NCBI GenBank assembly: GCA_018712785.1
Contig: DVGK01000069.1
Location: forward strand, 1 to 50,872
Direction: 5' to 3'
Origin: Candidatus Choladousia intestinavium
Lineage (GTDB): Bacteria > Bacillota > Clostridia > Lachnospirales > Lachnospiraceae
DNA: 50,872 nucleotides
Shown here: positions 1-50,872 of the stretch, in pieces
How positions within the stretch are numbered: the stretch's first letter is position 1
How the letters are laid out: every line of letters begins with the position of its first letter
The notes under the pieces: model-generated
The model's database searches: none
Seen by the model: the letters and a program-made list of their open reading frames with translations, nothing else
Told to the model about the DNA's origin: nothing
Program-made: the position numbers and the translations under genes

Positions 1-35
1 AATTCAGAGGCAATGTCAATAGTTATTTAAAAATT

Positions 36-890
36 TTATGAAATTGTTTCCCGAAATATGGAGGAAAACAGAAATGAAGAACAAGAAAAAGGGGCGGAAA
101 TACGGGCTATATTGAGTTTCCGAGACCGCTCGGTAATCGTGGTGGAGGTCTGGGCGGAGAGACTCTTTTTGGCCTCTTCCGCCGCCTCCCGGATTCTCTG
201 AAGGGCAGCCGGGTCTCCGGAAACATCCACGCCCTTTTCCCGGCGCAGATTTCCTCTTAAATATTCCACAATCCTGGCGTCAAAGTCGTCTCCGCCCAGA
301 TGATTGTCCCCTGCCGTAGCCAGCACCTCAATCAGGCTGTCCCCGATCTCGATCACCGATACGTCAAAGGTACCGCCGCCCAGATCGTACACCATAATCT
401 TCTGAGCCTGTCCGTGATCCAGGCCGTAAGCCAGAGCCGCGGAGGTAGGCTCATTGATAATCCGCAGAACCTCCAGGCCCGCAATCCTTCCCGCGTCCTT
501 AGTCGCCTGTCTCTGGGCGTCATTAAAGTAGGCGGGCACTGTTATCACCGCCTGAGATACGCTTTCCCCCAGAAAGCTCTCGGCGTCCTTCTTCAGCTTC
601 GTGAGAATCATGGCGGAAATCTCCTGGGCAGAGAACTCCCGGCTGCCGATTCTCTTTCTGTAATTCGTTCCCATCTGCCGCTTTACGGACTGGATGGTTC
701 GATCCGGGTTTACCGCGGCCTGCCGTTTCGCCGCGTCGCCTACCAGCCGGTCGCCGTTCTTCGTAAAAGCCACTACAGAGGGGGTCGTTCTCTGTCCCTC
801 GGCGTTGGCGATCACCACCGGCTCTCCGCCGTCCATCACTGCCACACAGCTGTTTGTAGTTCCCAGATCTATTCCAATTACCTTGCTCAT
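36..890 (-). pseudogene. dnaK: Truncated DnaK (Hsp70) N-terminal fragment
   Basis: DnaK is the ATP-dependent cytosolic chaperone. The first ~253 residues are clear Hsp70 nucleotide-binding domain: phosphate-1 loop DLGTTNSC near residue 8, the [11 protein letters not shown] stretch, and phosphate-2 loop [10 protein letters not shown] near residue 170. Similarity stops after TTIT, and the frame runs through unrelated residues to a stop at 36. The adenosine-binding segment, the rest of the ATPase domain and the whole substrate-binding domain (about 350 residues) are missing, so it should not work as a chaperone. The ATG at 890 has AAAGGAG 8 nt upstream and is preferred to the GTG at 899. There is no grpE or dnaJ beside it, so this may be a second, stand-alone dnaK paralogue. 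An assembly break is an alternative to a real deletion. Confidence 0.85.
74..115 (+). other. Possible 5' remnant of a gene opposing the dnaK fragment
   Basis: A GGAGG at about 60-64 precedes an ATG at 74 that opens a short lysine-rich frame ([13 protein letters not shown], then stop at 115). The sequence resembles the basic start of a membrane protein, and it ends just where DnaK similarity begins on the other strand. It could be the head of a gene cut by the same rearrangement that removed the dnaK 3' end. With 13 codons the identification is speculative. Confidence 0.2.
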
Positions 891-969
891 GCGCTTCACT
901 CCTTTGTGTATGATTCAGAATCCAGTCGGTTTTTCGTCTGAAAACCCTCCTTCATCCGCATTATTTTTA

Positions 970-998
970 CTATAACCCACCAGAAAGGCAAGCGCAAG
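970..998 (-). promoter_or_regulatory. Candidate sigma-A promoter for the dnaK fragment
   Basis: On the minus strand TTGCGC (993-998) and TATAGT (970-975) are separated by 17 bp, about 80 bp upstream of the dnaK start. No CIRCE-type inverted repeat was seen between promoter and gene. Confidence 0.45.
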
Positions 999-1053
999 AA
1001 CTCAAAAACAGATTTTAGATTCTTTTCCTTCTTTTTACATCCGCTTCATTTTT

Positions 1054-1758
1054 TCAGCGCCTCTTCCACCCGAGAAGCAGTTCTTTGTCCTGAGGGCTGA
1101 CTCTTCTGGATTCTCTGCACTTCTGAATGGCCTTGTTCTGCACCCAGGCGTCCTTTATCCCTGTCTGAAAGCGCTCCAGCGTTTTCTCCCGGTATTTGAC
1201 AAAAGCCACTGACAGCGCCCAGGCCTGAGCCATCCGGACATAGTACGCCTCACTTAAGGGCCTGCAGAAATAATCAAGAGCCTGATCGATCCATTCATCC
1301 TTCAGATAATAGTCCATAAGAGCTACGATTCCGAAGCGAAGCTCAAATTCCCTGGAGCTCTTCAGCCACTTCTCCAGATAGGCAAACCACAGCTCCTGGT
1401 CTCTCTCCATAAATTTCAGGGTGGAGGTGCCGCAGTCGCAGTCTCCCCAGGAAGCGATTCCGGGCACGTAGCGGTCCAGCCGCTCCTGGTACCAGGCAGC
1501 CGGCCGATTTTTTGTGTAGCCGATGGCCATTCCCCAGAGCATATGTTCCTCCAGGTACATGGGCTCCCGGCACACTTCCACAGAAGCGAAATACGTATCC
1601 GGGTCTTCTCTTCCGGCTCTGGCCGCAACAGCCCGCACCTTGGGCACCCGCACCCCCAGTGTAGGGATATCCGGACAGTTGGCGATCACATCATTGAAAG
1701 CCTTATAGGACTCATCCCGGTTCTTGATAAGCTCTCTAAGCGCTTCTTCTTTGTCCAT
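1054..1758 (-). CDS. AlkD-like DNA alkylation repair protein
   Basis: A protein of about 234 residues resembling the HEAT-like-repeat DNA glycosylases of the AlkD/AlkC superfamily, which remove bulky or cationic alkylated bases without base flipping. It is all-helical in appearance, with family-like segments IPTLGVRVPKVRA near the N-terminus, GMAIGY, a CDCGTS stretch, and FGIVALMDYY in the middle. The ATG at 1758 has GGAGG 5 nt upstream and is preferred to a GTG at 1773. It is the last gene of a minus-strand run, 11 nt after the ddl stop, so it is probably co-transcribed with ddl. The superfamily assignment is good; substrate specificity is unknown. Confidence 0.8.
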   Translation of the reverse strand: MDKEEALRELIKNRDESYKAFNDVIANCPDIPTLGVRVPKVRAVAARAGREDPDTYFASVEVCREPMYLEEHMLWGMAIGYTKNRPAAWYQERLDRYVPGIASWGDCDCGTSTLKFMERDQELWFAYLEKWLKSSREFELRFGIVALMDYYLKDEWIDQALDYFCRPLSEAYYVRMAQAWALSVAFVKYREKTLERFQTGIKDAWVQNKAIQKCRESRRVSPQDKELLLGWKRR

Positions 1759-1769
1759 ACATCCCTCCG

Positions 1770-2831
1770 TCACACTTCTCTCTCAAAAGCAAACCCGATG
1801 AGCCGGTCAATGAGCTTCTCTCCGGGCAGCCCTTTCTCCGCCCACAGCATAGGATACATACTGATTCCCGTAAATCCCGGCATGGTGTTGATCTCGTTGA
1901 ACACCACCTGATTCGTCTCCTCTTCCAGGAAAAAATCTACTCTGGCAAGGCCGAACCCGTCCACGGCGTGAAAAATCCTTACTGCCGCCTCTCTTATATA
2001 CTCCAATACTCCCTCCGGAAGAACCGGATGAAGAACCGTGCGGGACTGGGCGTTAAAATACTTGGCCTCGTAGGTGTAGAAGGCTTCCGCTGAAAGAATT
2101 TCCCCCGCGTCGGATGCCTTTGCCTCCCTTCCGCCCAGGACGGCGCACTCGATCTCTCTGCCCTTGATAGTTTCTTCCACCAGGATCCGGCTGTCATGGC
2201 GGGCCGCTTCTGTCAGAGCTTTCTTCAGCTCATCCGGGCCTCCCGCACAGGATACCCCCTGTGAGGAGCCTGCCTTGGAAGGCTTTACAAAAACAGGATA
2301 GGACAGCTTTTCCTCCACCCGTTTTACACACTCCTTTGGATTGTCAAGCTCCCACCTGGTAACCAGTACGTACCTGGCCTGACGAATGCCCAGATATTCT
2401 ACAATCTGCTTCGTATACGCCTTATCCATGGAGATGGCCGAGCTGAGCACACCGCATCCCACATAAGGAATTCTGGCCATCTCCAGAAGGCCCTGGACTG
2501 TACCGTCCTCTCCGTACATTCCATGAAGCACAGGAAATACCACATCGATCTGTCTTCTGCGCACCTGATCGCCCTGAATCAAAAGGACTCCCTGTTCCGA
2601 AGCGTCCGGAGGAATCACAGCCTGCACCCGGCTCTCTCTCCAGGAATCCTTCTGAATCTCTTCTAAGCTCTCTGCCAGCAGCCATTTTCCTTCTTTTGTA
2701 ATCCCGATGAGGACCACATCGTATCGCTCCGGTGATATGGCCTGGATCACATTCACTGCTGACATGCAGGAAACCTCATGTTCAGAGGACTGGCCTCCGA
2801 ACAGCACAGCAACCGTTCTTTTTTTCTCCAT
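1770..2831 (-). CDS. ddl: D-alanine--D-alanine ligase
   Basis: Cytosolic ATP-grasp enzyme joining two D-alanines for the peptidoglycan stem peptide. Visible features: N-terminal VLFGGQSSEHEVS, the central ATP-grasp region with VKPSKAGSSQGVS, an FYTYEAKY omega-loop segment whose tyrosines are typical of D-Ala-D-Ala rather than D-Ala-D-Lac ligases, and the C-terminal metal-binding FNEINTMPGFT. The length (about 353 residues) is normal. ATG 2831 has AAAGG 11 nt upstream; a GTG at 2843 in the same frame is possible. The gene lies about 40 nt downstream of the aminopeptidase and 11 nt upstream of the AlkD-like gene, suggesting one transcript. It is not within a mur/fts cluster. Confidence 0.95.
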   Translation of the reverse strand: MEKKRTVAVLFGGQSSEHEVSCMSAVNVIQAISPERYDVVLIGITKEGKWLLAESLEEIQKDSWRESRVQAVIPPDASEQGVLLIQGDQVRRRQIDVVFPVLHGMYGEDGTVQGLLEMARIPYVGCGVLSSAISMDKAYTKQIVEYLGIRQARYVLVTRWELDNPKECVKRVEEKLSYPVFVKPSKAGSSQGVSCAGGPDELKKALTEAARHDSRILVEETIKGREIECAVLGGREAKASDAGEILSAEAFYTYEAKYFNAQSRTVLHPVLPEGVLEYIREAAVRIFHAVDGFGLARVDFFLEEETNQVVFNEINTMPGFTGISMYPMLWAEKGLPGEKLIDRLIGFAFEREV

Positions 2832-2868
2832 GATTTCAGACACCTTTCTTCTTTTTTTCGGGAATCTC

Positions 2869-4659
2869 TCAGATTCTGCGGGTTGCCTCCCGCAGCCACT
2901 CCCGCTCTTCCTCTGTCAGATGAGGCGCGATTTTTTCATAAACTTTCTCATGATACTGATTCAGAAGCTCACGCTCCTTCTCTGTCATCTGCTTGGGATC
3001 CACTCCGTCCAGATCAAAGGGTACCATAGTAAGATCCTCAAAGCAGAGGAACCGGATATGATTCTTCTCCCCTGCCTCTTTGCATACCATAAGATTCTCA
3101 TGACGGATCCCGTACTCTCCCTCCACGTAATAGCCTGGTTCATTGGATGTAATCATCCCCGGCTCCAGAACCGCCGATTCATCCCGGTCCGGCATGAGCC
3201 TCCACCGGATGCCGTTGGGCCCTTCATGCACGCTGAGAAGGTAGCCCACGCCGTGGCCGGTGCCGTGGTTAAAGTCCTCATCCATTTCCCACAGAGGACT
3301 CCTGGCCAGGTAATCCAGATTCACCCCGCCGCAGCCGTAGCGGAACTTAGCCGCGGCCAAATTCAGATGCCCTCTTAAGACTGCCGTAAAAAACTTTCTC
3401 TGCTCCGCCGTGATTTCTCCCATGACAACCGTTCTTGTAATATCGGTAGAACCCTCCAGATAGTGTCCTCCCGTGTCCGCCAGAAGAAGCCCCTCCGGCA
3501 AAACAGGAACGTCCGTCTCCGGAGTGGCCGAATAGTGGTTCATGGCCGCATGTTCTCCGTAGGAAATAATCGGGTCAAAGCTGTTCCCCAGAAAGTGCTC
3601 CTGTTCTTCGCGGAACTCCTCCAGCTTTTTGGCAGCGCTCAGTTCTGTGATGGGAATTTTTCCCACATTTTTCTTCAGCCAGCAGATAAACTTCGTCACC
3701 GCCGTTCCGTCCTTAATGTGGGCGATCCTCTCGTTTGCCACCTCTGTCTCGTTTTTCAATGCCTTGGGAAGAAGGGTCAGATTCACCTGATCCAGGATCA
3801 CCGTGTCCTCTGGCAGGCATTTCACCAGACGCCCATTTACCTTTCCTTTGTGCAGCAGCACCTTCATGCCCCCCGGCAGCTTCGCCAGGTGGTCGTAAAT
3901 CTCTTCATATCCGTATAAGCTTACACCGGCCCTCTCAAGGATTTCCCGGAGAGAATCTGAAAAAGCGGCCTTGTTTGCGAAGAGCCGGATCTCAGTCTCT
4001 GTCATCAGCAGGTAGGAAAGCACTACCGGGCAGCAGTGAATATCATTTCCCCGGATATTCAGCATCCAGGCGATGTCCTCCAGCGAGGTCAAAAGGAAGG
4101 CGTCCGCTCCCTTTTTTTTCATCTCTTCCCGGATTTTCCGGCATTTCTCTTCTCTTGACTCACCGGCCCAGCACAGCTCCAGCTCCCAGGCCGGCTCACA
4201 GGAAAGCGCCGGGCGGTCCTGCCAGATCTCCCCGATCAGATCTATATCACTCTTTACAGAAGCATGGTTTTCTTCCATAAGTTTCTCCAGGCACTCCGCT
4301 TCTCTGGCCGATACCGTACGTCCGTCAAAGCCCAGGCACTGTCCTGCCTTTACGTGTTTCTTCAAAAATTCATGGATAGTGGGAACACCAGGTTCTCTCA
4401 TTCGAAAAAGAGTTACCCCGCTTCCCTCCATCTGCCGCTCCGCCTGGATAAAATACCGTCCGTCTGTCCACAGTCCGGCCATATCCGGAAGGACCAGGGC
4501 AGTCCCTGCTGATCCTGTAAAGCCCGTAATATACTGCCTGCATTTAAAGTAATCACCTACATATTCAGATCCGTGAAAATCATCGGTAGGCACCAGATAC
4601 GCCTGAATGCCTCTCTCCTTCATCTTTTCCCGCAGCGCCTGCAGCCGTTCCTGAATCAT
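2869..4659 (-). CDS. pepP: Xaa-Pro aminopeptidase (M24B, aminopeptidase P)
   Basis: A cytosolic dimetal peptidase removing the N-terminal residue ahead of proline. It has the long (about 597-residue) three-domain layout of the eukaryote-like aminopeptidase P group: two creatinase-like N-terminal domains (VPTDDFHGSEY and TGFTGSAGTALVL in the first), then the pita-bread catalytic domain from about residue 310. Metal ligands are visible: two Asp in LLADTGGHYLEGSTDITR, His in GTGHGVGYLLSVHEGP, Glu in NEPGYYVEGEYGIRHEN and a last Glu in LCFEDLT. The start at ATG 4659 fits the family N-terminus (MIQERL); an ATG at 4686 is the alternative. It lies between the esterase and ddl with short gaps. Confidence 0.93.
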   Translation of the reverse strand: MIQERLQALREKMKERGIQAYLVPTDDFHGSEYVGDYFKCRQYITGFTGSAGTALVLPDMAGLWTDGRYFIQAERQMEGSGVTLFRMREPGVPTIHEFLKKHVKAGQCLGFDGRTVSAREAECLEKLMEENHASVKSDIDLIGEIWQDRPALSCEPAWELELCWAGESREEKCRKIREEMKKKGADAFLLTSLEDIAWMLNIRGNDIHCCPVVLSYLLMTETEIRLFANKAAFSDSLREILERAGVSLYGYEEIYDHLAKLPGGMKVLLHKGKVNGRLVKCLPEDTVILDQVNLTLLPKALKNETEVANERIAHIKDGTAVTKFICWLKKNVGKIPITELSAAKKLEEFREEQEHFLGNSFDPIISYGEHAAMNHYSATPETDVPVLPEGLLLADTGGHYLEGSTDITRTVVMGEITAEQRKFFTAVLRGHLNLAAAKFRYGCGGVNLDYLARSPLWEMDEDFNHGTGHGVGYLLSVHEGPNGIRWRLMPDRDESAVLEPGMITSNEPGYYVEGEYGIRHENLMVCKEAGEKNHIRFLCFEDLTMVPFDLDGVDPKQMTEKERELLNQYHEKVYEKIAPHLTEEEREWLREATRRI

Positions 4660-4714
4660 ATTTCTTCCGCCTTTCTGTTCTGTCATTTTGTTGTCCCCGC
4701 AGTTTTACTTTCTC

Positions 4715-5506
4715 TTATTTTTCCAGAAGCCACTCCATACCCCTTCGGATATTCCTGTCCCAGAAATCCCACTCATGAGTCCCCGGCTCTTCCAGGTAGT
4801 GAAGCTTTGCTTTCTGCTCCTGGAGAAACGTTTTATACCTTCTGTTCTTTTCCAACAGGAAGTCTTCTGTCCCGATAGCCATAAAAATTTCCGTATCCTT
4901 TCCATGCTCCAGATACAGCTTTTCCAGATCCAGGTCACTCCCTTTTATCTTATTCAGATCCCCGAAGGTGCGCTCATAGAACTCTTCTGTCTCCATCCAG
5001 TCCTTTCCATACTCTCTGGCCGGAAGATCCTGGGTCACCAAAGCGCCGGAAAGAGAGATGATCTTGCTGAAGGTCTCAGAATATTTCAGCCCGTTTCTCA
5101 ATGCCCCGAATCCTCCCATGGAAAGACCTCCGATATAAGTATCCTCCCGCTTCCGGGACAGATGGAACATGCTTCTGGTGGCCTGCACCAGCTCCCTGCC
5201 GATGAACTCTCCCCATTTTTCCGCATAGTAATGATCAAAATAAAAGCTGTTGCCTCCGTCCGGCATAATCACAGCAATCTTCTTCTCCTCCGCATAGGCG
5301 GCAATCCTGGTTCCATAGAGCCAGTCCACCTCATCCCCGGTAATCCCGTGGAGAAGATAAAGAGTCTTCATGGGAGTATCGTCTGTAAAAGCCTCCTGGT
5401 TCGGATTAAAATATTCTTCCCCGTACTCTTCAAAGGGAAGCACTGCCGTAAAAGTCACAAACCGGTTCAGACAGTTTGACCGGTACCTTGCGCTGACAAT
5501 CGCCAT
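4715..5506 (-). CDS. Esterase D-like alpha/beta-hydrolase
   Basis: A putative carboxylesterase of the esterase D/FrmB fold (about 263 residues). It shows TLYLLHGITGDEVDW (oxyanion region), the nucleophile elbow GGLSMGGFGA with serine, an acid segment IGTEDFL and the final histidine in GTHEWDFW. Relatives include tributyrin esterases, acetyl-xylan esterases and S-formylglutathione hydrolases; the substrate cannot be fixed. No signal peptide is visible. ATG 5506 has AAGGAGG 8 nt upstream. The reading frame continues upstream into the 3' end of the group II intron, so that longer start is rejected. It is first in the run esterase-pepP-ddl-alkD; the intron sits only about 45 bp upstream, between the gene and any older promoter. 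Confidence 0.88.
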   Translation of the reverse strand: MAIVSARYRSNCLNRFVTFTAVLPFEEYGEEYFNPNQEAFTDDTPMKTLYLLHGITGDEVDWLYGTRIAAYAEEKKIAVIMPDGGNSFYFDHYYAEKWGEFIGRELVQATRSMFHLSRKREDTYIGGLSMGGFGALRNGLKYSETFSKIISLSGALVTQDLPAREYGKDWMETEEFYERTFGDLNKIKGSDLDLEKLYLEHGKDTEIFMAIGTEDFLLEKNRRYKTFLQEQKAKLHYLEEPGTHEWDFWDRNIRRGMEWLLEK

Positions 5507-5551
5507 TCTACAAGTCCTCCTTCTGTACTGCTGCGCTTCGCTCGCATTCGC

Positions 5552-6152
5552 TACTCGAGTAGATATGGGGATTACTCCCCATAGCCCTCCACAAAACCGC
5601 ACGTGCGCTATTAACGCATACGGCTTTTCACCTTATAAAGCGCACAGCCCTTTTCTCCGTCTGCTTTCACAGACTTCTACGATACTATGGCTGTGTCGGA
5701 CTTTCTGCCATTCATTTGAATTCCTGACGCATTTCTTTGTTTTGGTTTCCATACCTCTTTTAGAGGAAATGGCAGGATCTCAGCTGTTCCGATAACATAC
5801 TTATCATCAACCTCGCCAAGCTCTCTGACTGGGGGACGCCATTATACCCTCACCGTAACGGTTATAACGGTATTGTCTGCTGTGAACACTAACACATCGA
5901 CCTCTTCCGACCTCATAATACTTTCCCAGCTCAATCACTTCACTTGCGTTTCGGCTCTGTTGCTCCCTATCCTACGCTTAAACCTGGCGTTACCGCTTCG
6001 GCTCCAAGGACTCGGTACAGGCGGTTGGTTAGACCTTACCTGGTAGGTTTTCCCTACTGTATTGCTATCAGCTTACCAGAGCAAGTAGAGTTTCCTCCAC
6101 TCGCCAGGGGAAATCAGCTGCGCTGATTTCACAGCTCGCCCAGTGTTCACAT
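5552..6152 (-). mobile_element. Group II intron lacking its reverse-transcriptase ORF
   Basis: Read on the minus strand this stretch has bacterial group II intron architecture: domain-I-type segments (ACGCAAGTGAAG; CAACCGCC near 6020), linker elements, the start of a maturase-like frame, then domain V (5593-5628) and a domain VI hairpin (ATGGGG/CCCCAT, about 5566-5581). An ATG at 5715 opens MNGRKSDTAIV, matching my recollection of LtrA-type intron proteins, but it stops after 13 codons and no reverse-transcriptase domain follows. At about 600 nt it is an ORF-deleted derivative that would need splicing or mobility proteins in trans. Ends are approximate: the 3' end lies near 5552 (beside a CTACTCGAGTAG palindrome) and the 5' end, possibly GTGAACAC, near 6152. 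Confidence 0.8.
5593..5628 (-). ncRNA. Group II intron domain V
   Basis: The RNA hairpin AAAGCCGTATGCG / CGCACGTGCGGTTTT has the canonical domain V plan: a lower helix containing the AGC catalytic triad, a two-nucleotide bulge, a four-base-pair upper helix and a small loop (TTAATAG). Pairing is essentially complete, so the catalytic core is not obviously decayed. Confidence 0.85.
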
Positions 6153-6249
6153 TATATCATGGTTCTGCAGGTCCTGGCTATCTGTTTTTCATTGCCTTCC
6201 GCTGCCGTTCACGCAACCGGATTCCCTTCCCTGGCCTTTATGAAGCCAA

Positions 6250-6327
6250 AGAAAGCACTCTATGCGGACTCTCTGTAGTCGTAAACAATAGCAAGCGCCT
6301 CCGCAGGCTTTCTATTCTCATAAATTG
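6250..6327 (-). repeat. Dimeric palindromic repeat, copy 1
   Basis: Two degenerate ~40-bp units in tandem, each ending in an AACAATAG- or TTTCTATT-type arm. The second unit folds as AATAGCAAGC ... GCTTTCTATT. The same two-unit design recurs at 27534-27612 and a half unit at about 30044-30063, where 17 of 17 bases (TTTCTATTCTCATAAAT) match. It lies in the gap between the beta-lactamase-like gene and the intron. Strand is arbitrary. The remainder of 6153-6397 shows nothing else recognisable. Confidence 0.6.
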
Positions 6328-6397
6328 AAAAAGCCGGAATCTCAGTATGAAATCCCGGCCCATGCCTTCCTATCCGAACAGGTTCTGAGGCTGCTCT

Positions 6398-7345
6398 CTA
6401 TTCTCTATACTTCAAAAATCCCGCGCACCGGATACCCTGTTCCTCTCCCACAGAAACCGGAATCTGATAAAAATTCCCAAAAGCAATCCTTGCAGCCACC
6501 TTTTCTTCCATCACCTGTTCCATTCCTATAAAATACCGTTTATTCTTCACATTTCCCGTTTCCAGAATCTCATCTGTCCAGTCTTCTTCCCTTCCAAGAC
6601 TAGGCAGAAGGAAGAACCGGATTTCCCTCAGGAAGTCTCCTAAGTCATCACAGATTCCGCCGAAATACTTCTCAGCGTTTATGTTGCCCAGAAGAAGACT
6701 TCCCGCAAGATAGCAGTCTCCGTCCTTTCGCTTCTGGTATCTGCACACATCGTAATCTTCGTACAATGTCCGCCCCGCAGCCCAGACGTAACCGTCCGTC
6801 ACCGGTGCCTCTGCTTCCCACTCCTTCCGGTCCAGCCCATATACACCCATAACACAGTCCTCATACCGTTTCCCCGGCCGGGCTTCCTCTGGCCCGTGAG
6901 CCATTACCAGTCTTCCCGCCTCATAGGATTTGATAAAAAATTTCCATCCCGCCTGGCTCAGCCGGAGCGTATCAGCACCGTCTCCGGATTCTCCGGAAGT
7001 TTTATCTGCTGATAAGCATAAGACCCTTTCCGCACGATATTTTCGGGAAAGTTTTTCCACCATCTCTTCTTCAGGCACAATCAGCAGCTTTACCTGTGCT
7101 GCCTTTGTCAGCCTTCCCAAAGCCGCTGTTACTGCCTGAGAATCGTCTCCTGCCACCACCAGATCCACTGTTTCCGGGCACAAAAAAAGCGAATTATCCG
7201 TATCCTCCTGATCCGCCAGCTGTTTCGTTCCGCCCAGATAGATAAAAATAAAACGCTCCTGTGTCGCCGTGTCTTCCAGTTCTCCTGCATGTATAAAGCA
7301 TCCCTTATCTCCATGATACAGAAACCGAAAATATTTAGTTTTCAT
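6398..7345 (-). CDS. Degenerate metallo-beta-lactamase-fold-like protein
   Basis: A protein of about 315 residues with no confident family. The C-terminal third (YLAGSLLLGNINAEKYF, then REIRFFLLPSLGREEDWTDEIL) matches the pattern of ComEC-type metallo-beta-lactamase domains, where one expects a GD motif and LPHHGS. Here the metal-binding residues are replaced: SLG stands where HHG is expected, and GN stands for GD. An early FLYHGDKGCFIHAGE could be the first strand of the fold. If the assignment is right, the protein is probably not a metal hydrolase. No signal peptide or membrane segment. ATG 7345 has AAGGGAG 6 nt upstream and is chosen over an upstream start at 7378. It appears monocistronic. 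Confidence 0.45.
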   Translation of the reverse strand: MKTKYFRFLYHGDKGCFIHAGELEDTATQERFIFIYLGGTKQLADQEDTDNSLFLCPETVDLVVAGDDSQAVTAALGRLTKAAQVKLLIVPEEEMVEKLSRKYRAERVLCLSADKTSGESGDGADTLRLSQAGWKFFIKSYEAGRLVMAHGPEEARPGKRYEDCVMGVYGLDRKEWEAEAPVTDGYVWAAGRTLYEDYDVCRYQKRKDGDCYLAGSLLLGNINAEKYFGGICDDLGDFLREIRFFLLPSLGREEDWTDEILETGNVKNKRYFIGMEQVMEEKVAARIAFGNFYQIPVSVGEEQGIRCAGFLKYRE

Positions 7346-7374
7346 AGAAATCTCCCTTATTAATTGCGGCGCCG

Positions 7375-7529
7375 CCATACCGGGAAGGCCCTAACTCCCC
7401 GGTATGGATTTCACGAGCTGATCAATCGGCGCCTTTGTTCCGCAGAATAAGATAAACAGTATGCAAAGTCCGTTTCCGGTATTATCTTATTCTAATTGCC
7501 AGTTCCCTTTGCCCTGCGTTTGCAGGGGC
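7375..7529. repeat. Cluster of three hairpins downstream of the secreted-protein gene
   Basis: Three inverted repeats lie in the 217-bp gap: CCATACCGGG/CCCGGTATGG (7375-7384, 7398-7407), AGAATAAGATAA/TTATCTTATTCT (7444-7455, 7482-7493) and CCCTGC/GCAGGG (7512-7517, 7522-7527). None has a clear T-tract, so at most they act as terminators or mRNA 3'-end structures for the gene ending at 7563. Confidence 0.5.
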
Positions 7530-7562
7530 TTAATCCATATTCAGTTGTAAAATTTTTGTGGG

Positions 7563-8051
7563 TTATGAAACCCAGATGCCGTTGGAGTAGCTGGTACAAG
7601 TTTCCGACGTACTTCCTTTTTTGGCAGTATGGGAACCATACACACGGTAATAATAACCACCGGCAACTGAAAAAGTACCTTTTGTTGATACCGTATATGT
7701 GCTGTAAGCACTCACAGGACCTACCGAATTAACATAGACCCAACTATTGCCCTCCAGCCGCTGCAAAACCAGGGTTACTCTTACCTCATCGCTGAATCGG
7801 TAACAATTTGTGCTTCCAGATATGCGTACCTGTCTGCCTCCCAGATTTTCAATTGAACCTGTTCCAGAAGCCAAATAGGTGCCTCTGGCTCTTGAATCAT
7901 CTCCATACTCTGCTTTCATATCATCGGTGAGAACCGACCCATCTACTATTTCACCAATGCGATTATCTGCAGCAGAGGCGGATAGTCCGCTAATTGCCAA
8001 GCAAAGCATCATAATAGTCACCAGAAGTATCTTTGTTTTTCTTTTTGACAT
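7563..8051 (-). CDS. Small secreted protein, probably DUF6147 family
   Basis: A secreted protein of about 162 residues. It has a basic start (MSKRKTK), a hydrophobic core (ILLVTIMMLCLAISGL) and a likely signal-peptidase site in SASA-A near residue 27. The mature part carries RGTYLASGTGSIENLGG and a beta-rich C-terminus with SVAGGYYYRVYGSH. This is like the small extracellular DUF6147 proteins common in Lachnospiraceae, whose function is unknown. ATG 8051 has AAAGGAGG 6 nt upstream. No cell-wall anchor was found. The family label is recalled from pattern, not searched. Confidence 0.6.
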   Translation of the reverse strand: MSKRKTKILLVTIMMLCLAISGLSASAADNRIGEIVDGSVLTDDMKAEYGDDSRARGTYLASGTGSIENLGGRQVRISGSTNCYRFSDEVRVTLVLQRLEGNSWVYVNSVGPVSAYSTYTVSTKGTFSVAGGYYYRVYGSHTAKKGSTSETCTSYSNGIWVS

Positions 8052-8133
8052 TTTTTCCCTCCTTTCTTCTCTGTTCACACATTGATCAGTTACAAATAAT
8101 AAAACGTAACTCTTGTAAAATTATAACGCAAAA

Positions 8134-9189
8134 TCAATCAACAACAAAAAATTTTAATATTTTCATAAATTCCGAATATTCGATTTCTCCGTTACATACA
8201 TAGCTGTAATCATCATGATGAAAACTTGCTGCATATGCCATACTGTTATTTTCCTGTTTGGCTTCCCATATTTCCATTTCTATGTTCTGATCGTTTGTGT
8301 ATGTTTCTTTAAAAACAAAATTACCGTCTAAATATTGATAAGAGGATCTTTGATTTTCTGCTTGATAGATAAGAATATAAAATATTGTTTCTTTATACAA
8401 ATAATAAATTCTTATTTCATTCGTTTTATCATCAATTACATAACTTTCAAATTTCATACTTTCTGGTAAATAAAGAAAATCAATTTCTCTAATTCCTGTT
8501 TTCTGTTTTATTTCCTCAAATGCTTCCTCCTCTTCCTTTCTCTGACTTTCCACAATCCCGTCATCAATATAATCCACTTCCAACTTAACTCCAAACCTCT
8601 CAGCCACACCATCCCACACCTGCATCACCAGCTTCCGGTTCGCGTCACTGGTCATACTGATGCCGAACACCAGCACGAGCATAGCGGCCGCGACGCCTGC
8701 TCTTTTCAGAATCTTCAGTCTCTTTTTCCTCTTTACGCTCCGCCTTTTCTTCTTTTCGCTTACCGCCCTGCCAAGCTTCAGGGCCTCCTGATCCTCTTTG
8801 GGCAGCATAGAATAAAGCTTCTCCAGATCCTGCTCCAAAGTGCCTTCATCCGAAACATTCTCTTTCGAAACCTCTTTGCTGTCCCCATTCTCCTGTGAAT
8901 CCTGCTGGACGGTCTGCCGGGACTCCTTTTCCTCCGGCTCTTCCGCTTCTTCCTCCCAGACGCCTTCCTCTTTCAGCTTCGCTACCAGCTTTTCAAACAT
9001 ATCGTCCGGAGCCTTTATCCCCTCCAGGGACGGATCGCTGTTTAGCTCCGCTTCCAGCTCATCTGCTTCTTTCTTCAGGCTCTCCCGGATAAATTCATCC
9101 ATTCTGGGATCATCAAGCACTTCCTGATCTATCCGGATAGGAGAAATCTTGTCACCCTTCCCTGGTTTATCTTTCGTAGTTTCTTTCAT
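8134..9189 (-). CDS. DUF4367-like membrane protein (anti-sigma-factor-like)
   Basis: A 351-residue single-pass protein. An acidic, Glu/Lys-rich cytosolic half (residues 1-150) is followed by a basic KKKRRSVKRKKR stretch and one membrane segment (about 163-182). The extracellular domain, ending IEYSEFMKILKFF, fits DUF4367, found in clostridial anti-sigma-like partners of ECF-type sigma factors. The sigma gene at 10440-10964 is a plausible partner, although murG now lies between them in the other direction. Base composition changes abruptly inside the gene: the 5' half is GC-rich and the last ~450 bp AT-rich. The start codon has only a weak GGAAA upstream. Confidence 0.6.
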   Translation of the reverse strand: MKETTKDKPGKGDKISPIRIDQEVLDDPRMDEFIRESLKKEADELEAELNSDPSLEGIKAPDDMFEKLVAKLKEEGVWEEEAEEPEEKESRQTVQQDSQENGDSKEVSKENVSDEGTLEQDLEKLYSMLPKEDQEALKLGRAVSEKKKRRSVKRKKRLKILKRAGVAAAMLVLVFGISMTSDANRKLVMQVWDGVAERFGVKLEVDYIDDGIVESQRKEEEEAFEEIKQKTGIREIDFLYLPESMKFESYVIDDKTNEIRIYYLYKETIFYILIYQAENQRSSYQYLDGNFVFKETYTNDQNIEMEIWEAKQENNSMAYAASFHHDDYSYVCNGEIEYSEFMKILKFFVVD

Positions 9190-9247
9190 TTTCCGGCTAA
9201 GTCCCTTCTTGACTTTTCTATGTCAAAGGTTAAACTGTAATTAAAAC

Positions 9248-9285
9248 ATTCTGTTCCTGCCGATTCAGGGCCAAGAGAACAGAAT
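9248..9285. promoter_or_regulatory. Inverted repeat upstream of murG
   Basis: A perfect 9-bp inverted repeat, ATTCTGTTC (9248-9256) and GAACAGAAT (9277-9285), lies about 30 bp upstream of the murG start between two divergent genes. It could be an operator or an mRNA hairpin; no regulator is evident. Confidence 0.4.
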
Positions 9286-9313
9286 AGGATTATTGTTATT
9301 TTGGAGGATGAAC

Positions 9314-10378
9314 ATGAAACGAATCATTTTGACAGGCGGCGGCACCGCCGGACATGTCACCCCGAACATTGCGCTGCTCCCTGCTCTGAAGGAGCGCGGC
9401 TTCGATATTCAGTATATTGGTTCCTATGACGGGATTGAGAAGAAGCTGATCGAAGAGCTCTCCATTCCCTATCACGGAATCGCTTCAGGAAAACTGCGGC
9501 GCTATTTTGACCTGAAAAACTTTTCAGACCCCTTCCGGGTAGCCAAAGGCTATTTCCAGGCCCGCAAGCTGTTAAAACAGCTGAAGCCGGACATCGTTTT
9601 CTCAAAAGGCGGATTCGTCACAGTACCGGTGGTGCAGGCTGCCAAAGGGCTGCACATTCCCGTTATCATTCATGAATCCGACCTGACGCCCGGACTTGCC
9701 AATCGGCTGGCTATTCCGGCCGCTACCAAGGTGTGCTGTAATTTTCCTGAAACCATTCCGTTTCTCCCTGAAGGAAAGGCCGTTCTTACCGGCTGTCCCA
9801 TCCGTCAGGAGCTTCGCCAGGGCAATAAACTGGCTGGTTTAAAATTCTGCGGATTTACCGCCGCAAAGCCGGTTCTCCTGATCATTGGAGGAAGCCTTGG
9901 TTCCGTAGCTGTAAACCGCGCTGTCAGAAGCATCCTTCCCAAGCTTTTAGATACCTTTCAGGTGGTGCATCTCTGCGGAAAAGGCAATGTGGACGAAGCC
10001 TGGAACCATACTCCGGGCTACATCCAGTTTGAGTATATTAAGCAGGAGCTGGCAGATCTCTTCGCCATGGCGGATGTCGTCGTATCCAGAGCCGGAGCCA
10101 ATGCCATCTGTGAACTCCTGGAACTGCGGAAGCCCAATCTGCTGATCCCCCTCTCCGCCGCGGCCAGCAGGGGAGATCAGATCCTGAATGCCAAATCCTT
10201 TGAAAAGCAGGGCTTCAGCAAGGTAATACAGGAAGAAAATCTCACAGACGAAGCTCTTCTGAACGGGATTCTCTCTCTGTATGAGAACCGCCTTACTTAC
10301 GTGGAAGCCATGGAAAAAAGCGCCTTCAGCCATGCTGTGGATACGATTCTTTCCCTGATCTGCGACATTGTAAAATAA
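9314..10378 (+). CDS. murG: MurG, lipid II-forming GlcNAc transferase
   Basis: Membrane-associated glycosyltransferase (GT28) that adds GlcNAc from UDP-GlcNAc to lipid I to give lipid II. It has the N-terminal [11 protein letters not shown] loop, [11 protein letters not shown], the second glycine loop [12 protein letters not shown] near residue 190, and the C-terminal [23 protein letters not shown] nucleotide-binding signature (quoted in part). Length (about 354 residues) is standard. ATG 9314 is preferred because GGAGG lies 6 nt upstream. It stands alone, opposite in direction to its neighbours, away from any mur/fts cluster, and is followed by a strong terminator. Whether it is the only murG of the genome cannot be seen here. 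Confidence 0.95.
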
Positions 10379-10393
10379 AACCGTTTCCTGTGC

Positions 10394-10434
10394 CCGGAGG
10401 GAACGGAGTGCTCCTCCGTCCCTCCGGTATACAT
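10394..10434 (+). terminator. Bidirectional intrinsic terminator after murG
   Basis: A long GC-rich hairpin has arms CCGGAGGGA/TCCCTCCGG plus CGGAG/CTCCG with a one-base bulge and a 5-nt loop. It is followed by a T-rich run on the plus strand and an A-rich run before it, so it can also end the converging sigma-factor gene. Confidence 0.8.
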
Positions 10435-10439
10435 TTTTC

Positions 10440-10964
10440 TCACATATCTAAGTACTCATTTCCGAAGCGTTCTCTCACGAAACTTCTTGCTCTGTAAAGC
10501 CTTGCCCGAAGTACCGGCTCTGCAATTCCCAGTCTTCTGGCCGCCTCGCTGTAAGAGATTCCGTCCACACAGATCATCATAAGGACCTCATACCACAAAT
10601 AATTTGCCTTCCGGACTTCCCTCAGGATTCTTCCGGTAAATTCCTTCTGATACATCTGCCGTTCATGCACTGAAATACTTTCTTCTACCAGAACATTTCC
10701 CATTTCTTTGAGATTATGATTCATTGATACTTCTTTATGGTTCTTATTCTTTCTGAAAAAATCAACAATCGCATTTTTCGTGGCGCGAATCAGCCAGGCT
10801 TTCTCAAGATCTTTGTCTATGTGATCCATATTTTTGTAAAATGAAAGAAATACCTGCTGACAGATTTCCTGTGCTGTCTGAAAATTACCAGTCTTACTTA
10901 CAGCAAGCTTGATGACTAAATCCTTATACTTCAGAAAGCTTTCCTCAAATCTTTTGTTCTTCAT
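10440..10964 (-). CDS. Sigma-70 family RNA polymerase sigma factor (ECF-like)
   Basis: A small sigma factor of 174 residues. Region 2 is seen in the first 90 residues (QEICQQVFLSFYKN, then LEKAWLIRATKNAIVDFFRK) and region 4 with its helix-turn-helix at the end (DGISYSEAARRLGIAEPVLRARLYRAR). It directs RNA polymerase to a specific regulon; the signal is unknown. AAAAGGGAA precedes the ATG. It is AT-richer than its neighbours. The likely cognate anti-sigma (8134-9189) lies beyond the inverted murG, a split arrangement that suggests a local inversion or insertion. Confidence 0.85.
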   Translation of the reverse strand: MKNKRFEESFLKYKDLVIKLAVSKTGNFQTAQEICQQVFLSFYKNMDHIDKDLEKAWLIRATKNAIVDFFRKNKNHKEVSMNHNLKEMGNVLVEESISVHERQMYQKEFTGRILREVRKANYLWYEVLMMICVDGISYSEAARRLGIAEPVLRARLYRARSFVRERFGNEYLDM

Positions 10965-11060
10965 TTTTCATTCCCTTTTCTTTTGTAAGGTATTTTTTTG
11001 CAGAGGATACGGCTGCAAACTCTCCGTATCTTATCTTGATCAGGAAACTGGCGCGGATTT

Positions 11061-11462
11061 TTAAAACAGGGCAAGAATCTCCTTCTTATCTTCTTCTGTC
11101 AAAGTTCCCGGTGTCCAGGCTACATTCACCGTATCTCCTTTATATCTGGGAATCAGATGCATGTGAAAATGAAATACAGTCTGACCTGCAGCTTCGCCGT
11201 TATTCTGAACAACATTCACTCCGTCCGCATGCAGTCCGTCCTGAAGCTGTTTGGCCAGCTTTTTAGCCAGTATCATGGCCTTCCCGGCCAGCTCGTCCGG
11301 AAGCTCGAAAAGATTGGCTGCATGCGTCTTGGGGAGAATCAGGGCGTGTCCCTTTGAGGCGGGTCCCAGGTCCAGGATCGCCCGGAAATTCTCATCTTCG
11401 TAAATTGTAGAAGAAGGAATATCTCCTTTCGCTATTTTACAAAAAATACAATTATCTTCCAA
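11061..11462 (-). CDS. HIT family nucleotide hydrolase
   Basis: A 133-residue histidine-triad protein of the Hint branch, a cytosolic purine nucleoside phosphoramidase or related nucleotide hydrolase. An N-terminal CIFCKIAKGDIP (zinc-binding-type cysteines), SKGHALILPKTHAANLFEL in the middle and the catalytic triad HFHMHLIP near residue 100 are all present. The start is a TTG at 11462 with AAAGGAG 7 nt upstream. A hairpin GATACGG/CCGTATC follows the stop at about 11010-11036. Appears monocistronic. Confidence 0.95.
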   Translation of the reverse strand: MEDNCIFCKIAKGDIPSSTIYEDENFRAILDLGPASKGHALILPKTHAANLFELPDELAGKAMILAKKLAKQLQDGLHADGVNVVQNNGEAAGQTVFHFHMHLIPRYKGDTVNVAWTPGTLTEEDKKEILALF

Positions 11463-11609
11463 AATCTGTCTCCTTTCACTCTTTTATTTGCATACTGTAC
11501 TTATATATTAAAAATTTTGTCTAATGTTGTCAATAAATTCTTGTTGATAATTTCCAAAGAAAATGTTAGACTTTTGAAAAATTTTGTAGATTCTGGAAAG
11601 TGATTTGAA

Positions 11610-12371
11610 ATGAGTAAAGAAATAGATCCTAACGGCTCCTGCCGGCAGAACTGCCCGGCGCTGAGACAGCTGAATCTTCACTACCATTATTTTGTATCAA
11701 AGCTGTCGCATGAAATACGAAATCCTCTGACTTTAGTATACAGCTCCCTGCAGCTTATGGAAAAAGAACAGCCACTGATCGGTACAAGTCACCTGTGGAC
11801 ACAGATCAAGTACGACCTTGAAGACACCCTCCGGCTGCTGGCAGATCTGTCCTCCCTGAATAACAGCGGGACCTTACAGCCTGAACCCCTGGATCTTCAG
11901 AAATTCCTCGGGGAGACGGCTGCCTCCTGCCGCTCCTTCCTTCAGCAGCATAAAATCTTCTTTACGCTTCAGACAGGCGCTGATCTTCCCATGATTTCTG
12001 CTGATCGGCGCAGGCTGAAAGAAGCTTTGCTGAACCTGATTCATAACGCCGCGGACGCCCTGTCATGCAAGGAGGAAAACCGGCGCCTCATCCTGGCTGC
12101 CGCTGCCTGCCGGGACTTTGTTCAGATTCACGTAAGGGATAACGGATGCGGAATCCCGACAGAATACCGCAGTTCGATTCTGGAGCCCTTCGTTACCCAC
12201 AAGCCAAATGGCACCGGTCTTGGGCTTGCCATTGCCAAAAGCATCGTCTCCCACCATGGCGGAGCGCTTTCATTTACTACCAGTACAGATATTCCGGAAA
12301 CCTTTACTGACTTTTGTATTACCCTGCCTGCCGGAGTTCTACATTCTGAGGGTAAGGAGCCAGCCCAGTAA
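11610..12371 (+). CDS. Soluble sensor histidine kinase
   Basis: A 253-residue cytosolic kinase with almost no sensor region: a short Cys-containing leader (CRQNC, residues 11-15), then the H-box SHEIRNPL with phospho-accepting His34. These are followed by the N-box NLIHNAADAL (about 140), G1 DNGCGIP and G2 GTGLGLAIAKS. The compact layout resembles clostridial orphan kinases that feed Spo0A, but that role is inference. There is no response regulator beside it. The upstream gap holds a GTCTAA ... TTAGAC inverted repeat (about 11518-11573). The 3' end overlaps the converging rhomboid gene by 33 bp. Confidence 0.85.
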   Translation: MSKEIDPNGSCRQNCPALRQLNLHYHYFVSKLSHEIRNPLTLVYSSLQLMEKEQPLIGTSHLWTQIKYDLEDTLRLLADLSSLNNSGTLQPEPLDLQKFLGETAASCRSFLQQHKIFFTLQTGADLPMISADRRRLKEALLNLIHNAADALSCKEENRRLILAAAACRDFVQIHVRDNGCGIPTEYRSSILEPFVTHKPNGTGLGLAIAKSIVSHHGGALSFTTSTDIPETFTDFCITLPAGVLHSEGKEPAQ

Positions 12372-12935
12372 GAAACCGGCCGCCAGCCCGCCGATATGCG
12401 CCTCATTATCAATTCCAATGGCCGTCATTCCCTGAAGAATGGTAAGGACGGCCATTAGAATCAGTCTCTGGCCGGACAGGCCCGGCACCCGGTCTTTTTT
12501 CCGAAGAACCAGATAAATCAAAGCTCCCGTCACAGAAAAAATAGCTCCCGAAGCTCCCGCGGAGACAGCAAATTCCCGGGTATACAGTTCATAGGCAATG
12601 GAGAGAAGGTTCCCGGCAATCCCTCCTGCCAGATAAATAATTAAAAATCTTATTTTCCCCACGGCCGCTTCCAGATAATCTCCAAGAAAAATCAAGACCA
12701 GCATATTATAAAAGAGATGCTGCAGCCCAAAATGCAGAAACATGCTGGTGAAAATCCGGTAATATTCCCCTCCGTCTACCACCAAAGGCACAAAAACTGC
12801 CCCATGGTTCAGCATAAACAGAGCATCCTCCGTATTTCCCAGAATGCTTAACACGATAAAAACAGCTATGTTAATCCCCACGATCAGAAGCGTAACCGGC
12901 TGTCTGTTTTTTAAAAAGGATCTGATTTCTGACAT
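12339..12935 (-). CDS. Rhomboid family intramembrane serine protease
   Basis: A 198-residue polytopic membrane protein with six predicted membrane segments. The catalytic serine is in VSAGASGAIFSV (about residue 130) and the catalytic histidine in NEAHIGGLAAGF near the C-terminus. The FLHFGLQHLFYNM motif of the L1 loop/TM2 is also present. Rhomboids cleave substrates within the membrane; the substrate is unknown. The 3' end overlaps the opposing histidine kinase gene by 33 bp. Confidence 0.93.
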   Translation of the reverse strand: MSEIRSFLKNRQPVTLLIVGINIAVFIVLSILGNTEDALFMLNHGAVFVPLVVDGGEYYRIFTSMFLHFGLQHLFYNMLVLIFLGDYLEAAVGKIRFLIIYLAGGIAGNLLSIAYELYTREFAVSAGASGAIFSVTGALIYLVLRKKDRVPGLSGQRLILMAVLTILQGMTAIGIDNEAHIGGLAAGFLLGWLLTLRM

Positions 12936-13025
12936 TTCTACCTCCCTAAGGCTTTTGCGTCAGTATAGCACAGATCCTTCCGGAAATCCAATGATTCCCG
13001 TATGGATGCTACTGTCCTTTTTACC

Positions 13026-14405
13026 TCAATGTTCAGTTTTTACAGCATAGTAGGCAATATCCGCGAAGGAAATGCAGTCTCCTTCTTTAAATTCTTTTCT
13101 TTCATTAATCTGCAGTCTTGCTCCATTTACAAAGGTCCCGTTTTTACTGTTCCGATCCCGTATATAATACTTATGATTTTCGAATTCCAAACTGGCATGA
13201 ATGCGGCTGACTGTATCAGAGGGAAGGACGATATCCACCTGTCCCTCTTTTTTGCCGATCAGTACAGGGACCGGACCGGCCGAAATCTCCCGGGGACACC
13301 CTGGGGAGGAGGTAATCAGCTGTATCACAGGAAAAGTCCCGCCAGCAGTCAGACACCTGGTTTCATCTTCCGGAAGCAGGCAGGAGGTCTCCGGTTCAGA
13401 AGCTTCCGGTTCATCTTCCCGATACATTTCTTCGCGCAGCTCCTGGTAAGGTTCTTCATCCTCCTCCACGGCCCAGAGATGTTTCTGCGCCTTGTTTTTT
13501 TCCTCCTTTTTCTTTTTCCAGTGGTTATTCCCAAGCATCCCTGCCGCAAGAGCCATAAAGAACAGCCCTCCGGCTTCTGTCAGCCCTAAAATACCAAGGA
13601 AAAGCAGAATCTCTGTTCCAAGGATCACGGCCAGTACAGAAAGAAGGATCGCTGGGTGTACCTTCTGGAACAGCCGGAAGCAGTCTTTCTTTTCTTCAGA
13701 TCTTTCTTTTTCAGTTTGCGGTAAGGGATCTGTCCTGTGTTTTATCTCCTTTTGTTCCGGCTTTTCCCGGAGTTCTTTTAAGGGCCGGATATCAGGCTCT
13801 TCCACAAGGGTTTTTCTGTCCCGGCCCTTATCTTCGTTAAGTAGTTCCGGTCCTTTCAATTCCGGAGTATAATTTTTCAAAAGCTCCTCCAGCAGACGCT
13901 GAAGACTGCTGTTTTTTTCACCGGCTCTCTGGTACAGTCCATATCCGAGAGCCACCGCCTGTCCGTCCTGGTGATCCAGGCGCCGGAGAAAAAAGTCTGC
14001 CAAAGAGAGAATCGAGCTTTCAGGATCTCCCTGGGGATAACAGCATAGAAGCGCTCTTTGGGTGTCCGGCATAAGGAATATGTATTCCGGCTGGAAGAGC
14101 AGGAAGTCCGCAGGAATCAGATATTTGTGGAGTGACTGCAGCGTCTCCTGTATTCCCGCTAAAAGGTGAAGCATGTCGCCGCAGTTCAGCTTTCTTTTCT
14201 CAAACAGATTCTCCAGCGACTGCCTGGAGGTAATTTCATAATAGAAAAAAAGCGTACCGTCCCTCCAGGAGGAATGCATGGGAAGGAGGCCCGGAATTTT
14301 GTTGTTCTCTGTCATACGGATGCTGTAAATATCCGGATCTGTATTTTCAGGGGCTTCCAAAACAAGATAATTATTTTTTCCGTCTCTTCTGTATTCTGCC
14401 TTCAT
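13026..14405 (-). CDS. DUF6382 / FHA-domain membrane protein of the Tad pilus locus
   Basis: A 459-residue protein in three parts: an N-terminal DUF6382-like domain (residues 1-160), a charged linker and two closely spaced membrane segments (about 250-295), and a C-terminal FHA domain (about 375-455) with SRIHA and NSKNGTFVNG. FHA domains bind phosphothreonine, so it may link a Ser/Thr kinase to pilus assembly. It is the last gene of the pilus run, 55 bp after a pseudopilin-like gene. GGAGG lies 7 nt before the ATG. The domain name is recalled from similar Lachnospiraceae loci. Confidence 0.8.
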   Translation of the reverse strand: MKAEYRRDGKNNYLVLEAPENTDPDIYSIRMTENNKIPGLLPMHSSWRDGTLFFYYEITSRQSLENLFEKRKLNCGDMLHLLAGIQETLQSLHKYLIPADFLLFQPEYIFLMPDTQRALLCCYPQGDPESSILSLADFFLRRLDHQDGQAVALGYGLYQRAGEKNSSLQRLLEELLKNYTPELKGPELLNEDKGRDRKTLVEEPDIRPLKELREKPEQKEIKHRTDPLPQTEKERSEEKKDCFRLFQKVHPAILLSVLAVILGTEILLFLGILGLTEAGGLFFMALAAGMLGNNHWKKKKEEKNKAQKHLWAVEEDEEPYQELREEMYREDEPEASEPETSCLLPEDETRCLTAGGTFPVIQLITSSPGCPREISAGPVPVLIGKKEGQVDIVLPSDTVSRIHASLEFENHKYYIRDRNSKNGTFVNGARLQINERKEFKEGDCISFADIAYYAVKTEH

Positions 14406-14459
14406 CTATCTGCCTCCGTTCCCATGGTTTCACAATCTCTTTCTGGATTCCCACACTTT

Positions 14460-14924
14460 TTATTCCAGAGCTTCCTCGGCTAAATCTGCCAGCCCACGTA
14501 TTTTCCGTATACTTTCAGCGGGAGTTTTGATTTCACAGTCCCATGATGCTGAAAGCGTCAGACGGTTTCCGGAGAAAAATTTCATAACCATTCCGGGAAC
14601 CGGAAAATTTCCATTCCCGGAAGCTTCCACCCTGCCGTTTCCTTCCCGGGCTGTTCCCTTCAGACCGCGGCTGCCCAGGAAGCGGGAGGAAACGATCTTT
14701 TCTTTCAGACAATCTATAGACTGCCCCCGCTCTTCTGCCGTAAGACCGTTGCTTCCGGCGGAGGCTGTTTCGCATACAAGCCCCTGGAGCACCGCCCGGT
14801 CATGGACATAAAAGGCGCAGAAAAGAAAAGCTGTCAGCACAATTACTGTAAGTGATGCGACAAAGCAGGCTTCCACAGTAAGGCTTGCCTGCAGTCCGCC
14901 GATGCCCCTTTTTTCTGAATTCAT
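14460..14924 (-). CDS. TadE-like pseudopilin
   Basis: A 154-residue single-pass protein with the N-terminal pattern QASLTVEACF followed by a hydrophobic helix (about 13-35). The Glu at the +5 position after a short basic leader is the prepilin-peptidase-type signature of TadE/TadF minor pilins. The remainder is a soluble extracytoplasmic domain without recognised motif. GAGGAGG precedes the ATG. It lies directly after the prepilin peptidase gene, whose product should process it. Confidence 0.75.
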   Translation of the reverse strand: MNSEKRGIGGLQASLTVEACFVASLTVIVLTAFLFCAFYVHDRAVLQGLVCETASAGSNGLTAEERGQSIDCLKEKIVSSRFLGSRGLKGTAREGNGRVEASGNGNFPVPGMVMKFFSGNRLTLSASWDCEIKTPAESIRKIRGLADLAEEALE

Positions 14925-14975
14925 ATGACCTCCTCACTTTGTAATGGAACCGCACGCAAAATATTCCGACTGTAC

Positions 14976-15407
14976 CTAACCTCCCAGACAGGAAAGGATT
15001 TCCCAGATCATATCCGCCAAAAAGAGGAACGGAAGAAACGGTAGCTGGGTTTGCCTGCTCGCTTTCCCTAATGAAAGGAGGAAAATGGAGAGCAGCGCGG
15101 CAAAGAAGAACGCGGCTGATACCAGAATCACGGTTCTCGAAAACCCCAGGGACAGCCCGCATATAAGGATCATTAAGCTGTCTCCATATCCCAGGCCCTC
15201 CCTGGAAATCCAGGATACGGTCAGACAGAACAGGCCCGGCAAAAGCCCGGTAAGGAAAAAGACGATTCCCTGTTCCCGGTGAAATATGTGGTCGGCCGCC
15301 GTCAGCAGAAAATAGCCAGCTGCAAGCTGCAGATACACTTTTCTGCATTTCAGGTCGATGGCAGCCGCTGTCCCCAGGAACAGACCGGATAAAAACCGCT
15401 GATACAT
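14976..15407 (-). CDS. A24-type prepilin peptidase (TadV/CpaA-like)
   Basis: A small polytopic membrane aspartic peptidase (about 143 residues) that removes leader peptides from Flp-type prepilins. Both catalytic aspartates are visible in the usual settings: AIDLKCRKV near the N-terminus and GYGDS near residue 75. It lacks the methyltransferase domain of long PilD enzymes, as usual for Tad systems. ATG 15407 has GGAGG 4 nt upstream. It lies inside the pilus run with its presumed substrates on both sides. Confidence 0.85.
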   Translation of the reverse strand: MYQRFLSGLFLGTAAAIDLKCRKVYLQLAAGYFLLTAADHIFHREQGIVFFLTGLLPGLFCLTVSWISREGLGYGDSLMILICGLSLGFSRTVILVSAAFFFAALLSIFLLSLGKASRQTQLPFLPFLFLADMIWEILSCLGG

Positions 15408-15462
15408 AATACCTCCCATTCGCATACTGAATTTTCTCTGCCTCGGAAATCCGAAACACTCT

Positions 15463-16395
15463 CTACCCTGCGGCCTGCCCGCATTTTGAACACATTCTTA
15501 AGCTCCCTGCTTCCTCTTTTGTCACTTTTCTGACCGTCCTTTTCAGGCCGCTGCAGGAAAGACTGGTGTGATAACGGTTCCCCTCATTTGTAATGTAAAT
15601 CCCGCTGCCCTGCTGATCGCCGCATTTTTCACAGGGGTGGTACTTGCCGCCGCTGTTGTTTCTCAGGCTTTCCAGAGAGCTTTCCCGGACTTCACGGATA
15701 GACAGCTTCAGGTGGCTACATTCAGGATCCGCATGGCAGACAGTGCCGGTGACTGTAACATACACGTATTCTTCCCGGCTCTCATCCTGTTCACTGCCCG
15801 TTGCTCCGGCGCCGTCTTCCCTCCCTGTCCAGGCTCTTATCCTGGCTCTTTGGAGGAAGAAAATACCCGGAAGCTGTATGGGCGACCGGAGCTGATACGT
15901 AAGAACCAGATCAATGGTCTGTCCGTCCTTTAACACGGAGGACAGAAGCAGATTGGTATTTTTAATATTTTCCGGGTTTCCGGCTTTCTTCGTAACCTGC
16001 CTTTGGGCGTATGCTGTGGATACTATAGCCGCAGCCGTTTTTGTGCCCTCCCCTGCCTCTTTAGCATACCGGACAGAGTACGCGGCCGTTCCCATGGCCT
16101 GGCTGGTATCAGAAAGAGCGGTACCAAGCATAACGGCTGTCCCCATAACTGCGCAGTACTGTAAGGCCGCGATCATACAGATCAGAAAAACAGGAAGGGC
16201 AAGAGCCGCCTCTACTGTAAGCCCGCCGTGAAGCGGGGCAAAAAAGAATGCTTCTGCACCGGATTTTTTAAAAAGGAACATTGTGGGAGAGAGTATTACC
16301 TTTCTTTTAGAATATACTTTAAGATTTGTGTGCTGCAGATTTAATCGAAATGACCGATTCTTTTTATCTGTTTTTATTTCCGAATACAGAAGCAT
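15463..16395 (-). CDS. TadE-like pilin with C-terminal Cys-rich repeats
   Basis: A protein of about 310 residues with a type IV prepilin-like segment HGGLTVEAALALPVF and a single membrane helix. It ends in a cysteine-rich C-terminus made of two related units, VYVTVTGTVCHADPEC ... YHPCEKC and GIYITNEGNRYHTSLSC ... MCSKC. Each unit has two Cys plus His/Cys and looks able to bind a metal or form disulphides. Start choice is uncertain: ATG 16395 has GGGGTG 7 nt upstream, while ATG 16281 would give a shorter leader but has no good ribosome site. The gene lies 53 bp after the DUF5702 gene. Confidence 0.75.
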   Translation of the reverse strand: MLLYSEIKTDKKNRSFRLNLQHTNLKVYSKRKVILSPTMFLFKKSGAEAFFFAPLHGGLTVEAALALPVFLICMIAALQYCAVMGTAVMLGTALSDTSQAMGTAAYSVRYAKEAGEGTKTAAAIVSTAYAQRQVTKKAGNPENIKNTNLLLSSVLKDGQTIDLVLTYQLRSPIQLPGIFFLQRARIRAWTGREDGAGATGSEQDESREEYVYVTVTGTVCHADPECSHLKLSIREVRESSLESLRNNSGGKYHPCEKCGDQQGSGIYITNEGNRYHTSLSCSGLKRTVRKVTKEEAGSLRMCSKCGQAAG

Positions 16396-16448
16396 TCATT
16401 TTCACCCCGCTTTTTTGTAGAAAGCCCTTTAAAATCCCAAGGACAGAG

Positions 16449-17981
16449 TCAGCTGCTGTCCAGGTAGGAAATTCCTCCGGTCTGAACGACACTTATATCC
16501 TCCCCTTTTATCTTGGTTACGGCCTGGGCAAGACTGAAAAATACCGGTTTTATAACCCACTCTGTTCTGGTTTTAATTCCCACGATACAATTCTCAGCCC
16601 GGAATTTTTCGCTCCCGGAGATTCGTTTGAGATTCTCCTCAATCAGATCCAGGGCTCTGAGCTTCTGCTTGGAAAGAGAGCCCATGTAAAGAAGGATTCT
16701 CAGGTAATCCTTATAAGAAAGTCCCTTCTCCTGCCCGCTGCCGCCCTGATCTATAATCTCTGTAATCCTTCCCAGGTTCTCAAGAGTCAGAGTCCAGGAA
16801 GAAACGTCCTTCGTAAGAGGCACCTTATCGCCCTCCAGCAGCGTCCTTACATCGATGAGGCTTTCTCCGTAGGCCCATGCCAGCAGAAGGGCATGCTTCG
16901 TGGCCGCCGTGAGAGCCGGCATCCCGAGAAACCCTGTAAGGGTCACAGCCAGGGACTGGGCGCTCCCGTTCATCTGACTATTCTGTACACAGTACAGATA
17001 GTTCATCCCCTCCCGGAGCAGCAGAAGCTTATCCGCCACAGACTTCAGATTCCGTTTATCCATAGAATTGCCGCCTATAATGATCTCCAGCTGATATAGA
17101 AGACCCTCTCCCTCCTTCTGGCTGAGATAATTGGGAAAATAGTTCAGAAGATATTCCCGGAACAGCACATCTGCCGTAACCCCCTTATGAATTCTCTCCA
17201 GCTCCAGACTGCCCTCTTTCGTAATCTGACGGGAGGGAAGCTTTGTGAGGGTGACTGCTTTTTGAGAAAGAGGCTTGCCTCCGGTGACAATACTCAGGGT
17301 GCTTCTCATCCTGAGCTTCGCGATTTCCAGAAGAGGATTTTTCGTTTCATTCTGCGGCGGGTTAACTGCACCCCCGGCCTCGGCCTGTTCGGATTCTATC
17401 TCCTGAAGCCGCTGCTCCTTCTGATCCTCCAGGTCAGACATCCGGGAATCATTTTCCTTCCTGTTTTTTTCATATTCCTCCTGATTTTTTTCGATTTGGT
17501 CTGTGTCCTTTACGTATTCCAGGAGAGCTTTTACCGCCCCTGTCCCCAGGTTCGCTTTCATATAGCTGACTGCCTGCTGGTAGAAGGCTTCTCCTTTGTC
17601 GTCTGTCAGAAGAGCATAACCGCTGATTTCACTGTGAGTCAGTCCCAGGTTCCAGGGATCGAAACACCAGACAGAAAATAAGTCTTTTCCGGGATTTACA
17701 TTATAAGAAAGGAACTCTTCAAACCGCTGCGCCGTCTTATAAATCCCAAAAGTTCCGCTGCCGTACGAACCGTCAAGTCCGAAAATCTCGTACTCTTCCA
17801 GCAGATTTCTCTCAAATTCACCCAGCAGCGAAAAATTCCCCATGCCTGTAAGATTCGCTGTCTGGGCTCTGGCTCCCTGAATCCTGGCCGACTCTGCCGC
17901 TGTACAGATCAGGCTCAGAAATAAAATACAAACCAGACTTAAAAATACAGTAACCGATCCATTCTTTCCTTCTCTGTACAT
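16449..17981 (-). CDS. DUF5702 (TadG-like) pilus-locus protein
   Basis: A 510-residue protein anchored by one N-terminal membrane segment, with GSVTVFLSLVCILFLSLIC at residues 8-26 and a Glu shortly after. The first ~150 residues (ESARIQGARAQTANL, EYEIFGLDGSYG) are typical of DUF5702 proteins that accompany clostridial Tad loci. A coiled-coil segment (about 185-225) divides two extracellular halves. The role is probably structural, at the cell surface. AGGGGAG precedes the ATG. It lies 12 bp after the Flp1 pilin gene. Confidence 0.8.
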   Translation of the reverse strand: MYREGKNGSVTVFLSLVCILFLSLICTAAESARIQGARAQTANLTGMGNFSLLGEFERNLLEEYEIFGLDGSYGSGTFGIYKTAQRFEEFLSYNVNPGKDLFSVWCFDPWNLGLTHSEISGYALLTDDKGEAFYQQAVSYMKANLGTGAVKALLEYVKDTDQIEKNQEEYEKNRKENDSRMSDLEDQKEQRLQEIESEQAEAGGAVNPPQNETKNPLLEIAKLRMRSTLSIVTGGKPLSQKAVTLTKLPSRQITKEGSLELERIHKGVTADVLFREYLLNYFPNYLSQKEGEGLLYQLEIIIGGNSMDKRNLKSVADKLLLLREGMNYLYCVQNSQMNGSAQSLAVTLTGFLGMPALTAATKHALLLAWAYGESLIDVRTLLEGDKVPLTKDVSSWTLTLENLGRITEIIDQGGSGQEKGLSYKDYLRILLYMGSLSKQKLRALDLIEENLKRISGSEKFRAENCIVGIKTRTEWVIKPVFFSLAQAVTKIKGEDISVVQTGGISYLDSS

Positions 17982-17993
17982 AGCGGCACTCCC

Positions 17994-18161
17994 CTATACA
18001 CTGTTGCTCTGGCTTACGATTTTGCTGAAAATGCTTTTAACAAGATTCGTCAGCTGTGTTTTAAAAATCAGGACCAGGCTGATCAACACAACCAAAATCA
18101 GAATGATCTCAACAACCCCCACACCTTCCTCTTCTGAAAGAAATGACCTTATGTGTTCCAT
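17994..18161 (-). CDS. Flp1-family type IVb pilin
   Basis: A major Flp pilin of about 55 residues. A short acidic leader ends in SEEEG, followed by VGVVEIILILVVLISLVLIF. Cleavage after that Gly puts Glu at +5, as required by A24 peptidases, and the mature pilin is nearly all helix. ATG 18161 has AAGGGAGGG 6 nt upstream and is preferred to upstream starts. It is the first pilus gene; upstream genes that normally precede it (CpaF/TadA ATPase, TadB, TadC) are absent from 18162-18844. Confidence 0.85.
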   Translation of the reverse strand: MEHIRSFLSEEEGVGVVEIILILVVLISLVLIFKTQLTNLVKSIFSKIVSQSNSV

Positions 18162-18426
18162 AGCTGCCCTCCCTTCTTGATAAGCCAGAACTCTCCTGTT
18201 CTGCTGAATGGCGTTCAATCCTCTCCCCTTCAGAGTAATTTTTTCCGCCGCCCTTCCAAACCGGATGCTTCACTAAACTGCGCTTTTCATAGCCTGGAAC
18301 TGAAGAGAAGACCGCTTCTGTGCCGGGTATGTATGAAAATCCATAGCTATACTGCTTCGGAACGGCAGCTGATACTGTGTTTGCTTGCGAAATAATTAGT
18401 TGAGTATTAAATTGAAAGGAATAATC

Positions 18427-18555
18427 ATGACCGAAAAACTAGATCTTAAACTGAAATGTGAAAGAAGTTATGAATGTGTCATCCTTCAGACAGGATTTAC
18501 AAGTGACAATGTTAAGTATATCACTTTTTTTCGATTTGTAAATAGCTTTTGTTGA
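18427..18555 (+). CDS. Candidate small ORF in AT-rich gap
   Basis: A 42-codon frame (begins MTEKLDLKLKCERSYEC) with AAAGGA 6 nt before its ATG, in a 30-35% GC segment with no other gene. No family is recognised, and with so few codons it may be chance. Confidence 0.2.
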   Translation: MTEKLDLKLKCERSYECVILQTGFTSDNVKYITFFRFVNSFC

Positions 18556-18619
18556 TAATTATATACTTTGTGAGATTTATACAAATTTCGCAGATGTATT
18601 TTTACAGAATGTTCACCTA

Positions 18620-18666
18620 TTTTTCTTAAATACCAGATTCTATGAATACACTTTTTCTTAAATACC
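18620..18666. repeat. 15-bp direct repeat
   Basis: TTTTTCTTAAATACC occurs at 18620-18634 and again at 18652-18666, in the AT-rich stretch just before an abrupt switch to GC-rich sequence. It could be a relic of integration or a tandem binding site. Confidence 0.6.
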
Positions 18667-18689
18667 TGAAAATAGACGATACAGCAAAG

Positions 18690-18830
18690 CCGCCGGAAAT
18701 TCGGTCTGCGTTCCCTTTCGGCCGGCGCTAGCCGTGCGCCGCCGGCACGCAGCGTCCCTTGCGGTGTTCGCCAAACGGACGTGCCTGCGCGTCCGCTTGG
18801 CTCGCTGCTCGCGGGAATAATATTGCTCTG
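18690..18830 (-). repeat. GC-rich structured element downstream of the sugar kinase gene
   Basis: About 140 bp of very GC-rich, non-coding-looking sequence begins within 15 bp of the kinase stop. It contains GCCGGC twice and a near-perfect inverted repeat CCAAACGGACG/CGTCCGCTTGG (18771-18781, 18790-18800). Composition differs sharply from the AT-rich sequence beside it. It looks like a dispersed intergenic element of Lachnospiraceae genomes that I recall seeing fused to ORF ends; that recollection is untested. Confidence 0.45.
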
Positions 18831-18844
18831 AAGCAGCCTGTCTG

Positions 18845-20215
18845 TCATCCTCCAACATAAGAAATCAGCTGCTGTGCCTCCCCTACGGAAGAATACACGC
18901 CGGCCGCCGTCAGCGCCCACAGCGCCGCTCCGTAGGCCGCCTCCTCCTTATGTACCGGAATCTGCATGGAAAGCCCGAATCTTTCCTCAAAGATTCTCTG
19001 AAGCCACGGATTCATCCGCAGGCCGTTTCCGCTTCCGATCAGGTATTTTGCCCTGGAAACGCCAAGCTTCTCCATCTCACGGTAAAACGTGTGAAGCTCT
19101 TCCGCCATGCCGTCCAGGATTCCCATAATAAAATCCTCCGGGGTAAAGTTCTCCAGGCCCAAGTTCGCAATGCCGCCCCGGCGCTCCGGCTCTCTTCTGG
19201 TACCGCAGAATCTGGTGTCAACCTTCAGAGTCGTCCCCTTCATTCCCCTCTCTTTCAGGATTCGGTCCATGGCACCATACAGTTTCCCCGGATCCTTACC
19301 TGTCATAAGCTCTGCCGTCCGCCGGAAGAAGCGCTCCAGGGCCGCATATGCCCTGCCTCCGCACAGGCCGGCTCCTACAAGGATATACTGATCCCGGCTG
19401 ATAGCCCGAAGCTCTGTTTTCTCTGCCTTCACATACCGGGTCAGTCCCGTGGAAATCTGGCTGGCGGTCCCTACATTTACCAGCACGCTTCCTTCCAGCT
19501 CTTTAACGGATCCCAGGACGCTGGCCTGGTTGTCGCCGATTCCGGTGGAAACCGGTATCCCCTCTGCTGTCTCTCCCAGCAGAGAACAGTCTGCCACACA
19601 TTCCGGAAGAATCTCCGGTTCTATTCCGGCGTTTTTTAATGCCTCCCGGTCATATTCCATCTTCTCTAAATGAAAACAGCCGATGCTGGCTCCGTCTGAC
19701 ACAGACAGGCAGGGAGCCTTTCTTCCCGTCAGCTTCATTCCCATATAATCATGGATCGTACAGATGGACGCCGCCCCTTCCGGAACCAGATGGTTTTTCA
19801 GATTATAAAAATGCGTGGTAAGGCCGAATCCTGTGGCCATTGGGTATCCCGTAAGCTCTGACAGCACCTCCGCATACGTCTTTCCCTCTTCTTCCGGATA
19901 AGGTTCATTCCCCCGTTCGTCCTGCCATGTAAACAGAGGGCTTACAGCCTTCCCTTCCCGGTCCGTATATAAAACTCCATGCATCTGCCCTGTCAGTCCT
20001 ACACAGGAAATGTCAGAATGCTCTGAGAGAAATCCCCTGTAAATTCCTCCCACCAGCTCCCAGATTCTCTCCGGGTTCTGCAGATCCTCATAAGCCTCTC
20101 CCCTGAAAGCCGAATCATTATCCAGGGTCTTTACAGCCTCCACCTTCCCGGTTGCCGCGTCCAGCAGAACGCCGCAGACCGTTGTAGTCCCGATATCAAT
20201 TCCAACCGCGTACAT
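18845..20215 (-). CDS. FGGY-family carbohydrate kinase, sedoheptulokinase-like
   Basis: A 456-residue sugar kinase of the ASKHA fold. An N-terminal phosphate-1 loop IDIGTTTVCGVLLD is followed by GLTGQMHGVLY, and then GIGDNQASVLGS in the region where sedoheptulokinases carry GDNQASF. A second phosphate loop VNVGTASQIS and a late adenosine region IGSGNGLRMNPWLQ complete the domain set. It would phosphorylate a ketose or polyol in the cytosol; sedoheptulose is the best guess, xylulose the alternative. AAAGGGG lies 6 nt before the ATG. No sugar transporter or other pathway gene is next to it. It may be read from the strong promoter at 20633-20661 if the leader terminator is passed. Confidence 0.85.
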   Translation of the reverse strand: MYAVGIDIGTTTVCGVLLDAATGKVEAVKTLDNDSAFRGEAYEDLQNPERIWELVGGIYRGFLSEHSDISCVGLTGQMHGVLYTDREGKAVSPLFTWQDERGNEPYPEEEGKTYAEVLSELTGYPMATGFGLTTHFYNLKNHLVPEGAASICTIHDYMGMKLTGRKAPCLSVSDGASIGCFHLEKMEYDREALKNAGIEPEILPECVADCSLLGETAEGIPVSTGIGDNQASVLGSVKELEGSVLVNVGTASQISTGLTRYVKAEKTELRAISRDQYILVGAGLCGGRAYAALERFFRRTAELMTGKDPGKLYGAMDRILKERGMKGTTLKVDTRFCGTRREPERRGGIANLGLENFTPEDFIMGILDGMAEELHTFYREMEKLGVSRAKYLIGSGNGLRMNPWLQRIFEERFGLSMQIPVHKEEAAYGAALWALTAAGVYSSVGEAQQLISYVGG

Positions 20216-20350
20216 TTATTTTCCCCTTTCTCATTGATTTTACTGGTGTCAGTCTGTCCTGTCCCGCAGTCTATCTTACGAAACCTCTTTCTCACACAGC
20301 CTTCCCCGCCGGATTACGAACAGGAAAAGCTCCTGACCTGAAAAAGATTT

Positions 20351-20397
20351 ATGGCACAGGAAAAACCTCTTACCGTAAAAAATTTTTCCTGTGCCAT
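20351..20397 (-). terminator. 15-bp perfect hairpin between leader RNA and kinase gene
   Basis: ATGGCACAGGAAAAA (20351-20365) and its exact complement (20383-20397) flank a 17-nt loop. On the minus strand it is followed by AAATCTTTTTC, a weak terminator tail. It lies between the leader terminator and the kinase start, so it could be a second terminator or an mRNA-stabilising stem. Confidence 0.5.
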
Positions 20398-20437
20398 AAA
20401 AAAGGGAGACATCGCAATCTTTTTTTGGATGCCTCCC
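20398..20437 (-). terminator. Intrinsic terminator of the leader RNA
   Basis: On the minus strand GGGAGGCATC and GATGTCTCCC form a 10-bp stem (one G-U) around a 14-nt loop, followed at once by six T. This is a textbook rho-independent terminator about 190 nt after the predicted transcription start. Confidence 0.85.
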
Positions 20438-20626
20438 GCTACTTCGCTGTGTCCAATGGACTTACCTTCCTTTCGTTTATATTATGAGTTTTAATTTAAG
20501 TTTTTGGTGGTCCGTACCTCACTTTCTTTTAATTTTATTTTCTTTCACTAAATACCTTCATTTAATGAATCGGCTTACCTTCCCATTGGAATCTCCTCCT
20601 TAGGTTTTGTTCAGCTTTTATTGTAT
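20398..20626 (-). ncRNA. Candidate structured leader or small RNA of unknown class
   Basis: A predicted transcript of about 220 nt runs from a consensus promoter to an intrinsic terminator and contains no ordinary gene. Near its 5' end AAGGAGGAG (20593-20601) precedes a three-codon frame ATG-GGA-AGG-TAA (20575-20586). The ATG lies in TCCAATGGG, which can pair over 9 bp with CCATTGGA about 130 nt later (20452-20459), closing the RNA into one domain. The motif GGAAGGTAAG occurs in both halves. The middle is AT-rich with a TTCATTAAATGAA hairpin. It may be an attenuator for the downstream sugar kinase or a free small RNA; I could not match it to a riboswitch class. Confidence 0.6.
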
Positions 20627-20632
20627 GTCAGT

Positions 20633-20661
20633 ATTATAACTTCCATCTTTATTTTTGTCAA
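20633..20661 (-). promoter_or_regulatory. Perfect consensus sigma-A promoter for the leader RNA
   Basis: On the minus strand TTGACA (20656-20661) and TATAAT (20633-20638) match consensus at all twelve positions with 17-bp spacing. Predicted start is near 20626. Such a promoter implies very high basal initiation and hence control after initiation. Confidence 0.9.
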
Positions 20662-20750
20662 TACGTTTCTCTATATTTTTATAATTATTTTATTTTTGAA
20701 AATATGACTAATTTTCAGTTTATTTATACAGATGCATTTTCCCAGTAAAA

Positions 20751-20779
20751 TAGACGCTTTTTAATTCCTGATGTATAAT
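20751..20779 (+). promoter_or_regulatory. Candidate promoter of the acetyltransferase gene
   Basis: TAGACG (20751-20756) and TATAAT (20774-20779) are 17 bp apart, about 85 bp before the GTG start on the plus strand. Confidence 0.45.
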
Positions 20780-20861
20780 AAAGGGCGTCAGTGAAAACCA
20801 AATTTCCCGCTGCCTGCAGGAATCAATGACAAAAAACAAGAAAAAGAAAGGAGTCATTACT

Positions 20862-21299
20862 GTGATAAAGATTCAGATCCGTGAAGCCCGAATCCAGGAT
20901 GCCAATTTCATACACAGGCTGAACTGCCGGGAAATGGGATATGCGTATCCTCTGGAAAAAACCATTGAAAAGCTGGAAAAGATACTGGGCAGTCCCCACG
21001 ATAAAGTTTACGTAGCCGAATTTCAGGATTCTGTTGTTGGATATGTCCATGCCAATGACTACGATCTTCTCTATGCCCCGTCTATGAAAAACATTATGGG
21101 AATCGCTGTATCCTCTGATTTTAAACGGCAGGGGGCGGGAACCGCCCTCTTAAAGGCAGTGGAAGAATGGGCGAAGAAATCCGGCGCCTCCGGAATCCGC
21201 CTGGTTTCAGGAGCGGACAGAACCGGCGCCCACGAATTCTATCGGCAATTCGGCTTTGGAAAGGGGAAGCCCCAGTTAAACTTTAAAAAAATATTCTGA
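20862..21299 (+). CDS. GNAT family N-acetyltransferase
   Basis: An acetyl-CoA-dependent N-acetyltransferase of about 145 residues. The GNAT fold is visible: N-terminal IQIREARIQDANFIHRLN, a central beta strand VYVAEFQDSVVGYVH, motif A IMGIAVSSDFKRQGAGTALL (acetyl-CoA pyrophosphate loop Q-x-x-G-x-G/A) and GADRTGAHEFYRQFGF at the end. The acceptor substrate is unknown. The GTG at 20862 is favoured because AAAGGAG lies 8 nt upstream; an in-frame ATG at 20826 has no ribosome site. Monocistronic. Confidence 0.9.
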   Translation: MIKIQIREARIQDANFIHRLNCREMGYAYPLEKTIEKLEKILGSPHDKVYVAEFQDSVVGYVHANDYDLLYAPSMKNIMGIAVSSDFKRQGAGTALLKAVEEWAKKSGASGIRLVSGADRTGAHEFYRQFGFGKGKPQLNFKKIF

Positions 21300-21421
21300 C
21301 TCCCCCATTATTTCTTTTTCTGTACTTTCGCTAATTTTTACTCCGGCTTTACCTCCCCCATTCCTGTTTTTCATTCTGTTCCATTATAATAATGGCACAA
21401 TACAGGAAGGGGGATTTCCTC

Positions 21422-22435
21422 ATGAAAAAAATATCTTTCTTTACTTTTTCCTTTCCGCTTATGGCGGCTGCGCTCTGCCTGACGGCCTCTCTTGCCCTTG
21501 AGGCCGTTCCATTTCAGGAATCCCCTTCCAGGTATTTCTCTTCTGAATATGCGTCTTCTGTGTATTCAGCTTCCAGAGCTCTCCCTGAAGCCTCTGCTCA
21601 GGATCTTTCCGGTTCCGGAGAAGAAGTCTGCCGATTATCCGGAGGGCCCCTGGTTCCCCCGGATGAAATTTCAGGAATTCCCCAGGCCAGACTTCAGGAG
21701 ACATCTCTTCTGAATCTTCTCCACGAAGTTCAGATTTACTATACAGGGGCGCAGATTTCTGCCGCCCCGCTTCTCGCGGAAGATAGTGATATTGCCGGCC
21801 TTGAAGAGGGGCCTGTCTTTGAGTCGGATCTTGACCGGCTGTATCCCTCTGAAGATACTCTGTGTGTCCTGGAGATGAGCGGAGAGCAGTTAAAGCAATA
21901 TATGGAATGGTCCGCCGCGTACTTTAATACTTACAAAAAAGGAGACGTAACCCTCTCCTTCTCCCCGGACAGAGATGGAAGTACGTATGATCTGTTCTCG
22001 GGGATCTGCTACGAAATAAATTTGTCAAAAAAGCCCGGCCGGCGGATTGAATCTCTCACCTGGCCGGATGGTTCCGAAATCAAGGACAGAGAATCTGTTA
22101 CGGTGGCAGTGAGCAGCAGCAGGGCCTTTTCCCAGCTTCTCACCGCGGGTGAAATTTTTCAGGAGGGCTCTTCTCTGCCCCTCCTTGTAAAAGAAAACGC
22201 CTCTTCCATCCGGGACCTGATTCAGGACTATCTTGTGGACGTAAAAGGCGGCAGCCTGGAAGCGCCCTCCCTTACCGGCAACTGGCGGCTCACCGGAATC
22301 GGCTGGGATGATGCGCTTCACCAGGAGGCGGCAGAGCTGATTAACAGCGGTCAGCTCTCTCTGACGGATTCCGAAAATGGAACTGGCCGTAATATATCCT
22401 CTCTCACAGTCTGGGATTTAAACCGGATCCGATAA
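21422..22435 (+). CDS. Exported protein with a lone 5'-nucleotidase C-terminal domain
   Basis: A protein of about 337 residues with an N-terminal signal (MKKISFFTFSF then a hydrophobic run ending near residue 26). From about residue 90 it resembles the 5'-nucleotidase C-terminal (substrate-binding) domain: LLNLLHEVQIYYTGAQISAAPLL, then DLDRLYPSEDTLCVLEMSGEQLKQYMEWSA (quoted in part) and FSGICYEINLSK. The N-terminal metallophosphatase domain that normally supplies catalysis is missing, so it may only bind nucleotides outside the cell. AGGGGG lies 7 nt before the ATG. It is AT-poor, monocistronic, and converges on the ABC permease gene. Confidence 0.75.
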   Translation: MKKISFFTFSFPLMAAALCLTASLALEAVPFQESPSRYFSSEYASSVYSASRALPEASAQDLSGSGEEVCRLSGGPLVPPDEISGIPQARLQETSLLNLLHEVQIYYTGAQISAAPLLAEDSDIAGLEEGPVFESDLDRLYPSEDTLCVLEMSGEQLKQYMEWSAAYFNTYKKGDVTLSFSPDRDGSTYDLFSGICYEINLSKKPGRRIESLTWPDGSEIKDRESVTVAVSSSRAFSQLLTAGEIFQEGSSLPLLVKENASSIRDLIQDYLVDVKGGSLEAPSLTGNWRLTGIGWDDALHQEAAELINSGQLSLTDSENGTGRNISSLTVWDLNRIR

Positions 22436-22470
22436 GCTGAACGTACATGAGAAGTCCTCTGTTTTTTCGT

Positions 22471-24684
22471 TTACCACAGCGAATCATCCCGCAGCATCTC
22501 TGAAAGCTCCCGGCGCAGAACCTTTCGCCCGCCCAGATAGTAGGCCAGGGCTACCGCCGCGAAAATTCCCAGAATAAAAAGGAGAATGGGGAAAACCGGC
22601 GCCTCTCTGATAAAAACTGCCGGTTCCAGATAACTGGCCCTAAGCATCAGAGCCAGCGCCAGCACAGTGATCGGCACGGTGACAGCCAGGGGCTTCCCCG
22701 CGATCACCAAAGCCTCCGCGCAGAACATTTTCCTCAGCCCGCCAGGCGTCATTCCCACGGAAAGATAGCGGGCAAATTCTCGTTTTCTCTGGCTGACAAA
22801 TCCCAGAGCGTTGGAAAATATATTTCCGATTCCGATCAGGGCCAGAAGAATACAGAATCCTCCCAGTATCGTCATCATTCCTTCTATGGAACGGTCATTA
22901 TCCAGTTTCTCCTGAATCCGGTTTTCCGTTTCAATGTCGTACTTTCCTTCCAGAAGGCTTTCCGCTCTCTCCTGAATCTCCTCCAGCTCTTCCAGATTCC
23001 CGTTTTCTTTTCCCAGAATCCGGATGTATGTGTCTGCCTCCGCCCCGCCAAGGGAGTCTTTTATCTCTTCCCACAGAGAAAGCGGCAGAAAATGAACCAG
23101 TTCGTAATAGTCCTCTGTACCATATTCCTCCCGAAGGAGGGGAGCCTCCTGGGTATACGCGAGAACCGGAATTTCCACAGTCTCCTCCTGCGCGCCCTCC
23201 CGGCACAGCGCCGCGGAGTCAGACTCTTCTTTCATATACGGCAGGTATTTTGGATTTCTGAAGTTAGAGTTCTCCACATCCCATATTCTGTTGTAAACCA
23301 CCGCTCCATCCGTGTCCGGCTCCGCTCCGATCTGTTCACAGTACTGGACGAAGCTCGCGTCATCCAGGATGACCAAAGGAGCGTTCACAATCCAGCCGTC
23401 TCCATAGGGCTGCGCCTGCTCCCGGGGCGCCCTCGCGAGACCTCCAAGAGATGTCAGTTCCCGGCTCAACTCCTCCTCGTCAAGAATCCTTTTGACATCT
23501 GCTTTCTGATATACGACGGCGCTCCTCACGCCTTCCATCGTCTGAAGCTCATCCGTCTCCGTAAAATTCTCAATCTCTGTGTTATTCACCGTAACCATAA
23601 CATCCCAGGCATCCTGATACCTCTCAAAGTACGTCATCCTGGTGCTGATTCCCGACAGGGTAAAAAAGCATTCCATAAGAGTAAAGGCCAGAAAGGAAAA
23701 AGTCAGCGCAAGAGTTCCTGTACGAAACGCTTTTTTCTGGGCCTTCAGCGCGTTTCCCGCCAGCTCCCCTTCTATTCCGAACAGACAGCTCAGAAAAGGA
23801 GATTTTTTCCTCTTCTTAAGCTGCAGCTCTGCCGGCTCCCGGACAGCCTCCAGAGGCGTCACTCTGCAGAGCTTCCTGGCAGGCAGCCAGGCGGAAACCA
23901 GAACCGTAGCCGCCGCGGCCCCCAGCGTTCCTGCAAAAGCCAGTGGATGAAACCCCCACACAGCCTCATGCCGGTCTGCTGCCATCTCTCCGGCAAAAGC
24001 ATTCAGCCACCAGATTACCCCTCTGCTCCCCAAAACCCCCAGAGCACTGCCCAGAAGCACCGGAACCGCGCAAAGGACAGCTGCCTCTCTCATAAGAAGC
24101 CCCCGAATCTGCCCCGGAGTAGCTCCGACGCTTGAAATAATGCCAAGCTGACGGATCCGGCTCTGCATGGATATGCCGAAGGCATTGTGGATAATCAGAA
24201 TCAGTGAGACGCAGGCCAGAACCGTGATTCCCAGAAACAAGGGGAAAATCAGCCTGGGAGCCGGATCCTTGGGATCCCTTATCATGTACAGGTTCAGAAG
24301 GCTGTGATGATACTCCGCCGTCTCCGGCGAAAGTCCTGCCAGAACCGCGATCTGCGGCATATCCTCCAGGATCCTGCTCATATCACGGAAATAAAGATCT
24401 GCGGTAATCTCCTGCCCCTGGGAGAGCTCCTGGTTTATCTCCACCTTTTCCACATTCTCATAGCTTTCGATCACTTCCAGCTCTTCCCGGCTGATCTCTC
24501 CGGTGAGCCTCCCCTGCCAGCTCCCCTCCTCCAGACAGATCCGTTCTACCTCATACTTCCAAAAATTATAAAACAGTCCAACCAGCAGAGCCAGAAACAG
24601 CGCCGCGAAAAAAGACGCCAGAAAAACAGATCTGCCGGCAAAGATTTTTCCTTTTACAGAACCTGCGAAATCCTTCCTTCCCAT
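22471..24684 (-). CDS. FtsX/MacB-like ABC transporter permease
   Basis: A permease of about 737 residues with the FtsX layout: an N-terminal membrane segment (about 17-37), an extracellular domain, three segments (about 150-270) with the QLGIISSVGATPGQIRG coupling loop, then a second half with a large extracellular domain (about 365-590) and three final segments with RKREFARYLSVGMTPGGLRK. Such proteins act as mechanotransmission or peptide-resistance transporters with a separate ATPase. ATG 24684 starts 4 bp after the ATPase stop and has AGGGG upstream; a start at 24771 inside the ATPase gene is less likely. Co-regulation by the adjacent two-component system is inferred. Confidence 0.85.
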   Translation of the reverse strand: MGRKDFAGSVKGKIFAGRSVFLASFFAALFLALLVGLFYNFWKYEVERICLEEGSWQGRLTGEISREELEVIESYENVEKVEINQELSQGQEITADLYFRDMSRILEDMPQIAVLAGLSPETAEYHHSLLNLYMIRDPKDPAPRLIFPLFLGITVLACVSLILIIHNAFGISMQSRIRQLGIISSVGATPGQIRGLLMREAAVLCAVPVLLGSALGVLGSRGVIWWLNAFAGEMAADRHEAVWGFHPLAFAGTLGAAAATVLVSAWLPARKLCRVTPLEAVREPAELQLKKRKKSPFLSCLFGIEGELAGNALKAQKKAFRTGTLALTFSFLAFTLMECFFTLSGISTRMTYFERYQDAWDVMVTVNNTEIENFTETDELQTMEGVRSAVVYQKADVKRILDEEELSRELTSLGGLARAPREQAQPYGDGWIVNAPLVILDDASFVQYCEQIGAEPDTDGAVVYNRIWDVENSNFRNPKYLPYMKEESDSAALCREGAQEETVEIPVLAYTQEAPLLREEYGTEDYYELVHFLPLSLWEEIKDSLGGAEADTYIRILGKENGNLEELEEIQERAESLLEGKYDIETENRIQEKLDNDRSIEGMMTILGGFCILLALIGIGNIFSNALGFVSQRKREFARYLSVGMTPGGLRKMFCAEALVIAGKPLAVTVPITVLALALMLRASYLEPAVFIREAPVFPILLFILGIFAAVALAYYLGGRKVLRRELSEMLRDDSLW

Positions 24685-24688
24685 ATGC

Positions 24689-25369
24689 TTACCCCTGCTT
24701 TCTGTCGCTGATGATGCGGCCGTCCTCCATGACCAGGATCCGATCCGCTTCCAAAGCGATTTTTTCATCATGGGTTACCATGAGAATCGTCTGCTTTAAA
24801 TCCCTGCTGGTTCTTTTCAGGAGGGCGATAATTTCTTCCGAATTCCTCCGGTCCAGATTCCCCGTAGGTTCATCCGCCAGCAGAATCGCCGGGCGGTATA
24901 TGAGAGCTCTGGCAATGGCCGCCCTCTGCTGCTGTCCCCCGGAAATCTGTCCCGGAAGAAATTCCAGCTTATCCTCAATCCCCAGGGAAGAAACAATCTG
25001 ATCAAAATATTCCTGGTTCGGCTTCCTTTTATCCAGGAGAAGGGGCATCAGGATATTCTTTTTTACAGTCAGGGTGGGAATCAGATTGTAAAACTGATAC
25101 ACCAGCCCCACCTTCCGCCGCCGGAACAGAGCCGCCGCCCTTCCTTTCATGCCGGAGATATCGGTTCCTTCTACCAGAACTCTCCCCTGGGTGGGGCGGT
25201 CCACCGTTCCCAGAATATGCAGCAGGGTGGATTTTCCCGAACCGGAGGCCCCCATAACAGCGGCAAACTCCCCTTTCTCAATGGACAAATCAATACCGTC
25301 CAGGGCCCTCACCTGATTTTCTCCCTTTCCATATACTTTCCCGACGCCTTCACATTTCACAATCTCCAA
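24689..25369 (-). CDS. ABC transporter ATP-binding protein (LolD/MacB type)
   Basis: A 226-residue ATPase energising the FtsX-type permease that follows. Walker A GASGSGKST, Q-loop VYQFYNLIPTLTV, signature ISGGQQQRAAIARAL, Walker B ILLADEPTGNLD and the switch His in MVTHDE are all intact. The start is a TTG at 25369 with AGGGGG 7 nt upstream. It lies 211 bp downstream of the histidine kinase gene, with a 30-bp tandem repeat in the gap. Confidence 0.95.
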   Translation of the reverse strand: MEIVKCEGVGKVYGKGENQVRALDGIDLSIEKGEFAAVMGASGSGKSTLLHILGTVDRPTQGRVLVEGTDISGMKGRAAALFRRRKVGLVYQFYNLIPTLTVKKNILMPLLLDKRKPNQEYFDQIVSSLGIEDKLEFLPGQISGGQQQRAAIARALIYRPAILLADEPTGNLDRRNSEEIIALLKRTSRDLKQTILMVTHDEKIALEADRILVMEDGRIISDRKQG

Positions 25370-25390
25370 GGAAATTCCCCCTCTCTGTCT

Positions 25391-25480
25391 GTCCTGAAAG
25401 CTGCTTCCCCCGCCCTAACCGTCCTGAAAGCAGCTCTGCCCTCTTTGTATGCTCCAAAAGCAGCTCTGCCCTTCCAAGCT
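25391..25480. repeat. Three-unit 30-bp tandem repeat
   Basis: Units begin at 25391, 25421 and 25451 and share the core CTGAAAGCAGCTCTGCCC (first unit more divergent). The repeat lies in the upstream region of the ABC transporter genes, between them and the histidine kinase, and may contain binding sites for the response regulator. It could equally be a neutral minisatellite. Confidence 0.75.
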
Positions 25481-25580
25481 CTGCCGGGAACGGCGTTTCG
25501 CCGGCAGGTTCTGCCATGCGGCCGCCTCATTGCTGAACTGACGCTTATTTTAGCAGAGAAAAGTGACACCCCGGTGACAG

Positions 25581-26765
25581 TCAGGGTTTGGGAATCCGTA
25601 TTTCAAAGCAGGCGCCTCCCTCCCGAAGATTTCCGGCGGTCAGGCTGCCGTTTTCCATTTCAACAATCCGGCGGGCCAGAGAAAGGCCGATCCCGCATCC
25701 CTTTTCGGTTCCGTTTTTTCCCTTGTAGAACCGGTCGAAAAGCCGTGGAAGATCTTCAGGCGCAAAGCCTTCCCCCTGATCCCAGATCCGTATCTTCGTA
25801 CCCAGAAGATCGCAGAAGTAGTCGCAGTATATCTTCCCGCCTTCCTGGGAATGCTCCATGCAGTTTTTCATCAGATTCATCAGGGCTTCCATCGTCCATT
25901 CCAGATCCCCCAGGATCTCGACTCCTTCCTTTTCAGGAATGTCCACGGAAACTCCCCTCTGTGCCATCTGTTCCTCCAGATTCCCGGCAGCCAGCTCCAG
26001 AGCCGTATACACATCCACAGTCTCCTTTTCCAGCTGCAGCGCCCCTGAATCAATCCTGGACAGAGTCAGAAGGGCTTCCTCCAGCCGGCCAAGCCCTTCC
26101 AGCTTCCTTCGGACAGAGAGGCAGCGTCCGTTCTGCGTTTCCTTTTCCAGAAGCTCCAGAGAGAGAAGCGCTCCTGTAATGGGAGTTTTCAGCTGATGGG
26201 CGATATCTGCCAGATGCTCCGCGAACCTTTCCCTGGCCTTTATCGCTTCCTCTTTAACCGCGTACAGATTTGTCACCGTTTTATAAATCTCATCCTGCAG
26301 CCGTGAGAAATCATCCTCCCTGTCCTGAATAAGAGTTCCGGCCGCCTGAGTGTTTACCCGTTCCAGATATCCGGTCAGCTCCCGGATCCTTTTTTGGCAT
26401 CTGCGGTCTTTCTTCCAGAAGGACAGAGAAATTACCGCCGAAAGAGCCGCAGCGGCCAGGGCTGCTCCATAACCCGCTCTGTTTTCTCCCCTCAGAAAAT
26501 CGTCTTCTCTGTACCCAAACTGTTCCAGAAAATCGTTCTGCCAAACAGCCTTGTCTCCCGAAGACTGGTACTTCTTCAGGACCCCCAGAACCTCTCCCCT
26601 CTCTTCCGGGTACTGTTCCAGAAAAGCCTCTGTGTATGCGGAAAGATGACTGAAAGCCGCCCTCTCATACTGCCGCTGCCACATAAGGGACAGAATAAAA
26701 ATTGCCGCCAGACAGGCCAGAACCGGCAGCAGGAGTTCCGCTGTTTTTATTTTCTTCTCTGTCAT
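25581..26765 (-). CDS. Membrane sensor histidine kinase
   Basis: A 394-residue kinase with two membrane segments (about 9-29 and 100-117) enclosing a ~70-residue extracellular sensor, a HAMP-like linker, and the kinase core. H-box IAHQLKTPI near residue 188, N-box LMNLMKNCMEH (about 290), G1 DQGEGFAP, F-box LFDRFYKG and G2 GCGIGLSLARRI are visible. Its start overlaps the response regulator stop by 4 bp (ATGA), so translation is coupled. With the downstream ABC pair it resembles systems that sense and expel antimicrobial peptides, though the permease is not classical BceB. Confidence 0.93.
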   Translation of the reverse strand: MTEKKIKTAELLLPVLACLAAIFILSLMWQRQYERAAFSHLSAYTEAFLEQYPEERGEVLGVLKKYQSSGDKAVWQNDFLEQFGYREDDFLRGENRAGYGAALAAAALSAVISLSFWKKDRRCQKRIRELTGYLERVNTQAAGTLIQDREDDFSRLQDEIYKTVTNLYAVKEEAIKARERFAEHLADIAHQLKTPITGALLSLELLEKETQNGRCLSVRRKLEGLGRLEEALLTLSRIDSGALQLEKETVDVYTALELAAGNLEEQMAQRGVSVDIPEKEGVEILGDLEWTMEALMNLMKNCMEHSQEGGKIYCDYFCDLLGTKIRIWDQGEGFAPEDLPRLFDRFYKGKNGTEKGCGIGLSLARRIVEMENGSLTAGNLREGGACFEIRIPKP

Positions 26766-27433
26766 ATCCGCTCCTCCATCCGATAGCCGAAGCTGCGCAC
26801 CGTTTTCAGGCAGGCGGGATGATGCAGCTTTTCCCTGAGACGCTTCATGGCGACTGTCAGCGTATTATCATTTACAAAGCTGCCCTGGCTGTCCCACACA
26901 TGAGAGAGAATCTGATTCCTGGTCACCGTCCTGCCCTTATTCTTTAAAAGAAGCAGCAGGATCTCATATTCCGGCCTGCTTAAAGCAACCTCCTCCTCTC
27001 CCCGGCGAACCTGCTTTTTCTCCGTGTCAAGCGTAATATCGCCGCAAAAATAATGGGTATGGCCCTGGCCTCCTGCCCGCCGCAGAAGGGCCAGAATCCT
27101 GGAATGCAGCACCTCCAGTTCAAAGGGCTTCACTACATAGTCATCGGCCCCATTGTGAAACCCCTCCACCACGTCCCTGGCATCTCCCCGCACTGTGAGA
27201 AAGATTACCGGGAGAGACGGCCAGCCAAGTCTAAGCCACCGGCAGAGTCCGTCCCCCTGTCCGTCCGGCATATTCCAGTCGATCAGCGCCAGATCCGGCA
27301 GTCTGTTTTTTACAGCCTGCTTCATCTCCTTCACAGAAGGGAAAACCGAAACGCGGCAGTCCTTCTGTTCCAGGTATTCTTTTACTGCCTGTCCGATGGA
27401 CAGGTCATCCTCGGCGTAAAATATGTGAATCAT
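26762..27433 (-). CDS. OmpR/PhoB-family response regulator
   Basis: A regulator of about 223 residues: a receiver domain with acidic pocket AEDD, phospho-acceptor Asp in ALIDWNMPDG, Thr in VIFLTVRGD and Lys in DDYVVKPFE, then a winged-helix DNA-binding domain with EYEILLLLLKNKGRTVTRNQILSHVWD and NTLTVAMKRLREKL. ATG 27433 has AGGAG 11 nt upstream; earlier in-frame starts have none. It forms a coupled operon with the kinase and probably controls the ABC transporter genes downstream. Confidence 0.94.
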   Translation of the reverse strand: MIHIFYAEDDLSIGQAVKEYLEQKDCRVSVFPSVKEMKQAVKNRLPDLALIDWNMPDGQGDGLCRWLRLGWPSLPVIFLTVRGDARDVVEGFHNGADDYVVKPFELEVLHSRILALLRRAGGQGHTHYFCGDITLDTEKKQVRRGEEEVALSRPEYEILLLLLKNKGRTVTRNQILSHVWDSQGSFVNDNTLTVAMKRLREKLHHPACLKTVRSFGYRMEERI

Positions 27434-27533
27434 AGTTCTTTTCTCTCCTGCCTGAACAAAAAAATTTTCTCTGCTTGCCAGCCAATGCAGATTCATTCCT
27501 ATCGCTGCAAAACTTCCTCTTTCCTATAATTAT

Positions 27534-27612
27534 AAACAATAGAAAACACGCTCTACAAGTTTTCTATTGTCATGAACAATAGAAAACACGTTCTACGAGT
27601 GTGCTATTGTCA
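27534..27612. repeat. Dimeric palindromic repeat, copy 2
   Basis: Two 40-bp units begin at 27536 and 27576. The first is a perfect 12-bp palindrome, ACAATAGAAAAC and GTTTTCTATTGT around an 11-nt loop; the second repeats ACAATAGAAAACACG with a weaker right arm. The design equals the copy at 6250-6327. It lies between the response regulator promoter region and the terminator of the next operon. Confidence 0.8.
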
Positions 27613-27617
27613 TAAAG

Positions 27618-27645
27618 TAAAACAGGAGCCTTAAACAAGACTCCT
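27618..27645 (-). terminator. Intrinsic terminator of the CooC operon
   Basis: On the minus strand CAGGAG and CTCCTG flank a 12-nt loop, followed by TTTTAC. It lies about 65 bp past the stop of the small gene at 27712. Confidence 0.65.
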
Positions 27646-27711
27646 GATATCCTTTCCTTCTTTTAGCAGGCAAAGCTTCCGCTGCCTTTCTCTCAGGGAG
27701 ACTGCTGCTGT

Positions 27712-27948
27712 CTACTTCCACCCTTCCATCACCCGGAGAATCTCCTCTTCATAGTCTCCCCGGTACTCTTCCTGGCGTCCTCCCTCTCTTACATTGCTCT
27801 CTGCCCCGTATCCGTCCTCCTGGAACTCCCACACATGGTAGCCGATTCCTCTGTACTCAAAGTCCACGCTTCCCAGACCGTCCTCCTCCGTATACTGAAA
27901 GGGCCATCCCTTTTCCTTCAGATAGCTCTGAATCCTTTGAAGCCGCAT
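27712..27948 (-). CDS. Small conserved hypothetical protein
   Basis: A 78-residue acidic soluble protein (contains FEYRGIGYHVWEF and ESNVREGGR) with a convincing AGGAGG-region start and a terminator after it. I recognise it only as a small protein that recurs in Lachnospiraceae, sometimes labelled kinase without visible reason. It lies 31 bp downstream of the CooC-like gene and is probably co-transcribed. Function unknown. Confidence 0.65.
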   Translation of the reverse strand: MRLQRIQSYLKEKGWPFQYTEEDGLGSVDFEYRGIGYHVWEFQEDGYGAESNVREGGRQEEYRGDYEEEILRVMEGWK

Positions 27949-27979
27949 TCCCCTTTTATCCTCCTGATCCCTTCTCTGA

Positions 27980-28750
27980 TTATATGCCCAGCTTATCCAC
28001 GATTTCCTTCAGCGCCTCCCGCACTGGAGAATCCTGCGGAAGCTGTACGATGGGCTTGCCGTCGCAGTCGTACCGGTATACCATATCATCATGGGGAACC
28101 ACTCCCAGAAGGTTCAGCTCCTGCTTTTTGATCTCCTCCAGCGTGCCCTCATCCAGCTTTCCCTGCGGCGCGCGGTTTACGATCAGCCCTACCTGCTTCG
28201 GTTTAAAGTTCAGCTCTTTCATAAGTCTCGCAATCCGCCCTGCGGCCTGCACCCCTCTTCTGGAACAGTCGCTGACCAAAATAGCCGTCTCCATGGTGGG
28301 AAGAAGTCCACGGCTGATGTGCTCCATCCCCGCCTCATTGTCCACGACCACATAGGGATAATGGCTCTGGAGCTTCTGGATCTGGGTCTGCACCAGTCCG
28401 TTCACGAAGCAGTAGCAGCCCTGTCCCTGGGTTCTGCCCATGACCATCAGGTCGTAATCCTGCTCCTCTGTCAGTGCGTCGGAAAGTCTCATTTCCAGAT
28501 ACGCCTGCTTCGTCATCCCGGCCGGGATCTGGTAACGGCTGTCCACCCCCGCTCTCTCGATTTCCTCTCTCAGCTCTCCCAGAGTAACCTCTGTCTCTAC
28601 CCCCAGCACCTCGTTTAAGTTAGAATTCGCGTCCGCGTCCACTGCCAGTACCGGCTTTCTTCCTGTTTCGCATAAATACTGTATTAAAAGTCCGCAGAGA
28701 GTTGTCTTTCCTACTCCGCCTTTTCCTGCAACCGCAATAATATGTGCCAT
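27980..28750 (-). CDS. CooC-like P-loop nickel-insertion ATPase
   Basis: A 256-residue MinD/NifH-type ATPase resembling CooC, which loads nickel into carbon monoxide dehydrogenase. Deviant Walker A AVAGKGGVGKTT, switch region VDADANSNLNEVLG, a GRTQGQGCYCFVNGLV segment whose two Cys fit the CooC metal site, and VVVDNEAGMEHISR are all visible. GGAGAAC precedes the ATG. No CODH, acetyl-CoA synthase or hydrogenase gene lies nearby, so its client is elsewhere or different. It is transcribed away from marR. Confidence 0.85.
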   Translation of the reverse strand: MAHIIAVAGKGGVGKTTLCGLLIQYLCETGRKPVLAVDADANSNLNEVLGVETEVTLGELREEIERAGVDSRYQIPAGMTKQAYLEMRLSDALTEEQDYDLMVMGRTQGQGCYCFVNGLVQTQIQKLQSHYPYVVVDNEAGMEHISRGLLPTMETAILVSDCSRRGVQAAGRIARLMKELNFKPKQVGLIVNRAPQGKLDEGTLEEIKKQELNLLGVVPHDDMVYRYDCDGKPIVQLPQDSPVREALKEIVDKLGI

Positions 28751-28854
28751 ATTGTTCTCCTTTCTTTATCAAAAACCTTCAAATATTATTTCTTTTTTCT
28801 GTACCTTTGATTATAAACATTCCTCTAAAAAATGCAATCCCGATTTTCAATGTC

Positions 28855-28888
28855 TTGACAAAAAATAAACAAACCCTTATAATTAAGG
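28855..28888 (+). promoter_or_regulatory. marR promoter with overlapping palindromic operator
   Basis: TTGACA (28855-28860) and TATAAT (28878-28883), 17 bp apart, form a full consensus promoter. The -10 element sits inside CCTTATAATTAAGG (28875-28888), whose arms CCTTA/TAAGG are complementary; a further ATTATTATAAT lies just downstream. This is the usual layout of a self-repressing MarR gene. Confidence 0.75.
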
Positions 28889-28928
28889 ATTATTATAATA
28901 AGGATTCTTATAGTGAGGTGTCTTAGTA

Positions 28929-29372
28929 TTGGAAAGTCTCCATTATCTTCTCATGCGTTCAAACGCTATATTTTCCCGCCGTATCCTATCGGAGGTCAAT
29001 AAGATCGGCCTGACTGCCGGGCAGCCCAAAGTTCTGGATTTTCTCCGCACGCACGGGGAAGCAGATCAGAAAACCATTGCCTCCTACTGTGAGATTGAAC
29101 AAGCCACCGTAGGGAGTATTCTGCTTCGCATGGAAAAGTCCGGCCTGATTGTCCGCAGGCAGCGGGAAGGCAACCGCCGCTCTCTTTTTGTTTCCCTGAC
29201 AGATAGGGGAAGAGAGGCCGCCGGCCAGGTCGCAGCTATTTTTGAGAAAACAGAAGCCCCGGTAGTCTCAGCCCTTACAGGAGAAGAACTGAACACATTA
29301 AGAGCGCTTCTGGAAAAAACGTGCCGTATACTTTCAGACAGCGCAGGAAAGGAGAATCTGAAAAATGACTGA
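28929..29372 (+). CDS. MarR family transcriptional regulator
   Basis: A 147-residue winged-helix regulator. The DNA-binding part is visible in GLTAGQPKVLDFLRTHGEADQKTIASY (quoted as family context, residues about 28-55) and the wing in KSGLIVRRQREGNRRS; helices at both ends should form the dimer. The start is a TTG with GAGGTG 8 nt upstream. It overlaps the downstream YczE-type gene by 8 bp, so the pair is one unit and the membrane protein is the likely regulated target. Effector unknown. Confidence 0.92.
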   Translation: MESLHYLLMRSNAIFSRRILSEVNKIGLTAGQPKVLDFLRTHGEADQKTIASYCEIEQATVGSILLRMEKSGLIVRRQREGNRRSLFVSLTDRGREAAGQVAAIFEKTEAPVVSALTGEELNTLRALLEKTCRILSDSAGKENLKND

Positions 29373-30021
29373 AAAAAACTCTCTGAAACATATCCCGGCC
29401 CGGTGCGTAATTCTATGTATCGGGCTTGCCGTCATGGCATTGGGCGTGGCCTTTTCCATACGCGGTGCCCTGGGTACCTCTCCGATTTCCAGCGTTCCTT
29501 ATGTGACCAGTACCCTTTCCGGACTGTCTGTAGGGACAACTACGATTATTATGAATGTAATCTTCGTTCTGATTCAGATTGTCATTCTCCGGAAAAAATT
29601 CGAATGGTTTCAGCTCCTTCAGATTCCGGCTTCCTTTTTATTCGGCGCCATGATCGACGCTTGGGGGCTTGTCCTCCAAAATATCACTTATTCCAATTAT
29701 CTGCAGCAGTGGATTCTCTGCATCCTGGGCTTCGTCCTGGTGGCTTTAGGCGTAAGCATCGAGGTAATGGCAAAGCTGATTACCAATGCCGGCGAAGGCG
29801 TGGTGCTGTCCATCTGCAAAGTATGTCCCATTAAGTTCGGAAACATGAAGGTAATCTTTGATATTACTCTGGTATGTGTTTCCGTGTCCATCGGCATGAT
29901 CGGTCTGGGACATCTGGATGGGGTAAGGGAGGGCACCGTAGCGGCCGCTCTATTTGTAGGAATGATTACTAAGCAGTTCAGTAAACCTCTGGCAAAATTT
30001 GAAAACAAGTATCTTCTCTGA
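29365..30021 (+). CDS. YczE/YyaS family membrane protein
   Basis: A 218-residue polytopic membrane protein with about five to six segments. It carries SIRGALGTSPISSVPYV near residue 32 and ITNAGEGVVLSI near residue 140, as in the YczE/YyaS/YitT-related family. Molecular function is not established; family members often sit next to MarR or TetR regulators, as here. The start ATG lies within the end of marR, so translation is probably coupled. Confidence 0.85.
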   Translation: MTEKNSLKHIPARCVILCIGLAVMALGVAFSIRGALGTSPISSVPYVTSTLSGLSVGTTTIIMNVIFVLIQIVILRKKFEWFQLLQIPASFLFGAMIDAWGLVLQNITYSNYLQQWILCILGFVLVALGVSIEVMAKLITNAGEGVVLSICKVCPIKFGNMKVIFDITLVCVSVSIGMIGLGHLDGVREGTVAAALFVGMITKQFSKPLAKFENKYLL

Positions 30022-30022
30022 T

Positions 30023-30050
30023 ATCAGGAAAAATATTCCTGATGTTTTCT
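30023..30050 (+). terminator. Intrinsic terminator after the marR-yczE unit
   Basis: ATCAGGAA/TTCCTGAT stem with a 5-nt loop, then GTTTTCT, directly after the stop codon. Its T-rich tail runs into a half copy of the window's palindromic repeat (30044-30063). Confidence 0.75.
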
Positions 30051-30066
30051 ATTCTCATAAATACAT

Positions 30067-30100
30067 ACATCCCGGTTTTCTTTTATCCGGGATGTTTTTT
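30067..30100 (+). terminator. Second intrinsic terminator
   Basis: ACATCCCGG/CCGGGATGT, 9-bp stem with an 11-nt T-rich loop and six T at the end. Two terminators in tandem isolate the ECF sigma unit from the genes before it. Confidence 0.85.
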
Positions 30101-30101
30101 C

Positions 30102-30130
30102 TGAAACATTTTCTTTCATTTTCCCGTCTA
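30102..30130 (+). promoter_or_regulatory. Candidate ECF-type autoregulatory promoter
   Basis: TGAAAC (30102-30107) and CGTCTA (30125-30130), 17 bp apart, match the -35/-10 pattern of Bacillus ECF promoters (AAC/CGTC type) and precede the sigma gene. The ~125-nt leader that follows contains a stem CTGCGG...CCAGC/GCTGG-CCGCAG (30178-30216). Confidence 0.6.
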
Positions 30131-30256
30131 ATGATTGAAAGCATGAAAAACATGCTGCTGTACGTACAGATAGTGCTCTGCGGCCCACGGACCAGCGCTG
30201 TTTCGGCTGGCCGCAGCACCATATGGCGCTCACAGACTCCTAGAAAGGAACTGACT

Positions 30257-30769
30257 ATGAAAAATCTAGTAAAGAAAGCAAAGAAAGGGGATCCGGATGC
30301 CTTTACAGAGCTGATCCATTCCCAGATGCAGAATCTCTATAAAACCGCCCGGGCCATTCTTTCTAACGATGAAGATGTGGCTGACGCCATCTCAGAGACG
30401 ATTCTCACCTGCTGGGAAAAACTGGAGCAGCTGCGGGAGGATTCGTATTTCCGCACCTGGATGACCAGAGTTCTTGTGAACAAATGCAAAGATCTCATCC
30501 GCAAAAAAGAGTCCCTGGTCTGGATGGAGGAGATCCCTGAGATCCCGGAAAACGATTCCGGATTTGTAAACGCAGAATGGAAGGAAGCCCTGAACTGCCT
30601 GGATGAAAAGTACCGTCTGGTTCTTATGCTCTACTATATAGAAGGATTTAAGACCAGCGAAATCAGCCAGATTCTGGAAATTCCGGAAAGCACCGTGCGC
30701 ACCAGGCTTGCCAGAGGCCGCAGCCTGCTGTCGGACACGTATCAGGGAGAAAGGAGACAAACGGTATGA
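30257..30769 (+). CDS. ECF-type RNA polymerase sigma factor
   Basis: A sigma factor of 170 residues with region 2 (GDPDAFTELIHSQ, DVADAISETILTCWEKL, TWMTRVLVNKCKD) and region 4 (YYIEGFKTSEISQILEIPESTVRTRLARGR). It directs transcription of an envelope-stress-type regulon. ATG 30257 has AAAGGA 7 nt upstream; the frame is open further upstream but that part carries terminators and no ribosome site. Its stop overlaps the next start (ATGA), coupling it to its DUF4179 partner. Confidence 0.92.
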   Translation: MKNLVKKAKKGDPDAFTELIHSQMQNLYKTARAILSNDEDVADAISETILTCWEKLEQLREDSYFRTWMTRVLVNKCKDLIRKKESLVWMEEIPEIPENDSGFVNAEWKEALNCLDEKYRLVLMLYYIEGFKTSEISQILEIPESTVRTRLARGRSLLSDTYQGERRQTV

Positions 30770-31974
30770 ATAAAAAAGACGCTATAGAAATTTTGCGAAA
30801 AGAAGTCGAGATTCCCGATGCCGTCCGGGAGAAAGCCGATGCGGCTCTGGCGCAGATCCAAAGCAGCCGCGCCGGACAAAGAGGAAAAGTCCTTCCTTAT
30901 AACCAGGCTTCCCGGCCCCGAAAGCGCTCCCGGAAAAGAGTGGTTCTCATCTCGGCCGCCGCTGTTGCCTCTCTCTTTGCCCTGACCGGCGCAGCAGCCG
31001 TGTACCGGAACTGGAGCAGAAGCCTTTCCGAGGGACTTCATGTGTCAGAGGAACAGAAGCAGGAGCTGGAATCCAACCAGATGGCCGCCTTCGCGGAACA
31101 GTCCTGCACAGACAATGGAATCACTGTGACGGCTCAGCAGAGTATCACAGACAATTACTATTCCCACCTGTCCTTTAAGGTAGAAGGATACGATCTGGAA
31201 GAAGGGGCTGAGCCTGCTTTTGAAACGATCAGCATCACAGTGGACGGCCGGGACGATTTCAGCTGGAGCGGAAGCTTTTACAACGGGGTCATTTCAGACG
31301 AATACGGACGTCCCGCTCTGGCGGACGGCTCTTCCTGGGAGTCTCTGGAGACAGATGAAAACGGGGTTCTCATACAACCCTCCTACGTCATGAAGGATGG
31401 AAGTCTGGAATTCCAGGTGACTCTGGCAAAGACAGATGAAAAGGGCTTTTTCCTGAACAAACCCGTTCACGTAGAGCTGACAAATCTCGGCACCGTGGCC
31501 AGGGCAGAGTATTCCCCGGTTCTGGAAGGCAGCTGGACCTTTGACTGGAATCTTCAGGGCTCCGGCGAGGCAAAGGAATACGATCTGAATGTGCCTCTCG
31601 GAGATTCCGGGGCTGCTGTGACCCATGCGGAAATTTCACCGATTTCCCTTACTGCAGAATATCAGTTCCCGCGGCAGGAAATCACAGATCAGTATACGGA
31701 TGAAAACGGCGAGATTCAGGAATACACCCTTTATGAAGAGCCCCCTGCCCTTATGGGAGTCCGGCTGAAGGACGGCACTTCCTATCCCTACCTTTATATG
31801 GGCCCCGGTTCTATGGGCTACAAGGACGAATCTTCCGATACGTATGTGTACTCCTTCGCCATTGACCGGGTATTGGATCCGGAGCAGGTGGAATGCCTTC
31901 TGTTCTTAAAAGAAGTCCCGGAAGGCGACGGCGCTCTGGAGGAGGCAAGCTTCTATGAGGTGCCCCTCCAGTAA
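30766..31974 (+). CDS. DUF4179 membrane protein, probable anti-sigma factor
   Basis: A 402-residue single-pass protein. A short cytosolic N-terminus (MNKKDAIEILRKEVEIPD) is followed by a basic stretch RPRKRSRKR, one membrane segment (about 61-82), and a large beta-rich extracellular domain of the DUF4179 type (NGITVTAQQSITDNYYSHLSF). These proteins sit beside ECF-like sigma genes in Firmicutes and are presumed to hold the sigma factor at the membrane until a signal arrives. The gene starts within the sigma gene stop and ends at a strong terminator. Confidence 0.85.
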   Translation: MNKKDAIEILRKEVEIPDAVREKADAALAQIQSSRAGQRGKVLPYNQASRPRKRSRKRVVLISAAAVASLFALTGAAAVYRNWSRSLSEGLHVSEEQKQELESNQMAAFAEQSCTDNGITVTAQQSITDNYYSHLSFKVEGYDLEEGAEPAFETISITVDGRDDFSWSGSFYNGVISDEYGRPALADGSSWESLETDENGVLIQPSYVMKDGSLEFQVTLAKTDEKGFFLNKPVHVELTNLGTVARAEYSPVLEGSWTFDWNLQGSGEAKEYDLNVPLGDSGAAVTHAEISPISLTAEYQFPRQEITDQYTDENGEIQEYTLYEEPPALMGVRLKDGTSYPYLYMGPGSMGYKDESSDTYVYSFAIDRVLDPEQVECLLFLKEVPEGDGALEEASFYEVPLQ

Positions 31975-31990
31975 AAAGCCTGTCTCTGTT

Positions 31991-32026
31991 TTCGGCCGGA
32001 CCCCGCGCGGGTCCGGCCGAATCTTT
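31991..32026 (+). terminator. Strong bidirectional terminator
   Basis: A 13-bp GC-rich stem, TTCGGCCGGACCC and its complement, with a 5-nt loop and TCTTTC behind it. It separates the DUF4179 gene from the converging ferredoxin gene. Confidence 0.85.
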
Positions 32027-32032
32027 CATTCT

Positions 32033-32650
32033 CTACTCGTCCAGAATCTCCCCCTCTGTGGAGATCACCGTCACACTCCATGGGATAAATTTCCCGCTGT
32101 TTTTCAGAGCCGTCTTCACAGCCTGCTCAATCCCTCCGCAGCAGGGTACCTCCATCCGCACAACCTTGACGCTCTTTATATCGTTTCCGCGCAGAATTTC
32201 TGTCAGCTTTTCAGAATAATCCACAGGATCCAGCTTCGGGCATCCGATCAGGGTAATGTGATTCTTTATAAATTTCTGGTGGAAAGCTCCGTAGGCATAA
32301 GCCGTGCAGTCCGCCGCGATCAGAAGCTTTGCCCCTTCAAAATACGGCGCGTTCACAGGAGCAAGCTGAATCTGCACCGGCCACTGTCCCAGCTGGGAAG
32401 CCGGAGTAAAGTTTTCCATTTTATTTTTCATCACAGCTTTCTCATCGTAAGAGGCTGCCTCCCTCTCCTCAAAAGAAATCGCGTCCAAGGGACAGGCCGG
32501 CAGACAGTCTCCCAGACCGTCGCAGTAATCATCCCGAAGCAGCCGCGCCTTTCCGTCAACAACTCCGATCGCTCCTTCATGGCATGCCTCGGCACATATA
32601 CCGCAGCCATTGCATTTTTCTTCAGCAATCCGAATGACTCTTCTTTTCAT
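32033..32650 (-). CDS. 4Fe-4S ferredoxin-type protein with C-terminal CCG segment
   Basis: A 205-residue protein. Two [4Fe-4S] motifs are in the first 60 residues: CNGCGICAEACHEGAI and a second with CDGLGDCLPACPLDAI, whose first spacing (C-x5-C) is atypical. The rest (LLIADCTAYAYGAFH, LIGCPKLD, EVPCCGGIEQAV) is a family-typical domain of clostridial ferredoxin-like electron carriers of unknown partner. It is transcribed divergently from a Crp/Fnr regulator, which probably controls it. AAAAGGAG lies upstream of the ATG at a long spacing. Confidence 0.85.
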   Translation of the reverse strand: MKRRVIRIAEEKCNGCGICAEACHEGAIGVVDGKARLLRDDYCDGLGDCLPACPLDAISFEEREAASYDEKAVMKNKMENFTPASQLGQWPVQIQLAPVNAPYFEGAKLLIAADCTAYAYGAFHQKFIKNHITLIGCPKLDPVDYSEKLTEILRGNDIKSVKVVRMEVPCCGGIEQAVKTALKNSGKFIPWSVTVISTEGEILDE

Positions 32651-32761
32651 ACTGTTTTTTTCTCCTTTTCTTTATTCCGCTCCGCAATCCGCATCATACT
32701 CTCATACATCTGGTCACCTGCACACTCTCTGGCATCCACCAAAAATCATGCTCACACCTCC

Positions 32762-32820
32762 TTGCCTTACTGACATAACTATAGTATAGTAAGAACAATA
32801 AGTATGTTGGTTTTCTAACA
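32762..32820 (+). promoter_or_regulatory. Crp/Fnr-gene promoter and palindromic site
   Basis: TTGCCT (32762-32767) and TATAGT (32785-32790) are 17 bp apart. Downstream, TGTTGG-TTTT-CTAACA (32805-32820) is a 16-bp near-palindrome placed between the start point and the ribosome site. It suits a Crp/Fnr dimer repressing its own gene or acting on the divergent ferredoxin gene. Confidence 0.55.
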
Positions 32821-32833
32821 AAAGGAGAAAATT

Positions 32834-33496
32834 TTGAAAAAACATTTACCGCTGTTAAAGAAAAGTCTTTTTTTCAAGGGAATGTCCGATCAGGAGATTC
32901 TGTCCATTCTGCACTGCGTAGAGGCGCGGATCCTTTCCCGCCAAAGTGGAGAATACATCTTTCACGCAGGGGATCGTACCTCGGAGATGGGCCTTGTGCT
33001 GCAGGGCTCAGTCCTGACCGTCCAGGAAACCTTGTGGGGCCACCGGAACATCATGGCAAAAGTGGGGCCCGGGGACTTCTTCGGCGAGCCCTACGCCGCG
33101 TCTCCCGGCTCTGTTCTGAATATTAACGTAACAGCCTGTGAGGACTGTGAAATTCTCATGCTGAGAATCAGCCGCATCCTCACCACCTGTCCCACTGCCT
33201 GCTCCCACCACAGCAGGCTGATTCAGAATCTTGTGTCCGTACTGTCCGGCAAGCTGCTTCTGTTCAACGAAAAAATCACCCATATGAGCAAGCGGACCAC
33301 CAGAGAGAAGCTTCTCTCTTACCTGTCTTCAGAATCCATCCGTCAGGGAAAGCGTTCCTTTGACATTCCGTATAACAGACAGCAGCTGGCAGACTATCTG
33401 TGCGTGGAAAGAGCCGCCATGTCCGCAGAACTGTCCAAGCTGCAAAAAGAAGGGCTGCTGAAAACAAACCGCAGCCACTTTGAATTATATATTTGA
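32834..33496 (+). CDS. Crp/Fnr family transcriptional regulator
   Basis: A 220-residue regulator with an N-terminal cyclic-nucleotide-type effector domain (GEYIFHAGD, GLVLQGSV, VGPGDFFGE) and a C-terminal helix-turn-helix (NRQQLADYLCVERAAMSAELSKLQKEGLL). It lacks the N-terminal Cys cluster of oxygen-sensing FNR, although Cys residues at 115-130 (CEDCEILM, TTCPTACSHH) might bind a ligand or metal. TTG start with AAAGGAG 7 nt upstream. Divergent from the ferredoxin gene, a pairing common in Clostridia. Confidence 0.92.
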   Translation: MKKHLPLLKKSLFFKGMSDQEILSILHCVEARILSRQSGEYIFHAGDRTSEMGLVLQGSVLTVQETLWGHRNIMAKVGPGDFFGEPYAASPGSVLNINVTACEDCEILMLRISRILTTCPTACSHHSRLIQNLVSVLSGKLLLFNEKITHMSKRTTREKLLSYLSSESIRQGKRSFDIPYNRQQLADYLCVERAAMSAELSKLQKEGLLKTNRSHFELYI

Positions 33497-33577
33497 TGAG
33501 AGTCGAAAGAAAAGAGCCTCTCTATTCAGGGTGTTGCTTTACGCTTTTCTTCCGGCAGAAGAAGGAGGGGCAGGATA

Positions 33578-34621
33578 TTAAAATTCCCTTATGTCTTTTG
33601 CCAGTGAAAACGGAATTATGTCGCCCGGTTTCGTCTCAATATATGCTTTCTCTTCATGCATATATTCAACAATATCTTTTGCCTTGTAATTTTTAAATTT
33701 CTTAATCACTTTGTCTATAATTTTCTTTTCGTCAGCACTTAAAATGGAGTAATCCATTCCTTTTATCGGATAAATATGCAGCATTGAATCAAAATTATAA
33801 CTCTCTTCCTCATGAACATTTAGGTTTTCCAGATTCATAAGACTATAATGTCCAACGGGAAGAGCGCCCATAGTATTATGTCTGTAAACCATACCTGTCA
33901 TAGCGTGACCACTCATTTTGTAGGAAAAGGAATCCACATACCAGAGCATTTTCATCAGTTTTACTTTAAACAGGTTGGACACCTTTTCAGCAATATATGA
34001 AATTAGAGCCTCAATCTTATCGATATTCAGTACTGTAAAACCGTTAGCATCCGATGGTTCTCCAAAATCGGCATATTCGCCTTCAAAGGCTTGCCGCGTC
34101 AAATACTCTTTTCCATAAGAATCTAATTTCTCTACAATTTTTATTCGTATTTCCAGCCTTTTCTGGTCAGAAAATTTGGCTGCATTCTTCTTCAGGAATT
34201 CCAGTGCCATTAATGGATTGTCCTTAATAAAACGAAGCATTGTATCATAAGCTTCATCCTGGATGGCTTTACTCTCATATCTTGAAATTGTAGCTTCTCC
34301 CCATCCAAGTAATTTTGCAAGATCAACCTGCGACAAACCATAGCTTTCTCGTATTGCAACAATCTCATCAGAGGTAAGCAGACCACGTTTCACTCGATAG
34401 GCATTGCGTGCATTCAGAAGGTTTGCATTTGTCATGAAGCCGGTTTCAAATTCGTTTTCATTCGCATCCGCATTTGCACAAAAATAAAACCTCTCCTCAT
34501 AAGTTACCTCTTCTCCCTTCAGTATAGTTGTTGTAAAGCGTTTCCTCTCTTCTACTTCATGCGTTTTGTCACACAACGGACAATCCATTTGAACCTTTCT
34601 AATCAAAGTACTCGCCTCCAT
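33578..34621 (-). CDS. MqsA-like / Panacea-domain (DUF4065) antitoxin
   Basis: A 347-residue antitoxin of three parts. The N-terminus is a YgiT/MqsA-type zinc-finger relic with one CPLC pair and a lone Cys in FYFCANAD, so the finger is incomplete. An Xre helix-turn-helix follows (VAIRESYGLSQVDLAKLLG, ATISRYE; about 90-130). The last ~150 residues are a Panacea/SocA-like domain (VKLMKMLWYVDSFSYKMSG, ALPVGHYS). Panacea domains neutralise many unrelated toxins. ATG 34621 has AAAAGGAGG upstream. The gene follows the toxin gene and is much AT-richer than the flanks, consistent with horizontal transfer. Confidence 0.85.
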   Translation of the reverse strand: MEASTLIRKVQMDCPLCDKTHEVEERKRFTTTILKGEEVTYEERFYFCANADANENEFETGFMTNANLLNARNAYRVKRGLLTSDEIVAIRESYGLSQVDLAKLLGWGEATISRYESKAIQDEAYDTMLRFIKDNPLMALEFLKKNAAKFSDQKRLEIRIKIVEKLDSYGKEYLTRQAFEGEYADFGEPSDANGFTVLNIDKIEALISYIAEKVSNLFKVKLMKMLWYVDSFSYKMSGHAMTGMVYRHNTMGALPVGHYSLMNLENLNVHEEESYNFDSMLHIYPIKGMDYSILSADEKKIIDKVIKKFKNYKAKDIVEYMHEEKAYIETKPGDIIPFSLAKDIREF

Positions 34622-34646
34622 TGTCCTTCCTCCTTTTCGTCTTCGA

Positions 34647-35066
34647 TTACGCATACGGAAATTTCATCTTATCCTTCGCATAATGGAATGATACGCACAA
34701 AACGTGTCTTTTCCTGTTTCCTTTAATCTTCAGCTTTATATATACAAGTTTTCTGTTTATCTTCTTTCCAAATACAAAAAGCAGTGGTGGGTTTAAATCA
34801 TCCTTATCAATCTTAGTTTCCGAATATTCCTCGACAGTCAGTTCTTTTAATCTGTCAGCAATGTCCTCTATATCATAGTCTAAATCTAATAATGTATATG
34901 GTGTCGAATGCTCCGCGTCATCCTTCTTATTTTTTCGTATTAAAACAAAATCGGTATCTATGTCAAAGTCATCCTTTTCCAAAAACATTTTCAGTTCTTC
35001 TAAAAAAGCAGTAACTTCTCCTTTTTTCGATTGTGTACTAAGAAAGATGGGAATCACCTCCCGCAA
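34647..35066 (-). CDS. Probable type II toxin, MqsR-like
   Basis: A protein of about 139 residues upstream of the antitoxin, in the toxin-first order used by mqsRA. The C-terminal part (VEEYSETKIDKDDL, VFGKKINRKLVYIKLKI, HVLCVSFHYAKDKMKFPY) resembles MqsR/RelE-fold mRNA interferases that end in a VxxVSFHY-type strand. A catalytic role is inferred, not seen. The start is unclear: TTG 35066 has no ribosome site, whereas GGGAGG (35057-35062) would serve an ATT or ATC start a few codons later. Strongly AT-rich. Confidence 0.65.
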   Translation of the reverse strand: MREVIPIFLSTQSKKGEVTAFLEELKMFLEKDDFDIDTDFVLIRKNKKDDAEHSTPYTLLDLDYDIEDIADRLKELTVEEYSETKIDKDDLNPPLLFVFGKKINRKLVYIKLKIKGNRKRHVLCVSFHYAKDKMKFPYA

Positions 35067-35074
35067 AATTATTT

Positions 35075-35116
35075 ACTATCAATTGATAGTGTACATCTTA
35101 ATGAATTCCTTGTCAA
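35075..35116 (-). promoter_or_regulatory. Toxin-antitoxin promoter and 16-bp palindromic operator
   Basis: TTGACA (35111-35116) and TACACT (35088-35093) are 17 bp apart on the minus strand. The perfect 16-bp palindrome ACTATCAATTGATAGT (35075-35090) overlaps the end of the -10 and the start point. It is the obvious site for autorepression by the antitoxin's helix-turn-helix. Confidence 0.8.
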
Positions 35117-35213
35117 GGAAATACCAAAATCATTTTGTTTTATCTTATATTCATAAAGAGATTACTACTAAAGTACGCTATTAATGCTCTAATCGCCATT
35201 CATAGTAATCTTT

Positions 35214-36917
35214 TCAATCAGGCAGGCTGTCTCTGACGCACAGCGCCCCGTATCCAAGCTCGCTGTTGGGCCACTGTTCAAAGCCCGGAAGCTGCCTGGC
35301 GCCTCTCTGCAGATAGGCTTTCACTTTTTCTCCAAAAAGGAAGGGATCGTTTCCTTCAGTAATCCCCCATTCCATCAGAAGAGCGGCTGCTCCCGTGACG
35401 AACGGCGCCGCGAACGAGGTTCCGGTAACAGAAATATACCCTCCCCCCGGAGCTGCAGTGGTGATCTCCACACCCGGCGCCGCTAAATCCGGCAGTGTAT
35501 AAAATTCCTGTTCCGGCCAGCCCCTTCCCGAAAACACCGCATACTGCTGCAGTCTTGCGTCATAGGCCCCCACGCTGATCACTCTGCCTGCCGTGGAAGG
35601 TATGGTCATAGTGGCATCCGGGGCAGGCTGCAGAAATCTGGTCCCTCTGTTTCTCACTCTTGCGTCTGACAGCCACATATTATATTGCCCATCTACAATC
35701 CGCTGGGGAGTCAGAAGAATTTTCCAGATTCCTTCATCCAGGTAGGTGTCCTCCGGAAGAAATTCGATATAAATCTCCTGAAGACCCTGATAGGGACTTG
35801 GCATGCCGTAGTAAACCAGAAGTTCCGTTCTTCCCAGCCGGTATCTGGCTGCTCCGGCTTCCTGGCCCAGCGGTCCCGCCTCCTGTCCATTCGGATGAAC
35901 TACCGTGACCCGGTACTGGTCCGCGTAGTTTTTCCAGATCTGCAGATTCAGTCCTGTCTCGAATTCGCCGATCAGCAGCTCAATTACTGCCGGCTCCTCC
36001 TCCGGAACTTTCCCGGACGCATGACCGCCTGTGCCTCCTTCATTTCCAGTGCCTGCGGATATCACAGTCTTCCACTGATCTGCCATAAAGTCCAAATAAG
36101 TCTCTAAAAGAGACGTGCCCCGGTGAGAGCCATATACATTTCCAAAGCTTAGATTCACAGATACCGGTTTTCCAAGCTCCTCCGCTTTCCGGATCACATA
36201 CTCCACTGCTTTCATTACCTCTGCGGTTCTGGGGAAGCCATCCCTTGGCGCCGTCCCAAGCTTTACCACCAGAAGCTCACTCTCCGGCGCCATTCCCCTG
36301 TACTGTCCGCCGGAGGCTCTCCCATTTCCTGCCGCAATGGCAGACACCTGGGTTCCATGTCCGCTAAGGTCCAGCTCTGGCACGATTTCATATCCCTGTT
36401 CCCGGCTGCCGGCAGATAATGCCTGATTGATTTCCTCCCGGGTATAGATCCTCCGGGCTTCCTGATCCCAAAGCTCCAGAATTCTTGTACCCCCGTCATC
36501 CTCTCTGAAGTCCGGATGAAAGTAGTCGATCCCCGAATCGATAACTCCCACAATCACTCCACGGCCGAAAAGGTCATACCTGGCGCTCTGCACCGCCGAT
36601 ACGCAGGAGGCAGCTCTCCCTCTGTCCAAAGTAAAAAAAAGCCGTTTGGGCTTTTCAATATACTGAACCTGCGGAAGAGAAGCCAGGTACTCCAAATCCT
36701 GCTGGGGCAGCACCAGAATTCCATAGCCTCCGGACAAAGGCGTAAACTCCCATTCCGGCCTGGCAGTCTCCTTAAAATCACCGCTGTAGCGGATAATGAC
36801 CTGCCACGTCTTCTTAAGAGGATTGTAACCCGCTTCCAAATCCGGAGATTTTTCCCTTTCCTGGGGTGTTGCCGCAAGGGCCAGATTTAGAAGATTTTCG
36901 ATTTTCTGATCGTCCAT
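35214..36917 (-). CDS. S8 subtilisin-like serine protease, Csp-like
   Basis: A 567-residue subtilase like the clostridial Csp germination proteases: an N-terminal prodomain (about 1-95) and a catalytic domain with a large insertion (about 300-430). All three catalytic residues are present: Asp in GVIDSGIDYFHPD, His in DLSGHGTQVSAIAAG and Ser in GTSFAAPFVTGAAA, with oxyanion Asn in SAGTGNEGG. It should be proteolytically active, unlike the pseudoprotease CspC/CspA. No signal peptide. GGGAGG precedes the ATG. Monocistronic; an inverted repeat AGATTACTA/TAGTAATCT at 35160-35215 flanks its 3' end. A role in spore germination is only one possibility. Confidence 0.88.
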   Translation of the reverse strand: MDDQKIENLLNLALAATPQEREKSPDLEAGYNPLKKTWQVIIRYSGDFKETARPEWEFTPLSGGYGILVLPQQDLEYLASLPQVQYIEKPKRLFFTLDRGRAASCVSAVQSARYDLFGRGVIVGVIDSGIDYFHPDFREDDGGTRILELWDQEARRIYTREEINQALSAGSREQGYEIVPELDLSGHGTQVSAIAAGNGRASGGQYRGMAPESELLVVKLGTAPRDGFPRTAEVMKAVEYVIRKAEELGKPVSVNLSFGNVYGSHRGTSLLETYLDFMADQWKTVISAGTGNEGGTGGHASGKVPEEEPAVIELLIGEFETGLNLQIWKNYADQYRVTVVHPNGQEAGPLGQEAGAARYRLGRTELLVYYGMPSPYQGLQEIYIEFLPEDTYLDEGIWKILLTPQRIVDGQYNMWLSDARVRNRGTRFLQPAPDATMTIPSTAGRVISVGAYDARLQQYAVFSGRGWPEQEFYTLPDLAAPGVEITTAAPGGGYISVTGTSFAAPFVTGAAALLMEWGITEGNDPFLFGEKVKAYLQRGARQLPGFEQWPNSELGYGALCVRDSLPD

Positions 36918-37185
36918 GGCTTAGACCTCCCCCTTTTTTTGGTCATCCTGGCCTCCCGTGAAGCTCCTGCTTTGGTTCTGCCTGGCTGAAACCTGAACCT
37001 AACAGAGGCTTTTCCGGCCCGCCCGCCAAAGGCATTCTTGCTTTATTTATATGCTCTGCTTCCGCAGCTTTATTCTGTCCTTCCCTCCCTTCCTTTTCAT
37101 CTTTGCCATCCGCACTGACTATCCGCTGCATTTACAGCTTTGGCGGGACTATTGCACCAAACATACAGATATTTAAAAATCCCTC
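36918..37185. other. Intergenic region without recognised gene
   Basis: Between the divergent protease and MATE genes. A 62-codon minus-strand frame (36943-37131) has no ribosome site and no family resemblance, so I do not call it. Apart from the MATE promoter just beyond, nothing is evident. Confidence 0.6.
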
Positions 37186-37213
37186 TTGACTTTCTCTCAT
37201 TCTGGAATAAAAT
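37186..37213 (+). promoter_or_regulatory. Candidate promoter of the MATE gene
   Basis: TTGACT (37186-37191) and TAAAAT (37208-37213) with 16-bp spacing, about 45 bp before the start codon. Confidence 0.5.
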
Positions 37214-37256
37214 AAATCTGCTTTTCTAAAATATTTTAGTTTTTGAGGTAGATGAA

Positions 37257-38606
37257 ATGGCCAGACAATACGTACAGGATATGACTTCCGGGAATGAGAC
37301 TTCTCTTCTTCTGAAGTTTTCTCTTCCCATGCTGATCGGAAACATCTTTCAGCAGTTTTACAACATGGTAGACTCGATTGTGGTAGGAAATTATGTAGGC
37401 AAGGAGGCCCTGGCCGCCGTGGGGATGACCTCCTCTTTAAATTTTCTGTATTTCAGCCTGTGCAATGGCTTTGCCACCGGCGCTGGCGTCCTGATCTCCC
37501 AGTATTTCGGGATGAAAAATGAAAGACGGGTAAAGGATTCCATCGGAAATTCTCTCTACCTGATGATGGGAATGGGCATCCTCATGAGCGTGGTTTCCGT
37601 ACTTCTCTCCGCCCCCATCCTGAGACTTTTAAATACACCGGAAAACATTTTCCAGGACGCTCTGCTGTACACCCGTATTGTCTGCGGCGGCCTGTTTGCT
37701 GTAGTCCTTTATAACGGAATCGCCGCCATGCTCCGGGCTCTTGGGGATTCCACCACGCCTTTAATTTTCCTGGTGCTGGCCAGCATTCTCAACGTTATCG
37801 GAGATTTAGTGCTGGTGCTGGTCATTCCTCTGGGTGTGGCAGGTGTGGCTATTGCCACCGTTGCAGCCCAGCTTCTCTCCGCCCTGGGCTGTATCGCGTA
37901 TGCTGTACTGAAAAATCCCTATTTCCGTCTGGAAAAGGAAAACTTCCGCATCAGCGCCAGTCTTCAGTCGAAAATGCTCCGTCTGGGCATCCCCTTCGGG
38001 GCTCAGGGAAGTCTCATTGCCTTCTCCTGTGTAGCCCTCCAGAGCGTAATCAACCGGTTCGGAGCGGACGTTATCGCTGCCTTCACGGCCACCAACCGGA
38101 TAGAGCAGCTGGTACAGCAGCCCTTTAATTCTCTGGGAACAGCTCTGGCTACCTTTACGGGACAAAATCTGGGGGCCGGGAAGGTAGACCGGGTCAGCAA
38201 AGGCTACCGGCGTTCCTGCCTCCTGGTGGTCATCTTCAGCCTTCTCATGTGTGCCATGATGTTTTTATGGGGAGAAGACTTTGTGGGACTGTTTGTAGAC
38301 GACGCCACAGTAATCGCCATCGGCGGCCGGGCTGTGCAGATCACCAGCCTGTTCTATATTCCTCTGGGGATGATCTATATTGCCCGCAGCCTCTTAAACG
38401 GCGCCGGAGATTCTGTCTTTGCCTTTATCAGCGGTCTGGCGGAGGTTGCCGGACGCATCGGCTTTTCTATAGGCCTGTCTGCCATTCCGGCTCTGGGCTA
38501 TTGGGCCGTCTGGTATACTACCGGACTGACCTGGCTTATTACAGGCATCGTGTGCATGCTCCGCTACGCCCAGGGAAAATGGAAAAAAATCGTTCTCACG
38601 GACTGA
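37257..38606 (+). CDS. MATE family efflux transporter
   Basis: A 449-residue exporter with twelve predicted membrane segments in two six-helix halves. Family motifs are visible: LPMLIGNIFQQFYNMVDSIVVG near the start (quoted loosely), GNYVGKEALAAVG, and the repeat FNSLGTALATFTGQNLGAGK in the second half. Such proteins export cationic drugs or metabolites using Na+ or H+ gradients. GAGGTAGATGAA precedes the ATG. Its end overlaps the converging yolD-like gene by 11 bp. No regulator is adjacent. Confidence 0.94.
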   Translation: MARQYVQDMTSGNETSLLLKFSLPMLIGNIFQQFYNMVDSIVVGNYVGKEALAAVGMTSSLNFLYFSLCNGFATGAGVLISQYFGMKNERRVKDSIGNSLYLMMGMGILMSVVSVLLSAPILRLLNTPENIFQDALLYTRIVCGGLFAVVLYNGIAAMLRALGDSTTPLIFLVLASILNVIGDLVLVLVIPLGVAGVAIATVAAQLLSALGCIAYAVLKNPYFRLEKENFRISASLQSKMLRLGIPFGAQGSLIAFSCVALQSVINRFGADVIAAFTATNRIEQLVQQPFNSLGTALATFTGQNLGAGKVDRVSKGYRRSCLLVVIFSLLMCAMMFLWGEDFVGLFVDDATVIAIGGRAVQITSLFYIPLGMIYIARSLLNGAGDSVFAFISGLAEVAGRIGFSIGLSAIPALGYWAVWYTTGLTWLITGIVCMLRYAQGKWKKIVLTD

Positions 38607-38922
38607 GGAATTCCTCTTTCCGCTTCAGGACCTGGAGCTCCTTTAAGGGGATCTCCAGGTCTTCTATTTGAAGAATTCCCCTGCTGCTGTCAACTCTGCG
38701 CACCCTGCCTGTGAGACGCATGCGCGTTTCCCCCTGGTAATACTCAATCTCAGCCTCTTCTCCGGGCCGAAGGGCGTGGAGCGTTCTGTCCAGCTCTTCC
38801 TCCTGATCCTCGGACAGCAGCCGCCGTTCTTCCAGGATACGCTCCTTTTCCTGAAGGGCCTCCCTGAGTCCCTTCAGGGCATCGAAGGGCATAAACTGCT
38901 TGGCCCTGTCTTCCAGGGCCAT
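38596..38922 (-). CDS. YolD-like protein
   Basis: A 108-residue YolD-domain protein (DRAKQFMPFDALKGLREAL at the start, then RVRRVDSSRGILQIEDLEIPL). YolD proteins are encoded beside Y-family polymerases of the UvrX type and are thought to play a UmuD-like accessory role. ATG 38922 has AGAGG upstream and lies 10 bp after the polymerase stop, so the two are one SOS-controlled operon. Confidence 0.85.
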   Translation of the reverse strand: MALEDRAKQFMPFDALKGLREALQEKERILEERRLLSEDQEEELDRTLHALRPGEEAEIEYYQGETRMRLTGRVRRVDSSRGILQIEDLEIPLKELQVLKRKEEFLSP

Positions 38923-38932
38923 CCTTCCTCTA

Positions 38933-40195
38933 CTAACAGCCACTCTTATGACCTCCAATCTGCCGGTTTCTCTCCATGGCGGTTCCTGCCGCCTGAAGAT
39001 CCATCCCCCGGAGAAGGGCATTCTTCCCGTACCGTTTTTTTATTTTAAGAGCCGCTCCCGCAAGCCGCCGCTCCCGTTCCTCCCAGGCAGGATCCGAGAA
39101 AAGCTCCAGCTGCCTGCAGCTCTCCCGCTCCAGCCTGCCAAGGCTCAGGTTCATTCTCCGTATGGGATATCTCCGGTCCGTAATCCTGCCGTAGAGCTCC
39201 AGCGCCCGGGAGAGGATTTTCTTATAAGAGCTGGTACAGCTCCCCATAGTCACAGAGCCCCTGGCCGCCTCCATTCCCAGAGAATTGGAATATCCTACCA
39301 CCAGGGTGATGACGGAAGCTGCCAGACGCTTCTCCGCCAGCTCCAGACACAGGGCATCTGTCATCTCCTTCAGAATCAACTCCCCTTCCTCATAGCTGTA
39401 ATCCCTGGGAAGCACCTGGCCGCTTGACAGAGAGGAATGCCTGGGCCGGTAATTCTTAATATCCTGCATGGTCACAGGCTCTCTGCCCCAGGCGTGGTCG
39501 ATGAGCAGCTCCGCGTCAACGCCGAAATTCCGGTATAAAAGCTCTTCATCCGCCTGGACCACCTGCCCCATCGTGAGAATCCCAAGCCCTGCCAGACGCT
39601 TCTCCGTCCCACAGCCGATCCTCCAGAAATCTGTCAGAGGCCTGTGGCTCCACAGGGTCTCCCGGTACTGCTTCTCATCCAGGCAGCCGATGTTTTCCGG
39701 GGCGTGTTTGGCAGTAATATCCAAAGCCACCTTGGCCAGGTACAGATTCGTGCCGATTCCCGCGGCGGCTGTGACTCCCACGGTTTTCCGGATATCCTCC
39801 ATAATCCGGAAGGCCAGCTCCCGGGGACTCATGCGGTATAGGGGCAGATAGTCTGTCACATCCATGAAAGCCTCGTCAATGGAGTACACATGAATGTCTT
39901 CTTTGGCGAAATATTTTAGATATACCTCATAAATATCCGCAGAATACTGAATATACAGCTGCATCCTGGGAGTGGCGGCTATATACGGAATATTTCTGGG
40001 AATCTGAAAAACGCGGCACCGGTTCTTAACTCCCAGAGCCTTCATGGAAGGAGAAACAGCGAGGCAGATAGTCTTGTCTGTCCGCTCCATATCCGCCACC
40101 ACCAGATTCGTGGTCATAGGATCCAAGCCCCGCTCCACACATTCCACAGAGGCATAAAAGGATTTCAGATCTATGCAGAAATAAATTCTTCCCAA
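38933..40195 (-). CDS. Y-family translesion DNA polymerase (UvrX/UmuC-like)
   Basis: A 420-residue error-prone polymerase. The catalytic palm is seen in FCIDLKSFYASVEC (first Asp) and VYSIDEAFMDVT (second Asp-Glu pair). The little-finger domain follows, ending in a beta-clamp-binding motif RQLELF near residue 370. The N-terminal steric-gate region is intact. The start is a TTG at 40195 with GAGG close upstream. It is preceded by a LexA-box promoter at 40369-40404 and followed by the yolD-like gene, the standard arrangement in Firmicutes. Confidence 0.93.
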   Translation of the reverse strand: MGRIYFCIDLKSFYASVECVERGLDPMTTNLVVADMERTDKTICLAVSPSMKALGVKNRCRVFQIPRNIPYIAATPRMQLYIQYSADIYEVYLKYFAKEDIHVYSIDEAFMDVTDYLPLYRMSPRELAFRIMEDIRKTVGVTAAAGIGTNLYLAKVALDITAKHAPENIGCLDEKQYRETLWSHRPLTDFWRIGCGTEKRLAGLGILTMGQVVQADEELLYRNFGVDAELLIDHAWGREPVTMQDIKNYRPRHSSLSSGQVLPRDYSYEEGELILKEMTDALCLELAEKRLAASVITLVVGYSNSLGMEAARGSVTMGSCTSSYKKILSRALELYGRITDRRYPIRRMNLSLGRLERESCRQLELFSDPAWEERERRLAGAALKIKKRYGKNALLRGMDLQAAGTAMERNRQIGGHKSGC

Positions 40196-40368
40196 CGCGC
40201 CTCATCCCCTTTTTTCTGTATTTCTGATTGATTAGTGTTTCCCTTCCCGCGGAAAATATGCGCGGGGCTTTTCACTCCGGTCCGCGTATTTACTGTACAG
40301 ACCGGGGGAAAACCAGGCCGAAAGAAAATAAACCCTGTCTGCAGATCAGGTTTTTACACCTATAAGTA

Positions 40369-40404
40369 ACTATAGCACATTTTCCAAATTCGAACAAGTG
40401 TTCT
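40369..40404 (-). promoter_or_regulatory. LexA (SOS) box overlapping the polymerase promoter
   Basis: CGAACAAGTGTTCT (40391-40404) fits the Gram-positive SOS consensus GAAC-N4-GTTC exactly. It covers the -35 (TTGTTC, 40392-40397) of a promoter whose -10 TATAGT is at 40369-40374, 17 bp away. A ~165-nt leader follows; it contains a CCTG/CAGG stem near 40333-40350. Confidence 0.85.
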
Positions 40405-40488
40405 ATTTTCCTTTTCGGAATTTTTTACATCTCGTTGCATGTCATACCCGAACCACACGCTTGCCGCACTTTTCCCTGCATTGCGCGC

Positions 40489-40516
40489 AAAAAACAGCGC
40501 AGATTCCTCTGCGCTG
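40489..40516 (-). terminator. Intrinsic terminator of the CocE-like gene
   Basis: CAGCGCAGA/TCTGCGCTG, a perfect 9-bp stem with a 4-nt loop, followed on the minus strand by six T. It lies about 20 bp past the stop codon. Confidence 0.9.
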
Positions 40517-40536
40517 CCGTAAAAATTCTTCTTTAT

Positions 40537-42252
40537 TCAATGCGTCACTGTGTCCTGCTGCAGCCTTTCCGTCTCCATACGGATACTGGAAGGAGTTCTG
40601 CCTCCGCTGTAAACAGTCTGGAACGCTTTTTTCTTTCTCTTCTGCTCTCCCCAGGTTCCCCGGTAATTGCAGTGGATATGATACTCAGGGTAGTTTGAGG
40701 ATGAGAGATCCACTCGCAGGCGCTCGCCCTTTTTTATGGTATAGCACACATCCCACATATCAATCTGTATTTTCGTACAGGTACCCGGGATATAGGCTTC
40801 CCCCTGCGTGCTGCCATGGCTCACCGAAGCGATGGATGAGCGAATATTGTAAGCCTGTCCCTCCGGCGTTACTCTCATCACCTTCACAGTAAAAGCTGTG
40901 TCCTCGCAGTCGGAGGAAATATAAAGCTCCGCCTGCATCCTGCCGCAGATTCTCAGTTCCCGGGACATGGGGTCTGAAAAAAGTGTGATTACATCCTCTC
41001 TCTGTCCGGGTTCTGGCTGAAGAAGGCTTCCGATACTTCCCCACGTGCGAAGACAGGACTCGCTTCCCCAGGATTTCACCGGATTTTCAGGATCAAATTC
41101 ATAAGATGCGCTGCCCTCCTGTTCCTCTTCCTCCAAACTAAGCTTCCCGTAAAAAGAACCGCCTTCTGTTTCCGGCCTTCTGTGTACAAAGTCAAGATAG
41201 AAGACTGTTTCTTCCTTTTCTTCTGCCTCCTGAAAAGCTTCACTCCGCCACCGGTCTTCTCCTATCTGATAAGCGCGTACCTCCCCCACAGGAAGTTCTT
41301 TCTTCTTCAGCGTCTGACCAAACCATTCCAGAATCATCCGGATCTCACTGTTTCTGGCCTCCTCTGTCCTCTGCTCTTGAACACAGACCTCAAATCCGTG
41401 GTTCCATGGACCGATGATGAGACGGCTGTGCTTCTTTGACTCAGGATTCAGCTTTCTCCATGCCTCCAGAGCGCTTCCCAGGTGATGGTCATACCAGCCT
41501 TCCACGATCAGAAGAGGGATCCGCACCTTCTTGGGGATCTCGTCCAGCTGCTGCCACCACCCCTGCTGCCAGTATTTCTCTTCCTTTCTGGTATTGCAGA
41601 CGTATTCTCTGTACCATGGAACCTCGCCTCCCCATAGAGCCGTATCCACCTCCCTCTGGGGCATATAGCGGCACACCTGGTCGTAGTCGGCTCTCACCTC
41701 CCAGCCGCAGTTGTCCATGCTCCAGGAGGTAAGCACATCCTGGCGGAACATGCCTTTTTCATAGGCAGACTTAAACCGGTCCGTCCCATAGTGGGTAAGC
41801 GCCATACTGGTCACATCTCCGGACACCGCGTCCGCCATCGCCCAGCCTGCCGCTGCCAGATAAGAACAGCCCCAGTATCCGATACAGTGTACCCAGGACT
41901 GCCCGGTCAGCCACTTTACCGTATCGATTCCATCGTTTCTCTCATAAATATTCGGCACCCATTCTCCCTGGGAAGCTTCGATTCCCCGGCAGAACTGGAA
42001 GACGAAAGCGTACCCTCTTCTGGAAAGCTCTGCCCCGTGTATCTCCAGGGTCTCCGCGTGGGAAGGATAGCAGGATCTCTGCAGAATCACCGGAAATCTC
42101 TCCTGGCCCGTTCCCTTCGGTTTAAAAATAAAAGTGTGCAGCCGGATTCCGTCTCTCATTGCCGGAAAACATTCCTCACGGGAGTATTCCCGGCAGATTT
42201 CCTCATATCCGCTTTTTCTGTATTCTTCTTTCAGCTCTTCTATCTTTCCCAT
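40537..42252 (-). CDS. CocE/NonD family (X-Pro dipeptidyl-peptidase S15-like) hydrolase
   Basis: A 571-residue alpha/beta-hydrolase. The catalytic domain has the Asp/Asn-rich start MRDGIRLHTFIFKP, VILQRSCYP and the nucleophile elbow GYWGCSYLAA with serine (GCS instead of the commoner GMS/GRS). A later GWYDHHLGSALEAW and HSRLIIGPWNHGF supply the Asp and His of the triad. A C-terminal PepX-type jelly-roll (about 350-560) ends with LRVDLSSSNYPEY. Members cleave acyl esters or X-Pro peptides; the substrate is open. No signal peptide. AAGGAG precedes the ATG. It may share a transcript with the upstream secreted-protein gene. Confidence 0.88.
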   Translation of the reverse strand: MGKIEELKEEYRKSGYEEICREYSREECFPAMRDGIRLHTFIFKPKGTGQERFPVILQRSCYPSHAETLEIHGAELSRRGYAFVFQFCRGIEASQGEWVPNIYERNDGIDTVKWLTGQSWVHCIGYWGCSYLAAAGWAMADAVSGDVTSMALTHYGTDRFKSAYEKGMFRQDVLTSWSMDNCGWEVRADYDQVCRYMPQREVDTALWGGEVPWYREYVCNTRKEEKYWQQGWWQQLDEIPKKVRIPLLIVEGWYDHHLGSALEAWRKLNPESKKHSRLIIGPWNHGFEVCVQEQRTEEARNSEIRMILEWFGQTLKKKELPVGEVRAYQIGEDRWRSEAFQEAEEKEETVFYLDFVHRRPETEGGSFYGKLSLEEEEQEGSASYEFDPENPVKSWGSESCLRTWGSIGSLLQPEPGQREDVITLFSDPMSRELRICGRMQAELYISSDCEDTAFTVKVMRVTPEGQAYNIRSSIASVSHGSTQGEAYIPGTCTKIQIDMWDVCYTIKKGERLRVDLSSSNYPEYHIHCNYRGTWGEQKRKKKAFQTVYSGGRTPSSIRMETERLQQDTVTH

Positions 42253-42321
42253 TTTTTCTCCTTCTTTGCAGATATCTCCAAAGGGCGTCTGCCAGCCGCA
42301 AAAATTTTCTCCTGGTTCAGC

Positions 42322-43074
42322 CTACAGACTGGTATAAAAACGCTCCACCTGCCATCCTTCTGTCCCTGAAATCAAGTCCATCTGTCCGGAAATCTCAAAG
42401 CTCTCTTCTCCTTCTCCGGAAAATTTCAAAGATACCTGAAAGTTATATTTTACCTCTTCATCATCCCCGGATGTCTCCTCCAGAGTGATTTCCTCCGCAG
42501 CCAAATCCTGTCCGGCGTCCTGCACCAGTCCGTACAAACGAGTCAGTCCCCGGCTGGCGGACAGCTCCTCCCAGGCCTCCCGGGTCATATACTTATAGGG
42601 AGAGATCTGCTCCAGAGCTCCCAGAACCGAATCAAACGAGTACGTGTACGGTTCTTCCACATCCTCTCCGATTACCGTAACCTGAACTTCCCCGGAGGCC
42701 TCCGCTTCCTCCGAAGCCCCCTCTGTAATTTTCTCGATTTCCTCCGTTTTCTCTGAGGGAGCCGCCGGCCCCTCCGTCCCTTCCGTCACTTCCCCGGCCA
42801 TCTGCTCCTGTTCCTCTGAAAATGAGTTCAGAATGCCGTCCGCTTCCGCAAAGCCGATGGAGTAAAACTCCTTTAAAAAGGCATTGGCCGCTTCTTCCGG
42901 ATCCTGTGACTGAAAAGCCTCGGCATTTTCTTCCTCTCCCGCCAGAAAAATACCGGTTGGCCCGTCCGCTCCTCCGATCACCGCCGTCTCCTCTGCATGG
43001 ATGATGCTTCCCCCTGCCAGAAGGAGTAACCCTGCAGAGATACTGTATAAGAATTTCCAGCTTTTTTTCTTCAT
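42322..43074 (-). CDS. Secreted protein with GGADGPT motif
   Basis: A 250-residue exported protein. The signal peptide (MKKKSWKFLYSISAGLLLLAGG) is likely cut after IIHA near residue 27. Directly after the cleavage site comes VIGGADGPTGIFLAG, a motif otherwise known from the membrane beta subunit of Na+-translocating decarboxylases and also seen in assorted Lachnospiraceae exported proteins. A helical domain, a Glu-rich low-complexity linker (about 95-130) and a C-terminal domain like DUF3887/DUF4878 stress proteins (KYNFQVSLKFSGEGEE, DLISGTEGWQVERF) follow. Function unknown. AAAGGAGG precedes the ATG. Confidence 0.75.
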   Translation of the reverse strand: MKKKSWKFLYSISAGLLLLAGGSIIHAEETAVIGGADGPTGIFLAGEEENAEAFQSQDPEEAANAFLKEFYSIGFAEADGILNSFSEEQEQMAGEVTEGTEGPAAPSEKTEEIEKITEGASEEAEASGEVQVTVIGEDVEEPYTYSFDSVLGALEQISPYKYMTREAWEELSASRGLTRLYGLVQDAGQDLAAEEITLEETSGDDEEVKYNFQVSLKFSGEGEESFEISGQMDLISGTEGWQVERFYTSL

Positions 43075-43189
43075 TTCTTCCTCCTTTCTTTATCCGTTCC
43101 AGTTTCTTATACTGCTATTTTAACATAACTGAAAATTCTTTACTACACAGATCTCAGCAATTTGTAATCGTTTAAGCTTCCCGATACAT

Positions 43190-43229
43190 AAAAGACCCCG
43201 GAATCAGCCCTTCTTGGGCGTTCCGGGGT
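43190..43229 (-). terminator. Intrinsic terminator of the phosphonate operon
   Basis: ACCCCGGAA/TTCCGGGGT stem enclosing an inner GCCC/GGGC stem, followed on the minus strand by CTTTTATG. It lies 15 bp after the phnX stop. Confidence 0.85.
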
Positions 43230-43243
43230 TCTCTCTGAATTCT

Positions 43244-44041
43244 TTAAAAATTTGCTGCCATCTGCTCCAGATCCAGGATCAAATCCTCCAGTTCGCTGAA
43301 ATTCTGGATTAGATAATCAGCGCCGCTTTCCAGATACAGCTTCCTGGTCCTTTCCTCCAAAGCAAACCGTTCCTCCGCATTCAATGCTTTGTACTCTTCT
43401 TCTGAAAGCCCCATGACAGAGCTTCCGTCCACCACTCCCACAGAAATCATCCCGGCATTTTTTCCCTCCCGGATATCTGCCAGCGTATCTCCCACCTTTA
43501 TGGCAGATTCCACAGAAGAAATGCCCAGAGCCTCCAGGTTCCGGAAAATCATATAGGGGTAGGGACGCCCTTTGTCCCCTACAGAATTAGGAGTAAAACA
43601 GGCGTCCGGAGCGTAGCCGTTTTTTCTGGCCGCCTCAGATACGATCTCCATCATCTCGTCTGTATAGCCGGTGGTGGATCCGATTTTGATTCCTCTTTCT
43701 CTTAAGGACGCCACCGCGTCCGGAACATAGGGCTTCACCTGCGCGTAAGCGGGAAGAATTTCCAGAATCGTCTCTTCGCTTACACGGTATACCTGATCTA
43801 CGTCCTCCCTGGTCCAGTCCCGCCCCTGTACTCTTATCCACTCTTGATGGATTCTGGGCATCTGAAGCATCTCATGAATGTGATCCCACTTCAGCTTTCC
43901 CATCGGCGTGCGTACTTCCTGAACCGTAGGCGTAATTCCGAATTTCTCAAAAGCCCGGATAAATGCCTGTACCGGAGCCATAGAGCCAAAGTCCACTGTC
44001 GTGCCTGCCCAGTCAAAAATTACTGCTTCTATTTTTTTCAT
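43244..44041 (-). CDS. phnX: Phosphonoacetaldehyde hydrolase
   Basis: A HAD-superfamily enzyme of 265 residues that splits phosphonoacetaldehyde into acetaldehyde and phosphate, the final step of 2-aminoethylphosphonate use. The nucleophile Asp lies in IFDWAGTTVDFG at the N-terminus, and the Schiff-base Lys in MGKLKWDH near residue 53. GSTTGYTDEMM (HAD motif II) and KVGDTLADIREGKNAG (motifs III/IV) follow. ATG 44041 has AGGAG upstream; the frame is open further but lacks a ribosome site. It is the last gene of the phn operon, about 90 bp after the dehydrogenase-like gene. Confidence 0.95.
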   Translation of the reverse strand: MKKIEAVIFDWAGTTVDFGSMAPVQAFIRAFEKFGITPTVQEVRTPMGKLKWDHIHEMLQMPRIHQEWIRVQGRDWTREDVDQVYRVSEETILEILPAYAQVKPYVPDAVASLRERGIKIGSTTGYTDEMMEIVSEAARKNGYAPDACFTPNSVGDKGRPYPYMIFRNLEALGISSVESAIKVGDTLADIREGKNAGMISVGVVDGSSVMGLSEEEYKALNAEERFALEERTRKLYLESGADYLIQNFSELEDLILDLEQMAANF

Positions 44042-44132
44042 GCTGCTCCTGCCTTTCTCATAAGGCCTCCGGGGGGTTTCCTCAGAGGCCTGTCGCTTTG
44101 CGCCGCCGGTCAGTCCGTAACCGGCAGAGCTT

Positions 44133-45293
44133 TTACAGAGTCGTCCACTCCTCATGCATATAGATCTGTCTTTTTTCCAGCTCTCTGAAGATTTCTTCCG
44201 GCTTAAAGGCTTCCTCCGGAATCAGGATACCCGCCCTTGGAGCGCAGCCCTTAGCCAGCTGCTCTGCCGCGATCGCCAGGGGGATTCCCACATTTCTGGT
44301 GTAGGCTCTCAGTCCTTCCCAGCCTTCCACGCTGCCGTCGGAAGCCGGGTGGGTATGATACAGGATCCCTCTTTTTTTCTCGCCGTCCTTTGTTCCCACT
44401 ACTTCCACATGAAGGGCATAGCCGTACAGCTTGGTGGTCTTTCCCTCCTCGCTGTTTACCAGATAGTCGCCGATCAGCGTCATCAGCCCTGCCTTCGTTC
44501 CGTTTACCTCGATTTCCGGATTTCTCAGAATTCCGTAGTCGTAAAGTCCCCGGACCAGATTCATATTCTGCATGGGCCAGGTGCCCCGCACCTCAATCAG
44601 GCGGACTCCCTTCTCCTTCAGTGCCTTTGACAGGGTAATCGTCTCAGAATGAGGAATAATATACTGAACCGTATCTCCGTAAGGCATGGGAAGCTTTACC
44701 TTTCTCGGTCTGGCAAAAGGAGGTACCTGGATGAATTTCCCGTCCTCATAGACGACTCTGCTTTTCAGATTCGGATCGTATTCGTAAGTTGTCGTCTCCG
44801 TAATGGACTTGGAGAAGGCGAAGGGGCGGAAGGCTCCGTGGGAAACGTACACTTCTTCTACCGTATCCAGCTGATTTGCCAGATGCATGGCCATCATCTG
44901 AGTGGTTCCCGGGGTCATGCCGAAGCCCGGCACACAGGTCTTTCCGGCCTTTTCAAAAAGAGGCGCCCACTGATTTTCCTCTCCGAAGCCGTTTAAATTT
45001 ACGCCGTGGCATCCGGCCTTGGCGATACACTCTGTGGATTTTCCGTTCAGCGTAATCTGTGTTCCATCCATCACCACATCATATCCGGACATAAGGGCCG
45101 CCGCTTCCTCTGTCTGATTCACATCGATTTTTACCACATTCACCCGGCTGTCGTTCAGCCACTCGGCCACTTTGCAGGCTTCCTCATAATTGTAATCCCC
45201 AATGGTAATTTCCTCAAAGGAAGAGTGCTGCACCAGATCTAACGCTGACTCCCTGCTGATACGTCCTGCCGCTCCCAGACAAAATACTTTCAT
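44133..45293 (-). CDS. Saccharopine dehydrogenase-like oxidoreductase in the phn operon
   Basis: A 386-residue NAD(P)-binding protein. The Rossmann start [20 protein letters not shown] carries a GAAGRI loop; [10 protein letters not shown] and [10 protein letters not shown] complete the nucleotide half. A family-typical substrate domain follows ([30 protein letters not shown], quoted in part, and [11 protein letters not shown]). Its start overlaps the phnW stop by 4 bp (ATGA), with AAGGAGG upstream, and phnX follows, so it should act on the same substrate pool. Possible roles are releasing 2-aminoethylphosphonate from N-substituted forms or recycling the amino acceptor. Neither is established. 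Confidence 0.85.
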
Positions 45294-46393
45294 GCTGTAA
45301 CCTCCTTGATATTCCTCAGTAAATTTTCTATATCCCCGGGGTAAATCTCCCCGATATTTCCAATCCGGAAGGTTTCCCTTTTTGAAACCTTTCCAGGATA
45401 GAGCACAAATCCTCTTTCCTTCATCTGCTGATAAAAGCTCCCAAAATTAAAATCTTTGGAGGGATACAGGAAGGATGTGATAATAGGCGACTGGATCTCC
45501 CTGGACAGAAGTTCCTGAAAGCCCAGGCTCTCCATCCCTTCCCGCAGCAGATGCTGATTTGCGGTGTATCTCTTATATCGGGCCGGGATCCCTCCCTCTT
45601 CCTCCAGCTCCGTCAGCGCCTGCAAAAAAGCACGGACTGTGTGGGTCGGAGAGGTAAAACGCCATTTTCCTGTCTGATCCATCTCATTCCACTGATCGTA
45701 CAGATCCAGGCTGTAGGAATGCGCGTTTCCCCGACACTGCTTTAAAAGCTCTTTTCTGGCGATCACAAAGCAGAAGCCCGGAACTCCCTGAATACATTTA
45801 TTGGCGGAGCTAATGAGAAAATCGATTCCCAGCTTTTCCAGATCCATGGGAATTCCTCCGAAGGAGCTCATGGCATCTACGATCATGGTTTTTCCGTACT
45901 GTCTGGCCAGTCTGCAGACCTCCTCCAGCGGATTCAAAATTCCGGTAGTGGTTTCACAGTGTACCATAGCCACATGGGTGATCCTTTTATCCTTCTTTAA
46001 AATTTCTTCCACTCTAGCAGGATCCGTCTGCTCCGTCTCATCAAAGGGAAGCAGGGTCCATGGCCGGTTCATGTATTCCATAAAGCGCACCATCCGCATT
46101 CCGTAAGCGCCGTTCGCCAGAATCAGAAGCTTTCCCTCCTCCGGAAGGGCCGTTCCCAGGCAGGCCTCCACCCCATAGGAGCCGCTTCCCTGAAGGAGCA
46201 CAGCCGTATAGGCTTCCTGGTTTCCGGAAGCAAGGGCCGTAAGCTTCCCACGGATTTTCTGCACCACTTCCTGGTTATAATCATCGTCCCAGGTACACCA
46301 GTCCCTGAGAAGAGCGCTTCGGACTCCCTTCGAGGTAGAGAGGGGTCCCGGCGTCAGAAGGAGATATGGGTTCTCCGGTATTGATTCATACAT
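45290..46393 (-). CDS. phnW: 2-Aminoethylphosphonate--pyruvate transaminase
   Basis: A 367-residue class V PLP aminotransferase converting 2-aminoethylphosphonate and pyruvate to phosphonoacetaldehyde and alanine. The family start [37 protein letters not shown] and the PLP-binding Lys in [13 protein letters not shown] are present. Full length, with AAAGGA before the ATG. It opens the intact part of the operon and is translationally coupled to the dehydrogenase-like gene. Confidence 0.95.
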
Positions 46394-46474
46394 TTCGATT
46401 CATCCTTTCTCTTTCCTTATCTGCTCTCCCGTTCACCTCTGCCTGTTTCCAGGCGCGGTGTGAACGGCAGCTTT

Positions 46475-47668
46475 TTACTTTCTAGCAAAAGCGGCCTGAC
46501 GGAATTTCTGCTCCGGAGCGTATTCCCGCTGGGGAAGCTCACCTGTTTCCCGGGCCTGATTCTTCTTCCGGATTCTGTATACCAGAAATTCATAAAGCCC
46601 CCTGGCGGTGATGTTGACCGCCAGAATCAGAAGGCTCATAGCAGCTGCCTGAGCGATATCTCCGGCCTCTTCCATATGAGTAATGGCAATGGAAGCGATC
46701 TTAAACTTCGCGCTGTACAGAAAGACTACCGCGGAAACAGTCACCATAGAATTCATAAAATAGTACAGGAAAATCTCCAGGATAGCAGGCAGAGATAAAG
46801 GAACTGTTACCCGAAGGAAGGTTTTCCACTGAGGAATTTTCATACTGTCCGCCACATTTTCATATTCCCGGTCCAGTTTTTTTAAGGCGCTGCTGGCCGT
46901 AACAAAGGGAACCGAATAGAAATGCACCATATTAGCCAGTACCAGTATCACAACGGTTCCATAGATGAAATTGAGAGGATTGCTTCTGCTGTTAAAAAAG
47001 AAAATGAAGCTCAGTCCGATCACCATTCCCGGCAAAGCCAGCGGAACCGATGAGAACAGCTTGCCGATTCCCTTCATCTTGCTGGAACATTTGCTTCTTT
47101 CGATAAAGGCAGCGTAAAGGAATACAAAGACCGTTCCGAAAACAGCCGTCAGCAGACTCATCCAAATAGAATTCGCAAAGCTGGCAATCCCTCCGGTGGA
47201 ACCGTTAAATTGAAAGTTCTTTAAAGTAAATCCCATATTATAAGGATAATATTCTGTAAAAGCCCCTATAAACAGCACGGCTACCAGCACGATCAGGCAG
47301 AAGGCGACTCCTCCGCAGACTGCATAGAATACGCCGTCCCGTATTCCGGAATCCTTGATTTTTAAAGGGCTGGCCTTTGAGCTGATAGTATCGCTGCTCT
47401 TTCTGGAGGTAATCCGGTCTACTCCAAAGCTTAAAAGAGCCGGAATCAGCAGCAGGGTTCCAACCACCGCTCCCATATTCATATTGAACTGTCCTGCCAC
47501 CTGCTTATAAATATCCGTAGCCAGCACATTATAATTTCCTCCCAGAACCTTCGGCGCTCCGAAATCCGTAAAAGCCAGAGTAAAACACACAAAGAGAGAG
47601 TTCATTAAAGTGTAGCGGACAGAAGGAATGGTAATATGGCTGAACTTCTTCAGATTGCTGCATCCCAT
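46475..47668 (-). pseudogene. 2-AEP ABC transporter permease, 5'-truncated
   Basis: The C-terminal two-thirds of a double-length (FbpB/PhnU2-type) ABC permease. The first-half end [19 protein letters not shown] and TLAFTDFGAPKVLGGNYN are present, as is the complete second half with its permease loop (ENVADSMKIPQWKTFLRVTVPLSLPA, quoted in part). About 180 N-terminal residues expected for the family are missing: similarity begins at codon 1 in the middle of the first permease unit. The ATG at 47668 is just a codon inside the old gene. It is fused out of frame to the binding-protein remnant, so transport should be lost. Confidence 0.8.
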
Positions 47669-48072
47669 GCGTCAATTCCCACCCAGGTGGGCACCTCTTT
47701 ATCCGATTTAAACTCCGGAAGGATCCGGTCCACTCCCTCGGGCGCGTACCCCAGAAGTCCGCCCTGATCGTCCAGCACCATCATGGAAGAAGCCGCCGTT
47801 CCCCATACCACATCTGCCTGGGGATTATCCTTCTCCGCCAGCAGTCTTGCCGTGATAATTCCGGTAGACTCCCGAACCACATTCACTGTGATGTCCGGGT
47901 ACTCTTCGTTAAACACTGCCAGATACTCCGTCACCTGCTCATCCTCCAGAGCTGTGTATACCGTAATTTCTCCCTCTGTAGCCTTCTGTATCTCCTCCGC
48001 GCATCCAACGGTTCCAAACACAGATGCTGCCGTCGCTGCTGCCAGAAACAGGCTGATTCCTCTCTTTTTCAT
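47650..48072 (-). pseudogene. 2-AEP ABC transporter binding protein, 3'-truncated
   Basis: The first ~133 residues of a periplasmic-binding-type lipoprotein: signal [24 protein letters not shown] with lipobox Cys, [20 protein letters not shown], and [22 protein letters not shown] as in iron/phosphonate-type binding proteins. Similarity ends at WVGIDAW, after which a stop occurs within four codons. The remaining ~200 residues, the transporter ATPase gene and the permease 5' part are absent. AAAGGAG lies 6 nt before the ATG. Confidence 0.8.
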
Positions 48073-48654
48073 CTCTTTCTCCTTTCAGGATATAGTCTTT
48101 TTCTTCTCCAGTGAGCTTTCCTCACTGCTCACCTGCATTTTACGGATTCTACCCTTTTTCCGCTATCAAAGGGCCGTAAATTGAATGTAAATAAAAAAAA
48201 GCCCGCCGTCGGCGCTTAGGGAAGGTTTCTGTAAGTTTTCTACCTTTCTCCCTTGGGAATCCCTTTTTCTGCCTTCCATCCAGCGTCTTTTCATGTAAAT
48301 TTTCTACATTTTCTTCTGCGCTTCTGAATTTTTGCCGCCAAAAGCAGGAGAGATGGATTCTCTTTTCCAGGATCTCAGGCCCGAAAATCTCCCCTTCCCC
48401 GGGGCTGCCCCCGGCCGAATCTGTAAGCGCCGCAAATTCTACATAAAATGTAAGTAAATTCACCGTATTTTCCCAAATCGCGTCCTGCTGTTGAGCTTCT
48501 CTTCTGTTTGTAGTAAACTGTCTCTGCCGCGTGATATGTCCGACCATTTATTTTTTACTGTACAGGAAATATCACCAATCAGGCGGGCTGCTCACACGGA
48601 TATGGCTGTCCTGCCCTCTGCCTGAGAGAAAAAACAGTAGGAGGAACACACTCT
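48073..48654. promoter_or_regulatory. Phn/fliB intergenic region with repeated motif
   Basis: A 582-bp divergent gap. GTAAGTTTTCTAC (48231-48243) and GTAAATTTTCTAC (48295-48307) are 64 bp apart, a spacing near six helical turns. A weaker GCAAATTCTACAT (48432-48444) follows, next to TGTAAGTAAATT. These may be binding sites for a regulator of the phosphonate operon. A 132-codon minus-strand frame here (48149-48547) has no family resemblance and is not called. Confidence 0.5.
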
Positions 48655-49782
48655 ATGCTTTACGTACTGCCGGATTACTATCCCGCTTTCCGCTGCCTGG
48701 CGGACGCCTGCCCGGACACCTGCTGCGCAGGCTGGCAGATCTCCATCGACCCCAAATCTCTGAAACGCTACCGGGCCTACAGGGGAGACTTCCGCCCCAG
48801 GCTCCTCAAGGGCATCCGCTGGAACAAAAAAATCTTCCGCCAGGATTCCCATGGCCGCTGTGTTTTTCTGGACAAAAAGAACCTCTGCGGCATGTATCTT
48901 CATATGGGCCGGGACACCATGTGCCGCACCTGCCGTCTGTATCCCAGACACATCGAGGAATTTGAAAACGTCCGGGAGGTTTCCCTCTCCCTCTCCTGCC
49001 CGGAGGCGGCCAGACTCCTTCTGGAGGGGGAGGCTCCTGTAAGATTCCTGGAATTTAACCGCCCCGGACGTCCGGAAGCCTATCAGAATTTTGACCAGCT
49101 TCTTTATTCTCAGCTTTACACAGCCAGACAGCGAATGACAGGGATTCTGCAGAACCGGAGCCTTTCTCTGTCCCTGCGTTTCGGCCTCATCTCCTGGCTG
49201 GCAGATGAGATGGAAAAAAGATGGGAAAGGGGTTCCCTGTCTACCTGGGAAGAGCTCCTGGAAAAAACCGAATCCGGCTGTTTTGATGAAATGCTTCAGA
49301 AGAGGCTGATCTCCTGCCGGAAATCTTCCGCCTCCTGGATCCGAAAGGCTTTTGGCTCCCTGAAAACCTTCCAGGTACTGCGGGGAGAATGGCCCCTTTG
49401 GCTTATGGAAACAGAAGACCTCCTTTATAAAAGAGGGTGGAAATTCTATGAAACAATTCAGGAAGAATTCAGGGAATGGATGGAAAAGGATTCTTTTGAC
49501 TGGGAAATCCCCATGGAACAGCTGGGGGTATATTTTCTTTTTTCTTATTTCTGCGGTTCTGTCTATGACAAAGAGATCCGGGCCTGCGCCCAGCTTGCGG
49601 TTGTACATACCTGGCTTCTGCGGGAGATGCTTACGGCCTGCTGGCTTCGGAATGAAAAGACCCTGGGTCCGGAGGAGCTTACCGATCTGGCCTGCCGTTA
49701 CTCCAGGGAGCTGGAGCATTCCAGTGAAAACCAAAAGCACATGGAAGCTCTGATGATTCAAAACAAACTGCCCTGGCTGTAG
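48655..49782 (+). CDS. fliB: FliB-like flagellin lysine N-methylase
   Basis: A 375-residue protein of the FliB family, which methylates lysines of flagellin in enterobacteria. The N-terminal cysteine cluster is intact: CPDTCCAGWQISID, then CGMY, MCRTCRLYPR and SLSCPEAARLLL, likely binding an iron-sulphur cluster. The C-terminal two-thirds is helical. No flagellar gene is near, so the substrate here may be another surface protein. AGGAGG lies 11 nt before the ATG. The last codons form part of a terminator stem. Confidence 0.88.
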   Translation: MLYVLPDYYPAFRCLADACPDTCCAGWQISIDPKSLKRYRAYRGDFRPRLLKGIRWNKKIFRQDSHGRCVFLDKKNLCGMYLHMGRDTMCRTCRLYPRHIEEFENVREVSLSLSCPEAARLLLEGEAPVRFLEFNRPGRPEAYQNFDQLLYSQLYTARQRMTGILQNRSLSLSLRFGLISWLADEMEKRWERGSLSTWEELLEKTESGCFDEMLQKRLISCRKSSASWIRKAFGSLKTFQVLRGEWPLWLMETEDLLYKRGWKFYETIQEEFREWMEKDSFDWEIPMEQLGVYFLFSYFCGSVYDKEIRACAQLAVVHTWLLREMLTACWLRNEKTLGPEELTDLACRYSRELEHSSENQKHMEALMIQNKLPWL

Positions 49783-49794
49783 CAGCCAGGGCAG
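49765..49794 (-). terminator. Terminator of the RpiR gene, inside the fliB 3' end
   Basis: CTGCCCTGGCTG (49768-49779) and its exact complement (49783-49794) form a 12-bp stem with a 3-nt loop. On the minus strand it is followed by TTTGTTTTG. The stem includes the fliB stop codon, so one structure serves both converging genes. Confidence 0.7.
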
Positions 49795-49802
49795 AGAAAA
49801 AT

Positions 49803-50678
49803 TCAGTTTTCTTCTTCTTTTACAAACAGATCCGGGATCATGGATCTGGTCTCCAGGTTCAGAGAAAACCGGCCGTAATCCAGTACCAGCAGTCCTGTAT
49901 AGATCATATCTACGATAGCCAGCTGGGAACATCTGGAAAAAATCGCGTTCTGATAAAGAAAGGGCTCGTTTCCGGAACACAGAAGGATATCCGCATAGCG
50001 GTTTATCAGCACATTCTCATAATTCGTAATCACAATCGTGGCCGCTCCCGCTTCTTTGGCGATCCGTACGGCATTTACTGTGCTTTCTGATACGCCAGTG
50101 TAGGAGATTCCCACTGCCACGTCTCCCTCCTCCAGATTGCAGGCAAACACAGACTGTCTGTAAACATCCTGGTAAAAAACAGCGTCAATCCCCATATAAA
50201 TCAGTTTTGTGGCCATATCCTCCGCCACCGCGCAGGAATTCTCCGCGGCGGCCAGCAGCACCCTCTTGGCTCCTGCCAGAGCCTGCACCGCCCGCATCAG
50301 TTCGTACACTGAAAGGTTTTTCAGGGTATTCTCCAGCTGACGGATGTTTGTGGAAATCACCTTCAGGGGTACATCCACCAGCTTATCCTCCGGCGTCACG
50401 TCATAAGAAATTTTCTCTCCTCCTCCGGGATTCTTTCCTCCCTGAAGAGCTTCCTCCGCAATCAGAGCGGTCTTTAATTCCCGGAACCCTCCAAGCCCCA
50501 TAGCCTGGGCGAACCGGATCACCGTAGGCTGGCTTACCTTTGCCTCATTCGCCAGGAATTCAATGGTGAGCTCCCCCGGATTGTAGCCGCCCTTCAGCAG
50601 AATATCCGCTACCTTCTGCTCCGAGAACCGCAGTGCTCTGTACTTTTTCCTGATTTTAAAAGAAAAGGGAACTCCCAT
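49803..50678 (-). CDS. MurR/RpiR family transcriptional regulator
   Basis: A regulator of 291 residues with an N-terminal helix-turn-helix (residues 1-80; SEQKVADILLKGG, then LANEAKVSQPTVIRFAQAMGLGGFRELK quoted in part) and a C-terminal SIS sugar-phosphate-binding domain (RVLLAAAENSCAVAEDMATKL, VAVGISYTGVSESTVNA, ATIVITNY). It probably senses a phosphosugar. ATG 50678 has GGAGG 5 nt upstream and matches the family N-terminus; a GTG at 50768 lacks one. A TATAAT (50776-50781) lies about 100 bp upstream. Its target operon is not visible in the window. Confidence 0.92.
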   Translation of the reverse strand: MGVPFSFKIRKKYRALRFSEQKVADILLKGGYNPGELTIEFLANEAKVSQPTVIRFAQAMGLGGFRELKTALIAEEALQGGKNPGGGEKISYDVTPEDKLVDVPLKVISTNIRQLENTLKNLSVYELMRAVQALAGAKRVLLAAAENSCAVAEDMATKLIYMGIDAVFYQDVYRQSVFACNLEEGDVAVGISYTGVSESTVNAVRIAKEAGAATIVITNYENVLINRYADILLCSGNEPFLYQNAIFSRCSQLAIVDMIYTGLLVLDYGRFSLNLETRSMIPDLFVKEEEN

Positions 50679-50872
50679 GATTTCCTCCGCTTTTGCCTTC
50701 GGCAGAATAAAGCTGCCGGAGACTGCGGATGTTTTTCTATCCTGCAGCACTTGCTCAGGTTCACCCACTTCTATTATTATAGTTCCCTTATCTGTAATTT
50801 ATTTAGTTTTTGTCTCAAATTCAGGTAAAAAATTCCCTAATGCCCAAAACGTTTTCTCCGTATCTCCAGCTA

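Follow-up and report, generated by a model that had tools for sequence, protein, structure and literature searches.

The window, a 50,872-nt stretch of DNA from Candidatus Choladousia intestinavium (contig DVGK01000069.1), carries an RNA on its minus strand at positions 20661–20398, which extends for approximately 230 nt from a consensus promoter to an intrinsic terminator. The downstream gene was named as an FGGY-type sugar kinase and the divergent upstream gene as acetyltransferase-like, in both cases by reading the sequence rather than by a family search. A first-pass annotation of this DNA had noted that the interval contains no normal gene, and no open reading frame (ORF) of at least 80 aa appears in the ORF list between 20216 and 20825. 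The same annotation had called a promoter in which all 12 bases match the consensus with 17-bp spacing. This call was confirmed, and the promoter is a perfect one of the sigma-A type with A/T-rich sequence on its 5′ side. Five promoter-like sites were returned by a scan of the region, compared with a mean of 1.9 after shuffling, and the match at all 12 positions was obtained only at 20661–20633. The TTGACA and TATAAT hexamers are unchanged in all seven rows of the alignment of relatives. The coordinates of the features are collected in Table 1.

Table 1. Features of the RNA locus and its neighbours, listed in the direction of transcription of the RNA
Feature	Positions	Strand	Detail	Basis
Acetyltransferase-like gene	20826–21299	+	divergent, upstream	reading of sequence
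Promoter	20633–20661	−	TTGACA (20661–20656), 17-nt spacer, TATAAT (20638–20633)	12/12 consensus
Unit 1	20575–20601	−	SD AAGGAGGAG (20593–20601), TTCCA, minigene ATG GGA AGG TAA (20575–20586)	
Local stem-loop between units 1 and 2	20544–20569	−	predicted only	MFE structure
Unit 2	20496–20522	−	GTGAGG-TACGGACCA, P-site codon CCA (20505–20507), AAA ACT, TAA (20496–20498)	
Unit 3	20439–20473	−	SD AAAGGAAGG (20465–20473), TAAGTCCA, ORF 3 TTG GAC ACA GCG AAG TAG (20439–20456, LDTAK*)	
Intrinsic terminator	20398–20438	−	hairpin and T tract, abuts ORF 3 stop codon	predicted fold
Second strong hairpin	20348–20400	−	with T tract, tandem to first terminator	terminator scan (20397–20351)
FGGY-type sugar kinase gene	18845–20215	−	downstream	reading of sequence

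The terminator described in the first-pass annotation is present in the predicted fold as a hairpin followed by a T tract; the simple terminator scan lists the second hairpin only. This second hairpin stands between the RNA and the sugar kinase gene, and similar hairpins were recognized by eye at two of the related loci (L002 and L003). The absence of a match to any known riboswitch, as stated in the first-pass annotation, was borne out by a covariance search with Rfam 15, in which no match at the gathering score was obtained over the RNA in the window or at 66 other loci (the window and 18 loci searched at gathering, 8 loci at E ≤ 1, and 40 loci at E ≤ 0.05). The sub-threshold matches at 20350–20437 are mostly to eukaryotic miRNA models that fall on the terminator and the second hairpin, and were judged to be due to chance; a sub-threshold match of the miRNA type also falls on the terminator hairpin of L003. 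The sole Rfam match at the gathering score within the window is a group II intron (RF02005, 118 bits) at 5819–6052 on the minus strand.

The three-codon frame ATG-GGA-AGG-TAA behind a strong SD sequence, reported in the first-pass annotation, is real, yet it is only the first of three units, and unit 2 and ORF 3 had been missed. The repeat is a unit of approximately 27 nt that consists of a purine-rich SD, a few nucleotides, CC(A/G), a P-site codon, and an in-frame stop codon. In full, the three copies are AAGGAGGAGATTCCA-ATG GGA AGG TAA, GTGAGGTACGGACCA-CCA AAA ACT TAA, and AAAGGAAGGTAAGTCCA-TTG GAC ACA GCG AAG TAG, with ATG, CCA, and TTG as the respective P-site codons. The core of unit 2, GAGGTACGGACCACC, was found again in many genera. 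The element GGAAGGTAAG, previously listed as a repeat, proved to be incidental: its first copy is made of codons 2–4 of ORF 1 and one further base, and its second copy is the SD of unit 3.

The fold of the entire RNA is better than those of shuffled sequences (z = −2.75, with 2 of 200 shuffles as good). With the terminator excluded (20440–20605), the fold is no better than the shuffles (z = −1.01, 28 of 200). The 9-bp helix that had been proposed to close the RNA, TCCAATGGG/CCATTGGA, can pair and appears in the predicted fold, yet it is regarded as incidental. Both sites are present in six of the aligned RNAs, the window included, and 9, 9, 9, 8, 7, and 5 of the 9 positions pair there; the three fully paired cases do not differ in sequence and hence offer no compensatory change. 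Both strands of this helix are the start-codon contexts of two units.

Related RNAs were located by BLAST in a set of 60 genomes, 9 of which gave matches, including G031 (90%), G019 (79%), and G011 (71%); the matches in G041, G044, and G050 are short. A second copy of the RNA was detected by BLAST in the genome of the window itself (contig C48, approximately 10082–10364, minus strand), where it lies upstream of the spoIIIA operon and has a degenerate first unit. Among the relatives, unit 1 takes the form start-x-x-stop, in which the start codon (ATG, once GTG) and TAA are constant and codons 2 and 3 vary: GGA AGG (MGR), GGA AAG (MGK), GGA ATG (MGM), AGA AGG (VRR), AAA AGG (MKR), AAA ATA (MKI), and GGA ACT (MGT). 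Of the elements named in the first-pass annotation, the promoter and the start-x-x-stop frame are kept in relatives, the MGR residues vary, and the helix lacks compensatory changes. Within the genus of the window, the exact unit-1 pattern AGGAGGNNNNTCCANTGNNNNNNTAA is found in 10 of 47 genomes. With up to one mismatch the count is 28 of 47, many of these one-mismatch matches resembling chance or ordinary gene starts, and the unit-2 pattern with up to one mismatch occurs in 5 of 47. As judged from these patterns, the RNA is patchy or fast-diverging within its own genus, being found in a minority of the genomes.

The number of units per RNA ranges from one to about ten. Seven SD-ORF units follow a single promoter at L042 (MYS, MDK, MGT, MRT, MRT, MKS, and then VKLEIIHL*), and a run of MYT* minigenes is found at L056/L101. 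Two-codon minigenes (ATG GCA TAA and ATG GGA TAG) exist as well. A sequence-only model, R1, was built from seven RNAs and returned matches at E ≤ 0.01 in 88 of 250 Lachnospiraceae genomes (or 86 of 246 when only the clean subset is counted); some of the weak matches may be due to chance, the target being A-rich. Units are visible in 27 of 29 newly fetched loci that were inspected; for the other two (L115 and L122) the RNA lay outside the inspected stretch. Named genomes were also scanned with an exact pattern; of the 37 stretches obtained, 30 are in records of Lachnospiraceae, Oscillospiraceae, other Clostridia, or Selenomonadales. The remaining seven, in other groups, were set aside as likely chance matches (L059, L064, L069, L071, L073, L084, and L089). 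The exact CCN unit was found in 5 of 323 genomes, that is, in 5 of 15 Lachnospiraceae and in 0 of 308 other Clostridia. This pattern understates the range of the family because ATG units occur in records titled Oscillospiraceae and Selenomonas. An exact search of the viral_contigs collection with one 25-mer gave no virus-borne copy. No described counterpart of a tandem-array RNA was found in the literature searched by title or by the beginning of the abstract, which does not establish its absence from print. The RNA is a member of a widespread and apparently undescribed family of the Lachnospiraceae, and confidence in its architecture and conservation is high.

An NTG start codon is not universal. 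Of the 157 units collected (a few sites were counted twice through overlapping matches), 96 have NTG and 61 have CCN at the start position, unit 2 of the window among the latter. The SD and the P-site codon lie 9 nt apart in 52 of the 61 CCN units and 8–9 nt apart in 72 of the 96 NTG units. The pattern RAGGTACGGACCA was searched in 396 genomes and gave 84 matches in 77 genomes, representing 68 of 280 genera. After removal of 27 matches with less than 60% A+T following the core, which are mostly chance matches in genes, 52 of those kept had CCN; the filter also removed a few real-looking non-CCN units (in G440, G144, G174, G227, and G244). Among these 52 AT-rich CCN units, a stop codon is found at codon 3 or 4 of frame 0 in 42 (37 TAA, 4 TAG, and 1 TGA). 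The corresponding numbers for the other two frames are 10 and 4, and composition-shuffled sequences gave a mean of 13.3 and a maximum of 25 in 2000 shuffles. Eight of the 10 exceptions stop at codon 6.

A second set, collected with another core, consisted of 39 matches, spread over 36 of the 396 genomes; 31 matches were kept and 8 were dropped for having less than 60% A+T. A stop codon is found by codon 4 of frame 0 in 22 of the 31, compared with 6 and 1 in the other frames and with a shuffled mean of 8.1 and a maximum of 17 in 5000 shuffles; as in the first set, kinship is ignored in these unit statistics, and units that share a genome or lineage are only partly independent. None of the seven units that stop at codon 3 (five in the first set and two in the second) has a stop at codon 4, which fits a need for one early stop rather than for UAA at a fixed site in the RNA. 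A less favourable count is obtained from the 84 CCN units of promoter-bearing RNAs, where 60 stop at codon 3 or 4 and 24 do not, 10 of the latter stopping at codon 5 or 6. When the CCN pattern was shortened by one N, so that the frame is off by one base, it was found in 0 of 333 genomes, compared with the 5 of 323 for the pattern in frame. There is selection for early stop codons in one frame of the CCN units. CCN is not known to act as a start codon, and the decoding of these units is consequently deduced from the stop-codon statistics only.

A special initiator tRNA with an NGG anticodon was sought with the strict pattern GGGYTNGGAACCC in 30 genomes and rejected: the pattern matched 14 sites in 12 of them, whereas the reversed control matched 32, and no tRNA gene was present at the 12 GGGYTNGGAACCC loci that were fetched. 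A stable SD-sequestering hairpin in every unit was not accepted either. Of 61 single-unit folds, 45 have the GG paired downstream, yet they vary in shape, and T-T is frequent at the third pair (37 of 157).

In most cases the last unit is an ORF of 5–8 residues, such as MDSIV*, MDNEI*, or LDTAK*. From 109 loci, 72 promoter-bearing entries were tabulated (some of them stem from the same RNA, and a few, such as L138, are doubtful), of which 58 have a recognizable terminator. In 41 of these 58 RNAs, an SD-led NTG ORF of 3–11 codons, including the stop, ends between −2 and +6 nt from the start of the terminator stem, and at exactly +2 in 25. In 32 of the 41, the distance from the start codon to the start of the stem is 16–19 nt, which is approximately the distance to the leading edge of an initiating ribosome (toeprint distance). 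Such an ORF was recognized by eye in eight of the other 17 RNAs (L052, L075, L083, L096, L097, L119, L121, and L167). The recurring peptides include MDSIV, MDNEI, MDTVE, LDTEN, and MIEISV; an MDHQKR row in the peptide list is an artefact of overlap. The codons of MDSIV vary (Ser as AGC, AGT, or TCA; Asp as GAC or GAT), and the stop may be TAA, TAG, or TGA (MDSIVL counted). The exchange of synonymous codons and of all three stops suggests that selection acts on the peptide itself as well as on the RNA. The last ORF, a five-codon gene in the case of MDSIV*, is evidently constrained as a coding sequence. Unit 1 and the last units have the sequence properties of translated minigenes: an SD, a start codon, and, a few codons on, a stop in the same frame, all of them under selection. 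Translation is, to judge from the conservation of the early in-frame stops and of the last ORF, central to this RNA.

The genomic context was compared for the RNAs whose next gene could be scored with a simple ORF caller. The downstream gene is co-oriented in 38 of 50 cases and opposite or convergent in 12, including L020, where the RNA ends before a convergent gene; the co-oriented fraction is slightly higher than the upstream-gene baseline of 34 of 52. Among the loci compared, mostly with 1.5-kb flanks, only those of the window genome, G031, and G019 have the sugar kinase next to the RNA. Downstream of the RNA, spoIIIAA is found in at least 12 genomes (G000, G006, G007, G011, G012, G029, G060, G067, G090, G158, G189, and G452), which hints at some local role. 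No conserved co-oriented downstream gene, as would characterize a leader, was found. Because the downstream genes differ and are sometimes convergent, the RNA would be mainly a free RNA and not a leader of the kinase, with a favoured site upstream of spoIIIA; in view of the co-oriented fraction, it may act as a leader at some loci. The first-pass annotation had offered two functions. The free small RNA is supported, the promoter, SD, and minigene being kept in relatives; attenuation of the sugar kinase does not hold as a general function.

Among the alternatives to the preferred reading given below, a translation-sensing attenuator is the least improbable and is nonetheless unlikely. A ribosome on the last ORF would cover the 5′ arm of the terminator and permit read-through into the kinase or spoIIIA genes, as could be expected from the contact between the last stop codon and the stem, the slight excess of co-oriented downstream genes, and the recurrence of spoIIIAA. 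It is opposed by the variation and convergence of the downstream genes among relatives and, in the window RNA, by the second hairpin before the kinase. Moreover, the MFE and centroid structures of the window RNA, the one folded in full, contain no antiterminator alternative, and most of the internal units would be superfluous.

The reading preferred here, for which we see about an even chance, is that the locus encodes a free-standing RNA made of an array of ribosome-docking minigenes. The RNA seems made for ribosome engagement and not for a normal protein, and it is fairly likely that ribosomes act on it. Each docking unit would consist of a strong SD, a P-site codon (NTG or CCN) at initiation spacing, and an in-frame stop 2–5 codons further on. 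Ribosomes or 30S subunits would load on each unit and then leave, having made at most a tri- to octapeptide or having stalled without initiating. The last unit would be a real minigene of about five codons, with its stop codon set in the foot of the terminator. The RNA could in this way be coated and stabilized by initiating ribosomes, and it may hold or cycle them. We infer ribosome occupancy, abundance, and a role in titrating initiation capacity or in the ribosome-dependent stability and termination of the RNA itself. A more specific form of this proposal is unlikely: the internal CCN units would be decoded without a start codon, the SD alone placing CCN in the P site and setting the frame, and the ribosome would be released at an obligatory stop 2–3 codons later. 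The RNA would then take up or sense initiating ribosomes in a tunable way, and its 3′ end would be made by a terminator coupled to the translation of a five-residue peptide gene.

If the docking proposal is correct, what is mainly conserved in this strongly promoted RNA of many Lachnospiraceae is a set of ribosome-binding sites, each closed at once by a stop codon. This would point to control at the level of translation, or to a means of managing ribosomes, in bacteria that dominate the gut. It also raises the question of whether ribosomes can load on CCN codons, and read from them in a fixed frame, when the SD is strong. A five-codon gene (MDSIV*) with coding constraint is also supplied.

Lambda bar is a bacterial minigene. 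Such minigenes, which include mg2 of axe-txe (PMC8708949), share with the present family an ORF of 2–3 codons behind an SD, often ended by UAA; the cases found are single, lie within an mRNA, and affect a downstream gene or are toxic. The units of the family are in contrast arranged in tandem in a free RNA, many have no start codon, and the last one is joined to the terminator. A two-codon minigene is translated, and a ribosome on the strong SD of a mini-ORF is reported to shield an RNA (PMC8708949). Strong SDs, even without a start codon, stabilize RNA in bacilli (PMC3997798). These STAB-SD stabilizers of Firmicutes resemble the family in their strong SD, optional start codon, and position in a leader region, but they are described there as a site that protects an mRNA, whereas the units of the family are repeated, contain in-frame stops, and account for most of the RNA. 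Ribosome-mediated attenuators with upstream ORFs (the cysS and hflX motifs, PMC8632094) likewise couple a short ORF to structure, but they precede fixed genes, whereas the family has varied or convergent neighbours. The minigene and strong-SD precedents each explain only a part, and none of those found is a free tandem array.

The STAB-SD precedent lends itself to another explanation, quite unlikely, in which the RNA is a base-pairing small RNA, the SD units only stabilize it, and the regulatory part is the variable spacer or the fixed hairpin loop TGACGAGAAAG, which occurs on different stems in 13 of the 72 tabulated RNAs. The spacers differ among subfamilies, the window RNA is without the TGACGAGAAAG loop, and neither the number of units nor their stop codons would need to be maintained.

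Sponge RNAs of the CsrB/RsmZ type are also free RNAs with many SD-like repeats, in which GGA is located in hairpin loops. In the present family, GGA is found in many SDs, the core varies (ACGGA, ACAGA, AGATT, ACAGT), and the single-unit folds are without a common GGA loop; the conserved elements are GG..CC, the P-site codon, and the stop. CsrA (PF02599), for which GGA binding and sequestration are described (PMC4894983), was not found in the window genome (90% complete) or in seven other genomes of the same genus that were tested, so a CsrA sponge was rejected. Of 40 RNA-positive genomes, 9 have CsrA above the cut-off, as do 12 of 20 R1-negative ones. The latter group is not purely RNA-negative, since two of its members (G095 and G097), neither with CsrA over the cut-off, have a unit-like match. 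A sponge for another RNA-binding protein is the least probable of the explanations: it would explain why a mostly A-rich RNA has, as sponge RNAs do, many GG..CC units that resemble SDs and one another, and the bases just inside GG/CC are associated (T-A in 54 and A-T in 44, but T-T in 37 of 157, confounded with unit class), but a protein site needs neither in-frame stops nor a conserved last-unit peptide.

Several further elements accompany the units. The TGACGAGAAAG loop is 11 nt long, and its carriers include L008, L042, L045, L055, L067, L075, L092, L096, L104, and L114; two of the carriers are Selenomonas RNAs with ATG GGC AGG TAA. It may be a second conserved module. Two recurring domains were recognized by eye in the spacer between the promoter and the units, one in L094, L095, L096, and L075 and the other in L097, L105, L111, and L113, which suggests RNA subfamilies. 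Five loci from Oscillospiraceae or Clostridia records (L057, L058, L061, L065, and L081) have longer RNAs that carry one minigene immediately after the −10 box and, at the 3′ end, an ORF (for example MLDIKSEQK*) overlapping the terminator. A CGGTG(T/A)TACG...ATAG segment is common to four of these five by eye. Eight genomes (G013, G062, G021, G001, G008, G020, G023, and G004) share the context AGGAGGAAAATCCAATG CTGAATAAA, or one much like it, at the start of what is probably one orthologous gene.
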